Part shown: positions 1 to 64,000 of the stretch, in pieces
How positions within the stretch are numbered: position 1 is the first letter of the stretch
Layout of the letters: each line of letters starts with the position of its first letter
Assembly (NCBI GenBank): GCA_024397955.1
Contig: CP073744.1
Coordinates: forward strand, 1,054,001-1,118,000
DNA: 64,000 bases
DNA from: a bacterium SCSIO 12696
Lineage (GTDB): Bacteria; Pseudomonadota; Gammaproteobacteria; Pseudomonadales; Porticoccaceae
Reading direction: 5' to 3'
Translations under genes and position numbers: made by a program
Notes under the pieces: model-generated
The model's database searches: none
What the model was told of the DNA's origin: nothing
What the model saw: the letters and a program-made list of their open reading frames with translations, nothing else

Positions 1-66
1 CTTTTGCATTTTTCGTTTGTGAGATTCGGCTTTTTTGTCGCTTTCGATTTTAGAGAGGTCGCCCAT
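1..66 (-). CDS. cobO: CobO/BtuR-type cob(I)alamin adenosyltransferase, N-terminal fragment
   Basis: Only the first 22 codons are in the window; the gene runs off the left edge. The N-terminus is lysine- and glutamate-rich (starts MGDLSKIESDKKAESHKRK), like the basic leader that precedes the P-loop in CobO/BtuR enzymes, which adenosylate corrinoids using ATP. The family's P-loop is not in view. Context is the main support: it follows btuB on the same strand, and btuB is under a cobalamin riboswitch. A terminator-like hairpin lies between them, so it may have its own promoter or depend on readthrough. The call rests on a short N-terminus plus neighbourhood. Confidence 0.55.
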   Translation of the reverse strand, partial: MGDLSKIESDKKAESHKRKMQK

Positions 67-81
67 GACTATATCCATCGC

Positions 82-103
82 AAAAGGGGCGCAAAGCGCC
101 CCT
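82..103 (-). terminator. Rho-independent terminator after btuB
   Basis: On the minus strand a 7-bp perfect GC stem (GGGGCGC / GCGCCCC) with a 3-nt loop is followed by TTTTG. It lies 148 bp past the btuB stop and 19 bp before the cobO start, so it can end btuB transcripts or set a lower level of cobO. Confidence 0.6.
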
Positions 104-250
104 CGGGCACCCCTAAAAATGCACTATTTCCGCGATAGCGGCGTTGGCGTCGTACTCGACTCCTCATGTATCTCTTATACACTGTGGGTCTCCGTGCGCC
201 GCCGTCTTGCTCTCGTGAAAATATCACTATTTTTAGAAGCACCCTAAGGT

Positions 251-2065
251 TTAAAACTGGTAACGAATCGTGATTTCGCCACGACGACCATCGGTTTCAA
301 AACGCTGTGTCGCACTTATCAAATTCACGGTGTAATCCTTGTCGAGCAGATTCTCTACCCGTGCTGACAGTTTCAGTTGATCGGTAATATCGTACACCGC
401 GCCAGCACCCAGCAGGCCAAAGCCACCCAGGCGCTGACCGCCTCTTTCATGACGGCCCCGTTCGGCCCTCACATCCACCGAAAGGGAAACTGCGCCAAAA
501 TCCCTACCGGCTTCCAGGTAAGCAGATACACGAGCGCGGTCGGTCAGGAATACACCAGTGGCGTCGTCGGTGGCGCTCAGGTAATCGGCGTTGGCATCCA
601 CAAACCAGTCGCCCCAGGTAAATCCAGTGGTCACTTCAACTCCTTGCAAGGTAGCGGAGTTGATATTAATGGGACGAAAATTTTCGTCAGAGCCAATCAG
701 GTCGTCCACACTGTTGCGGTAAGCGGTGACACTCCAATTCAGTTGGTCATATTGACCTCGCAGTGCCAACTCATAGTTAGTCGATTCTTCCGGCTGTAAA
801 TCCGGGTTATCAAAACCGGGAAAATACAGCTCGTTAAAAGTAGGCGCACGGAACGCGCTGCCATAGCTGGCCACCAGAGACAGATTTTCGCTGAGTGCAT
901 AACCCACCGACAGGCTGCCAGTGGTGTCGTTGCCGTAGCGCTGGTTATCGTCGTAGCGGAGATTGGCCACAACGGAAAAATCACCCAAGTTGTCCTGCCA
1001 CTGGACAAAAACCGCCGTATTATCGCGCTCGGTCTCATCGAAAGGCGTCGCTGTAATAACTTCGTCATCGTAGTAATCGACACCAGCGCTCAATTGGGTG
1101 TCGGCATCTATTGCCTTATCTACTTGGACAGAAAAACTGTTTCTACGAGTAGTGATGTCAGAGAAGAAAGCGGGGGTTACAAGACGATCGTCACGGTAAC
1201 CTAACTGAACCTTAACATCTGTGGATTCGTTAGCCTGATAAACAAAACTCAGATTGGTATTTTTCTGTTCACTGTCAGAAAAGAAACCGGTATCGGTGCC
1301 AAAAGTATTATCAAATTCAGCACGGTTCTGGGAGCGCAAATAATTTAATTGCCCAACCAGTTTATCAGTCAGTTTGTAAGAGCCATTAAACGTAATGGAC
1401 TGCTCTTCAAAGCTGTCGCGATCGTCGTTGCCACCGGTGATGATTGAGGTGCGATCAATGCCGTCCGTTTCTTCATCACTTACTGACAAGAAAAAATCGC
1501 CGCTCTGGTTGCCACCACTGATATTGGCGGTGTACTGACGGGTATCGTTGCTGCCGTAGCGAACTTTCAGTTCTGGTCTAATGCTTCCTTCCTGGCCCTG
1601 GCGAGTGAATATTTGAATAACACCACCCAGGGCATCAGCGCCGTACAAACCAGACAGCGGGCCTTTAACAATTTCGATGCGCTCAATGGACTCCAGCGGA
1701 ATGGTTTCCAAGGTTGTGCCACCGGTGGTGGCACTGGCGGTACGCACGCCATTTACCAGCACCAATGCCTGGCCAGTACTGGTGCCGCGAATAAAGGTAC
1801 CGTTCACAGAACCTCTACCACCACTGTCACGGGTGCTAACACCACTGGCTCGATTTAACAGGTCGGGCAAATCCAGAGGTTGCAAGCGTTCGATATCAGC
1901 GCGGGTAAACACCTGTGTGGCCGCCAGTACGTCGCTGACCGGACGCTCGGTGCGGGTAGCGGTAGTGATTACTTCTTCATCGATATTCGATTTGGCGAAA
2001 CTGGTGTGTGGAAAAATAAAGGTACTGACAACAGCCAGCCCCAGTGCTTTTTGGTGGAAGTTCAT
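251..2065 (-). CDS. btuB: BtuB-like TonB-dependent vitamin B12 outer-membrane receptor
   Basis: 604 residues, the usual BtuB length. A signal peptide (about residues 1-24, ending SFAKS) is followed by a TonB-box-like stretch (about 28-36, EEVITTATR), a plug domain (about 40-155, with RIEIVKGPLSGLYGADALGG) and a 22-strand-type barrel ending in the terminal phenylalanine of outer-membrane proteins. It would take up cobalamin across the outer membrane using TonB energy. The assignment as a B12 rather than iron receptor rests on BtuB-like plug wording and the cobalamin riboswitch directly upstream. The start has a GAGG Shine-Dalgarno 7 nt ahead. Confidence 0.9.
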   Translation of the reverse strand: MNFHQKALGLAVVSTFIFPHTSFAKSNIDEEVITTATRTERPVSDVLAATQVFTRADIERLQPLDLPDLLNRASGVSTRDSGGRGSVNGTFIRGTSTGQALVLVNGVRTASATTGGTTLETIPLESIERIEIVKGPLSGLYGADALGGVIQIFTRQGQEGSIRPELKVRYGSNDTRQYTANISGGNQSGDFFLSVSDEETDGIDRTSIITGGNDDRDSFEEQSITFNGSYKLTDKLVGQLNYLRSQNRAEFDNTFGTDTGFFSDSEQKNTNLSFVYQANESTDVKVQLGYRDDRLVTPAFFSDITTRRNSFSVQVDKAIDADTQLSAGVDYYDDEVITATPFDETERDNTAVFVQWQDNLGDFSVVANLRYDDNQRYGNDTTGSLSVGYALSENLSLVASYGSAFRAPTFNELYFPGFDNPDLQPEESTNYELALRGQYDQLNWSVTAYRNSVDDLIGSDENFRPININSATLQGVEVTTGFTWGDWFVDANADYLSATDDATGVFLTDRARVSAYLEAGRDFGAVSLSVDVRAERGRHERGGQRLGGFGLLGAGAVYDITDQLKLSARVENLLDKDYTVNLISATQRFETDGRRGEITIRYQF

Positions 2066-2209
2066 AAGTGAGCCTCATGCCTGAATGTCTTAACGAAATG
2101 GCAATGAGGGAGGGGAACCGGAATAGCCTGCGTTGGGCTCAGCGGTGCTGAATACCCAGGTACAAAAATAACCGGCGATAAAGCCCTCCGCTTCATCGGT
2201 ACGTAACTG

Positions 2210-2374
2210 CAAAAAATCAATCAGGCCGGTCTCGGGCTTATCCGGAGTAACCAGAATTACCGTTGCGGGGGCAGCGGTGGTTTTGCACAGGTTCCCAAAA
2301 GTCGTTTACCTGTTACGCACCACACTTCCCGTTTACCCTGCTCCAACTGTTGGGACAGTCAGCAGGCACCTGAA
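2210..2374 (-). promoter_or_regulatory. Cobalamin (AdoCbl) riboswitch controlling btuB
   Basis: Read on the minus strand, the region carries the conserved cobalamin-riboswitch blocks in order: GGTGCC (2370-2365), GGGAA with GGTG, GCTGCCCCCGCAACGGT (about 2275-2259), and a B12 box AAGCCCGAGACCGGCCTGA (about 2239-2221). Between the aptamer and btuB an imperfect hairpin (about 2137-2160, CAGC/GCTG core) could be part of the expression platform. Cobalamin binding would be expected to repress btuB. No convincing -10/-35 was located upstream, between 2375 and 2535. Confidence 0.92.
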
Positions 2375-2534
2375 GCAGTGCGGGCAATTCTAGTGATCGG
2401 AATCGGTGAGTGCAACGAGAATTCGGTGCGTTTCAGGGCAAAAGCCCCGTTTATTGGGCCGTGGCAAGGGGCGTTCAGCTTAAACTTGAAGAGCGTTTTA
2501 TTTGTTGGGGTTAAAATATCAGGCTCAAAATACC

Positions 2535-2645
2535 TGTCATCGCGAAGGCGCGTAGCAAGTGTGGAGATCTCCACCTACAGGGTGCCAAAATCAGGAGATT
2601 GCCGCGTCGCTCTTGTTTGCAACAAAAGCTCCTCGCAATGACGAG
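2535..2645. repeat. Imperfect palindromic intergenic repeat
   Basis: Two arms of an imperfect inverted repeat (TGTCATCGCGAAG...GGAGATCTCC and GGAGATTGCCGCG...CGCAATGACG) flank a short spacer. This type of 'GTCATTGCGAGGAG...GGCAATCTCC' unit is scattered between genes in many bacteria. It occupies the space between btuB's regulatory region and the peroxiredoxin stop. No gene is supported in 2375-2660. Confidence 0.6.
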
Positions 2646-2660
2646 GTAGTAGAGCGTGCT

Positions 2661-3137
2661 TTACAGTGCCGCTAAAACCGTTTCCGCACTGCTCACATCA
2701 AGGCCCTGTTCATCAATATTCAGCAGTTCAACCACACCGTCGTTGGCAATCAAGGCAAAGCGTTTGCTGCGCATGCCCATACCGGCGGCAGAAGCTTCGC
2801 GCTCAAGCCCCAAAGCTTTGGAAAATTCGCAGTTGCCATCCGCCAACATCATAAGGTGCTCGGCATTTTGCGCTTTGCCCCAGGCGTCCATCACAAAGGC
2901 GTCGTTTACCGACATACACACAACGGTATCGACACCTTTGGCTTTTATGGCGTCCAGATTAACCACAAAACCGGGCAAGTGTGCCGCTGAACAGGTGGGC
3001 GTAAAGGCACCTGGCAAGGCAAACAAGACGACTTTTTTGCCGGAAAAGATCTCATCTGTGGTGATATCAACCGGTCTTTCCTCACCCATGACTTTTAAGG
3101 TAACGGAGGGAATTTTTTCACCAATTTGAATCGTCAT
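2661..3137 (-). CDS. Peroxiredoxin (Prx5-like, AhpC/TSA superfamily)
   Basis: 158 residues with the thioredoxin-fold peroxidase signature PGAFTPTCS; the peroxidatic cysteine is C49 and T46 is the conserved Thr of the PxxxT/SxxC motif. Prx5-family enzymes reduce hydrogen peroxide and alkyl hydroperoxides in the cytoplasm using thiols such as glutathione or glutaredoxin. The start MTIQIGEK is preferred to an upstream ATG at 3170 because that one overlaps the thrC stop and extends beyond the domain. It lies 13 bp downstream of thrC on the same strand and may be cotranscribed. Confidence 0.88.
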   Translation of the reverse strand: MTIQIGEKIPSVTLKVMGEERPVDITTDEIFSGKKVVLFALPGAFTPTCSAAHLPGFVVNLDAIKAKGVDTVVCMSVNDAFVMDAWGKAQNAEHLMMLADGNCEFSKALGLEREASAAGMGMRSKRFALIANDGVVELLNIDEQGLDVSSAETVLAAL

Positions 3138-3150
3138 GTTTGCTCCACTG

Positions 3151-4542
3151 TTACAGGTTGTCTGCCACAAAGTTTTGAATGGTCCCGAGGTCGTTGGGTT
3201 TTACCGTATAGCGCTCTTCCCGTTCAAACAGGTCAGCCATATGGTGTGGCAATGGCGGATCCTGAGGGTAGCCCGCTTTGCGAACCGCCTCTGGGAATTT
3301 CGCCGGATGGGCGGTGGACAAACACACCATCGGCACTTCTGCATTACGGCGGCAAGCACGAGCGGCATCGACACCAGTGGCGGTGTGTGGATCCAACAGG
3401 TAATCACTTTGGTCATACTCCTGAGCGATCACCTCCACCATGCGCTCATCGTCGCAACGGTAGCTGGAAAACAGCTGGCGGGCGCTTGCCAGGGCGCTTT
3501 CTTCAAGTGAGGCGTTACCGTTATTGAAGTCAGCCATTAACTGGCGAATCGCGCCGCCGTCCCGGTTGTACAAATCAAACAGCAAGCGTTCGAAGTTGCT
3601 GGAGATCATAATGTCCATACTCGGGGACAAGCTGTGTATCAGCGGTTGTTTGCTGAAATCGTTGTTGCTGATGCAACGGTGCAATACGTCGTTGGCATTG
3701 GTGGCCACTACTAATTGCTCAATGGGCAAGCCCATTTGCTTGGCAATGTAGCCCGCAAAAATGTCGCCAAAATTACCGGTAGGCACACTGAAGGACACCG
3801 CCCGATGTGGGCCACCCAAGGCCAGTGCCGCGTGGAAGTAGTACACCACCTGGGCCATGATGCGCGCCCAGTTGATGGAATTCACCGCCGCCAACTGACG
3901 ACCTTCTGGCAAAAATGACTGATCCGCAAAGCTGGCTTTGACCATGTTTTGGCAATCGTCAAAGTTACCTTCCAAAGCGATGTTGTGAACGTTGGGTTCG
4001 AGGATGGACGTCATCTGGCGACGCTGCACATCCGATACCCGGTTGTGCGGGTGCAGAATAAAGATATCGATATTGTTGCAGCGCTTGCAGCCTTCAATAG
4101 CGGCAGACCCGGTATCACCGGAGGTGGCCCCCATCACTACGACCTTCTGGCCGCGCTTTTCCAGAAAGTGGTCAAACAGGTTGCCGAGGAATTGCAGGGC
4201 AAAATCCTTGAACGCCAGGGTGGGGCCATGAAACAGCTCCATCACCCAAAGATTGCTTTCCAACTGCACCAGAGGCGCCACCGCGTTGTGGCGAAACGTT
4301 TGGTATGAGCGGTCGATAATGTCTTTAAGTTTGGCATCGTCCACTTCGCCATCCACAAAGGGCTTAATAACTTCAAACGCCAGCTCGTTGTAGGGCAAAC
4401 CGGCCCAGGCAGCGATTTGCTCGCGACTGAACTGGGGAATACTTTCTGGAACATAGAGGCCGCCATCGGTGGCCAAACCAGTGAGTACCGCTTCCTCAAA
4501 GCTGAGTGCCGGCGCCTGGCCACGGGTACTGATGTATTTCAT
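3151..4542 (-). CDS. thrC: Threonine synthase
   Basis: 463 residues, typical of the long class of threonine synthases. It converts O-phosphohomoserine to threonine with pyridoxal phosphate. The N-terminal domain begins MKYISTRGQ; the PLP lysine lies in FKDFALQFLGN (about residues 107-117), and the phosphate-binding GATSGDTGSAA motif follows (about 139-149). The start codon overlaps the hom stop by 4 bp (ATGA), showing translational coupling to the preceding enzyme of the pathway. Confidence 0.97.
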   Translation of the reverse strand: MKYISTRGQAPALSFEEAVLTGLATDGGLYVPESIPQFSREQIAAWAGLPYNELAFEVIKPFVDGEVDDAKLKDIIDRSYQTFRHNAVAPLVQLESNLWVMELFHGPTLAFKDFALQFLGNLFDHFLEKRGQKVVVMGATSGDTGSAAIEGCKRCNNIDIFILHPHNRVSDVQRRQMTSILEPNVHNIALEGNFDDCQNMVKASFADQSFLPEGRQLAAVNSINWARIMAQVVYYFHAALALGGPHRAVSFSVPTGNFGDIFAGYIAKQMGLPIEQLVVATNANDVLHRCISNNDFSKQPLIHSLSPSMDIMISSNFERLLFDLYNRDGGAIRQLMADFNNGNASLEESALASARQLFSSYRCDDERMVEVIAQEYDQSDYLLDPHTATGVDAARACRRNAEVPMVCLSTAHPAKFPEAVRKAGYPQDPPLPHHMADLFEREERYTVKPNDLGTIQNFVADNL

Positions 4543-5843
4543 TGCAGCAACTCCACACGAATTCTCACCACACTGCCCTGCACTTCTTCCAGCGCTTCCA
4601 CTTGCTCAATGGCCTGCTGAATCACACTTTCTTTAGCCAAGTCCACCAACAAAATGACCGGCACCAGCTGTTGACCTTGCGCAGGCTCTTTTTGAATAAG
4701 GGATTCAATATCCAGTCCGTTGTCCGCCATTACGGTGGTAATCTTGGCCAGTGCACCGGGGTGGTTTTCCACCGTCAGACGCAAATAGCTGGCACTGACA
4801 GAGTCCTCGATATCCAGCACTTGGGGCGGATTGGGGTGAGAGGCATTGTAGCCGAGGTGGCCGGTTCGAAACTCCGGAGCCATGCTCAGGGTACGAGCCA
4901 GATCGACAATATCTGAAATCACTGCCGACGCAGTGGGTTCAGCACCGGCACCGGCACCGTAGTAAAGGGTTGGCCCTACAGCATCCCCCTGCACCATTAC
5001 CGCATTCATCACACCGTCTACATTACCCAACAGGCGCCGCTCATTCACCAGTGCTGGGTGCACACGCAGTTCAACACCAGCATCGGTTTTGCGGGCGATG
5101 CCCAAATGTTTGATGCGATAACCCAGTTCACCGGCGTAGGCCACATCCTGAGATTCGATCTTGCTGATGCCCTCGGTGTACACCTTGTCGAACTGCAGCG
5201 GAATACCGAAAGCCAATGAGCCCAAAATAGTCAGCTTGTGGGCAGCGTCGATGCCCTCTACATCAAAAGTCGGATCTGCCTCTGCGTAGCCCAGCTCCTG
5301 GGCCTGGGTAAGCACAGATTCAAAATCCACACCCTTGTCGAACATTTCGGTGAGAATAAAATTGCCAGTGCCATTAATAATGCCCGCCAGCCACTCAATG
5401 CGGTTGGCCACCAGGCCCTCGCGCATGGTCTGGATGATAGGAATGCCGCCAGCCACAGCAGCTTCGTACAACACGGCTACGCCGTGTTGGTCAGCGGCTG
5501 CAAAAATATCGTTACCGTGAATGGCAATCAGTGCTTTATTCGCCGTCACCACGTGCTTGCCATTGGTGATAGCCAACATCACTAAATCGAGTGCCGTGGT
5601 GGTGCCGCCAATCATCTCCACCACCACATCCACATCGGGGTTATTGGCAACGTCAAAGATGTCCCGGGAAACGGTCACACCGGTGGTGTCGCAGTCATCC
5701 CGATCACGGCGGGCACCCACCTGAATAATCTCCACCGGTATACCGGCGCGAGCGTGGATGTCTTCGACGTTGCGACGCAATACGTTAAACGTACCTGAGC
5801 CCACAGTGCCCAAGCCACAGATACCCAATTTGAGTGATTTCAA
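4539..5843 (-). CDS. hom: Homoserine dehydrogenase (monofunctional, ACT domain)
   Basis: 434 residues from a TTG start at 5843. This start is chosen over the ATG at 5897 because a GGGAGG Shine-Dalgarno sits 4 nt ahead and it begins exactly at the Rossmann strand (MKSLKLGICGLGTVGSG). The NAD(P) domain covers about 1-130, the catalytic domain about 135-320 (GIINGTGNFILTEM), and an ACT domain about 350-430 that usually senses threonine. It reduces aspartate semialdehyde to homoserine. It is coupled to thrC; no aspartokinase is fused, unlike E. coli ThrA. Confidence 0.95.
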   Translation of the reverse strand: MKSLKLGICGLGTVGSGTFNVLRRNVEDIHARAGIPVEIIQVGARRDRDDCDTTGVTVSRDIFDVANNPDVDVVVEMIGGTTTALDLVMLAITNGKHVVTANKALIAIHGNDIFAAADQHGVAVLYEAAVAGGIPIIQTMREGLVANRIEWLAGIINGTGNFILTEMFDKGVDFESVLTQAQELGYAEADPTFDVEGIDAAHKLTILGSLAFGIPLQFDKVYTEGISKIESQDVAYAGELGYRIKHLGIARKTDAGVELRVHPALVNERRLLGNVDGVMNAVMVQGDAVGPTLYYGAGAGAEPTASAVISDIVDLARTLSMAPEFRTGHLGYNASHPNPPQVLDIEDSVSASYLRLTVENHPGALAKITTVMADNGLDIESLIQKEPAQGQQLVPVILLVDLAKESVIQQAIEQVEALEEVQGSVVRIRVELLQ

Positions 5844-6071
5844 GGTGCCTCCCAAGGCATTTGACCGCAAAACGTTGATGGCTAATAACAGCGGCACCGG
5901 GCCGCCAGAAAACGGCCCAGACCTTACCGACAGCCACCTTCGCTGTCAATTGGCCCTTGGCATTATCGGTATGTCCAAATGGGATATTCGGTCAACTTGC
6001 GGGGGCCTATACCAGTGCCCTAATACGCCGTTGACCGAATCTCTGGGAAACCGCTTGAAAACAGTGAGAAA

Positions 6072-6809
6072 TTACAGGCCCAGGCGGCGTTTTAGCTGAG
6101 CAGCGGGTAGATAGCCGGGAATTAAAGTGCCGTCGCTCAGTACCATAGATGGGGTACCTGTAAGGCCCATCTTCGCCACCATATTCATATGGGTGGCAAT
6201 GGCGTTGGTTTTGCACTCTTTGGCGGGCAAGTCGTAACCTTGTTTAGAACGAGTCATCGCTTCCAGGGGGTCATCAGAGCACCAGACCGAAGTGATTTTT
6301 TGCTCTGAGTCAGAGCCCATGCCAGCGCGGGGGAACGCCAGGTAACGCACTTCCACGCCAATGTCGTTCAGGGTAGGTACTTCCTGATGCAACTTGCGGC
6401 AGTAGCCACAATCGATATCGGTAAATACATGAAGCACCGCTTTGGTTTCACCTTTCGCCTTATACACCACCATATCGTCGACGCTGGCGGATTGGATCAG
6501 GTCCCGGCGAATAGGCGCATATACCGTATCCAGCCAGTTTTCGAAGGTGCCCAAGCTGGTTTTATTGAGGTCGCCCTGAATAAAGTAAGTACCGTCAGCA
6601 GAGGTAAAAATACTCGGCCCACCCACAACTTGCACATGAAACAAGCCTTCAATGGGTGTGGCCATCACATTGGTAAAATTCAGGTCGGGACGCCAGTTTT
6701 TCAGGCCAGCCACAATTTTCGCCTCCTGCTCCTGGCTGACCTCAGCCCAGGACAGTGCAGATACCAGCGCCAGAGACAAAGCCATCAAGGCATTACGTAC
6801 ACAAGACAT
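6072..6809 (-). CDS. dsbC: Periplasmic thiol:disulfide isomerase DsbC
   Basis: 245 residues with a signal peptide (about 1-22, ending ALSWAE), an N-terminal dimerisation domain (about 23-85) and a thioredoxin fold with the active site C134-G-Y-C137, the DsbC signature. The cis-proline loop is visible as GTPSMV near the C-terminus. It rearranges wrong disulfides in the periplasm, kept reduced by DsbD, which is not in the window. The order xerD-dsbC-hom-thrC is a classic gammaproteobacterial arrangement, which supports both the function and the chromosomal setting. Confidence 0.95.
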   Translation of the reverse strand: MSCVRNALMALSLALVSALSWAEVSQEQEAKIVAGLKNWRPDLNFTNVMATPIEGLFHVQVVGGPSIFTSADGTYFIQGDLNKTSLGTFENWLDTVYAPIRRDLIQSASVDDMVVYKAKGETKAVLHVFTDIDCGYCRKLHQEVPTLNDIGVEVRYLAFPRAGMGSDSEQKITSVWCSDDPLEAMTRSKQGYDLPAKECKTNAIATHMNMVAKMGLTGTPSMVLSDGTLIPGYLPAAQLKRRLGL

Positions 6810-6907
6810 AAGCGTATTCCATGTAAAAAAGTCGGTGAATAATGGGCTTGGAGTCTAGGGGAAGCGTCGGGTTCCCTTCAACTAGGCATTGCTGAGTTTT
6901 TGAACCA

Positions 6908-7795
6908 TCACCCTCTGGGGTGGTGCTTGGCGTGCAATTCTTGCATTCGAGCATTGGCCACGTGAGTGTATATCTGGGTAGTGGACAAATCGCTGTGCCC
7001 CAACAGCAACTGCACCACCCTCAGATCAGCGCCGTGGTTGAGCAAATGACTGGCAAAGGCATGGCGCAGGGTATGGGGTGACAGCGGCTTGCTGATGCCC
7101 GCTGTGGTCGCGCACTGCTTGATACGATGCCAAAAGGTTTGCCGGGTCATCTGCTGACCGCGAGTGCTGGGGAACAACACATCGCTCTGGCGACCATTCA
7201 ACAATTCCGGGCGTCCCTGGCGCAGGTAGCGTTCCAGCCAGTCCTGAGCTTCCAGGCCCAGCGGCACCAAACGTTCTTTACTGCCTTTTCCGAATACACG
7301 TATCACTCCCTGGCGCAAATTCACCTGTGGAATGGTCAACCCCACCAACTCCGACACCCGCAACCCGCAGGCGTACAGCACCTCAAGCATGGTGCGGTCC
7401 CGCAGACCAATGGCCTGATCCAGATCTGGGGCACTCAGCAGTCGTTCTACATCATCTTCGCTCAAGGTTTTCGGCAATGGCCGTCCCAAACGAGGGTTAT
7501 CGATATTGTTGGTGGGGTCCTGCTGTAGATGATTTTCGCGTACCTGATAACGGTAGAACCCCCGCAAACAGGACAGCATTCGCGCCATAGAGCGAGCCGC
7601 CAAACCCTGCTGCTGGCGATAAGCCAGATAATCCTGAAGCTGGTGAGCGTGCGCACTTAACAAGGGACTTTGCAGCCAGTTGGCAAATTGTTTTAGATCA
7701 CGGCGATAGGCAGCGAGGCTGTGCTCACTGAGCCCCCGTTCCATCCACACCGCATCCAGATAGCGGTCAATAAGCTGTTGGTTATCCTCTGACAT
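6908..7795 (-). CDS. xerD: Site-specific tyrosine recombinase XerD
   Basis: 295 residues. The N-terminal SAM-like core-binding domain (about 5-95) precedes the catalytic domain with the full Arg-His-Arg-Tyr set: ACGLRVSEL, HTLRHAFASHL, LLGHSDLSTTQIYTHV. With XerC it resolves chromosome dimers at dif. The start MSEDNQQLI at 7795 fits XerD; the ATG at 7816 would add a stretch adjoining the MITE-like element. That element ends 22 bp upstream of the start, so the native promoter has probably been displaced or replaced. Confidence 0.95.
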   Translation of the reverse strand: MSEDNQQLIDRYLDAVWMERGLSEHSLAAYRRDLKQFANWLQSPLLSAHAHQLQDYLAYRQQQGLAARSMARMLSCLRGFYRYQVRENHLQQDPTNNIDNPRLGRPLPKTLSEDDVERLLSAPDLDQAIGLRDRTMLEVLYACGLRVSELVGLTIPQVNLRQGVIRVFGKGSKERLVPLGLEAQDWLERYLRQGRPELLNGRQSDVLFPSTRGQQMTRQTFWHRIKQCATTAGISKPLSPHTLRHAFASHLLNHGADLRVVQLLLGHSDLSTTQIYTHVANARMQELHAKHHPRG

Positions 7796-7817
7796 GGGTG
7801 CTACTTTACGGCACAAA

Positions 7818-8097
7818 GGGCCTGTTGACGTATCATATCCACCTCTGCTGAGAGCGATTTTTGCGCTCTACAAGGCGTAAAGAGTGCCGTGTAGTCATTC
7901 TACATAAGCGATTTACAACGCAGTGGAGCGCAAAAATAGCCTCAGCCCCGTATTTTCTAACGAAGGGGGTTGGCACTGAAAAGGCGCCCCTCGTTGTTGC
8001 TTGTCGCTCATTTGGAATGACCAAACCACTCTCCTCGCGCCTAGATGGACGCCTTTTCAGCCGTCAACAGTGGCGGATATGATACGTCAGCAGGCCC
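7818..8097. mobile_element. MITE-like element with 30-bp terminal inverted repeats
   Basis: A 280-bp non-coding element. The left end 7818-7847 begins GGGCCTGTTGACGTATC and the right end 8068-8097 is its inverted copy with about three mismatches. Inside lie two further inverted-repeat pairs: a GATTTTTGCGCTC-type arm (about 7852-7868 against 7924-7941) and a TGAAAAGGCG arm (about 7975-7984 against 8049-8060). No transposase gene is present, so a non-autonomous element is the likely reading. No clear target duplication was found. It separates the divergent starts of xerD and the acetyltransferase, so both promoters must lie in or beyond it. Confidence 0.8.
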
Positions 8098-8118
8098 TAA
8101 ATGGAAGCGAGCTCAATC

Positions 8119-8643
8119 ATGAAACAATCTCTGGAAACTGACCGCCTGATTATTCGCCCCATGGTGGAGAGTGATTTCGATGGCTACCTGACCTACGCTC
8201 AGGATGCAGAGGTAATGGCCTATATTCGTGAAGTGGGCGCTGTAGAAGAAATCCGTGAGCACTTTAACGGTTATATGAACACCTGGGCTGGTGAAGAAAA
8301 TACCTGGATGGGCGCTGCCGTTACCTTAAAAGAAGACAATACACCGATTGGCGATATCGGATTTCGCTATCGGGATAAAGCCAGCGAAATTATCGAGATC
8401 GGTTACAAATTCAGCCGCCACCACCACGGTCGTGGCTACGGCTATGAAGCGATGGCTGCTCTTGTGGAGTTAATCAAACAGGATTGGCCAGTGCACAAAC
8501 TGGTGGCCTACGCCGACCCGGAAAATACCGCTTCAGTACGGTTAATGGAAAAGCTCGGGCTGGAAAAAGAGGGACACTTTAAATCCCATTACAAATTAGG
8601 AAATCGGTGGACCGATGAAGTGGCTTATGGGTTGGTGGTTTGA
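8119..8643 (+). CDS. GNAT-family N-acetyltransferase (RimJ/RimL-like)
   Basis: 174 residues of a GNAT fold. The opening LETDRLIIRPM is the hallmark of the RimJ/RimL/Acetyltransf_3 group; the acetyl-CoA-binding loop is seen in HHHGRGYGYEAM (about 99-110), and the late strand AYADPENTASVRLMEKLGL completes the fold. The substrate cannot be told; some relatives acetylate ribosomal-protein N-termini, others small molecules. ATG 8119 is preferred because a GGAAG motif lies upstream and the family sequence begins there; ATG 8101 would add six residues. It begins 21 bp after the MITE-like element. Confidence 0.85.
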   Translation: MKQSLETDRLIIRPMVESDFDGYLTYAQDAEVMAYIREVGAVEEIREHFNGYMNTWAGEENTWMGAAVTLKEDNTPIGDIGFRYRDKASEIIEIGYKFSRHHHGRGYGYEAMAALVELIKQDWPVHKLVAYADPENTASVRLMEKLGLEKEGHFKSHYKLGNRWTDEVAYGLVV

Positions 8644-8734
8644 CCCATTATCATCCTGGGCCGCGTAGCGGCGTGAGACAAAACGGGCGCCGTAGACGTC
8701 CCGTAGAGACGAAAGAGGAAGCATCAGAGAACAC

Positions 8735-10594
8735 CTATAAAATATTAATCCCCTGTTTTTTGACTTTTTTTGCCAGCTTTTTAGTTTCACCCCGAGCAGC
8801 CACAAGAAATATATCTCCCTCTCCTTCAAAACCCTGCACGAGGGACTCCAGAACTTTATCATCCGAAAAATAAAATCCTTTCGGCTTAAAGGCAATAATG
8901 TATACCGGTTGTTCCTGACAGTATTTGACCACCTTTTGTGCTACCCAGGCAGAGCCCACGTTCTTCTGTGCACTTAGCACTTGCTTCATCTTTTCCAGCA
9001 ATGGCTGATCAATTACCGGGCTTACGTATTTATCATTCAGCGATGCCGAGTCTCTTTCTGCCTGTGCTTTTTGGTGAATCTCATTTGCGCTTTCAGCTTC
9101 TTTCCACCAGGCCTCCGCAGCCTGATTCTGATTATTATCCAGCAAATACTGATAGCCCAAATGGGCCGCTTCCGAAATAGTATCAGGCCTTTTAAAGGCA
9201 ATACGCAGATGCTCCAGCGCTTCGTCATCCTTTTTTGTCAACAGAATACACCCGATATAGTAAGCAGCTCCCACGCTATCCTTGTGCCTTGATTGAAATG
9301 CGCGATACAGTGGTAGCGCCTCATTCTCACCAATGAACTCGTGGCTCCACGAAGCATAATCCCACAATTCATCATCAGTGAGCGCAGCGGCCTCTCTGCT
9401 GGCAAATTCCGCTAATGATTTTTGCGCCCCTTTCACATATTCATAGCGATCTTTCCATTTGCCTGCATTGGCTTCCATCCACCGAGCGTCAAAATATTCC
9501 AATGTTTTTTCATACAATTCCCCCAACCACTCTTGCGCTGCATTATTTTCGGACATTTCAGGCAACAACACTTCTTGACCCAAAGCCTTGACGCGATCAT
9601 GCAAACTGGGATGAGTATCAGAATAGTGCGTTACAGCCTTGAGAGCTTCATCAACACGGTCAGCAAGCTCATTAGCCTGAATAGGGCTTGATTTTAAAAA
9701 AGATGCAAGCCCCTCATACGGCTTATATGGGGGATCAGATAAAGTATCGGCTTGTTTAAAGTAAGACGACCAAAATTTCTCATCAATATACGGAGCCAAT
9801 GCGTGCACATTGACAAGTGCCTTTATCGCTACAGGGGGAGACACAAGCTCCGCTGAAATAGCATCTGCTTCGTACTCGTTATTCCTGGCCAAAGCAAACG
9901 AATAAGCAGAAAAATAAGGTGAGTACCATTCAAAGAAACGTCTCATCAGACTGGCGCCAAAGGAGCCATGGCCTGAGAACGCATGCATAACACGATCCCA
10001 ACTCACACGAACGCGGTATACCCAACCAGAGAATCGACTATGATTGCCAGACAGGTGGCCAAACTCATGAGCAAGAACAGATCGCATTTCTTGCGGTGAC
10101 AAAGCCAGCAATAATTCCAAACCTAAAAACAAGATATTTTGCTGGCCGCCTAAAACTCCGTATTTAGGGTGCTGTACAACGCCAGCATTAAGCTCTTCAG
10201 TCAAAATAACACGATGAATTTTTAGTGCTTTCAGACTTTTTGTCAGGTTGTCAATTTCAGCAAATAGCTTTGGGTAGTCTTTTCGTGCAAGCTCGTATCC
10301 CTCGGGTCTATCAAACCTTACCCAGAGCGCTTTAAAAAATGTCCAGATCGCAAATATAACGACAAAAATAATTTTTTTCTTTATCAACAAAAACAGCAGG
10401 CTTGAACTCACAAAGGCCAGTGCCACCATGCCACCGACCATACCCAGAAGCAATAAGAGGATCGTAAATATCACCACATAACCCAAGGCAGCAAAGAGCG
10501 CCAGTCGAGTTTTATAGCTATTGATATTACGTGCTGAGTCTTTTTCTGCTTTTTGAACAACTGCTATGAACTGTTCTTCAGTTTTGATCGTCAT
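8735..10594 (-). CDS. M48-family membrane metallopeptidase
   Basis: 619 residues. Two hydrophobic hairpins (about 31-70 and 75-92) anchor it in the inner membrane. The zinc motif HEFGH (176-180) with a downstream NEYEADAIS glutamate (about 250) marks an M48 (HtpX/Ste24-type) protease. The C-terminal half is helical and TPR-like. Start 10594 is preferred over GTG 10603 because GAGGTG lies 6 nt ahead of it. HtpX-type proteases take part in membrane-protein quality control; the long C-terminal extension makes this a different subtype, substrate unknown. It is not obviously coupled to its neighbours. Confidence 0.88.
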   Translation of the reverse strand: MTIKTEEQFIAVVQKAEKDSARNINSYKTRLALFAALGYVVIFTILLLLLGMVGGMVALAFVSSSLLFLLIKKKIIFVVIFAIWTFFKALWVRFDRPEGYELARKDYPKLFAEIDNLTKSLKALKIHRVILTEELNAGVVQHPKYGVLGGQQNILFLGLELLLALSPQEMRSVLAHEFGHLSGNHSRFSGWVYRVRVSWDRVMHAFSGHGSFGASLMRRFFEWYSPYFSAYSFALARNNEYEADAISAELVSPPVAIKALVNVHALAPYIDEKFWSSYFKQADTLSDPPYKPYEGLASFLKSSPIQANELADRVDEALKAVTHYSDTHPSLHDRVKALGQEVLLPEMSENNAAQEWLGELYEKTLEYFDARWMEANAGKWKDRYEYVKGAQKSLAEFASREAAALTDDELWDYASWSHEFIGENEALPLYRAFQSRHKDSVGAAYYIGCILLTKKDDEALEHLRIAFKRPDTISEAAHLGYQYLLDNNQNQAAEAWWKEAESANEIHQKAQAERDSASLNDKYVSPVIDQPLLEKMKQVLSAQKNVGSAWVAQKVVKYCQEQPVYIIAFKPKGFYFSDDKVLESLVQGFEGEGDIFLVAARGETKKLAKKVKKQGINIL

Positions 10595-10672
10595 TGCTTG
10601 CACCTCACAATATCCGTATTAATCCATCTGTGTTAATGGAAAACCATAACAGTATGGGCAAACTTATATCAA

Positions 10673-10708
10673 CAAAAAAAGGGGCGGCTAAATAGCCACC
10701 CCTTTTCG
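10673..10708 (-). terminator. Rho-independent terminator of the rpsP-rplS operon
   Basis: On the minus strand AAAAGGGGTGGCT pairs with AGCCGCCCCTTTT and runs into a T7 tract. It lies 17 bp after the rplS stop and is the clear 3' end of the operon. Confidence 0.9.
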
Positions 10709-10724
10709 TATTCAATCGAAGCAA

Positions 10725-11090
10725 TTAAGACTTGTTGTCCAGCTTCTCTTTGATGCGTGCGGAACGACCAGAGCGCTCGCGCAGGTAGTACAGTTTGGCT
10801 TGGCGAACGTCACCGCGACGCTTAACCTTGATGCTGTCTACCAGCGGGCTGTAGGTTTGGAAAGTACGCTCTACACCGATGCCGCTGGAAATTTTGCGCA
10901 CGGTAAAGGCGGAGTTCAGGCCGCGGTTGCGCTTGCCCAGTACAACACCTTCGAACGCCTGTAGACGCTCACGGTTACCTTCTTTTACTTTCACCTGAAC
11001 AACAACAGTGTCGCCCGGGGCAAAAGCAGGAATTTCTTTGCCCATTTGCTCTTTTTCGAGCTCGGCAATAATTGGGTTCTTACCACTCAT
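10725..11090 (-). CDS. rplS: 50S ribosomal protein L19
   Basis: 121 residues, close to the usual 115-120. The conserved [33 protein letters not shown] and [19 protein letters not shown] segments are intact. L19 sits at the subunit interface of the ribosome. ATG 11090 is chosen because GGAGCG lies 4 nt ahead and the protein then begins like other L19s; the upstream ATG at 11183 would overlap trmD. It is the last gene of the operon, 89 bp after trmD, before a strong terminator. Confidence 0.98.
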
Positions 11091-11179
11091 GGTTCGCTCC
11101 TCAGTTTGTACGTTAAAAGTTTTACTCTTTTTGAGTAGCGCTGCGCTAAAGAGGAAATTCCCTTCAGGTGAAGGGCGTT

Positions 11180-11944
11180 TCATTCGCCAGCTTGCGACAA
11201 CTCAGCTTCAATTGCCGCCAGTATTGCCTGCTGCTCATCACTAAGCTGCAGGTCTTTTAACAACTCTGGCCGCCGGGTCAGTGTCCTTTCCAGAGACTGC
11301 CGCAGCCGCCATTGTCGAATCTTTTCGTGATTGCCGGATAGCAACACCTCCGGAACCGCTGCCTGGTAATCATCATCCATTACCGGGCGTGTGTAATGGG
11401 GGCAATCCAGCAAGCCCTCAGCAAAGGAATCTTCCACTGCCGAATCCTGGTGCCCTAACGCGCCTGGCAGATGGCGAATAATCGCGTCCATCAGCACCAT
11501 GGCCGGCAGCTCACCGCCGCTGAGCACGTAGTCACCAATGGACCACTCTTCATCCACTTCCTGTTGGATCAGGCGTTCGTCGATACCTTCGTAGCGACCC
11601 GCCACCAGTATCAGATTGCTCTCTTTCACCAAGGTATTTACACCCTGCTGGTTGAGCACCCTGCCCTGGGGAGACAGATAAATGACCTTACAGTCCACAC
11701 TGTCTCCACCCTGCCATTGACGCGCTGCGGCAATGGCCTGGCGCAATGGTTCAATCAACATCACCATGCCGGGGCCGCCACCATAGGGGCGATCATCCAC
11801 GGTCTGGTGTTTATCGTCGGTAAACTGCCGGGGGTTGAAAGCCTTAACCTCCAACAGCCCATTGCTTACCGCTCTGCCAGTGACACCGTAATCGGTAACG
11901 GCAGAAAACATTTCGGGGAATAATGTGACCAATGCAACTTTCAC
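11180..11944 (-). CDS. trmD: tRNA (guanine-37-N1)-methyltransferase
   Basis: 254 residues of the SPOUT trefoil-knot family. The N-terminus [13 protein letters not shown], the YGGGPGMVM loop, the knot segment [12 protein letters not shown] and [14 protein letters not shown] are all present. It makes m1G37 in tRNA, which prevents frameshifting. The start is GTG at 11944; no ATG gives the family N-terminus. It lies 9 bp after rimM in the S16-RimM-TrmD-L19 operon. Confidence 0.98.
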
Positions 11945-11953
11945 ATGCCACCT

Positions 11954-12511
11954 CTAGAAGTCCGGATCCCAATCGACTTCTATCTCACCCGCTTCAAGAT
12001 CAACATTGAGTACAAACTGATCCACGTAGGGAATCAGTCGCTCTTTGCGATCCAGACTGTCGCTGTTGCCCTTTACCATCAATACATCATTGGCACCGGT
12101 TTCCAACAACTGCTTTACCACACCGAGGGTTTTGCGTTCACCGCCATGAACGGTTATCGCCGTTAACCCTTCCAACTGGTGCCAGTAAAGCTCGTCGCCA
12201 GATAACTCTGGCAGTACTTCTTTTTTCACCGCGATGTTTTGCTGGCAATAATTGCGCGCTTTATCCCGGTCGTCGAGGCCAACAATGTGCGCAATCAGGC
12301 CTTTGCCTTGTTTGCGGAAGTCGTCGAACTCAATCTCTTTCCAGCCCCCAGAGGTTTTCAACCACCAAGGGCCGTACTTGAAAAGATTTTCACGGGGCTC
12401 TGTAAAGGAGTTCACCTTTACCCAGCCTTTCACCCCGTGGATAGAAACAATCCGGCCAGCAATCATTTTTTCCGCAACAAGTGTCTCACTGTTGTTTGAT
12501 GCCGGGCGCAT
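11954..12511 (-). CDS. rimM: Ribosome maturation factor RimM
   Basis: 185 residues. The N-terminal RimM barrel starts at IAGRIVSIHGVKGWVKVNSF (about 17-36) and the C-terminal PRC-barrel includes ERLIPYVDQFVLNVDLEAG (about 155-175). RimM helps mature the 30S head around S19. The first 16 residues are a little longer than in some relatives, but AGGGGA lies just upstream of ATG 12511. It sits 33 bp after rpsP and 9 bp before trmD. Confidence 0.96.
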   Translation of the reverse strand: MRPASNNSETLVAEKMIAGRIVSIHGVKGWVKVNSFTEPRENLFKYGPWWLKTSGGWKEIEFDDFRKQGKGLIAHIVGLDDRDKARNYCQQNIAVKKEVLPELSGDELYWHQLEGLTAITVHGGERKTLGVVKQLLETGANDVLMVKGNSDSLDRKERLIPYVDQFVLNVDLEAGEIEVDWDPDF

Positions 12512-12544
12512 TGTTCCCCTTCAGACGCTACGCGTCGTACTTAC

Positions 12545-12793
12545 TTATGCCTGTTCGCCAGCGTCTTTAATCAGCTTGGCGACACGATCGGAGGGCTTGG
12601 CACCCTGGCTAACCCAGTGGTTAACACGCTCCAGATCAACACGCAGGCGCTCTTCGTTACCGCGGGCGGTAGGGTTGAAGAAGCCAACGCGCTCAATAAA
12701 ACGGCTGTTGCGAGCATTGCGGCTGTCCGCAACGGTCAGGTGGTAAAACGGGCGCTTTTTGGAGCCGCCACGAGCCAGACGAATGGTTACCAT
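12545..12793 (-). CDS. rpsP: 30S ribosomal protein S16
   Basis: 82 residues, the normal S16 size. It opens [19 protein letters not shown], the family signature, followed by [16 protein letters not shown]. It is the first gene of the rpsP-rimM-trmD-rplS operon. An AGGA motif lies about 10 nt before the ATG. A structured leader with a terminator-like hairpin precedes it (see 12843-12900). Confidence 0.98.
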
Positions 12794-12842
12794 GTAACTG
12801 TTATCCTGTACTTAACGGGGTTAAAAACCCCTTAAAAATTAA

Positions 12843-12900
12843 CGAGATAGACCCATAAAAACAAAGCCCGGGCCAATTGAAACCGGGCTGACTATCTCCG
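12843..12900 (-). promoter_or_regulatory. Structured 5' leader of rpsP with terminator-like hairpin
   Basis: On the minus strand a hairpin AGCCCGG / CCGGGCT (12889-12865) is followed by TTGTTTTT, the form of a rho-independent terminator. It is bracketed by GAGATAG (about 12899-12893) and CTATCTC (12850-12844), a 7-bp outer stem enclosing the hairpin. The hairpin may end ffh readthrough, attenuate the rpsP operon, or both. Further down, GGGG/CCCC (about 12817-12831) forms a second small hairpin before the rpsP ribosome-binding site. Confidence 0.5.
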
Positions 12901-12911
12901 AAAGGCGCGGC

Positions 12912-12940
12912 ATTATACGTATTTGTGGGGAATAAAGGAA
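12912..12940 (-). promoter_or_regulatory. Candidate rpsP-operon promoter
   Basis: A consensus -10 TATAAT (12917-12912, minus strand) is followed by a GC-rich discriminator GCCGCGCC, as at stringently controlled ribosomal promoters. The -35 is weak (TTCCTT about 17 bp upstream). Transcription would start near 12905, immediately before the folded leader. Confidence 0.45.
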
Positions 12941-12985
12941 GGCTTCGGGCTTCGGGCTGCTAGCGACGAGCTGATCGAGCGGGTT

Positions 12986-13060
12986 TGTCATTCTGAGCGC
13001 AGCGAAGGATCTCTGAGGTTGCAGCACGCATGATCCCCTTCGCTGCGCTCAGGGTGACGG
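12986..13060. repeat. Dispersed palindromic intergenic repeat
   Basis: TGTCATTCTGAGCGCAGCG...GGATC faces its inverted copy ending GCTGCGCTCAGGGTGACG. The same unit, with one degenerate arm, recurs at 35944-36005, and a half copy lies near 14687-14710. The 12794-13105 interval between rpsP and ffh otherwise holds the rpsP leader and promoter and a GCCCGTAGCCCG motif. Confidence 0.7.
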
Positions 13061-13082
13061 CGTTCTACCAATCTGCACGCAG

Positions 13083-13106
13083 CCCGTAGCCCGCCGCTCG
13101 CAGCTT
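13083..13106. repeat. Direct repeat, copy 1, 3' of ffh
   Basis: A GC-rich unit of about 23 bp (GCCCGTAGCCCGCC then GCTCGCAGCT) that recurs in the same orientation at 14749-14772, so one copy flanks each end of ffh. It shares the CCCGTAG core with the tandem array at 36020. Confidence 0.6.
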
Positions 13107-14557
13107 TACTTCTTCTTAAACGGCAACCCACCCCCAGGTGGCATTCCACCCATCGGCGGCAGATCACCCCCACTCATCCCACCCATGGGAGGCATTCCAC
13201 CGGGCAGATTGCCCATGCCAGGCATACCACCAAGGCCACGCATCATTTTTGCCATGCCACCGCCCTTCATCTTTTTCATCATCTTGGCCATCTGCTTGTG
13301 CTGTTTCATCAGACGGTTGAGATCCTGAATAGTGGTACCAGAACCCATGGTGATACGACGCTTGCGGGAGCCATTGAGAATATCCGGGTTACGGCGCTCA
13401 GCCGGGGTCATGGAGTTAATCAGTGCTTCCATTTTGCCAAACTGTTTACCGGCGTTGGCCTGTTCCATCATCTGGGACATATTGCCCATGCCCGGCAGTT
13501 TTTCCAGCATGCTGCCGAGACCACCCATATTCTGCATTTGCTGCAGCTGGTCGCGCAGGTCTTCCAGATCAAAGCGCTTACCTTTCTGTACCTTTTTAAC
13601 CAGTTTCTCGGCTTTCTGGCGGTCGACTTTCTGCTCGACTTCTTCAATCAGGCTGAGCACATCCCCCATCCCCAGAATGCGAGAAGCAATCCGATCTGGG
13701 TGAAATGGCTCCAAGGCGTCGGTTTTTTCGCCCACACCAAGGAATTTAATGGGCTTGCCAGTGACCTGACGGACAGACAGCGCGGCACCGCCGCGGGCAT
13801 CGCCATCCACTTTGGTGAGGATGACACCGGTCAGTGCCAGCGCATCGTTAAACGCCTTGGCGGTATTCACCGCGTCCTGACCGATCATGGCGTCGATCAC
13901 AAACAGGGTTTCTACCGGGTTCAGAACTTTGTGCAAGTCCTGAATTTCCCCCATCAACTCCTGATCGATATGCAGGCGGCCAGCGGTATCCACAATCAAT
14001 ACATCGGCGTGCTGTTCTTTGGCGGCTTTTAAGGCTGCCTTGGCAATGGCCTGGGGCTTTTGATCCGCCGAGCTGGGCTGATAACCGACACCCACTTCCT
14101 CAGCCAGGGTTTCCAGTTGCTTGATGGCCGCCGGACGGTAAACGTCGGCACTCACCACCAGCACTTTTTTCTTTTCCCGCTCAGTGAGGTGCTTGGCTAG
14201 TTTGGCTACTGAGGTGGTTTTACCGGCGCCTTGCAGACCCGCCATCAGAATCACCGCTGGCGGCTGGGCCGCCAGATTCAGGGATTCGTTGCGCTCCCCC
14301 ATGGTGATTTCCAGCTCGCGTTGAACAATCTTGAGGAACTGCTGGCCAGGGTTGAGGCTGCTGCTAACTTTTGCACCCACGGCACTCTGCTTTACCTGCT
14401 CGACAAACTGCTTCACCACCGGCAGCGCAACATCCGCCTCCAACAGCGCCATGCGCACTTCGCGCAGGGTGTCTTTAATATTGTCTTCGCTGAGCTGGGC
14501 CTTGCCGGTGACTTTCTTTAGGGTTTGCGACAGGCGTTCGCTAAGGTTTTCAAACAT
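13106..14557 (-). CDS. ffh: Signal recognition particle GTPase Ffh
   Basis: 483 residues. The N domain begins MFENLSERL; the G domain holds GLQGAGKTTSVAKLA (P-loop), DVYRPAAI, DTAGRL and TKVDGDARGG; the M domain (about 300-430) contains the SRP-RNA-binding GSGTTIQDLNRLM. The tail is a Met/Gly/Pro-rich run. Ffh binds signal sequences on nascent inner-membrane proteins. MFENL at 14557 is preferred; MAMFENL at 14563 is possible, and neither has a strong Shine-Dalgarno. The gene is bracketed by near-identical GC-rich direct repeats (13083-13106 and 14749-14772). Confidence 0.97.
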   Translation of the reverse strand: MFENLSERLSQTLKKVTGKAQLSEDNIKDTLREVRMALLEADVALPVVKQFVEQVKQSAVGAKVSSSLNPGQQFLKIVQRELEITMGERNESLNLAAQPPAVILMAGLQGAGKTTSVAKLAKHLTEREKKKVLVVSADVYRPAAIKQLETLAEEVGVGYQPSSADQKPQAIAKAALKAAKEQHADVLIVDTAGRLHIDQELMGEIQDLHKVLNPVETLFVIDAMIGQDAVNTAKAFNDALALTGVILTKVDGDARGGAALSVRQVTGKPIKFLGVGEKTDALEPFHPDRIASRILGMGDVLSLIEEVEQKVDRQKAEKLVKKVQKGKRFDLEDLRDQLQQMQNMGGLGSMLEKLPGMGNMSQMMEQANAGKQFGKMEALINSMTPAERRNPDILNGSRKRRITMGSGTTIQDLNRLMKQHKQMAKMMKKMKGGGMAKMMRGLGGMPGMGNLPGGMPPMGGMSGGDLPPMGGMPPGGGLPFKKK

Positions 14558-14748
14558 GGCCATGGGGGAAATCACTGCTGTATTGAGTTCAAGGGCGAGG
14601 AGTATAGCTTGATGTACCGCTGCGCGGTAGCTACGGGCAACGAGCGACTGGCTGCGAGCTGCCCGAGCGAAATTTTCACCCTGAGCGCAACGAAGAAAAA
14701 CGCGGCTGGAGCACCAAAATGCAAAACTCGCTCGATCTGCTCGCCGCC

Positions 14749-14772
14749 CGTAGCCCGCCGCTCGCAGCTGCT
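14749..14772. repeat. Direct repeat, copy 2, 5' of ffh
   Basis: Second copy of the unit described at 13083. It lies in the 292-bp space between ffh and the divergent CcsA-like gene, which also carries CGAGCGA-type low-complexity sequence and a half copy of the CTGAGCGCA repeat. No gene is supported in this interval. Confidence 0.6.
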
Positions 14773-14849
14773 TATTGATAACCCCTCGCATCTGCAAAGC
14801 AACTGTGCGACACTCGCCTTGCACTATAAGGATGAGATACCGCACAACC

Positions 14850-15662
14850 ATGAGCACTTTGTACGCTGGCTATGGGGCCATCGCCCTTTATATCTTTGCC
14901 TTTTTTTATCAGGCGCAAAAGGTGCGTGCAGCCAGCCATGGCAATAGCAGTTCACCGTTGCGCAAAGAATGGCTGCTGGTTATGTGCGCTCTGGCTGTAG
15001 CCACTCACGGCCTGACCGCTTGGCAGCTGTTGGCAACGGCCAACGGGCTGGATTTAAGCTTGTGGCGAATCAGTGCTGCCATCTTTTTTGTGGTGAATTT
15101 GATTGTGCTGCTAAGCAGCCTGCGCAAACCGTCCCACAACCTGTTTCTTTTTTTACTGCCAATTACGGTGCCGGTTTTGGCCATCGCCCTGGTCAGCAGT
15201 GCCGGCAGCGCACAAAGCAAACCCGGAACCGGCGCGACTGTGCATATCCTCAGTTCTATACTGGCTTATAGCCTGCTCACCATCGCTGCGTTCCAGGCCA
15301 TGTTGCTGGCCTACCAAAACTGGCAGCTGCGCCATAAACACCTCAAAGGTTGGGTGCGTGCCCTCCCCCCTCTGCAAACTATGGAAGCCCTGCTGTTTGA
15401 AGTACTGTGGGCGGGGGTGCTGTTACTGACCCTGTCGCTGATTTCAGGTTTCGCGGTATTTGAAGATCTGTTTGGCCAGAACCTTGGCCACAAAACGGCC
15501 TTTTCTATTATTGCCTGGCTGATCTACGCGGTATTACTTTGGGGCCGCTATCAACTGGGCTGGCGAGGCAACACAGCCATTCGCTGGACACTGATTGGTT
15601 TTATCGCCACCGCATTGGCGTACTGGGGCAGCAAATTTGTCTATGAAGTGCTGCTGTCGTAG
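14850..15662 (+). CDS. ypjD: Inner-membrane protein, CcsA/YpjD family
   Basis: 270 residues with about eight hydrophobic segments, the layout of the cytochrome-c-assembly (CcsA) fold used by E. coli YpjD. The start MSTLYAGYGAIALYIF begins in the first membrane helix; ATG 14832 would add six hydrophilic residues. CcsA proper handles haem for cytochrome c, but YpjD (also called CorE) has been linked to magnesium/cobalt efflux together with YfjD, the next gene here. The ffh-ypjD-yfjD neighbourhood is conserved from E. coli. A haem role is not shown by the sequence. Confidence 0.85.
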   Translation: MSTLYAGYGAIALYIFAFFYQAQKVRAASHGNSSSPLRKEWLLVMCALAVATHGLTAWQLLATANGLDLSLWRISAAIFFVVNLIVLLSSLRKPSHNLFLFLLPITVPVLAIALVSSAGSAQSKPGTGATVHILSSILAYSLLTIAAFQAMLLAYQNWQLRHKHLKGWVRALPPLQTMEALLFEVLWAGVLLLTLSLISGFAVFEDLFGQNLGHKTAFSIIAWLIYAVLLWGRYQLGWRGNTAIRWTLIGFIATALAYWGSKFVYEVLLS

Positions 15663-15749
15663 CCATATATTGGTAGAGCAAAACGGTTGACCTGCCTGCA
15701 GCCATATCGCACCATACTGCTCCCATAACAAATAGAGGTTTATCCCTCC

Positions 15750-17045
15750 TTGGACGCGACGCCCCTGTGGCTATTGTTTAGCCTGCTGGCACTCCTGCTG
15801 CTTTGCTCCGCATTCTTTTCCAGCTCTGAAACCGGCATGATGGCGATCAATCGCTATCGCCTCAAACACCTGCAAAAAAAACACCGTGGCGCCCGTCGGG
15901 TCAGCCAGTTATTGGAGCGCCCGGATCGTTTGATTGGGGTGATTTTAATTGGCAACAACGCTGTTAATATTTTTGCCGCCTCTATCGCCACTATTATTGC
16001 CACACGACTGTGGGGAGACGCCGGCCTAATCATCTCCACCATTGGCCTCACCTTTTTGGTGTTGATTTTTTCAGAAGTGACCCCCAAAACCATTGCCGCG
16101 CTACACCCAGAGAAAGTCGCCTTTCCTTTCAGTTTGTTGCTCAAACCCATGCTCACCCTGCTGTACCCGTTTGTACTGTTGGTGAACTATATTTCCAATG
16201 GCTTGGTAAGGCTGTTCGGCGTAGATCCGAAAAAAGGCAGCAACGATGCTCTCAGCAAAGACGAGCTGCGTACGGTGGTCGATGAATCCGGCTCCAATAT
16301 CCCCACCGATAACCAGGGCATGCTGCTCAATATTCTGGAACTGGAAGACGTCACCGTCGACGACATCATGGTGCCGCGCAACGAGATTTACGGCATCGAC
16401 CTGGAAGACGACCTGTGCACCATTACCGACCGCATTGTTACCAGTGAATACACCCGCCTGCCGATATTTGAAGACAACATTAACGAAGTGTCCGGCTTAC
16501 TGCATATTCGCAGCGCCAGCCGCCTGTTGCGGGGCAATGCCGGAGAGATGAGTAAAGAGGCCATCAAACGCTTTGCCACTGAGACTTACTTTGTGCCGGA
16601 AAATACACCGTTGCACACCCAGCTGATGAACTTCCGCCGCACCAAACATCGCACCGCTTTGGTAGTGGATGAATACGGTGAAGTACAAGGCCTGGTGACA
16701 TTGGAAGACATCCTTGAGGAAATCGTCGGCGACTTCACCACCAATCAGGCAGAAGAAGCCATACAGGATATCGAACCGCAAAAAGACGGCAGTTTTATTA
16801 TTGACGCCACCGCGACTATTCGCGACATCAACAAAGCCACCGACTGGGAACTGCCCACTGACGGCCCCAAAACCCTCAACGGCCTGGCTATTGAGCAGCT
16901 GGAAAACATCCCCGACGGCAACGTCAGCTTTAGAGTGGGCGAGTACCGCTTTGAAACCATATTGCTGGACGATATGAAGGTGATCAAACTGCGCGCCAAC
17001 CGCACCCTGAACCTCAGTAGCGATCAAGAACCCGAAGAAATGTAA
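15750..17045 (+). CDS. yfjD: CorB/YfjD-type transporter (DUF21, CBS pair, CorC domain)
   Basis: 431 residues. The DUF21/CNNM membrane domain (about 5-185) starts at a TTG codon with AGAGG 11 nt upstream, and contains FFSSSETGMMAINRYRLKHL and LIGNNAVNI, very close to E. coli YfjD. A CBS-domain pair (about 200-325) with MVPRNEIYGID, and the C-terminal CorC/HlyC transporter-associated domain (about 345-425) follow. CNNM/CorB proteins are magnesium transporters or exporters. The gene lies 87 bp after ypjD on the same strand. Confidence 0.92.
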   Translation: MDATPLWLLFSLLALLLLCSAFFSSSETGMMAINRYRLKHLQKKHRGARRVSQLLERPDRLIGVILIGNNAVNIFAASIATIIATRLWGDAGLIISTIGLTFLVLIFSEVTPKTIAALHPEKVAFPFSLLLKPMLTLLYPFVLLVNYISNGLVRLFGVDPKKGSNDALSKDELRTVVDESGSNIPTDNQGMLLNILELEDVTVDDIMVPRNEIYGIDLEDDLCTITDRIVTSEYTRLPIFEDNINEVSGLLHIRSASRLLRGNAGEMSKEAIKRFATETYFVPENTPLHTQLMNFRRTKHRTALVVDEYGEVQGLVTLEDILEEIVGDFTTNQAEEAIQDIEPQKDGSFIIDATATIRDINKATDWELPTDGPKTLNGLAIEQLENIPDGNVSFRVGEYRFETILLDDMKVIKLRANRTLNLSSDQEPEEM

Positions 17046-17086
17046 CCGAAGGGCATTTTCTGCCACGCTCTACTTTACCCATTTAT

Positions 17087-17101
17087 TGAGAATGAGTATC
17101 A
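17087..17101 (+). promoter_or_regulatory. Fur box upstream of the ferric ABC operon
   Basis: TGAGAATGAGTATCA matches the 7-1-7 Fur consensus TGATAATnATTATCA at 12 of the 14 defined positions. It lies 39 bp before the first gene of the iron operon, a normal place for an iron-responsive repressor. Confidence 0.82.
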
Positions 17102-17140
17102 TTTAGTGTTTTTATACTGTCATAAAATGGAAACAACTGT

Positions 17141-17950
17141 ATGTCTGTAAAAAGCACTGTATGCCAATTTATCGCCGCCATCGGCACCGTCATTGTCACC
17201 GCTTTCAACCCCGCTCTCGCCAGCGGCCCTGTTGGCGATCACGTCAACCACCTCTCCAACCACTTGGATGATTACAGCAAAGAAGTACACTGGCTGATCG
17301 ACCAGATTGACGACATCGTCATCCGCTATGAACAAAAAGGCAGCAAAGCGGCCGGCTCTGACGCCATTATCGACCACTGGGAAGCAGTGGCCTTTCATTC
17401 CGCCATCGAAACCAACTATGTACCGGTTTACGCCTCTATCTGGCAAGGGCTGATTGGTGTTAAAGACAGCATCGAAAAAAACGCTTCAGCAGCCACTGTT
17501 CGAGCCGAACAGGATAAGCTGGAACAGGCATTGTGGCAGGCGCTGGGTGCGGTTAAAGTAGCCGCCCAATATCAAGATCGCGGCCTATTGAAAACCATAC
17601 AGCTGCGCGATGGCGCCCCTAGAAACTCCATTGAAGCACTGCTGGAAATCAAACACCGTCTGGATAAAGTCGTGGCCAAATACGCCGAAGGCGAGAACAA
17701 AGAAGCCGTCAGCATTGTCCATGATACTTATCTAAACCTGTTCGAAGGGGTTGAAGGCGAACTGATTGCCCTGGATGCCGACCTGGTGGAAGATTTGGAA
17801 AAAGACTTTAACGTCACTCTGCCTAAGGCAGTACAGGACAAAACCAGCATTGATAATGTACGCGCGGTTGTAAAAACCATGGGTGACAAATTGAAACGTT
17901 GTAAAAGCCTGCTTGAGCAAGCCAAGCAAAACAAGAAGGACGTCTTTTAA
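17141..17950 (+). CDS. Periplasmic protein related to the extracytoplasmic part of FTR1 iron permeases
   Basis: 269 residues with a signal peptide (about 1-28, ending FNPALAS) and an all-helical mature part. The C-terminal half (about 180-265: Y-LFEGVEGEL, DLVEDLEKDF, then a leucine-rich helix) resembles the soluble domain found ahead of the membrane part in some FTR1/EfeU iron permeases. No membrane domain or REXXE motif is present, so it cannot itself be the channel. It is first in a Fur-boxed operon and ends one base before FbpA begins. I infer a periplasmic iron-binding or delivery partner for FbpABC; function unproven. Confidence 0.6.
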   Translation: MSVKSTVCQFIAAIGTVIVTAFNPALASGPVGDHVNHLSNHLDDYSKEVHWLIDQIDDIVIRYEQKGSKAAGSDAIIDHWEAVAFHSAIETNYVPVYASIWQGLIGVKDSIEKNASAATVRAEQDKLEQALWQALGAVKVAAQYQDRGLLKTIQLRDGAPRNSIEALLEIKHRLDKVVAKYAEGENKEAVSIVHDTYLNLFEGVEGELIALDADLVEDLEKDFNVTLPKAVQDKTSIDNVRAVVKTMGDKLKRCKSLLEQAKQNKKDVF

Positions 17951-18985
17951 GTGCAACGCAGAGCATTTCTTCAGTCCCTGGCACTACTGGGTGTTGCCGG
18001 AGCATTGCCCGCCAGCATACGTGCCTTGGCAGCAGCGCCGGCAGCTGTATCTGTAGACGACTTGCCGGCTCTGGAAGGGGAACTGACCCTGTACCTGGGG
18101 CGCGGTGAAGGCGGACTCTATGAAGACGTGCTCAACGCCATTCAAAAACGCAACCCCAAGTTCACCCTCAATATTCGCCGTGGACCCACCGCTGCTCTGG
18201 CCAATGCCATTGTTGCCGAAGCCCGCGCCGGCGTGCGCCGCGCCGACTTGTTCTGGGCGGTGGATTCCGGCGCCATCGGCCTAGTGAACTCTGCAGGCCT
18301 GGCACAACCACTTCCGCACAGCCTGACCGGGCAATTGCAGCCGGAATTCCGCTTTCCAGACTGGACACCCATCAGCGGCCGAATTCGCACCCTGCCCTAC
18401 AATCGGGAAAGGCTGGCAGCAGAAGATATTCCCGATGATATTATGGCGCTGGCCGACAGCGACCTGAAAATTGGCTGGGCACCGGCTTATGCCTCATTTC
18501 AGTCTTTTGTGACTGCCATGCGCCTGTTAAAGGGAGACAAAGTCACCAAGGAGTGGCTGCGCGCCGTCAGCAAACACGCCAAAAAATACGCCGGTGAACT
18601 TGGCGTGGTGATGGCCGTAGAGCGGGGCGAAGTGGATGTGGGCTTTGCCAATCACTATTACACCTTGCGCCTGAAGTCCGGTAAGCCGGATGCCCGCGTC
18701 AACTTGGCGTTTACCAACAACGACGCCGGCTGCCTGGTCAACGCCTCTGGCATTGTTGCCCTCAGTGAAGGCGAGCTGCCGGTGAACTTTATTCGTTACC
18801 TGCTTACCCGGGAAGTGCAGTCCTACCTGGCCAATGAGGCGTTTGAAATTCCCCTGGTATCAGGCATAGCACCGCCTAACGGCTTGCCGTCATTGGGTAC
18901 CGTATCCCCCCCTACCGTAGACCTCACCAAACTCGCCGACTTGCGCCCTACTCTGAACCTGATGCGCAGTGCCGGCGTGCTATGA
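17951..18985 (+). CDS. fbpA: Ferric iron ABC transporter, substrate-binding protein (FbpA/FutA-like)
   Basis: 344 residues, GTG start directly after the previous stop. The N-terminus MQRRAFLQSLALLG is a twin-arginine (Tat) signal, suggesting export after folding. The mature protein is a two-lobed iron-binding fold; tandem tyrosines Y236-Y237 in GFANHYYTLRL match the Fe(III)-coordinating pair of FbpA/FutA. Inherited context is strong: permease and ATPase genes follow with overlapping codons, and a Fur box precedes the operon. Confidence 0.9.
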   Translation: MQRRAFLQSLALLGVAGALPASIRALAAAPAAVSVDDLPALEGELTLYLGRGEGGLYEDVLNAIQKRNPKFTLNIRRGPTAALANAIVAEARAGVRRADLFWAVDSGAIGLVNSAGLAQPLPHSLTGQLQPEFRFPDWTPISGRIRTLPYNRERLAAEDIPDDIMALADSDLKIGWAPAYASFQSFVTAMRLLKGDKVTKEWLRAVSKHAKKYAGELGVVMAVERGEVDVGFANHYYTLRLKSGKPDARVNLAFTNNDAGCLVNASGIVALSEGELPVNFIRYLLTREVQSYLANEAFEIPLVSGIAPPNGLPSLGTVSPPTVDLTKLADLRPTLNLMRSAGVL

Positions 18986-20493
18986 CCCGCTGGCCCTATT
19001 CGTACCCTATAGCATTATTGGTTGCCCTTTTTGCGCTGCTGCCAGTGGTGGTTCTGTTCACCCTGGCCGTGGATACCGCGCAACTGTTCGATAGCCGCAA
19101 TCTACAGGTGCTGGGAAACACACTGTTGCTGATGGCGATAACAGCAGCAGGTGCTGTTGTCATTGGCGTGCCTCTGGCGCTGCTTACCGCTTACGTGCAA
19201 CTGCCATGGCGCCGTTTCTGGCTGGTGATTTTGGTAGCACCGCTGGCCATGCCCAGCTACATCGGCGCTTTTACTCTGTATGCCGCCTTTGGCCCCGGCG
19301 GCGAAATTAATCAATTGTTTGGCTTAGCAACCCCAGCCTTCGAAGGCTTAAGCGGTGCAGCCATTGTAATGACTTTATACACCTACCCGTTTGTGTTGCT
19401 GGCCACTCGTGCCTCTTTGCTCAATCTGGACCCGAGTATGGTGGATGCCGCCCGCACTCTGGGTATGCCCTTGTTGCAGAGCCTGTGGAAAGTGGTACTG
19501 CCCAGAGTGGGCAATGGCATTGCCGCCGGTGCGCTACTGGCAGCCATGTACGCACTATCGGACTTTGGCACACCGGCGATTTTGGGCCTCGACACGTTCA
19601 CCCGAGTTATTTACGTAGAATACAACGCCTTTGGCCTCAGCCAGGCGGCTATGCTGTCGTTGCAACTGTTGGCGGTGGCCGGGTTAATTCTGTTTCTTGA
19701 GTCACGGGTAAAGAGCACCCGCGAGCGCCCTGGGCGGCCATTGGTTCTGTGGCCAAGACGTTCGCAAGCGACACTGATGATTGCCGCTGTATTGCCGATT
19801 ATTTTGTTGGCTATTGTGTTGCCACTGGCGGTGTTGTTCCTGTGGTTATGGCGGGAAGGCAGCGGTACCTTTACCTTGCAGTACGCATGGAACTCCACCT
19901 ACGCATCTTTGTTGGCAGCGGCTGTGGCTGTGTTATTGGCCATACCCGTGGCCCACGCCGCCATTCGCGGCAAATTAGGGCGCTTTATGGAGCGCGTTAT
20001 TTACCTAGGCTTTGGCGTGCCCGGCATTGTGATGGGCACTGCACTGGTGTACCTGGGTTTGCAATTGCCCGCCTTGTACCAAACTCTGGGGCTGTTGGTG
20101 TTTGCCTATGTGCTGCGCTTTTTGCCGCTGGCGGTTGGCACCATTCGTTCCAATGCGGAAAATCTGGATGGCAGCCTGGTGAACGCCGCTCGAGTACTGG
20201 GGGCCTCACCCAGCGAAGCGTTTCGGCGGGTTACCCTGCCGCTTACCTTGCGCGGTATTATTGCCGGTGGCGCCTTGGTATTTTTAGAAGCCATGCGCGA
20301 ACTGCCCGCCACCCTGCTGTTGGGGCCAACCAATTTCGAAACCTTGGCCACCTATCTTTGGCGAGTATATGAAGCGGGCTTATTTGGCCAGGCAGCCATT
20401 CCCGGTTTGCTGCTGGTGGTGATATCCGGCCTCGGCCTGGCGTTAATGTTTTCCGGTGAACGCTGGAATTTAAAAGAATCGAAGGAACAGTAG
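18982..20493 (+). CDS. fbpB: Ferric iron ABC transporter, permease (FbpB-like)
   Basis: 503 residues with about twelve membrane helices in two repeated halves, each carrying a permease EAA-type loop (DAARTLGMPLLQSLWKVVLP at about 150-170; NAARVLGASPSEAFRRVTLP at about 400-420). The fused two-domain form is typical of Fe(III) permeases. It overlaps fbpA by 4 bp (ATGA) and the ATPase gene by 1 bp, so the three are translationally coupled. It forms the inner-membrane channel for iron delivered by FbpA. Confidence 0.94.
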   Translation: MTRWPYSYPIALLVALFALLPVVVLFTLAVDTAQLFDSRNLQVLGNTLLLMAITAAGAVVIGVPLALLTAYVQLPWRRFWLVILVAPLAMPSYIGAFTLYAAFGPGGEINQLFGLATPAFEGLSGAAIVMTLYTYPFVLLATRASLLNLDPSMVDAARTLGMPLLQSLWKVVLPRVGNGIAAGALLAAMYALSDFGTPAILGLDTFTRVIYVEYNAFGLSQAAMLSLQLLAVAGLILFLESRVKSTRERPGRPLVLWPRRSQATLMIAAVLPIILLAIVLPLAVLFLWLWREGSGTFTLQYAWNSTYASLLAAAVAVLLAIPVAHAAIRGKLGRFMERVIYLGFGVPGIVMGTALVYLGLQLPALYQTLGLLVFAYVLRFLPLAVGTIRSNAENLDGSLVNAARVLGASPSEAFRRVTLPLTLRGIIAGGALVFLEAMRELPATLLLGPTNFETLATYLWRVYEAGLFGQAAIPGLLLVVISGLGLALMFSGERWNLKESKEQ

Positions 20494-21515
20494 TGCTTAA
20501 GGTAACTGACCTCAGCGTTCGCTACGGTGATAATACCGTTGTAGAGAACATCAATTTCTCGCTCCAGCAAGACGAGATACTGATGCTGGTGGGCCCTACC
20601 GGCTGCGGCAAAACCACAGTGCTACGAGCACTGGCAGGGCTGGTACCCATGGCCAGTGGCGAAATTCATTTAGGCGACTGGCAAGCAACACCACAAACAC
20701 CCATTGCACCGGAGCAGCGCAATGTGGGCATGGTCTTCCAGGATTTCGCCCTATTCCCCCATCTCACGGTAGAACAAAACATTGGTTTTCGTATTAACGA
20801 CAAACAACAAGTTAATCACTGGATAGAACTGCTTGGCCTGGAGCCCTGGCGCCAGGCAAAACCGGACACGCTTTCCGGCGGCCAAAAGCAGCGGGTGGCA
20901 TTGGCACGAACCCTGGCCCATCAACCGGCTTTTGTATTGCTCGACGAGCCGCTATCGAATCTGGATGCAGCACTCAAAGACGACGTGCGCTGGGAAATCC
21001 GCAACGCCTTGAAGTCCGCTGGAGTGCCCGCTGTCTGGGTTACTCACGATCAGGAAGAGGCCTTATCCATCGGCGATCGAGTTGGCGTTCTCAAGAAAGG
21101 AAAACTGGAACAGTTAGATACTCCAGAAGCCTGCTACAGCAAGCCCGCCAATCGGTTTGTCGCACGTTTCTTGGGAGAAGCCAGCTTTATGGATGGCCAG
21201 CTGGAAACCGACTCAAACCGTGTGGCAACCGAGCTGGGCGGTGCCCCGGGGCTGCCCATCGATGGCGCCAGCGGCGATATTAGCCTACTGATCCGTCCGG
21301 ATGACCTGTCCCTTGAGATCAACGGCAATGGCAATGGCCAAGTGCAATGGGCCCGCTACGAAGGCAGTGCACGACTCTATGCCGTACAAACGGATAAAGG
21401 CGCGCTATTAAAAGTGCGCTGCAGCCACGAAAACCAGGTACAACCTGGCGATCGAGTCAGCCTGCGTATTACGACTACTCACCCCTTGGCAGTTTTTAAC
21501 AAAGACAGCCAGTAA
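20493..21515 (+). CDS. fbpC: Ferric iron ABC transporter, ATP-binding protein (FbpC-like)
   Basis: 340 residues. Walker A is GPTGCGKT (34-41), the Q-loop VFQDFALFP, signature LSGGQ (127-131), Walker B with LLDEP (149-153) and H-loop WVTHDQEEAL. A C-terminal TOBE-like regulatory domain covers about 250-335. It powers iron import through the preceding permease. The GTG start overlaps the permease stop by one base (TAGTG). Confidence 0.94.
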   Translation: MLKVTDLSVRYGDNTVVENINFSLQQDEILMLVGPTGCGKTTVLRALAGLVPMASGEIHLGDWQATPQTPIAPEQRNVGMVFQDFALFPHLTVEQNIGFRINDKQQVNHWIELLGLEPWRQAKPDTLSGGQKQRVALARTLAHQPAFVLLDEPLSNLDAALKDDVRWEIRNALKSAGVPAVWVTHDQEEALSIGDRVGVLKKGKLEQLDTPEACYSKPANRFVARFLGEASFMDGQLETDSNRVATELGGAPGLPIDGASGDISLLIRPDDLSLEINGNGNGQVQWARYEGSARLYAVQTDKGALLKVRCSHENQVQPGDRVSLRITTTHPLAVFNKDSQ

Positions 21516-21590
21516 CCCAACCCTCAGCCAGCAAACGGAGAGCCTGACAAATACACTTGCAGGCTATTTATACCCCTGCAAACAAAATAA

Positions 21591-21605
21591 TGAGAATTAT
21601 TATCA
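21591..21605 (+). promoter_or_regulatory. Fur box upstream of the siderophore receptor
   Basis: TGAGAATTATTATCA fits the Fur 7-1-7 consensus at 13 of 14 defined positions, the best of the three in the window. It is 90 bp before the receptor start, in an A/T-rich region that should hold the promoter. Confidence 0.88.
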
Positions 21606-21694
21606 ATATTAATTGTCAATAATTTTGCTTATCACTACAATGATCACCATTCTAGTTCACAACAACCTAAAGAAGTAACCAAGGGGCCTCATCA

Positions 21695-23794
21695 ATGAAA
21701 TTTCACCCACTTCCATTGGCAGTGGCAATTGCCGTTGCCAGCAGTTCTGCTTTTGCAGAGGAACAGAAAAGGATTATCGACGAAGAAATTATTACCGAAG
21801 GCAAATACCTTTCTACCGATAAATTGAATTCCCTTAAAACGCCGACACCGATTATCGACGTACCCCAGAGTCTGTCCATATTCACAGCAGACCAAATCAC
21901 CGAACGCGGTGTTACCAGCATTCGCGATATCGTCGACTACACCCCTGGTGTAAACACGTCTCAAGGTGAAGGTCATCGCGATGCAGTAGTATTTCGCGGC
22001 GTGCGCTCAACCGCCGACTTTTACATTGACGGCAACCGCGATGACGTTCAGTACTACCGCGGTCTTTACAACCTGGAGCAGGTTGAAATCCTGCGCGGCC
22101 CCAATGCGCTGCTATTTGGTCGCGGCGGTACCGGCGGCATCATCAACCGGGTATCCAAAAAAGCTGAGCTGGGCGTTGAATCCACTGGCTACAAAACCAC
22201 CCTCAACACCTTTGGCGGCTTCGGCGCTGAGATCGACACCAACCTGAGCACTGGTGAAAGCTCTGCGTTCCGTCTGAACGCCATGTACGAGAGCCTGGAA
22301 AACCACCGCGACTTCTTTGACGGCGACCGCATTGGTGTTAACCCAACCGCCAAATTCGAGCTCAGCGAAGACACTACCCTCGACCTGTCCTACGAGTACG
22401 CAGACCACGAGCGTTTTATCGACCGCGGCATTCCCACCGGCCCTGACGGCCGCCCGGTAGAAGCGCTGGAAGATATCGTATTTACCGACCCGGAAAACAG
22501 TTTTACCACTTTGAAGGCACATATCTTCCGTGCCGCCCTGGAGCACAACATTTCCGATTCCGTGAAAGCCAATGTCAGCGCGTTCTACGGTGATTACGAC
22601 AAGGTGTACCAGAATTTCTTTGCTACCAATTACGACGCAACCACCAATATCGTTGAGCTCGACGGTTACATTGACGAAACGGATCGTCAAAACCTAATTT
22701 TGTCATCCAACTTGGTGGCTGAGCTGGACAATCACACATTCATTGTGGGTGGTGAGTATATCGATACCTCATCAGACCAATTCCGCTTTAACACCGTTTT
22801 TGATACCACCAATGACGACCGGGAGTTTTTCCTGGCAACCCGCCCCATCAATCTGCGTGGCGGCACCGGTGTAAACGCTTCCGGCCAGGCCACTAATGTC
22901 GCGTTCACAGATCTGAATGATGACACTCGAGTAAATATCGAAGTGACCTCTTTCTACATTCAGGATCAGATTGAAGTATCAGAACAATTCGATATCTTGC
23001 TGGGGCTGCGTTACGACAGCTTCGATATTGAAGTTAATAATGTTGACCCAACATCCTCTTCTTTCGGCGTTCGTAACCGCACCGATAACGAAGTGTCTCC
23101 ACGCGCTGGCTTGATCTATAAGCCACAAGAAAATGTGTCTCTGTACGCCAGTTACAGTGAGTCATTTTTGCCGCGCAGTGGCGAACAGTTTGCCAACATC
23201 AACGGCAGCAATGATGCCCTCGACCCCAATACCTTCAGCAACCGTGAAATCGGCCTGAAGTGGGACTTTGCTGAGGGCCTTAGCCTGACCGCAGCCCTGT
23301 TTGAGAACGAGCAGAGCTCACCACAGGTTGCTGATAATGACCCATCCACCCTGGATGTGATTGATTCCGTAATTGAAGGTCTGGAACTGCAACTGGCTGG
23401 TCGCGTTACTGATTACTGGACTCTATCTGCCAACTACAGCAACCTCGATGGCGTGATCATTAATCGCAGCGGCTCCACTGGCCTGACGCCACGTGAGTTG
23501 CCAGAGAATACCTTCTCTGTATGGAACACCTTCCAGGTGAGCGATGTGTTTGGTTTTGGTATCGGTGCAACCTACCAAGACGACAGTTTCATCAACAACG
23601 GAAACACCGCCTTGCTGCCCAGCTACACCCGTGTTGATGCGTCTTTCTACTACGATTTATCTGACGACCTACGTGTTCAGCTGAATATCGAGAACTTGAC
23701 TGATGAGTTGTACTTCCCCAACTCTCACTCCACCCATCAGGCTACTGTGGGCGCACCGATTAATGCCATGTTTACTGTTACCGGTAAATTCTAA
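21695..23794 (+). CDS. TonB-dependent siderophore receptor
   Basis: 699 residues. Signal peptide about 1-23 (SSSAFAEEQ), plug domain about 45-155 (QSLSIFTADQITERG, YTPGVNTSQG, EILRGPNALLFGRGGTGG), and a barrel ending in Phe. The RGVRSTADFYIDGNRDDVQYYRGLYN segment is typical of hydroxamate or catecholate siderophore receptors of the FhuA/FcuA/FpvA type. It should import a ferric siderophore under iron limitation. The exact ligand cannot be read from the sequence. It is transcribed alone, between its own Fur box and a bidirectional terminator. Confidence 0.92.
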   Translation: MKFHPLPLAVAIAVASSSAFAEEQKRIIDEEIITEGKYLSTDKLNSLKTPTPIIDVPQSLSIFTADQITERGVTSIRDIVDYTPGVNTSQGEGHRDAVVFRGVRSTADFYIDGNRDDVQYYRGLYNLEQVEILRGPNALLFGRGGTGGIINRVSKKAELGVESTGYKTTLNTFGGFGAEIDTNLSTGESSAFRLNAMYESLENHRDFFDGDRIGVNPTAKFELSEDTTLDLSYEYADHERFIDRGIPTGPDGRPVEALEDIVFTDPENSFTTLKAHIFRAALEHNISDSVKANVSAFYGDYDKVYQNFFATNYDATTNIVELDGYIDETDRQNLILSSNLVAELDNHTFIVGGEYIDTSSDQFRFNTVFDTTNDDREFFLATRPINLRGGTGVNASGQATNVAFTDLNDDTRVNIEVTSFYIQDQIEVSEQFDILLGLRYDSFDIEVNNVDPTSSSFGVRNRTDNEVSPRAGLIYKPQENVSLYASYSESFLPRSGEQFANINGSNDALDPNTFSNREIGLKWDFAEGLSLTAALFENEQSSPQVADNDPSTLDVIDSVIEGLELQLAGRVTDYWTLSANYSNLDGVIINRSGSTGLTPRELPENTFSVWNTFQVSDVFGFGIGATYQDDSFINNGNTALLPSYTRVDASFYYDLSDDLRVQLNIENLTDELYFPNSHSTHQATVGAPINAMFTVTGKF

Positions 23795-23827
23795 GCATTA
23801 GACAAACTTGCACTGATCATCGTGCAA

Positions 23828-23863
23828 ATAAAAACCCCGGCTTTTCGAAGTCGGGGTTTTTTC
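23828..23863. terminator. Bidirectional rho-independent terminator
   Basis: AAAAACCCCGGCTT pairs with AAGTCGGGGTTTTTT, giving a GC stem with A-tract and T-tract on either side. It lies between the convergent receptor gene and cytochrome b561 gene and can stop transcripts from both. Confidence 0.92.
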
Positions 23864-23884
23864 TGTGTAAATACAAATGCGTTT

Positions 23885-24379
23885 TTAACGCCCAAAAATC
23901 ATTTGTTTAATCAAAGGCACTTTGGAAATACTCTGCACTACCAAAACCGCCAAAACATGAACACCAGCAGCTATCATAGCAATGTCTGCGGAAATGCTGT
24001 GGGTTAGCTGCACCCAGTCTTCCCCCCAGAACATATCCCACTCTTGCATCCAGCCGCTGATACCACACACCAGGATTGAGCCCAGCAAAAACAGCACCAT
24101 CAGTGCTCCTAATGGGTTATGACCATAGTGTGGTTGTTTAAGTGATTGAGGGGCGCCTTGAATATGGGCTTTCAGCTTCGCCCAAGTGGGCCAGAATTGG
24201 CGGAACCGGGCAGTTTCAGTACCAATAAAGCCCCAGATTAATCGCAGACCAATAAACACCAAGATTGCATAGCCTACCCACTCGTGGGGCGGATCACCTT
24301 CTTCAAGAAACCAGTAGTTACTGATAAAGGCGCCCGCCATACACCAGTGGAAAATCCGAACAAAAATATCCCAGATCAC
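23885..24379 (-). CDS. Cytochrome b561-family membrane protein
   Basis: 164 residues, four membrane helices. Histidines at the usual places for two b-type haems: WDIFVRIFHW (helix 1), PPHEWVGY before helix 2, the THSISADIAMIAAGVHVLA helix 4 pair, and HNPLG before helix 3. It would carry electrons through the inner membrane. The start is GTG 24379; no in-frame ATG exists before an upstream stop. It follows the PepSY gene by 42 bp under a Fur box, so a ferric or siderophore reductase role is likely but inferred. Confidence 0.85.
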   Translation of the reverse strand: MIWDIFVRIFHWCMAGAFISNYWFLEEGDPPHEWVGYAILVFIGLRLIWGFIGTETARFRQFWPTWAKLKAHIQGAPQSLKQPHYGHNPLGALMVLFLLGSILVCGISGWMQEWDMFWGEDWVQLTHSISADIAMIAAGVHVLAVLVVQSISKVPLIKQMIFGR

Positions 24380-24421
24380 GGATTCGATGCTTGAGTATCT
24401 ATTCGGTTATTTAGTGTTTAG

Positions 24422-24706
24422 TTAGTCCACTTCCTTTTTAACAATTTCGCCGGTTTTCGGGTTGAAATAGACCTCGATCTTGGTGCGCTTGCCATCGATC
24501 ATCTCCCAACCATAAATTTCGTAGCAATGGCCATCGACTTTGAATTTTTTGATTTCAAAACCGTACTCATTGACGATTTTTTTCTGCATATCCAATGGAG
24601 TCATCCATTGATCTTGGGGGAGTTTGGGGCAGTCCGCACCGGCAAGTACCTGGCCCGAGCACGCAGCTGCGATCAACAATGGCAGGGTTTTGATCACTTT
24701 ATTCAT
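24422..24706 (-). CDS. Periplasmic PepSY-domain protein
   Basis: 94 residues. Signal peptide about 1-22 (ending SGQVLAGA), then a single PepSY-type fold with the closing strand KIEVYFNPKTGEIVKKE. Two cysteines (mature C26 and C61) could form a disulfide. Stand-alone PepSY proteins beside cytochrome b561 genes are common in proteobacteria. It is first in a two-gene unit behind a Fur box at 24778. Confidence 0.82.
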   Translation of the reverse strand: MNKVIKTLPLLIAAACSGQVLAGADCPKLPQDQWMTPLDMQKKIVNEYGFEIKKFKVDGHCYEIYGWEMIDGKRTKIEVYFNPKTGEIVKKEVD

Positions 24707-24777
24707 GGCTTTTCCTTAAATGGTAAGAGGAGTTTTTATATAGAGGTGAAAGACAAACTTCACAGAGCAAATAGAAA

Positions 24778-24792
24778 TGATAACCAGTATCA
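24778..24792 (-). promoter_or_regulatory. Fur box upstream of PepSY-cytochrome b561
   Basis: TGATAACCAGTATCA agrees with TGATAATnATTATCA at 12 of 14 defined positions and is a perfect TGATA/TATCA palindrome at its ends. It lies 72 bp before the PepSY start. This makes three Fur boxes within 7.7 kb. Confidence 0.8.
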
Positions 24793-24836
24793 GATTACAC
24801 AGCAATGACAAAGTCCAACAAGGTGAACTAAAGAGC

Positions 24837-25724
24837 CTATAACCCCCTGGCCAGCAGGCCGTCGGCGGTAAACACAATCAATCCCAGCCAGATAAACCCA
24901 AAGCTCACCAGCTGGTTCACATCAAACGCCTCGTTATAGACAAACACCGCCAACAAAAATGAAATGGTCGGCGTCAGGTACTGAATCAAACCGATAACTG
25001 ACAAATTAAGGCGCTGCGCGGCGGCTGCGTAACACACCAACGGGGCACTGGTGAGCAAGCCAGCGGAAAGCAATAAAATATCGATCTCTACCCGTGAATG
25101 GGCAAACACCAGAGTACCGGACATCGACAACCACACCAGATAACCCACAGCCATGGGCAGCAACAGCAGAGTTTCTACACAAAGACCCAAACTGGCGTCG
25201 ACCACCGCCTTTTTACGCAGTAAGCCGTACAGACCAAAACTCACCGCCAAAGCCAACGCCACCCACGGCAAATAGCCAATTTGCCACAGTTGCCAGCACA
25301 CCCCACACACTGCCAGCATCACCGCTACCCACTGAGGACGGCGCAAGCGTTCGCCGAGAAACAGCACGCCCATCACCACATTCACCAGTGGCGTCATAAA
25401 GTACCCCAGGCTGGTTTCGAGAATACGATCTACGGTGACGGCCCACGTAAAAATCAACCAGTTCACCGAAATAGCAATGGCAGACAATATCAGCCATCCC
25501 ATCAATTGACGGTTGCCAAGTACCTGAACCAGGGAGTTCCAGCGCTTCATCAAAACCACTAAAGACAGCAACAACAACAGTGACCAAACCACTCGATGAG
25601 CCAACAACTCGAGAACGGGCACCTCCGCGACCGCTTTAAAATAAATGGGGAAAAGGCCCCACATACCAAAGGCGGCGAGTGCAAAGTACAAGCCGTGGCG
25701 AGCTTGATAATCCGGTTGGTTCAT
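24837..25724 (-). CDS. rarD: EamA-family transporter RarD
   Basis: 295 residues with ten hydrophobic helices. The opening GLYFALAAFGMWGLFPIYFKA and the ELLAHRVVWSLLLL stretch are the RarD signature inside the EamA/DMT superfamily. RarD is historically called chloramphenicol-sensitivity protein, but its natural substrate is unknown. MNQPDYQ at 25724 is preferred to the ATG at 25751, which has no family counterpart. It is transcribed away from the VOC gene next door. Confidence 0.93.
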   Translation of the reverse strand: MNQPDYQARHGLYFALAAFGMWGLFPIYFKAVAEVPVLELLAHRVVWSLLLLLSLVVLMKRWNSLVQVLGNRQLMGWLILSAIAISVNWLIFTWAVTVDRILETSLGYFMTPLVNVVMGVLFLGERLRRPQWVAVMLAVCGVCWQLWQIGYLPWVALALAVSFGLYGLLRKKAVVDASLGLCVETLLLLPMAVGYLVWLSMSGTLVFAHSRVEIDILLLSAGLLTSAPLVCYAAAAQRLNLSVIGLIQYLTPTISFLLAVFVYNEAFDVNQLVSFGFIWLGLIVFTADGLLARGL

Positions 25725-25802
25725 AACACTGTCTACAACTAGGAGGCGCAAAAGCGCCTATACTGGCAGCACAGCTTCGTACTCACAAGGAGGAACGCAG
25801 AA

Positions 25803-26177
25803 ATGGCCAAAGCCCTTGGTATAGGTGGCGTATTTTTCAAAAGTGATAACCCCAAACAGCTAGCCCAGTGGTACCAACGCTGGCTGAATGTTCCCGTGGT
25901 GGACGATTACCACTTCGCCAGTTTTTCCCCAGACACCATGCCTGCAAACAGCTGTGGAGTGTGGTCGCCCTTTCAATCAGACACTGATTATTTTGCACCC
26001 TCGGACCAATCCTTTATGTTCAACTTGATTGTGGACGACCTGGACGGCGCGCTAGCACAAGTGGTGGAAGGCGGTGCGAAATTGATTGGTGAGATTGACG
26101 AGCAAAGCTACGGCCGCTTTGGCTGGTTTATGGACCCAGATGGCAATAAAGTAGAGCTTTGGCAACCCGTCCTTTAA
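25803..26177 (+). CDS. VOC-superfamily (glyoxalase/bleomycin-resistance fold) protein
   Basis: 124 residues with the two-module VOC layout: an N-terminal half starting IGGVFFKSDNPKQLAQWYQRWL and a C-terminal half ending FMDPDGNKVELWQP, whose glutamate is a usual metal ligand. No activity can be assigned; relatives include glyoxalases, dioxygenases and resistance proteins. A strong AAGGAGGAA motif lies upstream of the ATG. The next gene begins 19 bp before this stop, so the pair is coupled. Confidence 0.85.
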   Translation: MAKALGIGGVFFKSDNPKQLAQWYQRWLNVPVVDDYHFASFSPDTMPANSCGVWSPFQSDTDYFAPSDQSFMFNLIVDDLDGALAQVVEGGAKLIGEIDEQSYGRFGWFMDPDGNKVELWQPVL

Positions 26178-27070
26178 AGAGAATTAGCCCCATTTCTATA
26201 CGCACTTTTTTTTCCTTATGGCTGCTGATGCTATCGACGCTTAGTGTCGGGCAACAAGATATCCGCTGCGCTTCTTTCCAATGGGTAACTGACACTGATG
26301 GCGGCGAAAAAGCGGCCATGGTGGTCAGTGCCGTTATCAACGGCAAAGCCGTGGCCATGCAATTTGACACCGGCTCCGACGTCAGTGTGCTCTATGGTCA
26401 ACAGCAAGCAGCGTCTTTGGGGCTAGCCGTTGTTGAACGGCCTGGCGACCGTATGATTGCTGAAGGTCACCTGGCTATCGGTGAGATGGATTTTCTCAGG
26501 CAGGCTTTACACATTGTCGATTACCCACCAGCCCAGGTAGCAGGCCGCATTGGCATGCGTACTCTGTTGGGCAATATTGTACAAATCGATTACCCCAGCC
26601 AACAGATATGCCTGTTGAGTAAGGCGCAATATCACTTGTCACGCAATCGTATTCGCCAAGTACAGGCGCATATCCGCAGCAGCAAGTTGTTTATAAACAC
26701 AGAATTTAACGGTAACCAAGAGCAGCAGTTATTCTTTGATACCGGTGCCAGTTTGTATGCCCTGCTCACTGACAAACCCCACTGGCAACAGCTAACCGGC
26801 CGCCAAGGCAACGAAAAAAGTAATCTGACCATAGAGGGTTGGGCCAATGACCAAGTGGTTACCACAATAGGTGCGCCGTTAAAGGGAGGTCTTTTGCTTG
26901 GCGGCTTGGAAGTTGAAAGCCTGCACGCTCACTACATTCGTGAAAGACCCAACTACTTTGCCAATTTGCCTTTGGAAGCAGATGGCTTACTGGGCAATGC
27001 TTTGTTTTTCGATAAAAAAATCATTCTTGATCTGCGAAACAAGCGTACCTGGTTTGGCATTTTTAAATAA
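26159..27070 (+). CDS. Exported retropepsin-like protein with two DTG motifs
   Basis: 303 residues with an N-terminal hydrophobic segment (about 15-30, possible signal peptide). Two aspartic-protease motifs are visible: QFDTGSDVSVLYG (DTG at 70-72) and FFDTGASLYALL (DTG at 194-196), about 124 residues apart. Bacterial retropepsin-like proteins usually carry one lobe and act as dimers; here two lobes are in tandem, as in pepsin. The start overlaps the VOC gene and is the first in-frame ATG, but a later start is possible. Peptidase activity is inferred only. Confidence 0.75.
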   Translation: MATRPLKRISPISIRTFFSLWLLMLSTLSVGQQDIRCASFQWVTDTDGGEKAAMVVSAVINGKAVAMQFDTGSDVSVLYGQQQAASLGLAVVERPGDRMIAEGHLAIGEMDFLRQALHIVDYPPAQVAGRIGMRTLLGNIVQIDYPSQQICLLSKAQYHLSRNRIRQVQAHIRSSKLFINTEFNGNQEQQLFFDTGASLYALLTDKPHWQQLTGRQGNEKSNLTIEGWANDQVVTTIGAPLKGGLLLGGLEVESLHAHYIRERPNYFANLPLEADGLLGNALFFDKKIILDLRNKRTWFGIFK

Positions 27071-27080
27071 TCACAGACCA

Positions 27081-27968
27081 TTAAGAACAATTGTAGTGCA
27101 ACAGTTTTAACCCCTTTCGGCGGTCGGCCTCAGGAAACTCCGGATGCTCGGCCAAACGCTCCACAAATACTAGCTGGGGCAATTGTTCCGCAAACGCAGT
27201 CTTTAGAAAATCGTCACTGAGATTGGGATCATTCAAGCAGGCCAGTACGTGAGTACCCTTGGACAGAACCCTTGGTAAGTGACGCAGTAAACGGGGATAG
27301 TCCTTTTCCGCCACAAAACTGCCCTTTTGAAAACTCGGCGGGTCTACAACCACCCAGTCGTAAGGGCCGTTAGCTGCCAGCTTTTTCCAGCTTTTAAAGA
27401 CGTCCATTTTCAGGAAGCGACCACCAGACAAACTATTGAGTTGATGATTGCGCTGGCCAATGGTCAGCGCATTGCGGCTCATATCCACATTAATGACTTC
27501 ACTGGCGCCATTGGCCAGTGCCACACAGGAAAGCGCGCAGGTATAGGCAAACAGGTTAAGGCCTTTTTTCCCGGAGCCGACACCTCGGCAATGATTTTCC
27601 AGCCACTGGCGCCCCGGTTCCATATCCACGAAGTAACCCAAATTTTGGCGCTCACCCAATTCCAGCTCAAAACGCAAACCGTCGCGATTGGCGTAAAACG
27701 GTGGTTGTGATGGCTCTGTCAGCCACTCATTGCGAACCGGTTTGCAGTAGCGATGCTGTACAAAAACCGGAGCAGAAAGCGCTAATAGTTGTTTGCCTAA
27801 TTGTTCAAAAACACTGGGCCCTGGGTCTTTATAAAGTGTGGCCACCAGCACTGGCGGGTGCCAGTCTATGGTCAACCAGTCAAATCCGGGAAAACACTGG
27901 CCTCGGCCGTGAAACAGGCGGCGGCTGTGCTTTTGTTCCGGATCAAAGGGTGTAGTGAGCGGGATCAC
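27081..27968 (-). CDS. Class I SAM-dependent methyltransferase, RlmI/COG1092-like
   Basis: 295 residues. SAM-binding motif I is NLFAYTCALSCVALANGA (about 137-154), the acidic motif II VINVDMSRNAL, and the catalytic loop DWVVVDPPSFQKG (about 204-216). This layout matches the C-terminal domain of 23S rRNA cytosine-C5 methyltransferases (RlmI family); the N-terminal PUA domain of RlmI is absent. The RNA target is therefore uncertain. Its stop faces the protease gene with a 10-bp gap, and its start overlaps the HD-GYP gene by 4 bp. Confidence 0.8.
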   Translation of the reverse strand: MIPLTTPFDPEQKHSRRLFHGRGQCFPGFDWLTIDWHPPVLVATLYKDPGPSVFEQLGKQLLALSAPVFVQHRYCKPVRNEWLTEPSQPPFYANRDGLRFELELGERQNLGYFVDMEPGRQWLENHCRGVGSGKKGLNLFAYTCALSCVALANGASEVINVDMSRNALTIGQRNHQLNSLSGGRFLKMDVFKSWKKLAANGPYDWVVVDPPSFQKGSFVAEKDYPRLLRHLPRVLSKGTHVLACLNDPNLSDDFLKTAFAEQLPQLVFVERLAEHPEFPEADRRKGLKLLHYNCS

Positions 27969-29314
27969 TGGGAATCGTCTTCTACCTGCTGGCGCAGCAT
28001 CATTCGCACCGGATAATCCTCCAGCTGAATGCCTTGGTCGCCATTTTTTAACACCCGGCGCACCAGGTAGCTGCCGCCCAGGTCGCCGTTTTCGGTGTCC
28101 AGCAAATCCACTTTGTAGGGCTCAACCGTTTCACCATTATCGCGAATAACCTGTACCACAGGCAGGTGGCGTTTGTTGTGCTTCGAGTGCAACACAATGC
28201 CCACCAGACCATTGTGCAACTGCACAATGGTGCCTGCCGGGTAAGGGCCAATCAGGCTGATAAACTCCAACGCCAATTCCGGGTCAAACTGGCTATTGCG
28301 GCAACGGTAAATTTCACGCAACGCTTCCAGAGTGGATTTGGCCCGGGTGTAACAGCGGTCGCTGGTCATGGCATCAAAAGCATCCACAATGGCAATAATG
28401 CGAGAGTATTCGGTCAATTCATGGGCCCGTACTCGCCGCGGATAACCTTTGCCGTCCATCTGTTCGTGGTGGCTAAACGCCGCATCGATGGCGTATTCAC
28501 CCACATCGCCACTTTGGCGTAACAAGTCCCTCCCCACTGTGGTGTGCGATTTCATGATGTCGAATTCCCGCTCATCCAACTTGCCCGGTTTGTCGAGGAT
28601 TTCATCGGGAATTTTGACTTTACCCACATCGTGCAACAGGCCGCACATACCCAGCTTTTCCAGTTCTTTTTCCGGCAATCGCAGGTGGCGCCCGAAAGCA
28701 ATGGCCAGAATACACACATTCAGGCAGTGCTCTGCGGTGTACTCGTTCATGTGTTTGATTTTGCTCATCCAACCCAAGGCAGCCGGATTGCGCAGCACAC
28801 TGTCGACACACAGTTTTACCGTCGATCGTGCCGCACTGGTATCCACCATATTGCACAGGCGAACCTGATCGAGAATATTGCCAACGTTTTGCCGGGCTTC
28901 CTGATACAACTCCCGGGCGGTTTGGTGCTCCTGCTCTGCAGGCACGGTGGAGTTGTAGGTAGGCCGGGTGGTGAGGGTATTCACCAGGGAGTTGGCATCG
29001 CGGGAAACGTAATTGGCAGAGGTGGACTTAACCGTACTGCTGATACCGGAACGGGGCTTGGCTTTGGGCTGGGCAACGCCTTTGAATGGCGTATTTTTAC
29101 CACCCCAGTTGCGACCGCCCTTCTCCACATACACATAATCACAGTACTCAGAGAGTTTACGCATTTCGGACGGGTGCTGAATCACAAAGCCCTGCAACAA
29201 AAAAGGCGTTTCCAGCCAGGGACGATCGAGCTCAGCCACAAACATGCCAATCTTTAGCTGCGATACCGACACCTGAATCAGGTTGTCCTGGCTGAGAAAA
29301 GGGTTTTTGCTCAT
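27965..29314 (-). CDS. HD-GYP domain phosphodiesterase with DUF3391 N-terminus
   Basis: 449 residues. An N-terminal DUF3391 module (about 10-95, VSQLKIGMFVAELDRPWLETPF) is followed by an HD-GYP domain (about 175-370) with LLHDVGKVKIPDEIL and HHEQMDGKGYP, the metal-binding and GYP motifs. Such proteins hydrolyse cyclic di-GMP, promoting motility over biofilm. All catalytic signatures look intact. The C-terminal 60 residues form a beta-rich region. It overlaps the methyltransferase gene by 4 bp. Confidence 0.92.
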   Translation of the reverse strand: MSKNPFLSQDNLIQVSVSQLKIGMFVAELDRPWLETPFLLQGFVIQHPSEMRKLSEYCDYVYVEKGGRNWGGKNTPFKGVAQPKAKPRSGISSTVKSTSANYVSRDANSLVNTLTTRPTYNSTVPAEQEHQTARELYQEARQNVGNILDQVRLCNMVDTSAARSTVKLCVDSVLRNPAALGWMSKIKHMNEYTAEHCLNVCILAIAFGRHLRLPEKELEKLGMCGLLHDVGKVKIPDEILDKPGKLDEREFDIMKSHTTVGRDLLRQSGDVGEYAIDAAFSHHEQMDGKGYPRRVRAHELTEYSRIIAIVDAFDAMTSDRCYTRAKSTLEALREIYRCRNSQFDPELALEFISLIGPYPAGTIVQLHNGLVGIVLHSKHNKRHLPVVQVIRDNGETVEPYKVDLLDTENGDLGGSYLVRRVLKNGDQGIQLEDYPVRMMLRQQVEDDSQ

Positions 29315-29384
29315 TGGGAAAGTAAAAGAAAAATGGTCAATGTTGTAAAGGCAGCGTGACAGCGAGTATTAACCGGCTATCGGC

Positions 29385-29981
29385 CTAGCTCAGCAGTTGA
29401 TTCACCGTTTTTTGCAGGTCTGGCAGCAGATCCGACTCAAACCAGGGGTTCTTTGCCATCCATCGACGGTTGCGAGGCGACGGGTGCACCAAAGGCCACA
29501 GGCCCGGTTTTGCCTGTCGTAGCTGACGCCAGTTGGACACTCGTTCAGTCAAGTTTCGATAGCCGTCTTTGCCGCAATACCGGGCTTGGGCGTAATTGCC
29601 AATCAGCAGGGTTAGCTGTATGTCCGGCATGTAACTCAACAGGCGCTGGTGCCATTGAGGGGCACATTCTTTTCTCGGCGGCAAATCCCCGGATTTACCG
29701 GTACCTGGATAGCAAAACCCCATCGGCATAATAGCGATACGCGGGTCACTGTAAAACTGCTCGCGGTCTACCCCCAGCCAGCGGCGCAAGTTATCACCAC
29801 TGGGGTCATTCCACGGAATGCCAGTATTGTGTACACGAGTGCCCGGCGCCTGACCAATAATTAAAATGCGAGCCGGTGCGGCTATTTGCACCACCGGATT
29901 AGGCCCCAGCGGTAAGTCCGCACACAGGTTGCACTGTTTCACCTCGGTGAGTACATCAACCAGGGGTATGGTGTTTGTCAT
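29385..29981 (-). CDS. Uracil-DNA glycosylase superfamily protein
   Basis: 198 residues. The [20 protein letters not shown] motif (about 49-68) is the water-activating/uracil-binding motif and VHPSPRN (about 163-169) the late histidine motif of the UDG superfamily (family 4-like). The family-4 iron-sulphur cysteine set is not complete, since only C15 and C18 plus two others are scattered. So this is probably a related, uncharacterised group. ATG 29981 gives the natural N-terminus. It diverges from gcvP across an 86-bp gap. Confidence 0.75.
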
Positions 29982-30006
29982 GGTTCGATCCCAGGGCTGT
30001 ATTTGG

Positions 30007-30014
30007 TATAAAAT
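30007..30014 (+). promoter_or_regulatory. Candidate extended -10 promoter for gcvP
   Basis: TGGTATAAAAT is an extended -10 about 54 bp before the gcvP start, followed by GCGCGCC. No good -35 is seen. A small hairpin (CTGCCA/TGGCAG, 30026-30041) lies in the leader. I looked for glycine-riboswitch features and found none. Confidence 0.35.
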
Positions 30015-30067
30015 GCGCGCCTTTGCTGCCACTCTTGGCAGTGTCCCTAATCGTTGAGAACCTAGCA

Positions 30068-32914
30068 ATGCAACACGACCACTTCGGCCGCCGTCACATC
30101 GGACCCAGTAGCGAGCAAACCAACGCCATGTTGGCAGAACTGGGGCTGTCTTCGCTGGATGAACTGATTCGCCAAACGGTACCCGCCAACATCCTCAACC
30201 GTGAAGACCTGTCATTGGAGAGAGGCCTTACCGAGCAGCAGGCGCTGGCGGAGATCAAGTCCATCGCCAGTAAAAATCAGGTGTTTACTTCACTGATTGG
30301 CACCGGTTATTACGACACCATTGTACCCCCAGTGGTTCTGCGCAATGTGTTGGAAAATCCCGGCTGGTACACCGCCTACACCCCCTACCAGCCAGAGATA
30401 TCCCAGGGCCGCCTGGAGGCATTGCTCAACTACCAGCAAATGATTATGGATTTGACCGGCATGGAAATCGCCAACGCCTCACTGCTGGACGAAGGTACAG
30501 CGGCGGCCGAAGCCATGGCGATGGCCAAACGCCACCTGCGCAAAAACAAAAGCGTGCGGTTTTTCATCGACGCCGACTGTCACCCACAAACCATTGCCGT
30601 GGTGAAAACCCGTGCCGAGCACTTTGGCTGGGAAGTGTTACTGGGTGATCCGCAAACAGACCTCGAAGCAGAGGATATCTTCGGCGCTCTGCTGCAGTAC
30701 CCCACCAGTACTGGCAAAGTGATTGACCTGACTCCCATTATCGACAGCATTCACGCCAAAGGCGCTATGGCGGCAGTAGCTGGCGACCTGATGAGCATGG
30801 TGCTGATGAAGCCCGCTGGTGAAATGGGGGCAGACATTGTGGTGGGCTCCAACCAGCGCTTTGGGGTACCCATGGGCTTCGGTGGCCCCCACGCTGGCTT
30901 TTTTGCCTTCCGTGACGAATATAAGCGCGCCTCCCCTGGGCGCATTATCGGTGTGTCGGTAGACAGCCACGGCAAACCGGCACTGCGTATGGCTATGCAA
31001 ACCCGCGAACAGCACATTCGCCGGGAAAAGGCCAACTCCAACGTCTGTACGGCCCAGGCGCTGTTGGCGATCATGTCCCAATTCTACGCCGCTTATCATG
31101 GCCCGGAGGGGCTGAAAGCCATTGCCAATCAGATTTACGACCTCACCAATCGACTCGCTTCGGGCTTGCAGCAACAGGGCTTTACTCTGCGCCACAACAC
31201 CTGGTTCGACACCCTGACCGTTGAAGTCGGTGAGCAACAGAGTCAGATTATTGAAAAAGCCCTGAGCCAGCGTATTAACCTGCGCCCGGTGGGTGCCAAT
31301 GCTATTGCCATCAGCCTGGACGAGAAAAGCACCGAAGCATTGATTGCTTCATTGCTCGGCATTTTTGGTGGCGAAGGCGACTCTGCCCTTGAACAAGCTG
31401 CATCGGGTATTCCAACGGAATTGCTGCGTACCAGTGAGTTTCTGACCCACGCCGTGTTTAACAACTACCACAGCGAAACCGAAATGATGCGTTACATGCA
31501 TCGCCTGGAAGCCAAAGACATCGCCTTAAACCTGTCGATGATTCCGCTGGGTTCGTGCACCATGAAGCTCAACGCTGCCGCAGAGATGATTCCCGTTACC
31601 TGGCCAGAGTTTGGCGACATCCACCCCTTTGCCCCCATGGATCAGGCAGCCGGCTACCAGGAACTATTTGAAGGCTTGCAACAGCAGCTGGTGGCCTGTA
31701 CCGGCTATGACGCGGTTTCCTTGCAACCCAATGCGGGTTCCCAGGGGGAATACGCCGGCTTGGTGGCCATTAAAAAATACCACCAGAGCCGCGGCGAGCA
31801 CGACCGCAACATCTGCCTGATTCCCAGCTCTGCCCATGGCACCAACCCGGCATCAGCACACATGGCGGGCATGAAAGTGGTGGTGGTCAAGTGCGACGAT
31901 AGCGGCAACGTGGACATGGCCGACCTGCAAACCAAGTGCGAGCAACACAGCCAGCAGCTGGCGGCAATTATGATTACTTACCCCTCTACCCATGGGGTAT
32001 TCGAGGAATCTGTTACCGACATCTGCGATCTGATTCACCACCACGGCGGCCAGGTATACGTTGACGGTGCCAATATGAACGCCCTGGTGGGCCTGGCAGG
32101 CCCTGGCACCTTTGGTGGCGACGTATCTCACCTCAACCTGCACAAAACTTTCTGTATTCCCCACGGCGGTGGCGGCCCGGGCATGGGGCCCATTGGCGTT
32201 GGCAAGCATCTGGAGCCATTCCTGCCCGCTCACCCTCTACAGAATGTGCCGGGTACCGATATGGCGAACGGCACTATTTCTGCCGCTCCCTGGGGCTCGG
32301 CCTCGATCCTGCCTATCAGCTGGATGTACATTCGCATGATGGGCCGCGGCGGTATGCGCACCGCCACCGAAGTGGCTATTCTCAACGCTAACTACGTGGC
32401 CAAAAAGCTCAGCGACCACTACCCAGTGCTGTACACCGGCGCCAACGGTTTTATCGCTCACGAGTGCATCATCGATATTCGCCCCTTAAAAGAAGCCAGT
32501 GGTATTTCAGAAGAAGACATCGCCAAGCGCCTGATGGACTTTGGTTTCCACGCTCCGACTATGTCGTTCCCGGTGGCAGGCACACTGATGATCGAACCCA
32601 CCGAATCCGAATCCAAAGCCGAGCTGGATCGTTTTATCGAGGCGATGGTAACCATTCGCAATGAAATCACCAAAGTGCAGAACGGCGACTGGCCTCTGGA
32701 CAACAACCCGTTGGTAAACGCCCCCCACACCATGGACGATGTACTGAACAGCGATTGGGACAGGGCTTACTGTCGGGAAACTGCGGTGCGACCAGTAAGC
32801 TGGCTGAAAGACCACAAGTACTGGCCAACGGTAAATCGCATCGATAACGTGCACGGGGATCGCAATTTGATCTGCAGTTGCCCAAGCACGTCTAGCTACG
32901 CGGAAGAGGTGTAA
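30068..32914 (+). CDS. gcvP: Glycine dehydrogenase (decarboxylating), P-protein
   Basis: 948 residues, normal for the fused alpha-beta P-protein. It decarboxylates glycine with PLP and passes the aminomethyl group to the H-protein lipoamide. The N-terminal half has FGRRHIGPS and the inactive PLP fold; the C-terminal half has [21 protein letters not shown] with the PLP lysine. MQHDHFG at 30068 is preferred to an upstream start that would overlap the divergent gene. Partner genes gcvT and gcvH are not nearby, so the complex is encoded at more than one locus. Confidence 0.97.
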
Positions 32915-32955
32915 AGGGCATTTGGTTAAAGGGCCCAAAGGCCCTTAGCCGCCGG

Positions 32956-33972
32956 TTAGCTGGCATAGCCATTGGGGTTCTGTGACTGCCACCGCCAGGT
33001 ATCGGCAGTCATATCATCCAGAGTTCGGCTAGGCTGCCAGTTCAGCTCCTCAATGGCTTTGCTGGGGTCGGCCCAATATTCGGCAACGTCCCCCGGACGC
33101 CTTGGGCAAATTCGATAATTAATCGGCCGGCCACACGCCTTAGAAAAAGAATCTATCATTTGCAAAACGCTGCTGCCTTTTCCAGTACCCAAATTGTATA
33201 TGTGATAACCCGCTTGGCGACTTATACAGCGCAGAGCAGCAATATGGCCATCGGCCAAATCCACCACATGGATATAGTCACGCACGCCGGTGCCATCCAC
33301 TGTTGGGTAATCATCACCAAATACCGGTAACTCCTCCCGGCGACCCACCGCCACTTGGGAAATATAAGGCATCAGATTGTTGGGAATACCTTGGGGGTCT
33401 TCTCCCATGGTTCCGGAAATATGCGCTCCCACCGGATTAAAATAGCGTAAAACAATGATGCTCCACTCCGGCTCTGCCTGCTGCAAGTCGCGCAAGCATT
33501 GTTCAACCATCAACTTGCTGGTGGCGTAAGGGTTGGTAGTAGCACCCACTGGGGCGGTTTCCAAAACAGGCACCGTTTGCGGATCGCCATAAACCGTCGC
33601 AGAAGAGCTGAATACCAATGTCTTGACGCCTGCACGCTTCATGGCATCCGCCAACACCAGAGAGCCGTTAACGTTGTTGTCGTAGTAAGCCAAGGGTTTT
33701 TCAACGGATTCACCCACCGCTTTTAAGCCCGCAAAGTGAATGACCGCATCAATTTGATGTTCGGCAAAGATTTGGTCGAGAATCGCCGCGTCACGAACAT
33801 CGCCCTTATAAAGCACCGGGCGCAGGCCTGTGATCGCCTCTATGCGATCAAGCACCACTGGGTGACTGTTACGGCCATTATCAAGAATTACTGGCTCCAT
33901 TCCCGCCTGGTGCATTTGTACGCAGGTATGGCTGCCAATATAGCCTAAACCTCCGGTTACAAGTACTTTCAT
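32956..33972 (-). CDS. galE: UDP-glucose 4-epimerase
   Basis: 338 residues, the same as E. coli GalE. NAD-binding TGGLGYIGSH (about 7-16) and the short-chain-dehydrogenase pair in NPYATSKLMVEQ (YxxxK) are present, as is the late motif GVRDYIHVVDLADGH. It interconverts UDP-glucose and UDP-galactose for cell-surface sugars. MKVLVTGG at 33972 is preferred; an extension to 34287 would run through the intergenic region. It is not in a gal operon. Confidence 0.96.
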   Translation of the reverse strand: MKVLVTGGLGYIGSHTCVQMHQAGMEPVILDNGRNSHPVVLDRIEAITGLRPVLYKGDVRDAAILDQIFAEHQIDAVIHFAGLKAVGESVEKPLAYYDNNVNGSLVLADAMKRAGVKTLVFSSSATVYGDPQTVPVLETAPVGATTNPYATSKLMVEQCLRDLQQAEPEWSIIVLRYFNPVGAHISGTMGEDPQGIPNNLMPYISQVAVGRREELPVFGDDYPTVDGTGVRDYIHVVDLADGHIAALRCISRQAGYHIYNLGTGKGSSVLQMIDSFSKACGRPINYRICPRRPGDVAEYWADPSKAIEELNWQPSRTLDDMTADTWRWQSQNPNGYAS

Positions 33973-34190
33973 GGATTGTCCCTTCGGATTGCAGATTGTC
34001 TCGATTCTACATCGACAAACACAAATAGTTAATATAGGTAAAGTTACGTTAAAGGCTTGTAGGTACTTATTTTTAAAGATTTTTTCAGAAAAACCGAAAA
34101 TTGCATCACGCCGCTGCCAGCGGTTAAAGTAAGCTCCGAGGTCAACACCATTCCCCCCAATAAGGCTGTTGGCTTCGAATGAGGAGGGAG

Positions 34191-34307
34191 ATGCGAATAA
34201 GCCCCCATTTATTCGCTGTTGTAGGGCTGTTCCTCTCGGGCATTTACCTGAATCGGGCCGTACAACTGACAACAGCCCCACTGGCAACAGTGGGGCTGTT
34301 TTATTAG
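34191..34307 (+). CDS. Possible 38-residue hydrophobic small protein overlapping a terminator hairpin
   Basis: In the 339-bp space between galE and the PHA-type gene, AGGAGGGAG immediately precedes an ATG opening 38 codons (MRISPHLFAVVGLFLSG...) with a single hydrophobic segment. The Shine-Dalgarno is strong but only about 3 nt from the ATG. The last 12 codons coincide with a strong hairpin (see 34270-34304), and the stop falls in its T-tract, which is odd for a gene. It may equally be a structured small RNA. The AGGAGGG also lies in a loop closed by GGCTT/AAGCC, a form that RsmA/CsrA can bind. Confidence 0.3.
   Translation: MRISPHLFAVVGLFLSGIYLNRAVQLTTAPLATVGLFY
34270..34304 (+). terminator. 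Strong intrinsic terminator, plus strand
   Basis: AACAGCCCCACTG pairs with CAGTGGGGCTGTT (13 bp) and is followed by TTATT. No annotated plus-strand gene precedes it, since galE points away. It therefore ends an unannotated plus-strand transcript, or on the other strand stops the PHA-type gene with a weaker T-tract. Confidence 0.75.
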
Positions 34308-34311
34308 GGCC

Positions 34312-34596
34312 TCACACCACCTGCTCCAAGTACTTATCCAAAGTGCGCTCCACTTCCGCTTCGACCATCGATGCGAAACCCGACATCAGAAAGCCCAGCT
34401 CCACAGTTACCTCTACTTTGTCTTCCCCCAACAACGCCTTCGCTGACGCACCAGATTGCTTGTAATGCAGCTCATTGCCCTGCCACTCAGCACTGCCGCC
34501 CAACTTGTCGGTCAGCTTGTTCGCCAATTGCTCACCGAGCTCTCTTAATTGACCATCATCAAGCTTATGGTCACGCTCTACGTACACAGTCGCCAT
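34312..34596 (-). CDS. Polyhydroxyalkanoic-acid-system family protein
   Basis: 94 residues matching the small PHA_gran_rgn family (Pfam PF09650, from memory). The family pattern of a short HxL-starting strand, WQGNELHYKQSG and VEVTVELGFLMSGFASMVEAEVE is visible. Members are often found near polyhydroxyalkanoate genes or alone; a regulatory or granule role is assumed, not shown. No PHA synthase is in the window. The gene is monocistronic with 260 bp of non-coding sequence ahead of it, in which I see no repeat or motif. Confidence 0.72.
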   Translation of the reverse strand: MATVYVERDHKLDDGQLRELGEQLANKLTDKLGGSAEWQGNELHYKQSGASAKALLGEDKVEVTVELGFLMSGFASMVEAEVERTLDKYLEQVV

Positions 34597-34856
34597 AACA
34601 TTCCTCTGGGCTGAAGCTGTAAAAAATCTTTCACTATTTCTTCATGGTTAAACCGACGAAACGGTGTTAGCATGAAATTAGGTACAGGTTCTCAGACGGT
34701 ATGAGGCCCTGTTTAATGGTCTACTCATTCAGACTCTGGTTTAAGCCAACGATGGGTATTATCACCGGTATGCAGTACAACTGCATCACAGTTTGTTACA
34801 AAGCGTTTGAAAGGGCGCCATGAAGTTATCTAGACTGAGGGAATAGGAGCTTATAT

Positions 34857-35354
34857 ATGGCAGACAGAAATTGTTTAATTCGTGTACTAAGGCATTGTTT
34901 CAGTGCACGCTTGTTGTGTCCGGCGGCGATTCTGGCTACCTTCGCCTGTGCCACCTCTGCCGATGACAGCCAGTTTCTGCCCAGTACCCTCAAACCCAGT
35001 CAAAGCAAGCATTCAACTGCTCACCCAGACCTCGACACCCTTTGCAATAAAGGTTTGGCGGAGCGCTCCCAGCAAATTCGCTCCAACGAGATGTCCGCCA
35101 CTCACCGGGCATTAAATTACGATTGGCTGGCATCTCACGCTGGCGAAGCACGCCAGTACCACAATGGCCGAGCTTTTGGGAAAATTGCCCAGAAGATGTT
35201 GCGCCAATACTGGGATCAAAAACGCCAACAACTGGGCGACAATGCACTGCTCGACGGTAACGGCAAAATTCAGCGTGAATTTCGCGGTATTGATTACGGC
35301 TTAACCACCTCCGGCGGCGGCCTCAATTTCGGCCTCAACTATACATTTCAATAG
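34857..35354 (+). CDS. Exported protein of unknown function
   Basis: 165 residues. A positively charged N-terminus and hydrophobic stretch (about 10-33, ending FACATSADD) give a signal peptide, though Cys-rich for one. The mature part has a hydrophilic helical region (about 60-120) and a Gly-rich C-terminus (DYGLTTSGGGLNFGLNYTFQ). The end resembles an outer-membrane beta-strand, though the final residue is Gln, not Phe. I recognise no family. ATG lies after AGGAGCTTAT. It is followed after 74 bp by the RDD gene. Confidence 0.6.
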   Translation: MADRNCLIRVLRHCFSARLLCPAAILATFACATSADDSQFLPSTLKPSQSKHSTAHPDLDTLCNKGLAERSQQIRSNEMSATHRALNYDWLASHAGEARQYHNGRAFGKIAQKMLRQYWDQKRQQLGDNALLDGNGKIQREFRGIDYGLTTSGGGLNFGLNYTFQ

Positions 35355-35428
35355 TGACGTTCAAGTAACGGCTTTCGGGCAACCACCACCCCTGCTAGAA
35401 TCCCGGCTCCTTTTCTGGAGCAAACCCT

Positions 35429-35896
35429 GTGACAACTGAACCATTTGCCTCCCTGCAAAGTGCCAGCGTATTTCGCCGCCTAAGCGCTCTGGTCTACGAT
35501 TTTCTGCTCATGCTCGCGATTGTGTTTATCTGCGGTGTGTTGACCGTCATTATCCAGTACCTGATTTACAGCCCAATACCAGAAGGCCAGCAAATGCCGC
35601 CACTGCCGTGGTTGCCTGTGGTGTTGGGCTTATGGCTTGCAAATGCCTATTATTTTGTTTACTGCTGGGGAAAACGCGGCCAAACCCTGGCCATGAAAGC
35701 CTGGCGACTGCGAGTGCAGCAGCTGGACGGTTCCCTGACTACCACCAAACAACGCTGGCTGCGTGCTGTTATTGCCCCATTATCACTGGCAAGTGTTGTC
35801 GGTTTACTGTGGCGGCTATGGGATAAAAATGGCGATTGCCTGCACGACAAACTGACCGGCACGCGGGTGGTGTTGTTACCTAAGGGAGTTAACTAA
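35429..35896 (+). CDS. RDD-family membrane protein
   Basis: 155 residues with three to four hydrophobic segments. It opens SASVFRRLSALVYDFLLM, the family's arginine-and-aspartate signature (R-D), and contains GQTLAMKAWRLRVQQLDG and LHDKLTGTRVV, all conserved in RDD proteins. Some RDD proteins act as Na+/H+ antiporters; most are uncharacterised. GTG start with GGAG about 9 nt upstream. Confidence 0.88.
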   Translation: MTTEPFASLQSASVFRRLSALVYDFLLMLAIVFICGVLTVIIQYLIYSPIPEGQQMPPLPWLPVVLGLWLANAYYFVYCWGKRGQTLAMKAWRLRVQQLDGSLTTTKQRWLRAVIAPLSLASVVGLLWRLWDKNGDCLHDKLTGTRVVLLPKGVN

Positions 35897-35943
35897 AAGC
35901 TGCGGGCTTCGAGCATCGGGCCCCGAGCAGTATGGTGAAGTCC

Positions 35944-36005
35944 TGTTATTCTGAGCGTATAGCTAGCCGCTGGTATTAAGATCCTTCGCTACGCTCAGGA
36001 TGACG
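35944..36005. repeat. Dispersed palindromic intergenic repeat, second copy
   Basis: TGTTATTCTGAGCG faces GATCCTTCGC...CGCTCAGGATGACG. It is the same family as 12986-13060 with a more degenerate left arm. It sits in the space between the convergent RDD and lptG genes, next to the heptamer array. Confidence 0.65.
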
Positions 36006-36019
36006 ACCTCGCTCAATCT

Positions 36020-36073
36020 GCCCGTAGCCCGTAGCCCGTAGCCCGTAGCCCGTAGCCCGTAGCCCGTAGCCCG
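36020..36073. repeat. Tandem heptamer array (GCCCGTA, about 7.7 copies)
   Basis: Seven perfect GCCCGTA units and a partial eighth lie 9 bp after the lptG stop. The unit is not a multiple of three, and no ORF spans it. The CCCGTAGCCCG core recurs beside ffh (13083, 14749). The array is a likely hotspot for copy-number change. Confidence 0.85.
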
Positions 36074-36082
36074 AGGCAGTAT

Positions 36083-37147
36083 TTACGCCGCCCGCCTTAA
36101 CAACAGCACTCCAATTCCCATAAACACTGCAATCGGTACCAGCACAGCAATCACGGGCGGGAATTCATACACCAGGCTTGACGGCCCCAGCATCTGCTGA
36201 CTGATCCAGAAGGTCATACCAAAGATTACCCCGGTAAAGATGCGAAATCCCATGGTTACCTGACGTAATGGGCCGAAAATAAACGAAATAGCCACTAGCA
36301 CCAAGCTCAGCACACTGAGTGGTTGCAGCGCTTTATTCCAAAACTCTAACCAGTACGGCTGGGCATCTTGATTTTGGTTTTGCAGGTACTTGGCGTAATT
36401 GCGCAGCCCGCGAATGGACAGCGATTCCTTGGGAATAGCAATCAAGTTCAGCAATTCCGGAGACAAATCGGTTTGCCAACGACGCTGGAGTTTTTGTTCT
36501 ACACGGGTGCGATTGTTGTCGATATAGGTAATATCAACCTTTTCTTCCAACCAGTAATCCTGATAGAAAACCGCACTCTCGGAAAAGCTGGCTTGCTTTA
36601 AGTTACGCTGCTCATCAAATTGGTAGCGGGTCACTCCGTAAAGTAGCTCACCGCCTGGAGCAACAATATTAAAGTGCATAAACTCGTTGCCTTCCTTGTT
36701 CCACAAATTAGAGCGGAACTTACTCTCTGCCTGGCCACTGCGTTTCAACGCTTTGTAAGTATTCGCGGATTGATCCGCATAGGGCACCAGGTATTCGGCG
36801 AGTAATACACCCACAAAAATCACAACCAGGGTTGGCCGCATCACAAACCAGACGATGCGCATTAGCGATACACCCGAGGCGCGCATTATTACCAATTCGC
36901 TATTCCCAGCCAGTGCACCCAAACCGATCAAACAGCCTATCAAAGAAGCAAAAGGGATAAATTCGTAAATACGCGCAGGCAGTGTCATACCCGTGTATAT
37001 CAGAGCATCCAGATAAGTGTACTTATCGTTGATGATTTTGGTTTCATTGATGAACGCTGACAGCGCATCAATACCCACCAAAATAGCCAGCACCCCCAAT
37101 AAACTGCCGAGAACCGACTTGGCCACATAACTTGCCAAGCGACGCAT
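36083..37147 (-). CDS. lptG: LPS export ABC transporter permease LptG
   Basis: 354 residues, six membrane helices in the YjgP/YjgQ layout: three N-terminal, a periplasmic beta-jellyroll (about 130-260), three C-terminal. With LptF and the LptB ATPase it lifts lipopolysaccharide out of the inner membrane to LptC. It starts one base inside the lptF stop (TGATG). The tandem array begins 9 bp past its stop. Confidence 0.95.
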   Translation of the reverse strand: MRRLASYVAKSVLGSLLGVLAILVGIDALSAFINETKIINDKYTYLDALIYTGMTLPARIYEFIPFASLIGCLIGLGALAGNSELVIMRASGVSLMRIVWFVMRPTLVVIFVGVLLAEYLVPYADQSANTYKALKRSGQAESKFRSNLWNKEGNEFMHFNIVAPGGELLYGVTRYQFDEQRNLKQASFSESAVFYQDYWLEEKVDITYIDNNRTRVEQKLQRRWQTDLSPELLNLIAIPKESLSIRGLRNYAKYLQNQNQDAQPYWLEFWNKALQPLSVLSLVLVAISFIFGPLRQVTMGFRIFTGVIFGMTFWISQQMLGPSSLVYEFPPVIAVLVPIAVFMGIGVLLLRRAA

Positions 37148-38259
37148 CAGGTAACTCTCCTAGCTGGTTTTCGGGTGACTTTGTCCCGCAGCCTGTCCCA
37201 GTAAAAGATCACCATTGCCAGCAACAGAAAGAACAGGTGTACGCCCCAAATGCCCGCATAAGGGTTGAGTGCCGACTCTGCCACTTTAGAAGCACCGGCA
37301 TCCACCGCTTGCCAATACACCACAAACAACAAAATAGCTGGCAACAGTTTCATGTAGCGCCCCTGACGGGGATTGGTTTTGCTCAGAGGAATCGCAGCAA
37401 TGGTCAGTATCAGCACCATGACCGGCCAAGACAGGCGGCGATGAAATAAGGCTGTGTATTGTGGGTCTGACGAGGCGGCCAGCTCAGGGGTACTCAACGC
37501 CTCTTTCTGCATTTTTTGAATACGCCAATCGTCATCTTTAGTTTGCGCCAGCCGCTTACCGAACTCAGTAAAGTATGTAATACGGAACAACGCTTCTCCC
37601 GGGTTACCTTCAATGCGATAGCCGTCTTCTAATACCAGGAAGTTGTCTTTCAAATTTTCCGAGCGTTTCTGGTAGCCCCGCTTGGCAAGCACCAAAACCT
37701 GACCACTGCCACCTTCGGTATTGGCCACTGACTCCGTATAAAACACGTCATCCAGCTGCCCACTGCCCACTTCTTCAGCGTAAGCAACACCGCTCCCAGC
37801 TTGAAGCTTTTGAAACCGCTTGGCAGGCATGGCATCCAATTCCGCTCGCTGTTGCTGAGCGCGTTCCAGAGCCGTGGACTTGGCAATGCCACTGGGTGTG
37901 AGGTGAATACTCATCAAGCCCACTACCGATGCCACCACCAGTGAACTGACCATCGTATAGCGCAAAACTTGATTGCGGCTCACACCGCAACAGGAAAGCA
38001 CTGTCATCTCGCTGTCCAGGTAGAGACGACCATAAACCAACAAAATCGATAGGAAAAACGACAGTGGCAATAAAAGCTCAAGAAACTCTGGCAGCCGATA
38101 TCCCATCAGCGCAAACAGCACTTCGGAGTCGTATTTGCCAAGAGCCGCATCACGCAGATATTTCACAAACCGGCTACTCATAAACACCAGCAATAGCACG
38201 AAGCACACAGCCACTGTGCTGCCGAGCAATTGACGTAACAGATAACGAAAAATAATCAC
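37147..38259 (-). CDS. lptF: LPS export ABC transporter permease LptF
   Basis: 370 residues from a GTG at 38259, which begins at IIFRYLLRQLLGSTVAV like other LptF proteins; the ATG at 38298 would add 13 hydrophilic residues and is the alternative. It has the same six-helix plus jellyroll plan as LptG. The gene overlaps lptG and is transcribed away from pepA across about 88 bp, a conserved arrangement in gammaproteobacteria. Confidence 0.94.
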   Translation of the reverse strand: MIIFRYLLRQLLGSTVAVCFVLLLVFMSSRFVKYLRDAALGKYDSEVLFALMGYRLPEFLELLLPLSFFLSILLVYGRLYLDSEMTVLSCCGVSRNQVLRYTMVSSLVVASVVGLMSIHLTPSGIAKSTALERAQQQRAELDAMPAKRFQKLQAGSGVAYAEEVGSGQLDDVFYTESVANTEGGSGQVLVLAKRGYQKRSENLKDNFLVLEDGYRIEGNPGEALFRITYFTEFGKRLAQTKDDDWRIQKMQKEALSTPELAASSDPQYTALFHRRLSWPVMVLILTIAAIPLSKTNPRQGRYMKLLPAILLFVVYWQAVDAGASKVAESALNPYAGIWGVHLFFLLLAMVIFYWDRLRDKVTRKPARRVT

Positions 38260-38347
38260 GTTCTGGTTTTTCTCGGTGCCGTTGGTAGAGCTAAACAAAT
38301 TGGAATAGACTAGCGCGCAAGTTTAACCATTTGTTCTGGGAGACACC

Positions 38348-39826
38348 ATGGAATTCTCACTGCGCACCGCTGACGCCTTAACCGCAAAAACCGCCTGCTT
38401 GGTTATCGCGGTTTCTGAGGGCCCATTAACCGGTATTGCCCAAGCCGCCGACAAGGCCACAGAGGGCGCTCTTACAACGCTGGCAAAAAGTGGGGATTTC
38501 AACGGTAAAAATGGCCAGCAGCTGCTATTACCCCTGGTAACTGGTTTGAGTGCACAGCGAGTTTTACTGGTCGGCACCGGCAAAAGTGCACTGGACGACC
38601 AGGGATTCGTAAAACTGGCCACCAGTATCGCCAAGCGACTTACTGCCTTAAAAGTCAAAGACGCTCTGGTATGCATAGAGAGTTTAGAGGTCACTGGCCG
38701 TGATATGGCCTGGAAAACTCAGCAGATCACTCGCCTGTGCGGTGAAGCGGTTTATCAGTTCACTAAATTTAAATCACGGAAGCCACCTAAAACAGCCCTC
38801 AAAAAGGTATCACTGCACAGCAGCAAAAGCAGCGCCGCAATCAAAGCTGCTCTCGCCAACGGAGCAGCGACTGCCAGTGGTGTCAATCTGGCGCGAGAGC
38901 TAGGTGACCTGCCGGGCAACGCCTGCAACCCTCCCCATATGGCCACTCGCGGTCGCGCCATGGCCAAAGGTAACGCCAAAGTTACCTGTAAAGTGCTGGA
39001 AGAAAAGCAGATGAAAGAGTTGGGCATGGGTGCCCTATTGTCTGTTTCTGCTGGTTCCGACACCCCAGGCAAAATGGTGATTGTGGAGTACAAAGGCGGC
39101 AAAAAAAGCGACAAACCGGTGGTTCTGGTAGGCAAAGGGGTTACCTTTGACTCCGGCGGCATCAGCCTCAAACCCGGTGCTGCCATGGATGAAATGAAGT
39201 ATGACATGGGTGGCGCCGCTACAGTGTTTGGCACTTTACAGTCCATCATTGAAATGGCGTTGCCTATCAATCTGGTGGGCATTGTCGGTGCAGTGGAAAA
39301 TATGCCCAGCGGCAAGGCCACCAAGCCAGGGGATATCGTCACGTCTATGTCGGGCAAAACCATCGAAGTACTTAACACCGACGCCGAAGGGCGACTGGTG
39401 CTTTGCGACTGTTTAACCTACGCCGAGCGCTACAAGCCTCAGGCAGTTATCGATATTGCCACCCTTACCGGTGCCATTATTATCGGCCTGGGTCATCATG
39501 CATCTGCGGTTTACGCCAATGACGAAGGTCTTGCGCAAAGTCTGTTGCAGGCGGGCATCGACTCCACCGATCGAGCCTGGCAAATGCCTTTATGGGAAGA
39601 ATACAACCAGCAGCTGAAATCTAACTTTGCCGACATCCCCAATATTGGTTCCGGGCGTGATGCGGGTTCCATTACTGCTGCCTGCTTCTTGGGACGCTTT
39701 ACCAAAAAGTACAAATGGGCCCACCTGGATATCGCCGGTACCTTCTGGCGATCCGGCGCTGCCAAAGGAGCTACCGGCCGGCCGGTACCTATGTTAGTGG
39801 AATACTTGACCAAACTGGCCAAATAG
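38348..39826 (+). CDS. pepA: Leucyl aminopeptidase, M17 family
   Basis: 492 residues. The N-terminal domain (about 1-170) is followed by the catalytic domain with VGKGVTFDSGGISLKPG, MKYDMGGAA and the NTDAEGRLVL motif that holds the two-metal site. It removes N-terminal residues from peptides; E. coli PepA also binds DNA at Xer sites and at carAB. It leads the conserved pepA-holC-valS order. The 12-bp perfect hairpin at 39844 lies just past its stop. Confidence 0.97.
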   Translation: MEFSLRTADALTAKTACLVIAVSEGPLTGIAQAADKATEGALTTLAKSGDFNGKNGQQLLLPLVTGLSAQRVLLVGTGKSALDDQGFVKLATSIAKRLTALKVKDALVCIESLEVTGRDMAWKTQQITRLCGEAVYQFTKFKSRKPPKTALKKVSLHSSKSSAAIKAALANGAATASGVNLARELGDLPGNACNPPHMATRGRAMAKGNAKVTCKVLEEKQMKELGMGALLSVSAGSDTPGKMVIVEYKGGKKSDKPVVLVGKGVTFDSGGISLKPGAAMDEMKYDMGGAATVFGTLQSIIEMALPINLVGIVGAVENMPSGKATKPGDIVTSMSGKTIEVLNTDAEGRLVLCDCLTYAERYKPQAVIDIATLTGAIIIGLGHHASAVYANDEGLAQSLLQAGIDSTDRAWQMPLWEEYNQQLKSNFADIPNIGSGRDAGSITAACFLGRFTKKYKWAHLDIAGTFWRSGAAKGATGRPVPMLVEYLTKLAK

Positions 39827-39843
39827 CACTAAGTGATGAACAT

Positions 39844-39874
39844 ATGGCCATTCCCCATAGACGGGAATGGCCAT
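39844..39874. other. 12-bp perfect hairpin between pepA and holC
   Basis: ATGGCCATTCCC and GGGAATGGCCAT form a perfect stem with a 7-nt loop. No T-tract follows, so it is not a standard terminator; it could stabilise the pepA mRNA end or bind a protein. Type uncertain. Confidence 0.55.
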
Positions 39875-39914
39875 TAATAGTATTTCACCGCAACGTAGAG
39901 ACCTACCCTAGCCA

Positions 39915-40343
39915 ATGACCGACGTCCAGTTTTACAACACCTGCCAACCTCTGGAAGACGCTCTGCAGTACACCTGCCGACTGATCGAAAAGGTCAGCGC
40001 TCGCAGGCTGCCAATATTGGTACACACCGCAGACGAAGCCATCGGCAAACAACTGGATGACTTGTTATGGTCTTTTCAGGAGACCAGCTTTATCGGCCAC
40101 ACCACCGACAATTCAGATTATCAAGCCATCAATATCAGTTGGGAAGACGACCCCGGCGAGCACCACCACGTTCTCATCAACCTTGGGACACAAGTCCCAT
40201 CCTGGCACGGCCGCTTTGAGAAAGTGCTGGAGATTATCTACGATCAAAAAGACGTTATCGAAAGCAAGCGCAACAGCTTTCGCTACTACAAAGAACGCGG
40301 TTATCCGCTGCGCTACCATGACCTGAAGAAACACCCGATCTGA
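39915..40343 (+). CDS. holC: DNA polymerase III chi subunit
   Basis: 142 residues. The N-terminal VQFYNTC and the LDDLLWSFQETSFIGH segment followed by NLGTQVPSWHGRFEKVLEII match HolC. Chi links the clamp-loader to SSB on single-stranded DNA. It lies between pepA and valS as in many gammaproteobacteria, with a 59-residue ORF (40355) intervening here. Confidence 0.93.
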   Translation: MTDVQFYNTCQPLEDALQYTCRLIEKVSARRLPILVHTADEAIGKQLDDLLWSFQETSFIGHTTDNSDYQAINISWEDDPGEHHHVLINLGTQVPSWHGRFEKVLEIIYDQKDVIESKRNSFRYYKERGYPLRYHDLKKHPI

Positions 40344-40354
40344 GGATAGCAGCC

Positions 40355-40534
40355 ATGAACGGCACGCCAGACCCCAAGGAAAATACCGACATCCCGGTTC
40401 TGGAAACCCCCGCTACCGATATGGTCAATGACCAATTGCTGGACGAACTGGATATCCCCATTCTCACCACCCCCGCCGCTGACGTCGTCAACCACGGTAC
40501 TGACGCTCCCAAAGCCGACGACAAGTCGATATAA
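40355..40534 (+). CDS. Small acidic protein between holC and valS
   Basis: 59 codons starting 11 bp after holC with AGGA about 10 nt ahead of the ATG. The sequence contains an internal near-repeat, DIPVLETPATDMV and DIPILTTPAADVV, and is rich in Asp and Pro with no hydrophobic segment. It would be cotranscribed with holC. Small proteins occupy the same place in Pseudomonas. I recognise no domain. The tandem motif suggests a short linear binding peptide. Confidence 0.6.
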   Translation: MNGTPDPKENTDIPVLETPATDMVNDQLLDELDIPILTTPAADVVNHGTDAPKADDKSI

Positions 40535-40600
40535 TCCCCCGTTTTTCCCGCTATCACCCTGCCCGCTCAATAAAAGCGTCGGCAGGCTATTGGATTTGTA

Positions 40601-43480
40601 ATGGACAAGAATTACCGCCCGCACGACATCGAACAGAACTGGTACCAGACTTGGGAACAGAACGGCTACTTTGCGCCCTCTGGCGAGAGAACTGAGTCGT
40701 TCTCACAAATGATTCCCCCGCCAAATGTTACCGGCAGCCTGCACATGGGCCATGCCTTCCAGCACACCATTATGGACGCCCTTACTCGTTACCACCGCAT
40801 GCAGGGCAAAAACAGCCTGTGGCAGGTGGGTACCGACCACGCTGGCATCGCCACGCAGATGGTGGTGGAGCGCAAACTGGCCGCCGAGGGCAAAAGCCGT
40901 CTGGATCTGGGCCGCGACGCCTTTATGGACAAAGTGTGGGAGTGGAAAGAAAAATCCGGCGGCACCATCACCCAGCAAATGCGCCGCCTGGGTAACTCCG
41001 TGGATTGGGATACTGAGCGCTTCACCATGGACCCCGGCTTTACCAAAGCGGTTCAGGAAGTGTTTGTGCGCCTCTACGAAGACGGCCTCTTGTACCGGGG
41101 CAAGCGTCTGGTGAACTGGGATCCGAAACTGCACACCGCTATCTCCGATCTGGAAGTGGAAAACAAAGAAGTCAAAGGCAAGATGTGGCACCTGCGCTAC
41201 GCCCTTGCCGACGGCGCCACCACAGCAGATAGCAAAGACTATCTGGTAGTGGCCACCACCCGCCCGGAAACTATGCTGGGGGACACCGGCGTTGCGGTGA
41301 ATCCGGAAGACCCGCGCTACAAAGACCTGATTGGCAAAGACATTATTCTGCCGCTGGTAAACCGCCGTATTCCCATCGTCGGCGACGAACACGCGGATAT
41401 GGAGAAAGGCACTGGCTGTGTGAAGATCACTCCGGCCCACGACTTCAACGATAACGAGGTGGGCAAGCGCCACAGCCTGCCCATGATCAATGTGCTCACG
41501 TTTAACGGCGATATTCGCGATAGCGCCCAGTGCTTTAATTCCGATGGCAGCGTAAACGATGCTCTCGACCCCACCCTGCCAGAAAAGTACCAAGGCATGG
41601 AGCGCTTTGCCGCTCGCCGGGAAATTGTTGCGGATTTCGAAGCCTTGGGCTTGCTGGAAGCCATTGAAGAAAACGCCATGACCGTGCCTTACGGTGATCG
41701 TGGCGGCGTGGTGATCGAGCCCATGCTTACTGACCAATGGTATGTGGACGCCAAAACCCTGGCCAAGTCCGCCATCGAAGCGGTGGAAGACGGCCGCATC
41801 CAATTTGTACCCCAGAACTACGAAAATATGTACTTCGCCTGGATGCGCGACATTCAGGACTGGTGTGTGTCTCGCCAGCTGTGGTGGGGCCACCGCATTC
41901 CCGCTTGGTACGACGAGCAAGGCAATGTCTACGTAGGCCGCGACGAAGCCGAGGTACGCACCAAACACAACCTGGATGATACCCCGCTGCAACAGGACGA
42001 CGATGTACTGGACACCTGGTTCAGTTCCGCCTTGTGGACGTTCGGCACCCTGGGCTGGCCTGCCGATGATGAAGAAACCCTTGAACGCCTGAAAGCTTTC
42101 CACCCCACCGATGTGCTGGTAACCGGGTTCGACATTATCTTTTTCTGGGTGGCACGCATGGTAATGATGACCATGCACTTTATGAAAGACGACGATGGCA
42201 ACCCGCAGGTGCCGTTCAAAACCGTGTATGTCACCGGATTGATTCGCGATGACCATGGCCAGAAGATGTCCAAATCCAAAGGCAATGTGATTGACCCGCT
42301 GGATATGATTGACGGCATAAGCCTGGACGATCTGGTGGCCAAGCGCACCGGTAATATGATGCAGCCGCAGCTGGCGGAAAAGATCAAAAAACGCACCGAA
42401 AAAGAATTCCCGGAAGGCATTGCCGCCCATGGCACCGACGCCCTGCGTTTTACATTAGCAGCACTGGCTTCCACCGGCCGTGATATCAACTGGGACATGA
42501 AGCGCCTGGAAGGCTACCGCAACTTTGCCAACAAAATCTGGAATGCGTCCCGCTATGTGTTGATGAACGCTGAAGGACAAGATTGCGGGCAACTTTCTAT
42601 AGATGGAAAGTGCGAAGCAGTTGAACTGTCGCTGGCAGACCGCTGGATTGCCAGCAAACTGCAAACCGTTGAAGCGGAAGTAACCCGCCACTTCGACCAG
42701 TACCGTTTCGACCTGGCCAGCCAGACGCTCTACGACTTTATCTGGAATGAATACTGCGATTGGTATTTGGAACTATCCAAGCCCGTTCTTTGGGATGAAA
42801 ATGCATCACCTGAAGCCAAACGCGGTACCCGCCGTACCCTGGTTCGTGTGCTGGAAACCATTATGCGCCTGATGCACCCGCTGATGCCTTACCTCACCGA
42901 AGAAATCTGGCAGGCCATTAAAGAGCTAGCGGGTAAACAGGGCGACACCATTATGTTACAGCCCTACCCTAAAGCTGTGGACAACAAGCGGGACTCCGAC
43001 GCAGAGGCCGATATCGAGTGGCTAAAGCAAGTGATTATGGGTGTGCGCACCATTCGCGGTGAAATGAATATCCCGCCAGCCAAACAGCTATCCGTGTATT
43101 TTTCCAATGGCAGCGACGCCGACCTGAAACGGTTGGATAGCAACCGTCAATTCCTATTGAAACTGGCTAGCCTGGAATCCATCACCTGGCTTAACGACGG
43201 TGACGAAAAACCTCTTTCTGCCACCGCCCTGGCCGGAGAACTGGAAATTTTGGTACCCATGGCTGGCCTGATCGACAAAGACGCGGAACTGGCTCGCCTG
43301 CAAAAAGAGATCGACAAAATCAGCAAAGACTTCGCCCGTGTGGAAGGCAAGCTAAACAACCCCAAATTCGTCGACAAAGCCCCGGTGGAAGTGGTGGAAA
43401 AAGAACGTGCCAAAATGGCAGATATGCAAACCGCTATTGGCAAGTTGGAGCAGCAGAAGACAGAAATCGCCAAGCTCTGA
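40601..43480 (+). CDS. valS: Valyl-tRNA synthetase
   Basis: 959 residues, class Ia. The HIGH motif is in [15 protein letters not shown], the editing (CP1) domain spans about 190-340, and KMSKS is intact in [14 protein letters not shown]. The C-terminal coiled-coil (about 890-955) gives the tail [12 protein letters not shown] and QKTEIAKL seen in ValRS. It charges tRNA-Val. The 67 bp between the small ORF and this gene hold no clear terminator. Confidence 0.98.
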
Positions 43481-43483
43481 CTG

Positions 43484-43536
43484 TAGCCCGGGTAAAGCGC
43501 AGCGGAACCTGGGTTTCGCTGCGCTTTACCCGGATT
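43484..43536. repeat. Palindromic repeat after valS
   Basis: GCCCGGGTAAAGCGCAGCG faces CGCTGCGCTTTACCCGG in a long stem. It resembles the intergenic GTAAAGCGCAGCG units of many gammaproteobacteria. It may also act as a weak valS terminator. Confidence 0.6.
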
Positions 43537-43598
43537 ACGATGTAGTAGCACTTCGCGCTATTCCCCAGTATGCTTTTTCAAAAAAAAGCGATTTCCCC

Positions 43599-44285
43599 AT
43601 GACAACCACCATTCTGATCGTCGAAGACCACAGCGACCTGGCCGCCAATATTGGCGACTTTCTTGAGGCCGGTGGTTTTACCGTGGACTTTGCCGCCAAT
43701 GGCCCACTGGCGGTGCAATTGGCAGCCAACAATCACTACGACGCCGTGGTTCTGGATATTATGCTGCCCGGCATCGACGGCTACGAAGTCTGCCACCGGA
43801 TGCGCAATCAACTGGGGCTGGGCATGCCGATAATTATGCTCACCGCACGGGATACCCTGGATGATAAACTCACTGGCTTTGGTCGCGGCGCCGACGATTA
43901 CCTGGTAAAGCCATTTGAGTTAAAAGAGTTGGAAGCGCGTATTCATGCCCTTATTCGCCGCCAGCGCGGAGAACTGGAAAACAGCACCTTGCGCATCGGC
44001 GAGCTGACTTTTGACATCCAAACCATGCAGGTAAGCCGCTCGGGTCAGAACCTTAAATTGTCTCCCACCGGGCTAAAAATTCTGCGCCTGCTGATGCGCG
44101 AATCACCGAAAGTGGTGAGCCGGGAACAAATTGAAATGGAAATTTGGGGGGATGACGCACCAGACAGCGATGCACTGCGCAGCCATCTGTACACACTGCG
44201 CAAAGTGATCGATAAACCCTTTGATCAGCAACTACTGCACACCATTCCCGGTGTCGGTTTTAAGTTGTGCGACGATAGCCAATAA
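43599..44285 (+). CDS. OmpR/PhoB-family response regulator
   Basis: 228 residues. Receiver domain about 3-118 with acidic pair E9-D10, phosphoacceptor D53 and the LTARD and LVKPF signatures; winged-helix DNA-binding domain about 130-228 (SPTGLKILRLLMRESPKVVSREQI). The kinase gene is 1 kb away on the other strand and the SDR and DUF6482 genes lie in between, so it is probably the partner but not cotranscribed. The start at 43599 is the only one placing the receiver at its usual N-terminus. It converges on the DUF6482 gene with a 2-bp gap. Confidence 0.9.
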   Translation: MTTTILIVEDHSDLAANIGDFLEAGGFTVDFAANGPLAVQLAANNHYDAVVLDIMLPGIDGYEVCHRMRNQLGLGMPIIMLTARDTLDDKLTGFGRGADDYLVKPFELKELEARIHALIRRQRGELENSTLRIGELTFDIQTMQVSRSGQNLKLSPTGLKILRLLMRESPKVVSREQIEMEIWGDDAPDSDALRSHLYTLRKVIDKPFDQQLLHTIPGVGFKLCDDSQ

Positions 44286-44287
44286 AT

Positions 44288-44617
44288 TCAGTCGCTACCG
44301 TCACAGCCCTCGCCCACTGGCTTTGGCGATAATGGAACTCGTAAGCCATTGCCCATTGTCTTCACCGGCTGCCCTACCATTTCATCGTAGGCACTTTGCT
44401 GAATCAACCACATGGCCTCTACATGAATGCCGGAAAAGTCGTTTTTGATGTCCTCAATGGAGCGTCGACTGTACTCTTTGCCGGTTGCGGTACATAAGCT
44501 GTGATAGCGGCCATTGACCTTGGCCTGCACCACGTAAAGCGCCCCATCCAGCGAGTACAGTAACAGTTCTTCAACAGACTCCTGCCGCAACAGCTGAGTG
44601 ATTTTGATTTTTTTCAC
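44288..44617 (-). CDS. DUF6482-like protein
   Basis: 109 residues from a GTG at 44617, chosen because AGGAGG lies 4 nt upstream and the sequence begins at the conserved start KKIKITQLL. The long ATG start at 44653 would overlap the SDR gene. It has a mixed alpha-beta pattern and no signal. DUF6482-type proteins are small and functionally unknown. It is the last gene of the kinase-SDR unit, 8 bp after the SDR stop. Confidence 0.6.
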   Translation of the reverse strand: MKKIKITQLLRQESVEELLLYSLDGALYVVQAKVNGRYHSLCTATGKEYSRRSIEDIKNDFSGIHVEAMWLIQQSAYDEMVGQPVKTMGNGLRVPLSPKPVGEGCDGSD

Positions 44618-44625
44618 GGCGCCTC

Positions 44626-45339
44626 CTACCAGGGAATGGTTTTGCCCTGCCAATCCAGATAACTCAGTTGCCCATCTGGCTCCAGGTGATCAACGATAGA
44701 CAGTAATTGCTGAGCGACAAATTGCGGCGAAAATAATTTGCCGTCCGGCACATTCGCTTGAAAGGGCGTCGAAAGAGGAGTATCTGTCGTACCCGGATGA
44801 AACAGCATCAACTTGACCTGTTTAGCCCGGCGCGCGTACTCAACTGCAGCGGTTTTCACCGCCATATTCAGGGCTGCTTTGGAAGCACGATAACTGTACC
44901 AGCCACCCAGGCGGTTATCACCAATGCTGCCCACACGGGCACTGAATAGTGTGACCGTACAGGTACGGCCGTGATTGAGCAGTGGCAGTAAGTGCTTCAA
45001 CCACAGCAACGGCACTAACGTATTGCTGTTTAAAATATCCAGAAAATAGTTACCCGAAAGCTCTTCCAGGCGCTTCTCAGGCATAGTCGTTGAGTTATGA
45101 AGAACACCGTTGCAGATAAATACTCGGCGAATAACAGGGCCATTCTCTAACTGCTGTATAACAGACTCAATCTCAGCCTCACTGTAATCGCAGGACATCA
45201 AGTGAAGATTTGGATGCTTCGAGAAACCGGGATTTCGGCAAACACCATAGACAGCTGCATTTGGTTCAACAGCCAAAAGCTGGTCGATGATCGCCTTGGC
45301 GATACCACTGCCTGCTCCGATCACCAAACTATCACTCAT
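44626..45339 (-). CDS. Short-chain dehydrogenase/reductase
   Basis: 237 residues. NAD(P)-binding GAGSGIAKA (about 8-16) and the catalytic YSYRASK (YxxxK) follow a serine in LFSARVGSIGD. Relatives in the csgA-like SDR group occur in furan- or methyl-fatty-acid and photolyase gene clusters; the substrate is not known. The start codon overlaps the kinase stop by 4 bp, so the two are translated together. Confidence 0.85.
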   Translation of the reverse strand: MSDSLVIGAGSGIAKAIIDQLLAVEPNAAVYGVCRNPGFSKHPNLHLMSCDYSEAEIESVIQQLENGPVIRRVFICNGVLHNSTTMPEKRLEELSGNYFLDILNSNTLVPLLWLKHLLPLLNHGRTCTVTLFSARVGSIGDNRLGGWYSYRASKAALNMAVKTAAVEYARRAKQVKLMLFHPGTTDTPLSTPFQANVPDGKLFSPQFVAQQLLSIVDHLEPDGQLSYLDWQGKTIPW

Positions 45340-46649
45340 ACCAGGCCGCCATCACCAGTGCTAAAACAGACTCTGACTTCCGTCCCCTTACCCAATTCAC
45401 TATCCAGTTTTAGTGTCCAGCCATAGCGATTACACAGACGTTTGACAATGGCCATACCCAAACCGTGACCACCCAGCTCCCCTTCCGTACCGCCTCGATG
45501 AAATGGCGTTCCCAGCCTTTCCAAGGTGGCAGCATCCATACCGGGGCCGCTATCTTTTACCAGCAGGCAATGGGCTTCCAACACCACTTCTATCTTCCCT
45601 TCCGGAGTGTAGTTGTAGGCATTGCGCAGCAGATTATTGATCAAAATTTTGGCCACCGGTGTCGGTGCATCTACATTAAGCAGTTCTTTATCCACCACAC
45701 TGATTTCAATGGCCTTATCGTGAAAGACCGTGCCCAGTGCACCCAGTTCATCTTTCACCAGATCATTGATCACAACTTTGTCGGAAGGCAGCTGATTGCT
45801 TTCTTCTCTGGCCAGCAGCAACAGGGTTTCGATCAATGCTTCCATATCAAACAACGTTCGATACATACGTGTCACAGTAGCGTCGCCAAAATCTTTTTGT
45901 TTACGCTCCAGCAATTCCAGAGAGCTGCGCAAAACAGCAATGGGAGTACGCAGCTCATGGCTGGCATCGCGGGTAAAGTTGCGTTCCCGCTCGATAAATT
46001 CCCCAAGGCGCTCGGTAAAGTGGTCGAGAGCACGCACCAGGGTGGACACTTCCAAATCCCGAGCATGTCGCAATTCGTCCAAATTCAACGCCAGCCACTG
46101 GCCTTCTTTGGGCTCTGCTTCTTCCACTACTTTGGCCAATTTAACGATAGGGGAAATGGCCCGGTGGGACTGGCGATAAGCAAGCCAGGCAAAGATATAC
46201 AAAATGACCAACACGGCGGTTAACGGCAATATGCCAAACACCAAGGTCAGCAGAGACACACTCTCTTCATCAAAGATTAGATAAAGACGGTCAGCGCCGG
46301 AGGCAGTGGCTTTATCCTCCACATAAATAATGGGCTTGCTGCCATCAAAATGAACCCGCTGTAACCCAGGACGTAATTCACGCAATGGTAATGGAACGGT
46401 GCTGGCATCGCCGTTGTGAGCCAGAAATCCCCTCAAGTTGAGGGTATTGGGCATTGCCAGATCGGGATTTTGCTCTCGGTGTTGCCAAAAATATTCCGCC
46501 TCACCCTCCAGGGCTTTGCGCATCAACACACTTTCAATCATTTCCCTTGCAGCAAATACCCCCGCTGCGGCCACCAAGCTGATCAGGCCCACCTGCAATA
46601 GGAAGACCTTGGTCATTTTGGAATGGAGATTTTTTCTTGTTTTTGGCAT
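45336..46649 (-). CDS. Membrane sensor histidine kinase
   Basis: 437 residues. Transmembrane helices about 13-34 and 135-158 enclose a periplasmic sensor of about 100 residues (35-134) that I cannot place in a family. HAMP-like linker 160-200, phosphoacceptor H231 in HELRTP, then an ATPase domain with NNLLRNAYNYTPEG, DSGPGM and GGHGLGMAIVKRL. All catalytic boxes are intact. It is in the same run as the lipid genes, 28 bp after the second methyltransferase, and overlaps the SDR. Confidence 0.92.
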   Translation of the reverse strand: MPKTRKNLHSKMTKVFLLQVGLISLVAAAGVFAAREMIESVLMRKALEGEAEYFWQHREQNPDLAMPNTLNLRGFLAHNGDASTVPLPLRELRPGLQRVHFDGSKPIIYVEDKATASGADRLYLIFDEESVSLLTLVFGILPLTAVLVILYIFAWLAYRQSHRAISPIVKLAKVVEEAEPKEGQWLALNLDELRHARDLEVSTLVRALDHFTERLGEFIERERNFTRDASHELRTPIAVLRSSLELLERKQKDFGDATVTRMYRTLFDMEALIETLLLLAREESNQLPSDKVVINDLVKDELGALGTVFHDKAIEISVVDKELLNVDAPTPVAKILINNLLRNAYNYTPEGKIEVVLEAHCLLVKDSGPGMDAATLERLGTPFHRGGTEGELGGHGLGMAIVKRLCNRYGWTLKLDSELGKGTEVRVCFSTGDGGLV

Positions 46650-46677
46650 CTGCCGTCCTAAACACCCATCAACCGGC

Positions 46678-47712
46678 TCAGTGTAGCTTTTTGTTAAACA
46701 AATAGTGAGTCACCATCCATTCATTCCCTGACTGGTAGCCAAACAACTCTGCACAGGCCATAAAAAACATCCGCCAGCGCTGAGTCCAGATAGCCCCCTG
46801 CCCCTCACCGTAAGTCTGCTCGAACAGCTCAGTGATCTCCTTGCGGTGACGATCCATATTGTCGAGCCAGGCTTCCGATGTTTTTTGATAGTGACTGCCA
46901 TTCACCAACCATTGATCTTCAATGGTGAGATGATCCTGAAAGTAAAGCAATGTGTCAGCGGATGGCATCAATCCACCGGTGAAAAAATAACGCCCCATCC
47001 AGTTATCGTCCCCTTCGGTTTCAAAGGGATACAACACAGAGCGGTGACAAAAAATATGCACAAACAATTTGCCATCCTGACGCAACCAGCTACTCACCTT
47101 GGTAAGTAGTTTTTGGTAGTTGCGCACATGCTCAAACATTTCAATGGACACAATGCGGTCGAACTGTTGATCCAGTTCCAACTGGTTGACGTCCTGTGTA
47201 ATCACCTGAATATTATCGATACCACGCTGCTTGGCTTGTGCCTGAATATACTCACGCTGGGAATTGGAGTTGGAGACTGCAGTAATCCGTGAATTAGGCA
47301 GTTTTTCCGCCATAAACAGAGTGAGTGAACCCCAACCACACCCTAACTCGAGGATATCCTGCCCATCCTCAAATTGGCCACGCTGTAAGTACAGCTCCAG
47401 CATCAACTGTTCAGCATCTTCCAAGGTGCGAGTATTGTTATTCCACCAGCAACTGCTGTACTTCAAGTGCTGCCCAAGCGCCAGTTGGTAGAATTTCGCA
47501 GGTACTTCGTAGTGCTGTTCATTGGCGGCATCGGTTTCGATCGCAATGGGGCTGTTGCGCAACTGGTTAATCAGCTCACTTTTCTGGGCGCTGGCCAGCT
47601 CCGGGTTATTGGCAAACTCATCCTGTAAACGTTGCTTCAGCAGCTTACGAATACCCATACGGATAGCGGAATCCGGTACCAATTTTTTTTCTGCCAGATC
47701 AATCATTTTCAT
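46678..47712 (-). CDS. CFA-synthase-like SAM methyltransferase (cluster gene)
   Basis: 344 residues. SAM motif ILELGCGWGSLTLFMA (about 115-130) and the CFA-family segments HYEVPAKFYQLALGQHLKYSSCWW and YFFTGGLMPSADTLLYFQDHL are clear. It is shorter at the N-terminus than E. coli Cfa. It methylates or cyclopropanates unsaturated acyl chains in a lipid substrate, exact product unknown. ATG 47712 overlaps the DUF1295 stop by one base; GGAGAG lies upstream. A second, different CFA-type gene is at 49156. Confidence 0.9.
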   Translation of the reverse strand: MKMIDLAEKKLVPDSAIRMGIRKLLKQRLQDEFANNPELASAQKSELINQLRNSPIAIETDAANEQHYEVPAKFYQLALGQHLKYSSCWWNNNTRTLEDAEQLMLELYLQRGQFEDGQDILELGCGWGSLTLFMAEKLPNSRITAVSNSNSQREYIQAQAKQRGIDNIQVITQDVNQLELDQQFDRIVSIEMFEHVRNYQKLLTKVSSWLRQDGKLFVHIFCHRSVLYPFETEGDDNWMGRYFFTGGLMPSADTLLYFQDHLTIEDQWLVNGSHYQKTSEAWLDNMDRHRKEITELFEQTYGEGQGAIWTQRWRMFFMACAELFGYQSGNEWMVTHYLFNKKLH

Positions 47713-48527
47713 CAGTTGCTCTCCACAATTTTTTGCAAATTCTTTTTCCACGGGACAAATGCGCTGGTAGTCTCCCGATAGCGCAGATAGGCATCACCGC
47801 GAGAGCGGATAGCCTGTTGTTCGGTGTAGGGAATACCAGTAATAAAAATCAAGAACAGCAGCATCAACACCGGCGCCAGCCACAGCCATTCGCCACCGAC
47901 AATACCAATGGCGAGCAACGGATAACTGAACCAATGCAGCCATTCAAAAAAATAGTTGGGGTGACGGGAATAATTCCAAAGACCAACTTCACACACCTTG
48001 CCTTTATTGGCTGCTTGACTACGGAATTGCGCCAGCTGCTTATCCGACATAGTGACGCCCGCAAAAGCCACCAGCGCCAATATCACAGCCGTAATGTGTT
48101 GAGTGCCAGCTGCAGCCACTTCACCATTGGCGATCAACCAGGCGGGCAGGCTAAAGCACCAAATCAACAATGCCTGAAACTGAAAAAATAAAAAGTGATA
48201 CGGATTAACTCGTTTTCCCCAGTACTGGCGCAGATATTGATAGCGGCCATCTTCCGGCTCGGTAAATACCCGATGGGTCAGATAAACCCCCAGGCGCAAA
48301 TACCAACAACCCATGAGCAGTGCCACTGTCCAGCGCAACCACTCACTACCACCACCGGTAAAACCGTAGTAAAACGCAGACACGGAAATACCCAGTGCCC
48401 ATACCGCATCGACAATACCTGCATTATTGCTGCGCACTTGCCACAACCAGGCAAGTGCCATAGCAACACTGGCGGCCAACAGGGTCTCAACTGGTAAGCT
48501 TTCAACTGCAAAATCAGGCCAAGGCAT
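47712..48527 (-). CDS. DUF1295 membrane protein (steroid 5-alpha-reductase-like)
   Basis: 271 residues with about seven hydrophobic helices. The C-terminal motif GLWNYSRHPNYFFEWLHWFSYPL is the DUF1295 / steroid-5-alpha-reductase-type signature. It is inferred to be an NADPH-dependent reductase acting on a membrane lipid, though no enzyme assay supports this for the group. It overlaps both neighbours. Confidence 0.9.
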   Translation of the reverse strand: MPWPDFAVESLPVETLLAASVAMALAWLWQVRSNNAGIVDAVWALGISVSAFYYGFTGGGSEWLRWTVALLMGCWYLRLGVYLTHRVFTEPEDGRYQYLRQYWGKRVNPYHFLFFQFQALLIWCFSLPAWLIANGEVAAAGTQHITAVILALVAFAGVTMSDKQLAQFRSQAANKGKVCEVGLWNYSRHPNYFFEWLHWFSYPLLAIGIVGGEWLWLAPVLMLLFLIFITGIPYTEQQAIRSRGDAYLRYRETTSAFVPWKKNLQKIVESN

Positions 48528-49029
48528 GACGCCCCTCCTGCGACCACTTGGCCGCTTTTCTCAGTAGCAACGGCACCACCAACAACCAACTCAGTGATGT
48601 AGCGGCAATAACACCTGTGCTATCCAGCCACACTACCGCGCCCAACTTTTGCGCGCCGTAATAAGACAGCGGACTGCCAACAGCCGCCAATAACCCGGCC
48701 AGATACAAATTGCGCTGCATCCATGACAGGGAATGATTCAAGGTCAGCGCAAACGCCACCCACAGACAGACAATCCACAGAGGGGCCACCGGAAACAGTG
48801 GTTGATTTGAATATTGCAAAATACCCAGTAATGACCACAAGGTAGCCAGGAAAATGCCGATGGGAATGGCAAGTGCCAACAATTGCGCGTCTGCACGACG
48901 CACCGGTGATATGGAAAAATGAAGCAGCACAAAAGCCAACGTCGCCAGAACCGGCAACCAGGTATTGCCCCAACTGGCACCCAGTACACAGCTGAACCAA
49001 ACGATTTGAAAGGCAATAAAGTTAATCAT
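48514..49029 (-). CDS. DUF2878 membrane protein
   Basis: 171 residues, five hydrophobic helices. The SSWGNTW-like start (ASWGNTWLP), SPLSYYGAQKLGAV and SWLLVVPLLL are conserved in DUF2878, which is found beside CFA, DUF1365 and FAD-oxidoreductase genes. No function has been established. It overlaps the DUF1295 gene by 14 bp; a repeat separates it from the CFA gene upstream. Confidence 0.85.
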   Translation of the reverse strand: MINFIAFQIVWFSCVLGASWGNTWLPVLATLAFVLLHFSISPVRRADAQLLALAIPIGIFLATLWSLLGILQYSNQPLFPVAPLWIVCLWVAFALTLNHSLSWMQRNLYLAGLLAAVGSPLSYYGAQKLGAVVWLDSTGVIAATSLSWLLVVPLLLRKAAKWSQEGRHALA

Positions 49030-49057
49030 AAAACCACCACACTCTTGTTGATGGTTT

Positions 49058-49147
49058 GGGTAACGGTTTCAAAGACCGTGGCCAGCACGGACGCTGGCCT
49101 CGAGCCCCCATGGAAGGGTTTACGGCGTGTCTTTGAAACCGTTACCC
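49058..49147. repeat. Palindromic element with 19-bp perfect inverted repeats inside the lipid operon
   Basis: GGGTAACGGTTTCAAAGAC (49058-49076) and its exact inverse (49129-49147) enclose a 52-bp core that has its own GGCCAGC/GCTGGCC hairpin (about 49080-49099) and a CCC/GGG palindrome around CCATGG. It lies between the CFA gene and DUF2878. I recall closely similar 'TTTCAAAGACACGCCGTAAA' elements in marine gammaproteobacteria. No protein is encoded. Confidence 0.8.
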
Positions 49148-49155
49148 GCACCATC

Positions 49156-50439
49156 TCACTCTCCACCTGGAATCCACTGCTCACGACGATTCTCACTGGC
49201 AGCAAACAACAAGTGCACATCACTGATACTGCGCTCACGGAAACCGCCCTCGCAATAACACAGATAGAACTCCCACATACGGATAAACGCCTCCGAATAA
49301 CCCAGCTCACGCACCTGATCCAGCTGGTCCATAAAACGCTCACGCCAGTCCTGCAATGTCAGTGCGTAGCTGGGGCCAATATCCTCCAAATTCGTCAGCC
49401 GCAAACCCGCCTTCGCTGCACTGCCAGTCAGTACACTCACGCAGGGAATAAAACTGCCGGGGAAAATGTAACGCTTGATAAAATCCACCGAATTCAGCGC
49501 TTGCTTGTAACGATGATCTTCAATGGTGATTGCCTGAATTGCCCCCAGGCCATCCGGTTTCAGCAACTGCTGACATTGTTTGAAATAACCGTCCAGAAAT
49601 TGATGGCCCACGGCCTCCACCATTTCGATGGAAAGCAACTTGTCGTACTGGCCGTCCAGATCACGGTAATCTTCCAGCAGCACGGTGATTTTGTCGGACA
49701 AACCCGCACCGGCTATACGCTCTACCGCTAGTTTATATTGCTCTTCCGATATGGTTGTAGTGGTCACCCGGCAACCGTAATTCTGCGCAGCAAAGATAGC
49801 AGCGCCACCCCAACCGGTACCAATCTCCAACAAATGATCGGAAGGCTTTAAATCCAGCTTGTCGCACAACCTGGCTAACTTTAATTCCTGAGCCTGGGCC
49901 AGTGACTCATCACCCGTACGGTACAAAGCGGAGGAATACATCATCCACTCTTTGTCCAAAAACAACTCAAATAAATCGTTGCCAATATCGTAGTGGGCAG
50001 CAATATTGCGCCGACTGCCACTGCGATTGTTTTTATGGAATTGATGAACCGTTTTCAACAGCCACCCGGCAACGGTTGCTACCCCGCCTTCCATGCCATC
50101 CAGCAAATCCTGGTTGCGCACCAGAATGCGCACCAAGGCCGTTAAGTCAGAGCAATGCCACTCACCGGCCATATAAGATTCTGCAGCGCCCACACTGCCG
50201 CCGGTTGCCACACTTTGAAAAAAGGCACTGTCGTTAACATGCATTTGCACCTGCAAATCTGCCTGGCCATCTCCCAACAGGTAATGACCTCCGGGTGCCG
50301 CCAGGTGAATGGCACCATTTTTTAAGGGGCCAAGTCGATTCACAAACAACTTTTCGAATAACGTACTTTTGCGCTGCGTCTTTTCAGGGCTTTTTAAAAA
50401 ACGATTTTTTGCCGCAAGCGCGGTTACCTGAGTAGTCAT
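49156..50439 (-). CDS. cfa: Cyclopropane-fatty-acyl-phospholipid synthase family protein
   Basis: 427 residues. An N-terminal CFA-type domain (about 30-130) precedes a SAM fold with LEIGTGWGGAAIFAA, and the C-terminal IEMVEAVGHQFLDGYFKQC and YIFPGSFIPC segments are typical of Cfa. It methylates unsaturated acyl chains on phospholipids. It overlaps the DUF1365 gene by 4 bp. In Rhodobacter a Cfa-like gene in an equivalent cluster takes part in methyl/furan fatty-acid synthesis; the reaction here is inferred. Confidence 0.92.
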   Translation of the reverse strand: MTTQVTALAAKNRFLKSPEKTQRKSTLFEKLFVNRLGPLKNGAIHLAAPGGHYLLGDGQADLQVQMHVNDSAFFQSVATGGSVGAAESYMAGEWHCSDLTALVRILVRNQDLLDGMEGGVATVAGWLLKTVHQFHKNNRSGSRRNIAAHYDIGNDLFELFLDKEWMMYSSALYRTGDESLAQAQELKLARLCDKLDLKPSDHLLEIGTGWGGAAIFAAQNYGCRVTTTTISEEQYKLAVERIAGAGLSDKITVLLEDYRDLDGQYDKLLSIEMVEAVGHQFLDGYFKQCQQLLKPDGLGAIQAITIEDHRYKQALNSVDFIKRYIFPGSFIPCVSVLTGSAAKAGLRLTNLEDIGPSYALTLQDWRERFMDQLDQVRELGYSEAFIRMWEFYLCYCEGGFRERSISDVHLLFAASENRREQWIPGGE

Positions 50440-51230
50440 GACTTGTCTCCCGTTATTTCAGGTAAAGGGACTTTAGGTAAAGAAGAGGAATGAGTATTTG
50501 GGTGATCAAAAAAGGGAATGCGCTTCAGCCATAAGCGCAGTGCTTGCCAATAAATTCGCAACACCACCAACAGGGTTTGCATCGGGTAATGGATAGGCAA
50601 GAACGCCATGGATCTGCTTGTCAGCGGTTGCTGTTTTGTCGACATTACCGCGTCAAACTGACGCAGGCCGTCTTTGAGAAGTGTCATATGCACATGCGCT
50701 TTTTTAGCGCGCAACGTAAACCGCCAGTGGTACTGCAAATCCATAGGCATAAACGGTGATACGTGAAACTCCTTATCAAACTCGAAGCGAGTGCAGCCAT
50801 CGACAACCGGCAAAACATAACTGTGGCGTTCGTTCCAGGGAGTATTGTTGATTTCCGTAACGATGTAGCTCAGCTGATTATCGGGGTTGTAGCAGAAGTA
50901 ATAGGTAACCGGGTTGAACACAATGCCAAAGTAGCGCGGCTGGGTAAGGATTTTTACCGTACCTTCAAAGCGGTCACCACAATCGCGAAAGATGGCATTA
51001 ATCACCGCTTCTTTGAGATTGGCTTCCGGTGCGGCCAAATAGTCTTTACGGTAGAAGCCAATGGCATTAAAACGCTCCAACGACCACCAGCGACTTTTGG
51101 AAAAAGTCTTTTGTAGCTGATCCAGGTCTAGCAGCACCATCGCCATCGGGTAGCGAAACCGATGAGGTCTGGGACGGTGGCGGCTGTGCTGTACCCAACC
51201 TTTGTAGATGCCATCAGGTAACATGAGCAT
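50436..51230 (-). CDS. DUF1365 family protein
   Basis: 264 residues, a mostly beta-rich soluble protein with a hydrophobic C-terminal segment. Typical DUF1365 elements are YKGWVQHSRHRPRPHRFRY at the start, PRYFGIVFNPVTYYFCYN and the late MAFLPIHYPMQTLLVVLRIYWQAL. No activity is established. It is coupled at both ends (overlap 4 bp with cfa, 17 bp with the FAD oxidoreductase). Confidence 0.92.
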   Translation of the reverse strand: MLMLPDGIYKGWVQHSRHRPRPHRFRYPMAMVLLDLDQLQKTFSKSRWWSLERFNAIGFYRKDYLAAPEANLKEAVINAIFRDCGDRFEGTVKILTQPRYFGIVFNPVTYYFCYNPDNQLSYIVTEINNTPWNERHSYVLPVVDGCTRFEFDKEFHVSPFMPMDLQYHWRFTLRAKKAHVHMTLLKDGLRQFDAVMSTKQQPLTSRSMAFLPIHYPMQTLLVVLRIYWQALRLWLKRIPFFDHPNTHSSSLPKVPLPEITGDKS

Positions 51231-52563
51231 TCACCAGGTTACCTTCAATGTGATCCACCACTCGCAGGGCACTGCGTACCCCATCCTCGTGAAAACCCCA
51301 GCCCCAATAGGCACCGCAGTAATGGGTTCGGTTATGGCCGGATATCTGCGACCAGCGATGCTGCGCAGCCAGGGTAGCAGCGTTGTACACCGGGTGGCTG
51401 TAATGGCGTTCAGCGTAGACTTTTTCAGGGTCGATCAGATGTTCGCAATTGAGAGAAACGATAAAATCCGGTGTGCCATTGTCGGTTTGCAACCCAGCAC
51501 TGCCCAGCCCTTGTAGCTGATTCATGTGGTAGCTGACTGTGCATTGGTTAGACAGGTCGGCTCCTAAGCGCACGTTCCAACAGGCCCAGGCTTTGAGGTG
51601 GCGTGGAAGTACCGAGGTATCGCTGTGCAGCAGCATGTGATTGTTTTGATAGGCAATACTGCCTAGAACCTGCTGCTCGGTAGTGCTGGCATCTGCCAAC
51701 AAGGCCAGAGCTTGATCCGAATGGCAGGCTATGACCACTTGATCAAAGTGCTGTTGCTCGCCATTGATTTGCAAACTAACCCCATCTTCACTGCGCTGTA
51801 TCCGTTCCACCGGAGCATTGACATGAAGTTCACCACTGAATTTTTGCAGTAAAGCATCCACATAACTGCTGGAACCATCCTTGACCACCCGCCACTGGGG
51901 CCTTTTATTCAGCGTGAGCATGTGGTGGTTGTGCATAAACTGGACAAAGTAGCGTGCAGGAAACTGCTCAATGCTGGCACTGGGCCCCGACCAAAGCGCA
52001 CAAGCCATTGGGATCAAATGCTTTTCAATAAAAATGGGGCTGTAGCGATTTTCACGCAAGTAATCGCCCAGAGTCTGATCATTGGTGTCATCGTCCAGCA
52101 GTGACGGTGCCTGCCGGTAAAAGCGCAATAGATCTTTGATCATTCGATGGAATGTTGGACTAAAAATATTTTTGCGCTGGCAAAATAGCTTATCCAAATT
52201 GGTGGCGTTGTACTCCAACCCGGATATCGGGTCAGAGACACTAAAACTCATGGTGGTACGCTGGCTGGCCACACCCAGGTCTGTCAGCAAGCGGCAAAAA
52301 TTTGGGTAGTTTTCTTCGTTGAAAACGATAAAACCGCTGTCGATGCGCCAAAATTTTCCCGCCACATCGATATCGTGAGTGTCTACGTGGCCACCGGGGT
52401 AGTTACTGCTCTCAAACAGCGTTACCTGGTGGTTTTTGCCTGGACTGTTATCAAGGTTTTTATCAAGACTCTTATCCAGGTAATAGGCACAAGCCAAACC
52501 GGATATACCACTGCCCACAACGGCAATCCTTGTAGGCTGAGGGTTCACGTGTGGCGAATTCAT
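51214..52563 (-). CDS. FAD/NAD(P)-binding oxidoreductase (amine-oxidase-type fold)
   Basis: 449 residues. FAD-binding GSGISGLACAYYL (about 17-29) and the following ESSNYPGGHVDTHD give the amine-oxidase/phytoene-desaturase fold; a late CGAYWGWGFHEDGVRSAL motif closes the FAD site. Similar genes in the ufa-type cluster of Rhodobacter are described as acting on unsaturated acyl chains. Overlaps the desaturase gene by 4 bp. Confidence 0.88.
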   Translation of the reverse strand: MNSPHVNPQPTRIAVVGSGISGLACAYYLDKSLDKNLDNSPGKNHQVTLFESSNYPGGHVDTHDIDVAGKFWRIDSGFIVFNEENYPNFCRLLTDLGVASQRTTMSFSVSDPISGLEYNATNLDKLFCQRKNIFSPTFHRMIKDLLRFYRQAPSLLDDDTNDQTLGDYLRENRYSPIFIEKHLIPMACALWSGPSASIEQFPARYFVQFMHNHHMLTLNKRPQWRVVKDGSSSYVDALLQKFSGELHVNAPVERIQRSEDGVSLQINGEQQHFDQVVIACHSDQALALLADASTTEQQVLGSIAYQNNHMLLHSDTSVLPRHLKAWACWNVRLGADLSNQCTVSYHMNQLQGLGSAGLQTDNGTPDFIVSLNCEHLIDPEKVYAERHYSHPVYNAATLAAQHRWSQISGHNRTHYCGAYWGWGFHEDGVRSALRVVDHIEGNLVNAHVT

Positions 52564-53519
52564 CCTTGCTGCTCCGCGGTATTCTGAATAGCATCTTTCG
52601 CCAAATGATTACTGTCCCGCCGTTTTAGTGGAATGGTACGCAGGTTCCAGATCAGTCCCATACGCTCCATGCCCTTGAGCAAGTAATAGCTCATATCAAT
52701 TTCCCACCAGTAAAAGCCCTGGCGAGCTGAAGCCGGGTAATAATGGTGATTGTTATGCCAGCCCTCTCCCAAAGTCATAAACGCCAGCCAGAAGTTATTG
52801 CGACTCTCATCTGGCGTACCGTAACGAACCGAGCCAAAACGGTGCGCGAGGGAATTGATGCACAAGCTGGCGTGAATCAGCACCACGGTAGACACAAAAT
52901 ACCCCCACACCAGCATTTGCGGGCCAGTGGTATTCAGTTGTGGGGCCACGGCTTCCAGTAAAGCACCCAGTCCATAGAGGAATACTGCCAACAGTACCGG
53001 TACTGCCAAGTCGTGACGATCCAACCAACGCAACTCGGGGAAGCGCTGGAAATCCGAAATCAACGAGTAATCCGCCTGAAAGTGACGGTGAGACAAAAAC
53101 CAACCCATGTGACTCCACCAAAAACCATCTTTGGGAGAGTGGGCATCGCCTTCCCGATCAGAACAACGGTGGTGATTGCGATGATGAGCCGCCCACCACA
53201 ATGGGCCACGCTGAGTGGCACTGGCCCCTAACAAGGCAAACAGAAACTGCACCATCCGGCTAGTATGAAAAGTTTTGTGAGAAAAGTAGCGGTGGTAAAA
53301 CGCAGTAATGGCAAACATTCTGGCAATGTAGAGTGCAGCTGCCACGCCCAAAGCAATCCACGAAAATCCCACAAAAAACACCCCTAAACAGGCCAGGTGT
53401 AAAAGGATAAAGGGGATAATGCGCACCCAATCTACTTGTCGGTCATTCCCTGACTCAGCCAAGGTATTCAGCGAATCGCTATTTTGTTGATTGTCGAACC
53501 AGGATTTGATTGCTTTCAT
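52560..53519 (-). CDS. Membrane fatty-acid desaturase (delta-9 DesC-like)
   Basis: 319 residues, four membrane helices in two pairs. The three histidine boxes are all present: HRYFSH (about 83-88), HHRNHH (about 121-126) and EGWHNNHH (about 250-257), the signature of acyl-CoA/acyl-lipid delta-9 desaturases using oxygen and di-iron. It supplies cis double bonds on which the CFA-type enzymes downstream can act. ATG 53519 is chosen; the ATG at 53585 would run through the palindrome. First gene of the ten-gene run. Confidence 0.92.
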   Translation of the reverse strand: MKAIKSWFDNQQNSDSLNTLAESGNDRQVDWVRIIPFILLHLACLGVFFVGFSWIALGVAAALYIARMFAITAFYHRYFSHKTFHTSRMVQFLFALLGASATQRGPLWWAAHHRNHHRCSDREGDAHSPKDGFWWSHMGWFLSHRHFQADYSLISDFQRFPELRWLDRHDLAVPVLLAVFLYGLGALLEAVAPQLNTTGPQMLVWGYFVSTVVLIHASLCINSLAHRFGSVRYGTPDESRNNFWLAFMTLGEGWHNNHHYYPASARQGFYWWEIDMSYYLLKGMERMGLIWNLRTIPLKRRDSNHLAKDAIQNTAEQQG

Positions 53520-53558
53520 ACAGCCCCCTGTGGATGGGGCTAATCTAGTAGCGGTTCT

Positions 53559-53596
53559 GTGAAAAACCTGTGAAGTTGATTTCACAGGTTTTTCAC
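53559..53596. promoter_or_regulatory. 16-bp perfect palindrome followed by T8 in the divergent promoter region
   Basis: GTGAAAAACCTGTGAA (53559-53574) and its exact inverse (53581-53596) with a 6-nt loop sit between the desaturase start (53519, minus) and the NTF2-like start (53612, plus), followed by AATTTTTTTT. Reads either as an operator or as a terminator-like attenuator in the plus-strand leader. A smaller hairpin (AGCCCC/GGGGCT, 53522-53541) is next to the desaturase start. Confidence 0.7.
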
Positions 53597-53611
53597 AATT
53601 TTTTTTGTGTA

Positions 53612-54208
53612 ATGGCGCTCATGAATCGAGCGCTCAAAATTTATTCTGTACTCTGTACCTTGCTGGTCAGCATCTGCTTAGCTGGAATTATCTGGATGTA
53701 CACCAGCGTTGAAACGCCACCAAACTCGTTCAATAGCCAGAATTACCAAAACGCGTTGGCAAGGTACCCCGGAACACTGGCAAGCGATGAAGACATACAA
53801 CGCTTTGCCAGCGTCTATGGTGACCTCAAATCAAAAGAGCTCAATGAATCCATCAACAGCCTTTATGCGGAATCATTGTATTTCAACGACACATTCAATA
53901 CCTTTGAACATCGCAACGAGCTGCGCGACTACTTAGTGCATACCGCGAATAACCTGATCACTTCAGAAGTGGTTGTTGATGACGTCGCTCGCAGTGGTAA
54001 CGAAGTGTATCTACGCTGGACAATGACTATTAGCTTGTCTGTCAAAGGCAAAGTCATCAACAGTGAATCCGCAGGGGTTACTCATCTTCGTTTTAACCCC
54101 AACGGCAAGGTTATCGTCCATCAGGATTTCTGGGACGGGGTGGATGGCTTTTATCAACACCTTCCTTATCTGGGCGGCGCCACCAAACTGCTGAGAGAAC
54201 AGTTATGA
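53612..54208 (+). CDS. Membrane-anchored NTF2/SnoaL-like protein
   Basis: 198 residues from ATG 53612 (or 195 from 53621). A hydrophobic helix (about 11-33) anchors a domain of about 150 residues with the NTF2-like pattern (ITSEVVVDDVARSGNEVYLRWTMT, DFWDGVDGFYQHLPYLGG). Related proteins are common next to SDR/FAD/CFA lipid clusters; a lipid-binding or helper role is possible, not shown. It overlaps the next gene by 4 bp (ATGA). Confidence 0.72.
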   Translation: MALMNRALKIYSVLCTLLVSICLAGIIWMYTSVETPPNSFNSQNYQNALARYPGTLASDEDIQRFASVYGDLKSKELNESINSLYAESLYFNDTFNTFEHRNELRDYLVHTANNLITSEVVVDDVARSGNEVYLRWTMTISLSVKGKVINSESAGVTHLRFNPNGKVIVHQDFWDGVDGFYQHLPYLGGATKLLREQL

Positions 54209-54756
54209 AATTATTTCTAATTCTAGTGGCAGCCATGATTTCCAGCGTCGCTGCCGCCACTACCAGTATCAATAAATTCACTGACCATGTGATGGTTGAA
54301 GAGCAGAAACTGCAGCTGTGTAATCGCGCCGACATCAGAGTCATGGCCATGTTCAATGTGGGCGAAGCGGCTCTCTACTTGCAAGAATGTGATCGCACAC
54401 AAGAACGCTTGGACCAACCTGCCCAGCTGTCTATTGTTTACCGACGGGATTTCAGTGCTAAAGATTTTCAAAGTTCCGCTCGAAAACTGCTGAAGCGCAA
54501 CCTGGACAGCCAGACTTTTAACGCTATTGAAGCTGAGCTAAAGCGTTTCAACGACAACTATCAGGCGATGTCCAAAGGTGATCGTTACGATATCTGTTAT
54601 TCACAGAAAAGCGGCTTGATGCTGCACAAAAATGGCGAATTAATTTCAAGCAGCCAGTCTCAACAACTGGGCGAAGCCTACCTGATGATCTGGTTTGGCG
54701 ATCGCCCATTTAGTCAAAAACTCAAGAAGAAGCTGTTAGCAGCAAGTAACGGCTAA
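54205..54756 (+). CDS. Chalcone-isomerase-like exported protein
   Basis: 183 residues, signal peptide about 1-17 (ISSVAAATTS). The C-terminal YLMIWFGDRPFSQKLKKKLL is the recognisable motif of bacterial chalcone-isomerase-like proteins (Pfam chalcone_3 type), and FNVGEAALYLQEC the earlier one. In plants such folds bind fatty acids or flavonoids; here fatty-acid binding fits the context. It forms a two-gene unit with the NTF2-like protein and ends 7 bp from the convergent TraB/GumN gene. Confidence 0.78.
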   Translation: MKLFLILVAAMISSVAAATTSINKFTDHVMVEEQKLQLCNRADIRVMAMFNVGEAALYLQECDRTQERLDQPAQLSIVYRRDFSAKDFQSSARKLLKRNLDSQTFNAIEAELKRFNDNYQAMSKGDRYDICYSQKSGLMLHKNGELISSSQSQQLGEAYLMIWFGDRPFSQKLKKKLLAASNG

Positions 54757-54763
54757 AGCGAAG

Positions 54764-55642
54764 TCACAATCGCTTCACCTTAAAGCCGGCCTCCCTCAAT
54801 AGCGCTGGAACGCCCTTATCACCCACAAAGTGAGCAGACCCGGCCACCACAAAATAAGTTCCGCCTTGCTTTATAAAGCCTTTCACCTTATCCGCCATAC
54901 CGCGGTTTCGGGAGTAGAGAAAGGTTTCCACCAGCGCATCAGACTCTGGTGAGCCACTATCCATGGTTTCAATCGCCAGTTGAACCATGGTTTTTTCATC
55001 GCCACTTTTCCAAGCTTCCACCAATGGTTGCATCAACTCTACGGTTTCACCCAGTTGTTTCAACGTCTCTTCAATAATGAACTCAGCAGGGCCTATTTCG
55101 CCAAGCATTTTCATCAGCTTTTTCGAACCTTCCAGCTCGACGATTTGTTTACCGTCTTTGCCCGCTTGTTTCAGAAAGTGCAAATCAAGGCCGTACTGAA
55201 CGTCCAGACCGGTTTTCATGGCAGCCATATAACCCAAGGTGACCATTAACATGCCGGGACGCATGCGCGAAAACATAGCTTCTGGCAGTGGCAGCTGGTG
55301 TTCAATAAGCGCAGACTTGAGTTGATTGAACGCTTGTTCTGATATGTGATCATTTAATTTCTGGCCTGCCGGATACATACCGTACTGAAACATCAATTGC
55401 TGTTCCATGACCGGATCTGCATTGAGAATATCTGCTTCAACCGCCAGAGTGTCTGCTGTTGCAAAGGCCTCTTCCACTTCCGAGCGCAACGGATAAAAAC
55501 CCTTATCTGCCAAGTGGATAGAACCAAAAAGATAAACCGTAGCCCCCTCGGATTTCAGCTGCCAGAACAGTCCGCGATCGTTGGCGCAATAGGCAGACAA
55601 AGAAAATACACACAATAGAACACACAAAATTGCCCGTTTCAT
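54764..55642 (-). CDS. TraB/GumN family exported protein
   Basis: 292 residues. Signal peptide about 1-17 (SLSAYCAND), then the family's paired GX2H motifs: FGSIHLADKGFYPL near the start and VVAGSAHFVGDKGVPALL near the end. TraB/GumN belongs to the Tiki-related superfamily, some members of which are metalloproteases. The target is unknown. ATG 55642 is preferred to the ATG at 55732, which has no signal-like sequence. It stands alone. Confidence 0.85.
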   Translation of the reverse strand: MKRAILCVLLCVFSLSAYCANDRGLFWQLKSEGATVYLFGSIHLADKGFYPLRSEVEEAFATADTLAVEADILNADPVMEQQLMFQYGMYPAGQKLNDHISEQAFNQLKSALIEHQLPLPEAMFSRMRPGMLMVTLGYMAAMKTGLDVQYGLDLHFLKQAGKDGKQIVELEGSKKLMKMLGEIGPAEFIIEETLKQLGETVELMQPLVEAWKSGDEKTMVQLAIETMDSGSPESDALVETFLYSRNRGMADKVKGFIKQGGTYFVVAGSAHFVGDKGVPALLREAGFKVKRL

Positions 55643-55795
55643 AGAATTTTCCGCTGTTGTTTTGGTCGGAATAATAACAGAGCCAAGCCGAGCAATTGCA
55701 AATGCAGTTGCTATACTTGAGAAAGAAGTCATCTTTTTCTTTTCTGGCTGACCTTAAAAAAGCATTTCGAGTCAACCACTTAGTGAGGTTCCACA

Positions 55796-56350
55796 ATGAA
55801 AAGACACTATTACGTTAGCAGTGATCTGGACGATCTGGAAAATGTGGAGAAGGAACTCGAATCCCAGGGTTTTACCACACCACAGATTCATGTTTTAAGC
55901 CTGAATGATGCGGATGTTGCAAAGCACGAGCACCTTAATGAAGTAGAGGCCGTGCTGCGCAAAGACGTCGTAAACGGCACCATTATTGGTGCCATTATTG
56001 GCCTTTTAGCCGCCGCGGTGGTTCTTTTATTGGCTCATGCGTCAAATCTTCCAGAAAAAGCCACCTGGGTTCCCTTTATCTTCCTGGCTATCATCGTACT
56101 GGGTTTTTGTACTTGGGAAGGCGGGCTATTTGGTATTCAAGAACCTCACAAGCAATTCAAACGCTTCCAAAAACAACTTAAAAACGGGCAGCATGTGTTT
56201 TTTGTGGATACAAAATCTGAGCAAGAATCCATTCTCAGTGCCATAGTCAAAAACCACCCCAGATTAAAGGACGCGGGCATCGGCTCTTCAACCCCAGCTC
56301 TGGTCATTTGGTGGCGCAACAAATTTTCCTGGTTTTTGAAGTCTATCTAG
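55796..56350 (+). CDS. Small membrane protein of unknown function
   Basis: 184 residues. An N-terminal cytoplasmic domain of about 60 residues (RHYYVSSDLDDLENVEKELESQGF) is followed by two hydrophobic segments (about 61-83 and 90-108), then a C-terminal soluble part. The leading segment resembles a general-stress 17M-type ferredoxin-like fold, as in proteins that regulate envelope responses. No exact family is recognised. It ends 5 bp from the convergent dinB stop. Confidence 0.55.
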   Translation: MKRHYYVSSDLDDLENVEKELESQGFTTPQIHVLSLNDADVAKHEHLNEVEAVLRKDVVNGTIIGAIIGLLAAAVVLLLAHASNLPEKATWVPFIFLAIIVLGFCTWEGGLFGIQEPHKQFKRFQKQLKNGQHVFFVDTKSEQESILSAIVKNHPRLKDAGIGSSTPALVIWWRNKFSWFLKSI

Positions 56351-56355
56351 TAGAC

Positions 56356-57423
56356 TTACTGGTCAAACGGCAAGTCCAATTGGGTAAAGTCCCTGTGCGG
56401 CTGTAGATCCACAAAGCGTACTCCAATTCCTATCAGTCGCACTGGGCGGTTGCCACGCACAAAAGCCTCCCTTACTAATACCGCAAAACTGTCCATAGTC
56501 AGCGCGGGATCATTGCTGCGTTCCAGTGTGGTAATAGTAAAGTCGTTAAACTTCAACTTGATGAACTGCCGAACCACCTTGTAACTGTCGTCTACCCGGC
56601 ACAGCCTGCCCTTAAATTCAACCAACAGCTCCGGCAGTTTATTGACACAACTGTCCACGTCGGGCAAATCATTGGTATAGGTGTGCTCAACGCTGAGTGA
56701 TTTACGGCGGCGATGAGGTTTTACCGGGCGTTCATCCTGCCCCCGGCTCAACTGGTAAAGGCGTTGGCCAAACACCCCGAACGATTCCACCAACGAGGGC
56801 AAACTATGCCGTTGCAAATCACCACAGGTGGCAATGCCCATTCTATCCAGTTTGGCTGCTGTCACCTTCCCCACCCCAAAAATTTTATTCACCGGTAACC
56901 GGCGCAAAAAATCTGGAACCTCTGTGGGAATAATAACTTTTTGACCATTGGGCTTGTGCCAATCGCTGGCCACCTTAGCCAGGAATTTATTGGCCGCGGC
57001 GCCTGCAGATGCGGTCACCCCCACCTCATCAGCTATACGCTGGCGAATTTGTTTAGCAATTAATGTGGCACTGCCCTGGCAATTCTGACAATCGGACACA
57101 TCGAGGAAAGCTTCGTCCAACGACAGTGGCTCCACAAGCTCAGTGTAAGAAAAAAATAGTTTGCGAATTTGCTGGGCCGCTTCCCGATATTTGTCCATAC
57201 GCGGTGGGATGAGGATCAACCCAGGGCATAAGCGGCGAGCATGAGCAGAGGCCATCGCAGAGCGCACACCGTATTCGCGAGCAGGATAATTGCACGTTGC
57301 GATCACTCCGCGCCGGTCCGCTTCACCACCAACAGCAATGGGCACATCTCGCAATGAAGGGTCGTCACGCATTTCGACAGCAGCGTAGAAGCAATCGCAA
57401 TCAATATGGATAATTTTGCGCAT
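56356..57423 (-). CDS. dinB: DNA polymerase IV (Y-family)
   Basis: 355 residues. The palm catalytic motifs HIDCDCFYAAVEMRDDP (about 6-22, with D8 and steric gate Y13 region) and SLDEAFLDV (about 103-111) are intact. The C-terminal little-finger domain is present (SLSVEHTYTNDL). It bypasses damaged bases with low fidelity. A consensus LexA box ends 9 bp before the ATG, so it is an SOS gene here. Monocistronic. Confidence 0.96.
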   Translation of the reverse strand: MRKIIHIDCDCFYAAVEMRDDPSLRDVPIAVGGEADRRGVIATCNYPAREYGVRSAMASAHARRLCPGLILIPPRMDKYREAAQQIRKLFFSYTELVEPLSLDEAFLDVSDCQNCQGSATLIAKQIRQRIADEVGVTASAGAAANKFLAKVASDWHKPNGQKVIIPTEVPDFLRRLPVNKIFGVGKVTAAKLDRMGIATCGDLQRHSLPSLVESFGVFGQRLYQLSRGQDERPVKPHRRRKSLSVEHTYTNDLPDVDSCVNKLPELLVEFKGRLCRVDDSYKVVRQFIKLKFNDFTITTLERSNDPALTMDSFAVLVREAFVRGNRPVRLIGIGVRFVDLQPHRDFTQLDLPFDQ

Positions 57424-57431
57424 GGCAATAA

Positions 57432-57447
57432 CTGTATGTAATTACAG
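57432..57447 (-). promoter_or_regulatory. LexA (SOS) box of dinB
   Basis: CTGTATGTAATTACAG, exact CTGT-N8-ACAG with an A/T-rich centre and flanked by TAA...TTA. It starts 9 bp upstream of the dinB ATG, a typical operator position. Confidence 0.93.
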
Positions 57448-57599
57448 TTATTGTGGGCTGATTTTGAGGAAGAGGCAAGGAGCTGCGGCTGTAATACCCT
57501 CTTTAGCGCAACAAAACACTCCTTACCCTGAGCAAGCAAAACAATTAATTTGCGCCGTCCTTGGCATGGCTAATCACAGTGATCAGCGCAAGAGTTAGA

Positions 57600-57977
57600 T
57601 TACCCCTGAGCTTCGAAATCATCCTCGCGAAGTTTGGCTGTGCCAGCCGCTTGTAAAACCCACAACTCTTTGTGAATCACACCGGAAGCGTTATTCATTT
57701 TCCAACCGGACGTGAGCAGAACACTATTGGCATCTACCACGTCCATTTTAGGCTCAACATATTCAACATCGGAGAAGCCCTGAGAAATCAGATTTTCCCA
57801 AAATGCCTGTATTTGCTCAGTACCCGTAAAGGTACCAAATGGGCGCGCATGCATAATTGCGTCCGCTTCATACTGAGCCGCACAGCCAGCGGCATCGCCA
57901 CTGTTAAAAGCGGATTTCCAGCGCTCGCTGGCTGCAGATACAGCGTTCAGTAAGCTGTCGTGTTGTTGGTCGCTCAC
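57600..57977 (-). CDS. NTF2/SnoaL-like protein
   Basis: 125 residues, no signal peptide. The pattern RWKSAFNSGDAAGCAAQYEADAIMHARPFGTFTGTEQIQAFWENLI is the cytoplasmic SnoaL/DUF4440-type fold, ending in KELWVLQAAG. These proteins range from polyketide cyclases to binding proteins, so no reaction is given. It lies 24 bp before the next minus-strand gene's stop and may be cotranscribed with it. Confidence 0.7.
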   Translation of the reverse strand: MSDQQHDSLLNAVSAASERWKSAFNSGDAAGCAAQYEADAIMHARPFGTFTGTEQIQAFWENLISQGFSDVEYVEPKMDVVDANSVLLTSGWKMNNASGVIHKELWVLQAAGTAKLREDDFEAQG

Positions 57978-58001
57978 AATAACTCCTTAATTAACAAGTC
58001 T

Positions 58002-58334
58002 TCAAACAGGCTCACGGGCCCAATAAGTATCCAGTAAAAAACCACCCAAACAACCTAACGTCAGCCACAATGCCAACCCCCTTTCAGGAATAGTCAGCAG
58101 TACCAGCGCCACGCTCAGCATCACCAACAGGGAAACTCTGGGTAGTTTGACCTTGTGATGAGCAGAACGCTGAGTATCGTAGGGCAGAACCAGGTTAATC
58201 ATAGGTGCCAACCCGGCCACTAAAGGCCCTGCCCAATAGATCGCTGGCTGGGTAAACAGCAGGAATGCCGAAGCGCACACAGACACCAGAGCCCAAAAAA
58301 TAAAACTGGCGCGAAAGATCATCTTTAATGGCAT
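58002..58334 (-). CDS. Small membrane protein of unknown function
   Basis: 110 residues with about four hydrophobic segments (FIFWALVSVCASAFLLF, YWAGPLVAGLAPMINLVLP, VSLLVMLSVALVLLTI, LALWLTLGCLGGFLLD). No family is recognised. Start at 58334 (MPLKMIFR) or 58322 (MIFRASF); the former is taken. Its start lies just past the RND pump stop, and it is likely cotranscribed with it. Confidence 0.55.
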   Translation of the reverse strand: MPLKMIFRASFIFWALVSVCASAFLLFTQPAIYWAGPLVAGLAPMINLVLPYDTQRSAHHKVKLPRVSLLVMLSVALVLLTIPERGLALWLTLGCLGGFLLDTYWAREPV

Positions 58335-58365
58335 GAAAACGACTCTTTGGGGCAATAGAAATGAA

Positions 58366-61300
58366 TCACGAAATACCAATACCCGCCGGGCTATCAGTCC
58401 CTGGCTTGCCACTGTAGGGCGCTGGCTTTTCGTCGCCTTTAGCAAACCAGCGTTTGATTTGCTGAGGCATCACAATAAGTGCGGGGGTGACCAGCAACGT
58501 CAACAAAGTGGAGAACACCAAACCATCGACAATAGCACTGGCCAGTGGTGTCCACCAGGAAGTCACCGCACCGCCAAAGCCAGCACTGCGCTGCAAAAAG
58601 TCCACACTGAAACCGTTGGCCAGTGGCATAAGGCCAACAACCGTCGTTACAGTGGTCAGTAACACAGGGCGCAAACGCAGCACTGCAGACAAGTGTGCGG
58701 CTTCAAAGGGGTTCATATCCGGGCGCTCACGGCGCAGGTGGTTGTAAGTATCAATCAAGACAATATTGTTATTCACCACAATGCCAGCCAAGGCGATGAT
58801 GCCCACACCGGTCATAATGATACTGAACGGCTGTTGGCTAAACACCAACCCCATCAGCACACCTGCCGTCGACATAATCACAGCGGACAAAATCAGAAAC
58901 GCCTGGTAGAAGCTGTTGAACTGCATCACCATCATAATCAACATCAGGAACAGCGCCATTATCCCTGCGGTGGCGAGAAACTGACCGGATTCCGCCTGTT
59001 CTTCGTTGGCACCGCGAAAGTTAACTTGTACCTGTGGGTCAATTTCTGTAGCAGCCAGCCATTCCTGAATTTCTCTCACCTTAGTATCCGCCAACACCCC
59101 TTCCAGTGTATTGGCTCGCACAAAGGCCACTTGCTCCAAGTCGATACGTTGAATGCTGTCCACTTTCTGCTGTGGTACCAATTTGATAAAACTGGCCACA
59201 GGCACCGGCCCCTGAGGGGTGGTCACCCGAATATTTTCCAGTGCTGACAAGCTGCGATCACTGTCTGGGTAACGCACACGAATATCCACTTCGTCTTCGG
59301 CATCATCGGGGCGATATTTGCCCAGCAATACACCATTCGTGATCATTTGCACCATTTGACCAACCAGAGTCACATTAACCCCGTGCATAGCCGCCTGAGC
59401 ACGATCCAGAGTGATTTCCCATTCGATACCTGGCTGTGGCGTGGTGTCTTCAATATCCCGCAAGCCTTCAACGTTTTCTTCCAGATGGCGACGAATCATG
59501 CGCGCAGTGGCGAATAATTTATCCTGATTCTCTGATGCCAATTGCAGCTGAATATCACGGCCAACCGGAGGGCCACCCTCAACCGCGTCGGCGGTAAAGT
59601 AGATGCCAGGCATATTGGCCGTTGCCTCGCGAATAGATGCAAACACTTCAAGGCTACTGCGTTCTCGCTCAGTAGCATCTACTAACTCAATCAGTACTTC
59701 GGCCACTTCATCCCGGTAGCGGGCGCTGCCGTTATCGCCAACCCCGGTGCCGCCACTGGCGGAATAAATGGCCTTAACCTCAGGGGTGGACAAGAGAATT
59801 TTCTCAACCTGTGCCGTCAGTTGCTCACGCTCGATAACTGACAGGTTACCCTTGGCACGTACAGAGCCCTTGCCGTAGTTATTCTCAGTCTCTGTAAAAA
59901 ACGTGGCACCGCGGCCAAACTGGCCGTAAATTGAAAAAATCACAAACAGCAAAGTAATGGCGGACACAAACACCGCCACTGGCTGGCGAATAAAGGCACC
60001 TACCAAGTCGGCATAGGCGCGACCAAAGCGAGTCATTTTTTGCGGCCAGGAATTATCTGGCTCAGGGGTATCTATCTGGCGGTGGGTTTTCTGTGCACGG
60101 CCAATTAATGTTCCCAACACCGGCGAGAAGAACAGCGCGTAGATCAGCGACCACACAAGCACTGCAAATACAGTCACCGGCAAATAGCTCATAAACTCAC
60201 CGGTGGTACCCGGCCACAACATCAATGGCAAAAATACCAGTAACGTGGTGGCGGTTGAGGAAATCACCGGCAAACGCATGCGCCCCACGGCAATCAGGTA
60301 GGATTCTTTCATGGACTTGCCCAGGCTACGCTGGCGATCGGCGTATTCCACCACCACAATGGCACCGTCGATCAACATCCCCAGAGCCAACAGCAAGCCA
60401 AAAGCAACCATAAAATTGAATGAGAAACCAATGGATTGCAAGATGATCGCGCTGCCCATCAAGGAAAATGGGATGCCAAAACCAACCAGCAAGCCGGAGC
60501 GCAACCCCAAAGCGGCGACGACAATAATCAGTACCAACACCATCGCCGTCAGAATATTGCCGGACAGCTCGCTAATCATCTGATAGCTAAACTCGGAGCG
60601 ATCAAAAACGTAGACAATATCCACACTGGCGGGCAAGTCAGGGCGCCCTTCATCAATCACCGCTTTAATGGCTTCAGCGGTATCAATTTCATTGAATTTA
60701 TCTCGTTTGGATACCGTCAGGGCAATGGTGGAGCGACCGTTGATGTGACTGAAACCACTGGCATCTTTAAAGGTGCGGCGCACCTCCGCCACATCTCCAA
60801 GAGTGACAACACCGTCTTCGTCAAAGCGCAGAGGTAGATTGTAGACGTCGCTGCGGGTTTCGATCAGTGCCGGCACCTTGACCCCGAAGCGCCCCTGGGC
60901 AGCATCGTATTCACCGGCGGGAATAAGACGATTGTTATTCACCACCGCCTGAAACAGTTCTTCCGCCTGCAGGTTGTACCGCTCCAGACGAGACTGGTCG
61001 ATCACCGCCTCGACCACTTCTTCCCGGCTACCGCTGAGGTTAGCCTCCAATACAGCGGGCAGCGCTTCAATTTTGTCCTGATAGCGACGGGCAATCTGAA
61101 ACAGCTCCCGCTCCATCACTCCGTCGCCGGAGAAGGTGATCACCAGGGTGGGCTCTTTAGCAGCAGTGGCTTCCTGAACCACTGGCTCCTCGGTATCCGT
61201 GGGGAATTTGGCTTGGGCTCGATCTACTGCCACGCGCACATCCTGGATAGCTGCATCGGAGTCTCGTTCAATCTCGAACTCAATTACTGCAGTGGCTAAA

Positions 61301-61560
61301 CTTTCGTTACCGTAAGTTTTGATCTCTTTAATGCCCTCCACAGACTTCAGCTCGGTCTCCATGGGCTTAATCAGCAAGCGCACCGCATCTTCCGGAGAGA
61401 TACCATCATGGAATACAGAGACAATAACAAAGGGGGCGTTGACGTTAGGTGACACCTCCAAGGTCATCATTTTTTGGGCAGCCACACCAGCCACCAGAAT
61501 GAATACCAGGATAGAGAGAGTGGCCCGGGAGTGGCTGATTGCCTTGTCCAGTAGTTTCAT
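58366..61560 (-). CDS. RND-family efflux transporter permease (AcrB-like)
   Basis: 1064 residues, the RND size: twelve helices and two large periplasmic domains. The helix-4 aspartate is in LIDGAIVVVEYADR (about 415-428, IDGAIVVVE). It opens with AISHSRATLSILVFILVAGVAAQ. It is proton-driven and spans with an outer-membrane channel not encoded here. Its start overlaps the adaptor stop by 4 bp. It is of the HAE1-like or intermediate group; the substrate is not determined. Confidence 0.93.
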   Translation of the reverse strand: MKLLDKAISHSRATLSILVFILVAGVAAQKMMTLEVSPNVNAPFVIVSVFHDGISPEDAVRLLIKPMETELKSVEGIKEIKTYGNESLATAVIEFEIERDSDAAIQDVRVAVDRAQAKFPTDTEEPVVQEATAAKEPTLVITFSGDGVMERELFQIARRYQDKIEALPAVLEANLSGSREEVVEAVIDQSRLERYNLQAEELFQAVVNNNRLIPAGEYDAAQGRFGVKVPALIETRSDVYNLPLRFDEDGVVTLGDVAEVRRTFKDASGFSHINGRSTIALTVSKRDKFNEIDTAEAIKAVIDEGRPDLPASVDIVYVFDRSEFSYQMISELSGNILTAMVLVLIIVVAALGLRSGLLVGFGIPFSLMGSAIILQSIGFSFNFMVAFGLLLALGMLIDGAIVVVEYADRQRSLGKSMKESYLIAVGRMRLPVISSTATTLLVFLPLMLWPGTTGEFMSYLPVTVFAVLVWSLIYALFFSPVLGTLIGRAQKTHRQIDTPEPDNSWPQKMTRFGRAYADLVGAFIRQPVAVFVSAITLLFVIFSIYGQFGRGATFFTETENNYGKGSVRAKGNLSVIEREQLTAQVEKILLSTPEVKAIYSASGGTGVGDNGSARYRDEVAEVLIELVDATERERSSLEVFASIREATANMPGIYFTADAVEGGPPVGRDIQLQLASENQDKLFATARMIRRHLEENVEGLRDIEDTTPQPGIEWEITLDRAQAAMHGVNVTLVGQMVQMITNGVLLGKYRPDDAEDEVDIRVRYPDSDRSLSALENIRVTTPQGPVPVASFIKLVPQQKVDSIQRIDLEQVAFVRANTLEGVLADTKVREIQEWLAATEIDPQVQVNFRGANEEQAESGQFLATAGIMALFLMLIMMVMQFNSFYQAFLILSAVIMSTAGVLMGLVFSQQPFSIIMTGVGIIALAGIVVNNNIVLIDTYNHLRRERPDMNPFEAAHLSAVLRLRPVLLTTVTTVVGLMPLANGFSVDFLQRSAGFGGAVTSWWTPLASAIVDGLVFSTLLTLLVTPALIVMPQQIKRWFAKGDEKPAPYSGKPGTDSPAGIGIS

Positions 61561-62651
61561 GGCACCAGTGCCCCAACGGTATCAGCGTCGACGTCGGATT
61601 CACCGGCAATTTTTACATCCACTTGCTCACCGTTGGCCACATATTCCTGGCCCACAGTGATCAACAATGCTTGATCCGGCAGACCCAGCACCCAAACGCC
61701 CTGTGAATCATCACCGACAATCTGGACTTCCTGAAACGCCACCCGGTTATCGCCATTGAGTAGGCGCACGCCCACTTCCCCCTGATCGCCAAGCCCCAAA
61801 ATACCCGATGGGATACGCTGCGCCATCAGCGGCTGAGACGACACCACAAACTGAGCGGTCAAGCCGGCACGAAGGCGCCCTTCCGGGTTATCTATGGTGG
61901 CTTCTATGCGGTAAGTGCGAGTGGCCGCGCTGGCCTGCTGACTGAGGTAACTGACTTTCCCCTGTGCACTGCTGCCGTCGACAAAGCGCACCTCTGCCGG
62001 GCTACCCAAGTTGATTTGTTGAACCTGTTGTTCAGATACTTGAGCGATTACCTTCAGCGGTGACACCTCCAGTATGTGGCCACAGACATCGCCGCGATTC
62101 ATAAAATCGCCCTGTTCCACATCCCGAACTTCCACCACACCATCAAAAGGCGCGCGAATCGCGGTATTGCGCAAATCCAGCTGACGCCTTTGCAAATCTG
62201 CTTGTGCTCGCTGCCGGGCACTGTTGGCCTCAGCGATAGCCAACTCTGATTGCAGCCCTTGTTGCTTGAGTTTATTGACTCCCTCAAAACGCAGCTGGGC
62301 TTCCCGCAAAGCGGCCTTGGCTTCGTCCAGTCGCTGCTGACGATCTTCTACAGCCAGCTCACAAATAACGTCACCCTCAGCCACAGACTGGCCACGTTCA
62401 GCGGGCACTGCAACAACGCGACCAGCCACTTCCGCCCGCAGGGAAACCTGGCGGTTGGGTTCAGTGCGTCCCCGTGCCTGAAACTGGCTGGCATAGGGCT
62501 GTGCAGTAAAACGAGCTGCGGTCACCAATGTGCGTCGATTCTCGGTAGACTCCGCCTTCTCTTCCACCTTGGGCGCTTTCCAGATACCGCTGGCAAACCA
62601 CAACAGCGTTACCACGAACACCACCACTGCAACCCGAACGTTTTTATTCAC
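61557..62651 (-). CDS. RND efflux periplasmic adaptor subunit
   Basis: 364 residues. N-terminal anchor (about 5-25), barrel-sandwich lipoyl segment (RGRTEPNRQVSLRAEVAGRVV), hairpin coiled-coil (about 100-160, LRFEGVNKLKQQGLQSELAI) and beta-barrel domain. It links the permease to an outer-membrane channel. The GTG at 62651 is preferred because AGGGAG lies 7 nt upstream; the ATG at 62705 would add 18 residues. No TolC-like gene is nearby. Confidence 0.92.
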   Translation of the reverse strand: MNKNVRVAVVVFVVTLLWFASGIWKAPKVEEKAESTENRRTLVTAARFTAQPYASQFQARGRTEPNRQVSLRAEVAGRVVAVPAERGQSVAEGDVICELAVEDRQQRLDEAKAALREAQLRFEGVNKLKQQGLQSELAIAEANSARQRAQADLQRRQLDLRNTAIRAPFDGVVEVRDVEQGDFMNRGDVCGHILEVSPLKVIAQVSEQQVQQINLGSPAEVRFVDGSSAQGKVSYLSQQASAATRTYRIEATIDNPEGRLRAGLTAQFVVSSQPLMAQRIPSGILGLGDQGEVGVRLLNGDNRVAFQEVQIVGDDSQGVWVLGLPDQALLITVGQEYVANGEQVDVKIAGESDVDADTVGALVP

Positions 62652-62824
62652 CACAAACTCCCTGAAACACAAAAAAGACCGGATAACCGGTCGTAATAGC
62701 GCCATATTAAACCAACGGCCACTATTTCGGAATATGTGTTCTGGAATTAGTTACAGGGGATCGTAATGATATCTTTGCAGTTATATGAGTCTGTATACGG
62801 CGCAAAGTTTACCCCAAACAGGCC

Positions 62825-63493
62825 TTATTCGAGCGCCAACTCCAAAGGCTTGTCCTGAGGCTTTAACGCGCCCAGTTCGTAGTTGAGATAGATCAGCCGC
62901 TCAGCCAGCTTTTCGGCCTGCGCAGCCAGGCCGTGAAGTTGCTCAATCGAACCTTCACGCCCCATCACCGGGGTGTTGTTATAAGGCCGATTTGCCAGCT
63001 CACTGTCAGGAAATTTTTGCCGGTAGCAGTCGTTGCGCCAACGCAGTACATGCACTAACTGTTTGTAGAGATACAGCTTGGTGGCGATGTGAATGTCCTG
63101 GTGGTAATCCAGATCACCCAACTGTTCAAAGTCCACTGCAAGCACAATGGTGGTGCGCCCCTTTTGTGGCACACGCACGAAGTTGCCCCTGGGCTTTCGA
63201 GTTAGCTGGCCGATGTCGCCAAAGATTTCTCCCGCGTACAACTCCGTTAGTGGAATGCTTTCATCCCGTGACAGCACTTCCAACTCGCCGCGTACGACGA
63301 AATAAAGCCAGCGATCCAGGCCACCGGGGCTTAGCACCACATCGCCCGGCTCAAAAAACATCACTCTGGAGTGTTCCAGCAAGCGCTGGTACTGCTCCTC
63401 ATCATTTTCACGAATCTCACGGAACAGATGCAGCGAGGCAACACGCCTCTGTAATTCCCTGTCCTCAACATCGGATGCGTTAAAAATTTTCAT
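62825..63493 (-). CDS. Cyclic-nucleotide-binding-domain protein without DNA-binding domain
   Basis: 222 residues. A cNMP-binding barrel (about 35-135) shows FEPGDVVLSPGGLDRWLYFVVRGELEV and LYAGEIFGDIGQL, but the phosphate-cassette arginine is not clear. The C-terminal part is a long helix (HGLAAQAEKLAERLIYLNYELG), not a winged helix, so it is not CRP itself. It could sense a nucleotide or dimerise. It is transcribed away from the CRP site at 63691. Confidence 0.8.
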   Translation of the reverse strand: MKIFNASDVEDRELQRRVASLHLFREIRENDEEQYQRLLEHSRVMFFEPGDVVLSPGGLDRWLYFVVRGELEVLSRDESIPLTELYAGEIFGDIGQLTRKPRGNFVRVPQKGRTTIVLAVDFEQLGDLDYHQDIHIATKLYLYKQLVHVLRWRNDCYRQKFPDSELANRPYNNTPVMGREGSIEQLHGLAAQAEKLAERLIYLNYELGALKPQDKPLELALE

Positions 63494-63690
63494 GGATTTC
63501 CTCAAATTTACCGGCACATCTCACGTGTACCTTAGTTCACCAGCAACTCACGACTGCAAAAAGCATCATTCTAAAGCATCGATCAAAAGCCCTGTGTGAC
63601 CCTGCTCATACTACACCGGCAACCGCGAACAATAACAGCCACAACCCCCCTAGGAGCTTTTGGCGCAAAACTCGCCATTCGACAAAAAAG

Positions 63691-63706
63691 TGTGAACAAA
63701 TTCACA
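63691..63706. promoter_or_regulatory. CRP/Vfr-type binding site
   Basis: TGTGAACAAATTCACA fits TGTGA-N6-TCACA exactly. It lies in the 347-bp gap between the divergent cNMP-binding gene (start 63493) and the gene starting 63841. The rest of that gap is A/T-rich with no further motif; TATGGTAATTTAG near 63763 may hold a -10. Confidence 0.7.
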
Positions 63707-63840
63707 AATTAACCATTCACTTATCGCCCCTCTGAGGGAGACAGCTCGACCATTAGCTGGATTATGGTAATTTAGTACCAAAAATAAAAACAACAAATAA
63801 TTCTTTTGAATTAAATAAAGAGTACTACAGGGTAGACAAC

Positions 63841-64000
63841 ATGAATCAAGCACGTCACTCACCACTCTTGGTTAGTATGGCCATCAGCCTGTTAATTGGT
63901 TTCACTGCCATACCCGCGCAAGCCAAGGATCTGGTATTAAATGGGGTGTCCAGCTATCGGGAGCTGGGCAATGATAAGTTCCTGGCGGCACTCTACCTGT
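63841..64000 (+). CDS. Exported protein, N-terminal fragment (chalcone-isomerase-like)
   Basis: The first 53 codons are visible; the gene runs off the right edge. A signal peptide (about 1-28, ending AIPAQAKD) is followed by LVLNGVSSYRELGNDKFLAALYL, which resembles the opening of chalcone-isomerase-like exported proteins (motif G-x-x-x-Y-x-x-L-x-x-x-x-x-x-A-L-Y-L). This is tentative with so little sequence. If right it would be the second such protein in the window, after the one at 54205. Confidence 0.45.
   Translation, partial: MNQARHSPLLVSMAISLLIGFTAIPAQAKDLVLNGVSSYRELGNDKFLAALYL

Follow-up and report, generated by a model that had tools for sequence, protein, structure and literature searches.

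A predicted operon for furan fatty acid synthesis and its apparent ColRS-like two-component switch in the Porticoccaceae bacterium SCSIO 12696

Introduction

Furan fatty acids are regarded as a membrane defence against reactive oxygen, and a contributing role of their oxidation in setting off the ChrR response has been put forward for Rhodobacter (PMC6852236, PMC7380195; cited, like the other papers named here, from part of their text). In the UfaM-UfaD-UfaO and FufM pathway of Rhodobacter sphaeroides and Rhodopseudomonas palustris the switch is sigma-E/ChrR, and the Rhodopseudomonas genes RPA2571-2570-2569 stand in the order UfaD-UfaO-UfaM (PMC7380195). FufM, the methylase of 9M5-FuFA, shares 37.87% identity with Arabidopsis AT4G33110 (PMC10940516). 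Control of ufaM by LitR/CarH has already been published in Pseudomonas, and ufaM is light-induced in P. mendocina (PMC9758184). The two-component system ColRS is described as acting on membrane functions and as sensing Zn and Fe(III) (PMC4074579). Among the open-licence papers listed by literature searches, often a small share of those that matched, no title or abstract opening linked a two-component system to ufa genes.

Here we analyse a stretch of 64,000 nucleotides of the genome of the marine bacterium SCSIO 12696 (the window), in which a run of genes is likely to be an operon for furan fatty acids that has a two-component switch of its own. A dedicated membrane sensor-kinase pair appears to control it in place of the two known light/oxygen-stress switches.

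Gene content and layout

The initial annotation had described a minus-strand run of ten genes with overlaps of 1-17 bp or gaps of 8-126 bp, and the ORF coordinates and family searches confirm it: all ten genes and the plus-strand regulator gene are present, tightly packed and of the families stated (Table 1). The desaturase and FAD genes overlap by 4 bp, FAD and DUF1365 by 17 bp, and DUF1365 and the first methyltransferase gene (CFA1) by 4 bp; a gap of 126 bp separates CFA1 from DUF2878, which overlaps DUF1295 by 14 bp. DUF1295 and the second methyltransferase gene (CFA2) overlap by 1 bp given the 344-aa CFA2 start at 47712, a length shared with P0121. Further on, CFA2 and the kinase gene are 28 bp apart, the kinase and SDR genes overlap by 4 bp, and SDR and DUF6482 are separated by 8 bp, provided that DUF6482 starts at 44617. 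The convergent regulator gene ends 2 bp from DUF6482. ATG 53519 is the most likely start of the desaturase, giving the 319 aa found in the relative L034, and is preferred to GTG 53585; for the SnoaL gene the start is corrected, most likely to 53621.

Table 1. Genes and predicted promoter elements of the locus (positions in the window)
Feature	Position	Strand	Remarks
OmpR-family response regulator, ColR-like	43599..44285	+	PF00072+PF00486; convergent with operon
DUF6482 protein	44288..44653	-	PF20090 E 1.6e-26; start perhaps 44617
SDR oxidoreductase, PRK09009-like	44626..45339	-	NF006532 222.4 bits, under cut-off of 330
Sensor histidine kinase	45336..46649	-	HisKA+HATPase
SAM methyltransferase, coclaurine-N-methyltransferase-like, candidate FufM (furan-ring methylase)	46678..47712	-	PDB 6gkv E 1.4e-85
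DUF1295 membrane protein	47712..48527	-	PF06966 E 1.1e-61; weak Steroid_dh PF02544 E 3.3e-8
DUF2878 protein	48514..49029	-	PF11086 E 3.9e-38
CFA-type methyltransferase (CFA1), candidate UfaM	49156..50439	-	PF02353 E 1.6e-81; PDB CFA synthase 6bqc E 8.8e-58
DUF1365 protein, candidate UfaO	50436..51230	-	PF07103 E 2.4e-81
FAD-dependent oxidoreductase, candidate UfaD	51214..52563	-	PF01593 E 1.6e-26
Membrane fatty acid desaturase, first gene of operon	52560..53519	-	PF00487; acyl-CoA desaturase 4ymk E 5.1e-25
Predicted -10 TAGATT of desaturase operon	53542..53547	-	11 bp after box
Regulator-type box TTCACAGGTTTTTCAC, facing desaturase operon	53559..53574	-	
Regulator-type box TTCACAGGTTTTTCAC, facing SnoaL	53581..53596	+	
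Possible -10 TGTAAT	53608..53613	+	11 bp after box, 7 nt before ATG 53621
SnoaL-like protein, divergent operon	53621..54208	+	PF12680
Chalcone-isomerase-like protein, divergent operon	54205..54756	+	PF16036 E 2.8e-24

Lipid enzymes and the predicted product

The enzyme families of the run are those of the Rhodobacter and Rhodopseudomonas pathway. The FAD oxidoreductase, DUF1365 and CFA genes follow each other as ufaD-ufaO-ufaM do in R. palustris (RPA2571-2569), a FufM-type methylase is present as well, and by family and order the genes match those of the ufa set, in agreement with the ufa-type cluster that had been proposed from the sequence. Unlike in those bacteria, desaturase, DUF2878, DUF1295 and kinase genes join them in a single run in the window, and the regulator is of the two-component type.

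Two CFA-type enzymes had also been proposed, a description that does not suit the second. This protein is 25% identical to the UfaM-like protein of the window over a 193-column alignment and is nearer to coclaurine N-methyltransferases (6gkv, Table 1) than to CFA synthases (7qos, E 2e-28). Because its closest solved relatives are plant coclaurine N-methyltransferases, it is a candidate FufM, and from its sequence it looks like FufM and not like a second CFA synthase. AT4G33110 is, we assume, of the coclaurine-N-methyltransferase kind, which would place FufM in the same kind. If the cluster simply made cyclopropane or branched-chain fatty acids and no furan, this would agree with the CMAS label that Pfam gives to both methyltransferases and with a CFA synthase as the best solved relative of CFA1. 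Two features speak against such a reading, which we consider unlikely: FAD and DUF1365 genes accompany CFA1 in ufaD-ufaO-ufaM order, and the second enzyme resembles coclaurine N-methyltransferases. The gene run is probably a furan fatty acid operon, with the product predicted from its genes.

Regulatory genes

The lipid genes of the window are shared with the ECF11 sigma-E/ChrR regulon, and ECF-ChrR pairs adjoin them in locus L035 and its kin and are also found in many FufM-like loci of other groups. In the window genome, by contrast, family searches found no ChrR (zinc ASD plus cupin): the sole Cupin_7 protein is a 231-aa double cupin, and inspection by eye shows no sigma gene in the ORFs of the surrounding 3.3-kb locus. 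Similarly, a CarH-like gene of the kind known from class II LitR/CarH systems (P. putida, P. mendocina) adjoins the same lipid genes in the congener G001 (L033), whereas no CarH/LitR protein (MerR with B12-binding domains) was found in the window genome, where the sole B12-binding_2 match falls in a 1260-aa frame that is probably MetH, judged by its length. The suggestion that a kinase and a nearby regulator replace the ECF switch therefore needs widening: the pair occupies the place of ECF-ChrR, but CarH/LitR is a second alternative there.

The kinase has, by eye, two membrane helices flanking a periplasmic stretch of some 100 residues; its structure model is of modest confidence (mean pLDDT 70.9, pTM 0.41), and the 50 structural matches listed for it are mainly kinase cores. 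The regulator is 53-56% identical to the regulators adjoining kinases with the ColS-type FExRE motif in seven genomes, taken as Pseudomonas-like, and it groups with these (ColR) at 98/98 against six other regulators in a tree with few outgroup rows. The window regulator and ColR also have PDSD-LRSH in the DNA-binding domain in common. The likeness to Pseudomonas ColRS extends to similar TTCAC direct repeats and membrane-related targets, but the window sensor is without FExRE, the target, a predicted furan fatty acid operon, is unlike those of Pseudomonas ColRS, and the two genes are convergent and not in the tandem order of L161-L167. Among 40 kinase loci, regulator and kinase lie on opposite strands in 25 and on the same strand in 12, the other three having no regulator within three ORFs.

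The ColR-like regulator and boxes could mean that an ordinary metal-excess ColRS stands beside lipid genes by chance and that zinc or iron, and not photo-oxidation, induces the operon, in line with the metals reported for ColRS (PMC4074579) and with the presence of some ExxE in the sensor region of 12/42 kinases, including that of the window (EMIE, just after the first membrane helix). Against this, the periplasmic FExRE motif, which ColS requires to sense metals, is found in none of the 42 kinases of the window's type, the window included, and in the best match of 7/7 matched genomes of one family, taken as Pseudomonas-like; EMIE sits elsewhere than FExRE and is common only to the window and Porticoccus sp. 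W117; and the kinase is just 28-31% identical to ColS. We regard a metal-responsive system of this kind as unlikely.

Promoter boxes

A motif search in 24 divergent promoters (those of the 42 kinase loci with a divergent pair, not independent in that 11 come from one family) yielded TTCAC-N6-TTCAC, which is exact in 15/24 and matches at least nine of ten positions in all 24, while shuffles averaged 0.015 (exact) and 0.375 (at least 9/10). Outside the discovery set, 10 of 16 loci have a box of at least 9/10 (shuffles 0.62), and control loci have it in 0/36 and 2/37 cases, i.e. nearly all ECF/CarH-type controls are without it. These scans covered 40/42 kinase loci (including W117 and the window), 36/42 DUF1365 loci and 37/38 FufM-like loci, the rest being without a usable upstream region. 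An xAxxxT element follows exactly 11 bp downstream of 31/37 boxes, compared with 0-5 at each of ten other offsets from 6 to 16; when the held-out loci are read whole, only 4/10 exact boxes have a -10 at 11 bp.

A ColR-type regulator and a ColR-like box are both found in the window, and the initial idea of a nearby regulator acting on the operon gains from the conserved box, with its putative -10, in the operon promoter. A sigma-70 scan gave no match at this promoter, as would be expected if an activator site replaces the -35. On the SnoaL side, the second base of TGTAAT is a G, which puts this box among the 6/37 without xAxxxT at 11 bp; a -10 here would possibly give a leaderless transcript.

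One could also take the two boxes for an 18-pair terminator hairpin and let the kinase pair regulate something else, since a simple terminator scan ranks 53558-53597 first, with a T run behind. The site lies, however, between divergent starts, the -10-like elements stand at a fixed 11 bp after the boxes, and the box-to-box distance varies in relatives (21-23 or 31-33 bp in 15/24, other values in seven, no pair in two), so that a terminator is highly improbable.

Of the six footprinted ColR sites visible in the available part of PMC2689224, five agree with the box in at least nine of its ten positions, as counted by eye. The published ColR consensus was dropped as a test for loci: with at most one mismatch it occurs in 7/40 kinase loci compared with 11/36 and 0/37 controls and does not separate them, and its T-tract is neither general nor discriminating. 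Over the whole genome, the exact box and its reversed control are equally frequent (6 vs 6). Of the other four exact boxes, one lies within a ferrochelatase gene, a second across the end of a small ORF that precedes a MerB-like gene, a third upstream of an M48 peptidase gene, and the fourth about 300 bp ahead of an aminotransferase gene.

Conservation across genomes

The whole run is kept in order in W117 (L034) and, minus SDR and DUF6482, in L076 and L077, which argues that it is more than a chance arrangement; among the loci examined, SDR and DUF6482 are part of the run only in W117. Genes were labelled by BLAST with the window proteins on ORF calls, by which weak or overlapping ones may be missed, under an ORF-picking rule that was not uniform across locus sets; a concatenated tree took in 80/122 loci. 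In 27 of 40 kinase loci selected from across Gammaproteobacteria, two or more of seven lipid genes lie within 8 ORFs, and in 10 there is none. These 40 were hand-picked, mainly by score, from 53 places other than the window's own and W117, with at most four candidates scored per genome. DUF1365 is present in 20/22 kinase-positive and 94/347 kinase-negative genomes (Fisher p 2.3e-9, uncorrected for ancestry). The DUF1365 loci are all 43 places in the window's family other than its own; one is W117, and in the other 42, several of them on short contigs (3.3-6 kb) and some ended early by contig ends, this kinase was not found. Conservation of the kinase with the lipid genes, on which the first interpretation of the run depended, therefore holds in distant relatives but not in these 42 other DUF1365 loci of the family. 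The ColRS-type switch was probably acquired together with the operon in Porticoccus.

Fifteen of the 40 kinase loci have only DUF2878, DUF1295 and/or FufM-like genes labelled within 8 ORFs, with no desaturase or ufa-core gene (e.g. L096, L097, L099), as might be expected if the kinase pair mainly controlled the FufM-DUF1295-DUF2878 part elsewhere and were a passenger to the ufa part here. In L083, ufa genes do occur, at a greater distance within that locus. A passenger role here is quite improbable in view of the boxes, one of which precedes the desaturase leading the whole run in the window, L034, L076, L077, L078 and L105, or points towards a SnoaL gene with ufa genes behind it in L079, L082, L086, L090 and L094.

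Proposed mechanism

In the model of a furan fatty acid operon with its own switch, UfaM (CFA1) would methylate a mono-unsaturated acyl chain on a phospholipid, perhaps supplied by the desaturase. UfaD (the FAD protein) would then desaturate the methylated chain, UfaO (DUF1365) would insert oxygen and close the furan ring, and the FufM-like methylase together with DUF1295 would add a second methyl. The membrane kinase would sense an envelope signal, at a guess oxidised lipid or photo-oxidative envelope damage, and phosphorylate the ColR-like regulator, which may bind the two back-to-back TTCAC-N6-TTCAC boxes (53559-53596), each 11 bp before its -10, and drive the operon leftward and the SnoaL and chalcone-isomerase-like genes rightward. 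With the promoter resolved to the base level, this circuit becomes testable by a reporter.

We give about an even chance to a broader view, according to which a divergent, periplasm-sensing ColRS-type system is a third independent furan switch beside ChrR/sigma-E and B12-dependent LitR/CarH, its boxes fire two divergent promoters, often leaderless, the switch moved between lineages with the operon, and DUF1295 is an unrecognised partner of FufM in dimethyl-furan synthesis. If bacteria such as Porticoccus and methylotrophs use an envelope kinase for the same genes, both the signal and the evolutionary logic differ.

As for DUF1295, it lies on the same strand within 3.5 kb in 34 of 38 FufM-like loci (20 of 32 places other than the window's own from one search and 18 further ones from another), and both Pfam domains are found in P0218 and P0236, which points to DUF1295 as a partner of the FufM-like methylase. 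In Chlamydomonas, the SAK1-dependent genes induced by singlet oxygen are reported to include CFA1, CFA2, DUF1365 and DUF1295, with CFA2 also listed as a coclaurine N-methyltransferase (PMC4067076). The pairing suggests a specific, testable role for this family of unknown function, which occurs from bacteria to algae. DUF1295 and the FufM-like methylase are regularly paired, at times as a fusion.

A predicted furan fatty acid operon

On the single 2.93-Mb contig of this genome, ten minus-strand genes run from a desaturase to a DUF6482 gene with overlaps of 1-17 bp or gaps of 8-126 bp. The order of the FAD, DUF1365 and first CFA-type (CFA1) genes is that of the R. palustris ufa genes RPA2571-2570-2569, in the description of which UfaD is a FAD/NAD-domain desaturase, UfaO a DUF1365 protein and UfaM a CFA-like methylase, with the dimethyl furan made by FufM, RPA0924 (Lemke et al. 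2020, PMC7380195). CFA1 has a CFA synthase as its best match. The second methyltransferase, which we call FufM-like, matches the plant coclaurine N-methyltransferase 6gkv over nearly its full length (E 1.4e-85) and CFA synthase 7qos far more weakly (E 2e-28). We take Arabidopsis AT4G33110 to be coclaurine-N-methyltransferase-like. FufM is 37.87% identical to that protein (PMC10940516), and in Chlamydomonas SAK1-dependent induction by singlet oxygen covers CFA1, CFA2, DUF1365 and DUF1295 among others, CFA2 being named coclaurine N-methyltransferase in another listing of the same study (PMC4067076).

In 34 of 38 FufM-like loci of other groups a DUF1295 gene shares the methylase's strand and lies within 3.5 kb of it, and all 18 kinase loci having a FufM-like methylase also have DUF1295 within that distance; in two proteins (P0218, P0236) the Pfam domains of both are joined. 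Loci L078 and L103 contain open frames long enough (609 and 589 aa) to suggest the same kind of fusion. From the ufa order, the coclaurine-N-methyltransferase-like enzyme, the DUF1295 pairing and the Chlamydomonas SAK1 gene set, we read the run as a predicted mono- to dimethyl-furan fatty acid operon, on the basis of homology and with the characterised proteins compared by description only; a furan fatty acid is quite probably its product.

Features of the lipid gene run, its surroundings and the remainder of the window
Feature	Position	Strand	Remark
Ten-gene run	desaturase (52560-53519) to DUF6482 (44288)	minus	FA_desaturase, flavin amine-oxidase-like, DUF1365, CMAS, DUF2878, DUF1295, CMAS-like, HisKA/HATPase kinase, SDR, DUF6482
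OmpR-type regulator	43599-44285	plus	convergent with end of run
SnoaL-like and chalcone-isomerase-like genes			divergent from start of run
Exact box	53559-53574	minus	motif scan
Exact box	53581-53596	plus	motif scan
Cobalamin riboswitch	2207-2388	minus	Rfam, 63.8 bits

Linkage and spread of the kinase

The kinase occurs (E up to 1e-70) in 22 of 369 evenly sampled Gammaproteobacteria, own genome counted, and DUF1365 in 20 of these 22 versus 94 of 347 kinase-negative genomes (Fisher p 2.3e-9, uncorrected for ancestry). Among 40 kinase loci, at least one of seven lipid genes lay within 8 ORFs in 30, at least two in 27 and none in 10, and methylases within 4 kb were on the kinase's strand in 16 of 16 loci. 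As the later genes are the sole lipid genes near the kinase in 15 of the 40, the pair might chiefly control those genes elsewhere and be a passenger to the ufa part here, which we consider improbable. Two loci (L076, L077) share the window's arrangement, DES-FAD-DUF1365-CFA1-DUF2878-DUF1295-FufM-like-kinase, and in both the regulator is convergent.

Searches with the kinase gave Porticoccus sp. W117 as nearest named relative (97% identity). DUF1365 is present in 43 of 112 genomes of the family, and none of the 42 fetched DUF1365 loci (W117 excluded) has a window-type kinase; these 42 gave CarH-like matches in 6 (some weak), ECF in 13 and ChrR in 11, with three CarH-like proteins and one ECF-ChrR pair from family loci confirmed by Pfam and NCBIfam. 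In the congener G001 the place of the kinase pair is taken by a MerR-B12 regulator, accompanied by a photolyase. All seven lipid proteins are closer to those of L076, from another order (44-71% identity), than to those of the congener (37-59%), and in a concatenated ufa tree, read without support values, the window falls among kinase-type loci, apart from other Porticoccaceae. Joint transfer of operon and switch would be the simplest reading of these comparisons; an old duplication with losses is a possible alternative.

In the FufM-like loci of other groups (taken to be largely Alphaproteobacteria), ChrR was matched in 18 of 38, each with ufa-like genes no more than 9 kb from the methylase, and ECF-ChrR-DUF1295-FufM-like divergent from the ufa genes is a frequent layout. 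Published work already places furan fatty acid genes under sigma-E/ChrR (PMC6852236) and ufaM under light control through LitR (PMC9758184); no report of two-component control appeared among the titles and abstract openings listed. The enzymes and the regulator family are known; what appears new, so far as those entries show, is how they are combined, how widely the arrangement is spread and the promoter code it uses. Family searches of the window genome found neither ChrR nor CarH. A 231-aa protein with two Cupin_7 domains (C1:1193474-1194097) is easily mistaken for ChrR; it has no visible anti-sigma domain, and no sigma gene was seen by eye within its 3.3-kb locus. One FufM-like/ufa cluster (L083) combines the kinase pair with a CarH-like match and may have been caught while exchanging one regulator for the other. 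Other Porticoccaceae ufa loci (L042, L049, L054 and kin) have FufM-like genes plus an upstream gene (Smr-domain in L042, which adds a lipocalin and DUF6134), and no linked regulator was recognised in them.

Promoter boxes

An EM motif search of divergent promoters from 24 kinase loci, 11 from one family, returned the direct repeat TTCAC-N6-TTCAC. Exact boxes occur in 15 of the 24 (shuffle mean 0.015), and every one of the 24 has a box that matches 9 or more of the 10 positions (0.375); in 16 kinase loci outside the training set the counts were 7 exact (0.03) and 10 at 9 or more (0.62). At 9/10, control promoters gave 0 of 36 family loci without kinase and 2 of 37 FufM-like loci (L117, L118, one genus), the genome of L117 (G385) having a kinase elsewhere. 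Both are ECF-ChrR-type lipid loci in which the near-box stands before the desaturase.

An xAxxxT element, which played no part in the box search, follows exactly 11 bp downstream of 31 of 37 boxes, versus 0-5 at other offsets from 6 to 16; across whole held-out loci it is present at only 4 of 10 exact boxes. OmpR/PhoB-type regulators are known for an activator geometry replacing the -35, and by analogy box and putative -10 have this geometry. Because the first ATG comes 5-9 nt after the -10 in 21 of 37 cases, some ATGs opening short frames, we predict leaderless messages from such promoters.

The window's two exact boxes are 22 bp apart (0.17 expected by chance; two reached in 1 of 100 shuffles), and its SnoaL-side -10 is without the A. 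Ten training promoters, mostly of one family, had their best opposed pair spaced 21-23 bp apart and five had it at 31-33 bp, which is close to two or three turns of the helix; seven others had 13, 17, 36, 37, 45, 60 and 66 bp, several with weak boxes, and two had no opposed pair. Counts across the own genome were at chance. An exact box with TGTAAT at 11 bp (C1:1478203-1478218) stands upstream of an M48 peptidase gene, a possible further regulon member.

Relation to ColRS

A kinase search covered ten genomes. Eight had a match at E up to 1e-25, and the best match carried FExRE, the motif described for ColS (PMC4074579), in seven, all one family (taken to be Pseudomonas-like), and lacked it in the eighth, of another family. 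Regulators beside the seven are 53-56% identical to the window's; in a 52-regulator tree with a thin outgroup of 6 others, the window-type regulators group with ColR at 98/98, and PDSD-LRSH is common to both DNA-binding domains. Five of six footprinted ColR sites visible in PMC2689224 agree with 9 or all 10 positions of the box, counted by eye, and the published T-rich consensus does not separate kinase loci from controls.

Unlike ColS, none of 42 window-type kinases has FExRE (12, the window's included, have ExxE elsewhere in the sensor region), identity to ColS is 28-31%, and the two genes are convergent, unlike ColRS. We call the pair ColRS-like, not ColRS. Whereas P. putida ColR is reportedly not self-regulating (PMC2689224), several kinase loci have a box with its -10 (9 or 10 positions, those at 9 listed only where a -10 is present) before the regulator or kinase gene.

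Proposed mechanism

The kinase likely senses the envelope state, whereupon the regulator would likely become phosphorylated, both boxes fill and both divergent promoters fire; positive feedback would arise because the kinase gene sits inside the operon it controls. Gene linkage and promoter anatomy are established at the level of sequence comparison, and the pair very probably controls the predicted lipid operon. The best explanation of the whole, a furan fatty acid operon with its own two-component switch, seems reasonably probable, and we only tentatively suggest a photo-oxidative or oxidised-lipid signal.

Elsewhere in the window, the cobalamin riboswitch is the only Rfam match above gathering score.
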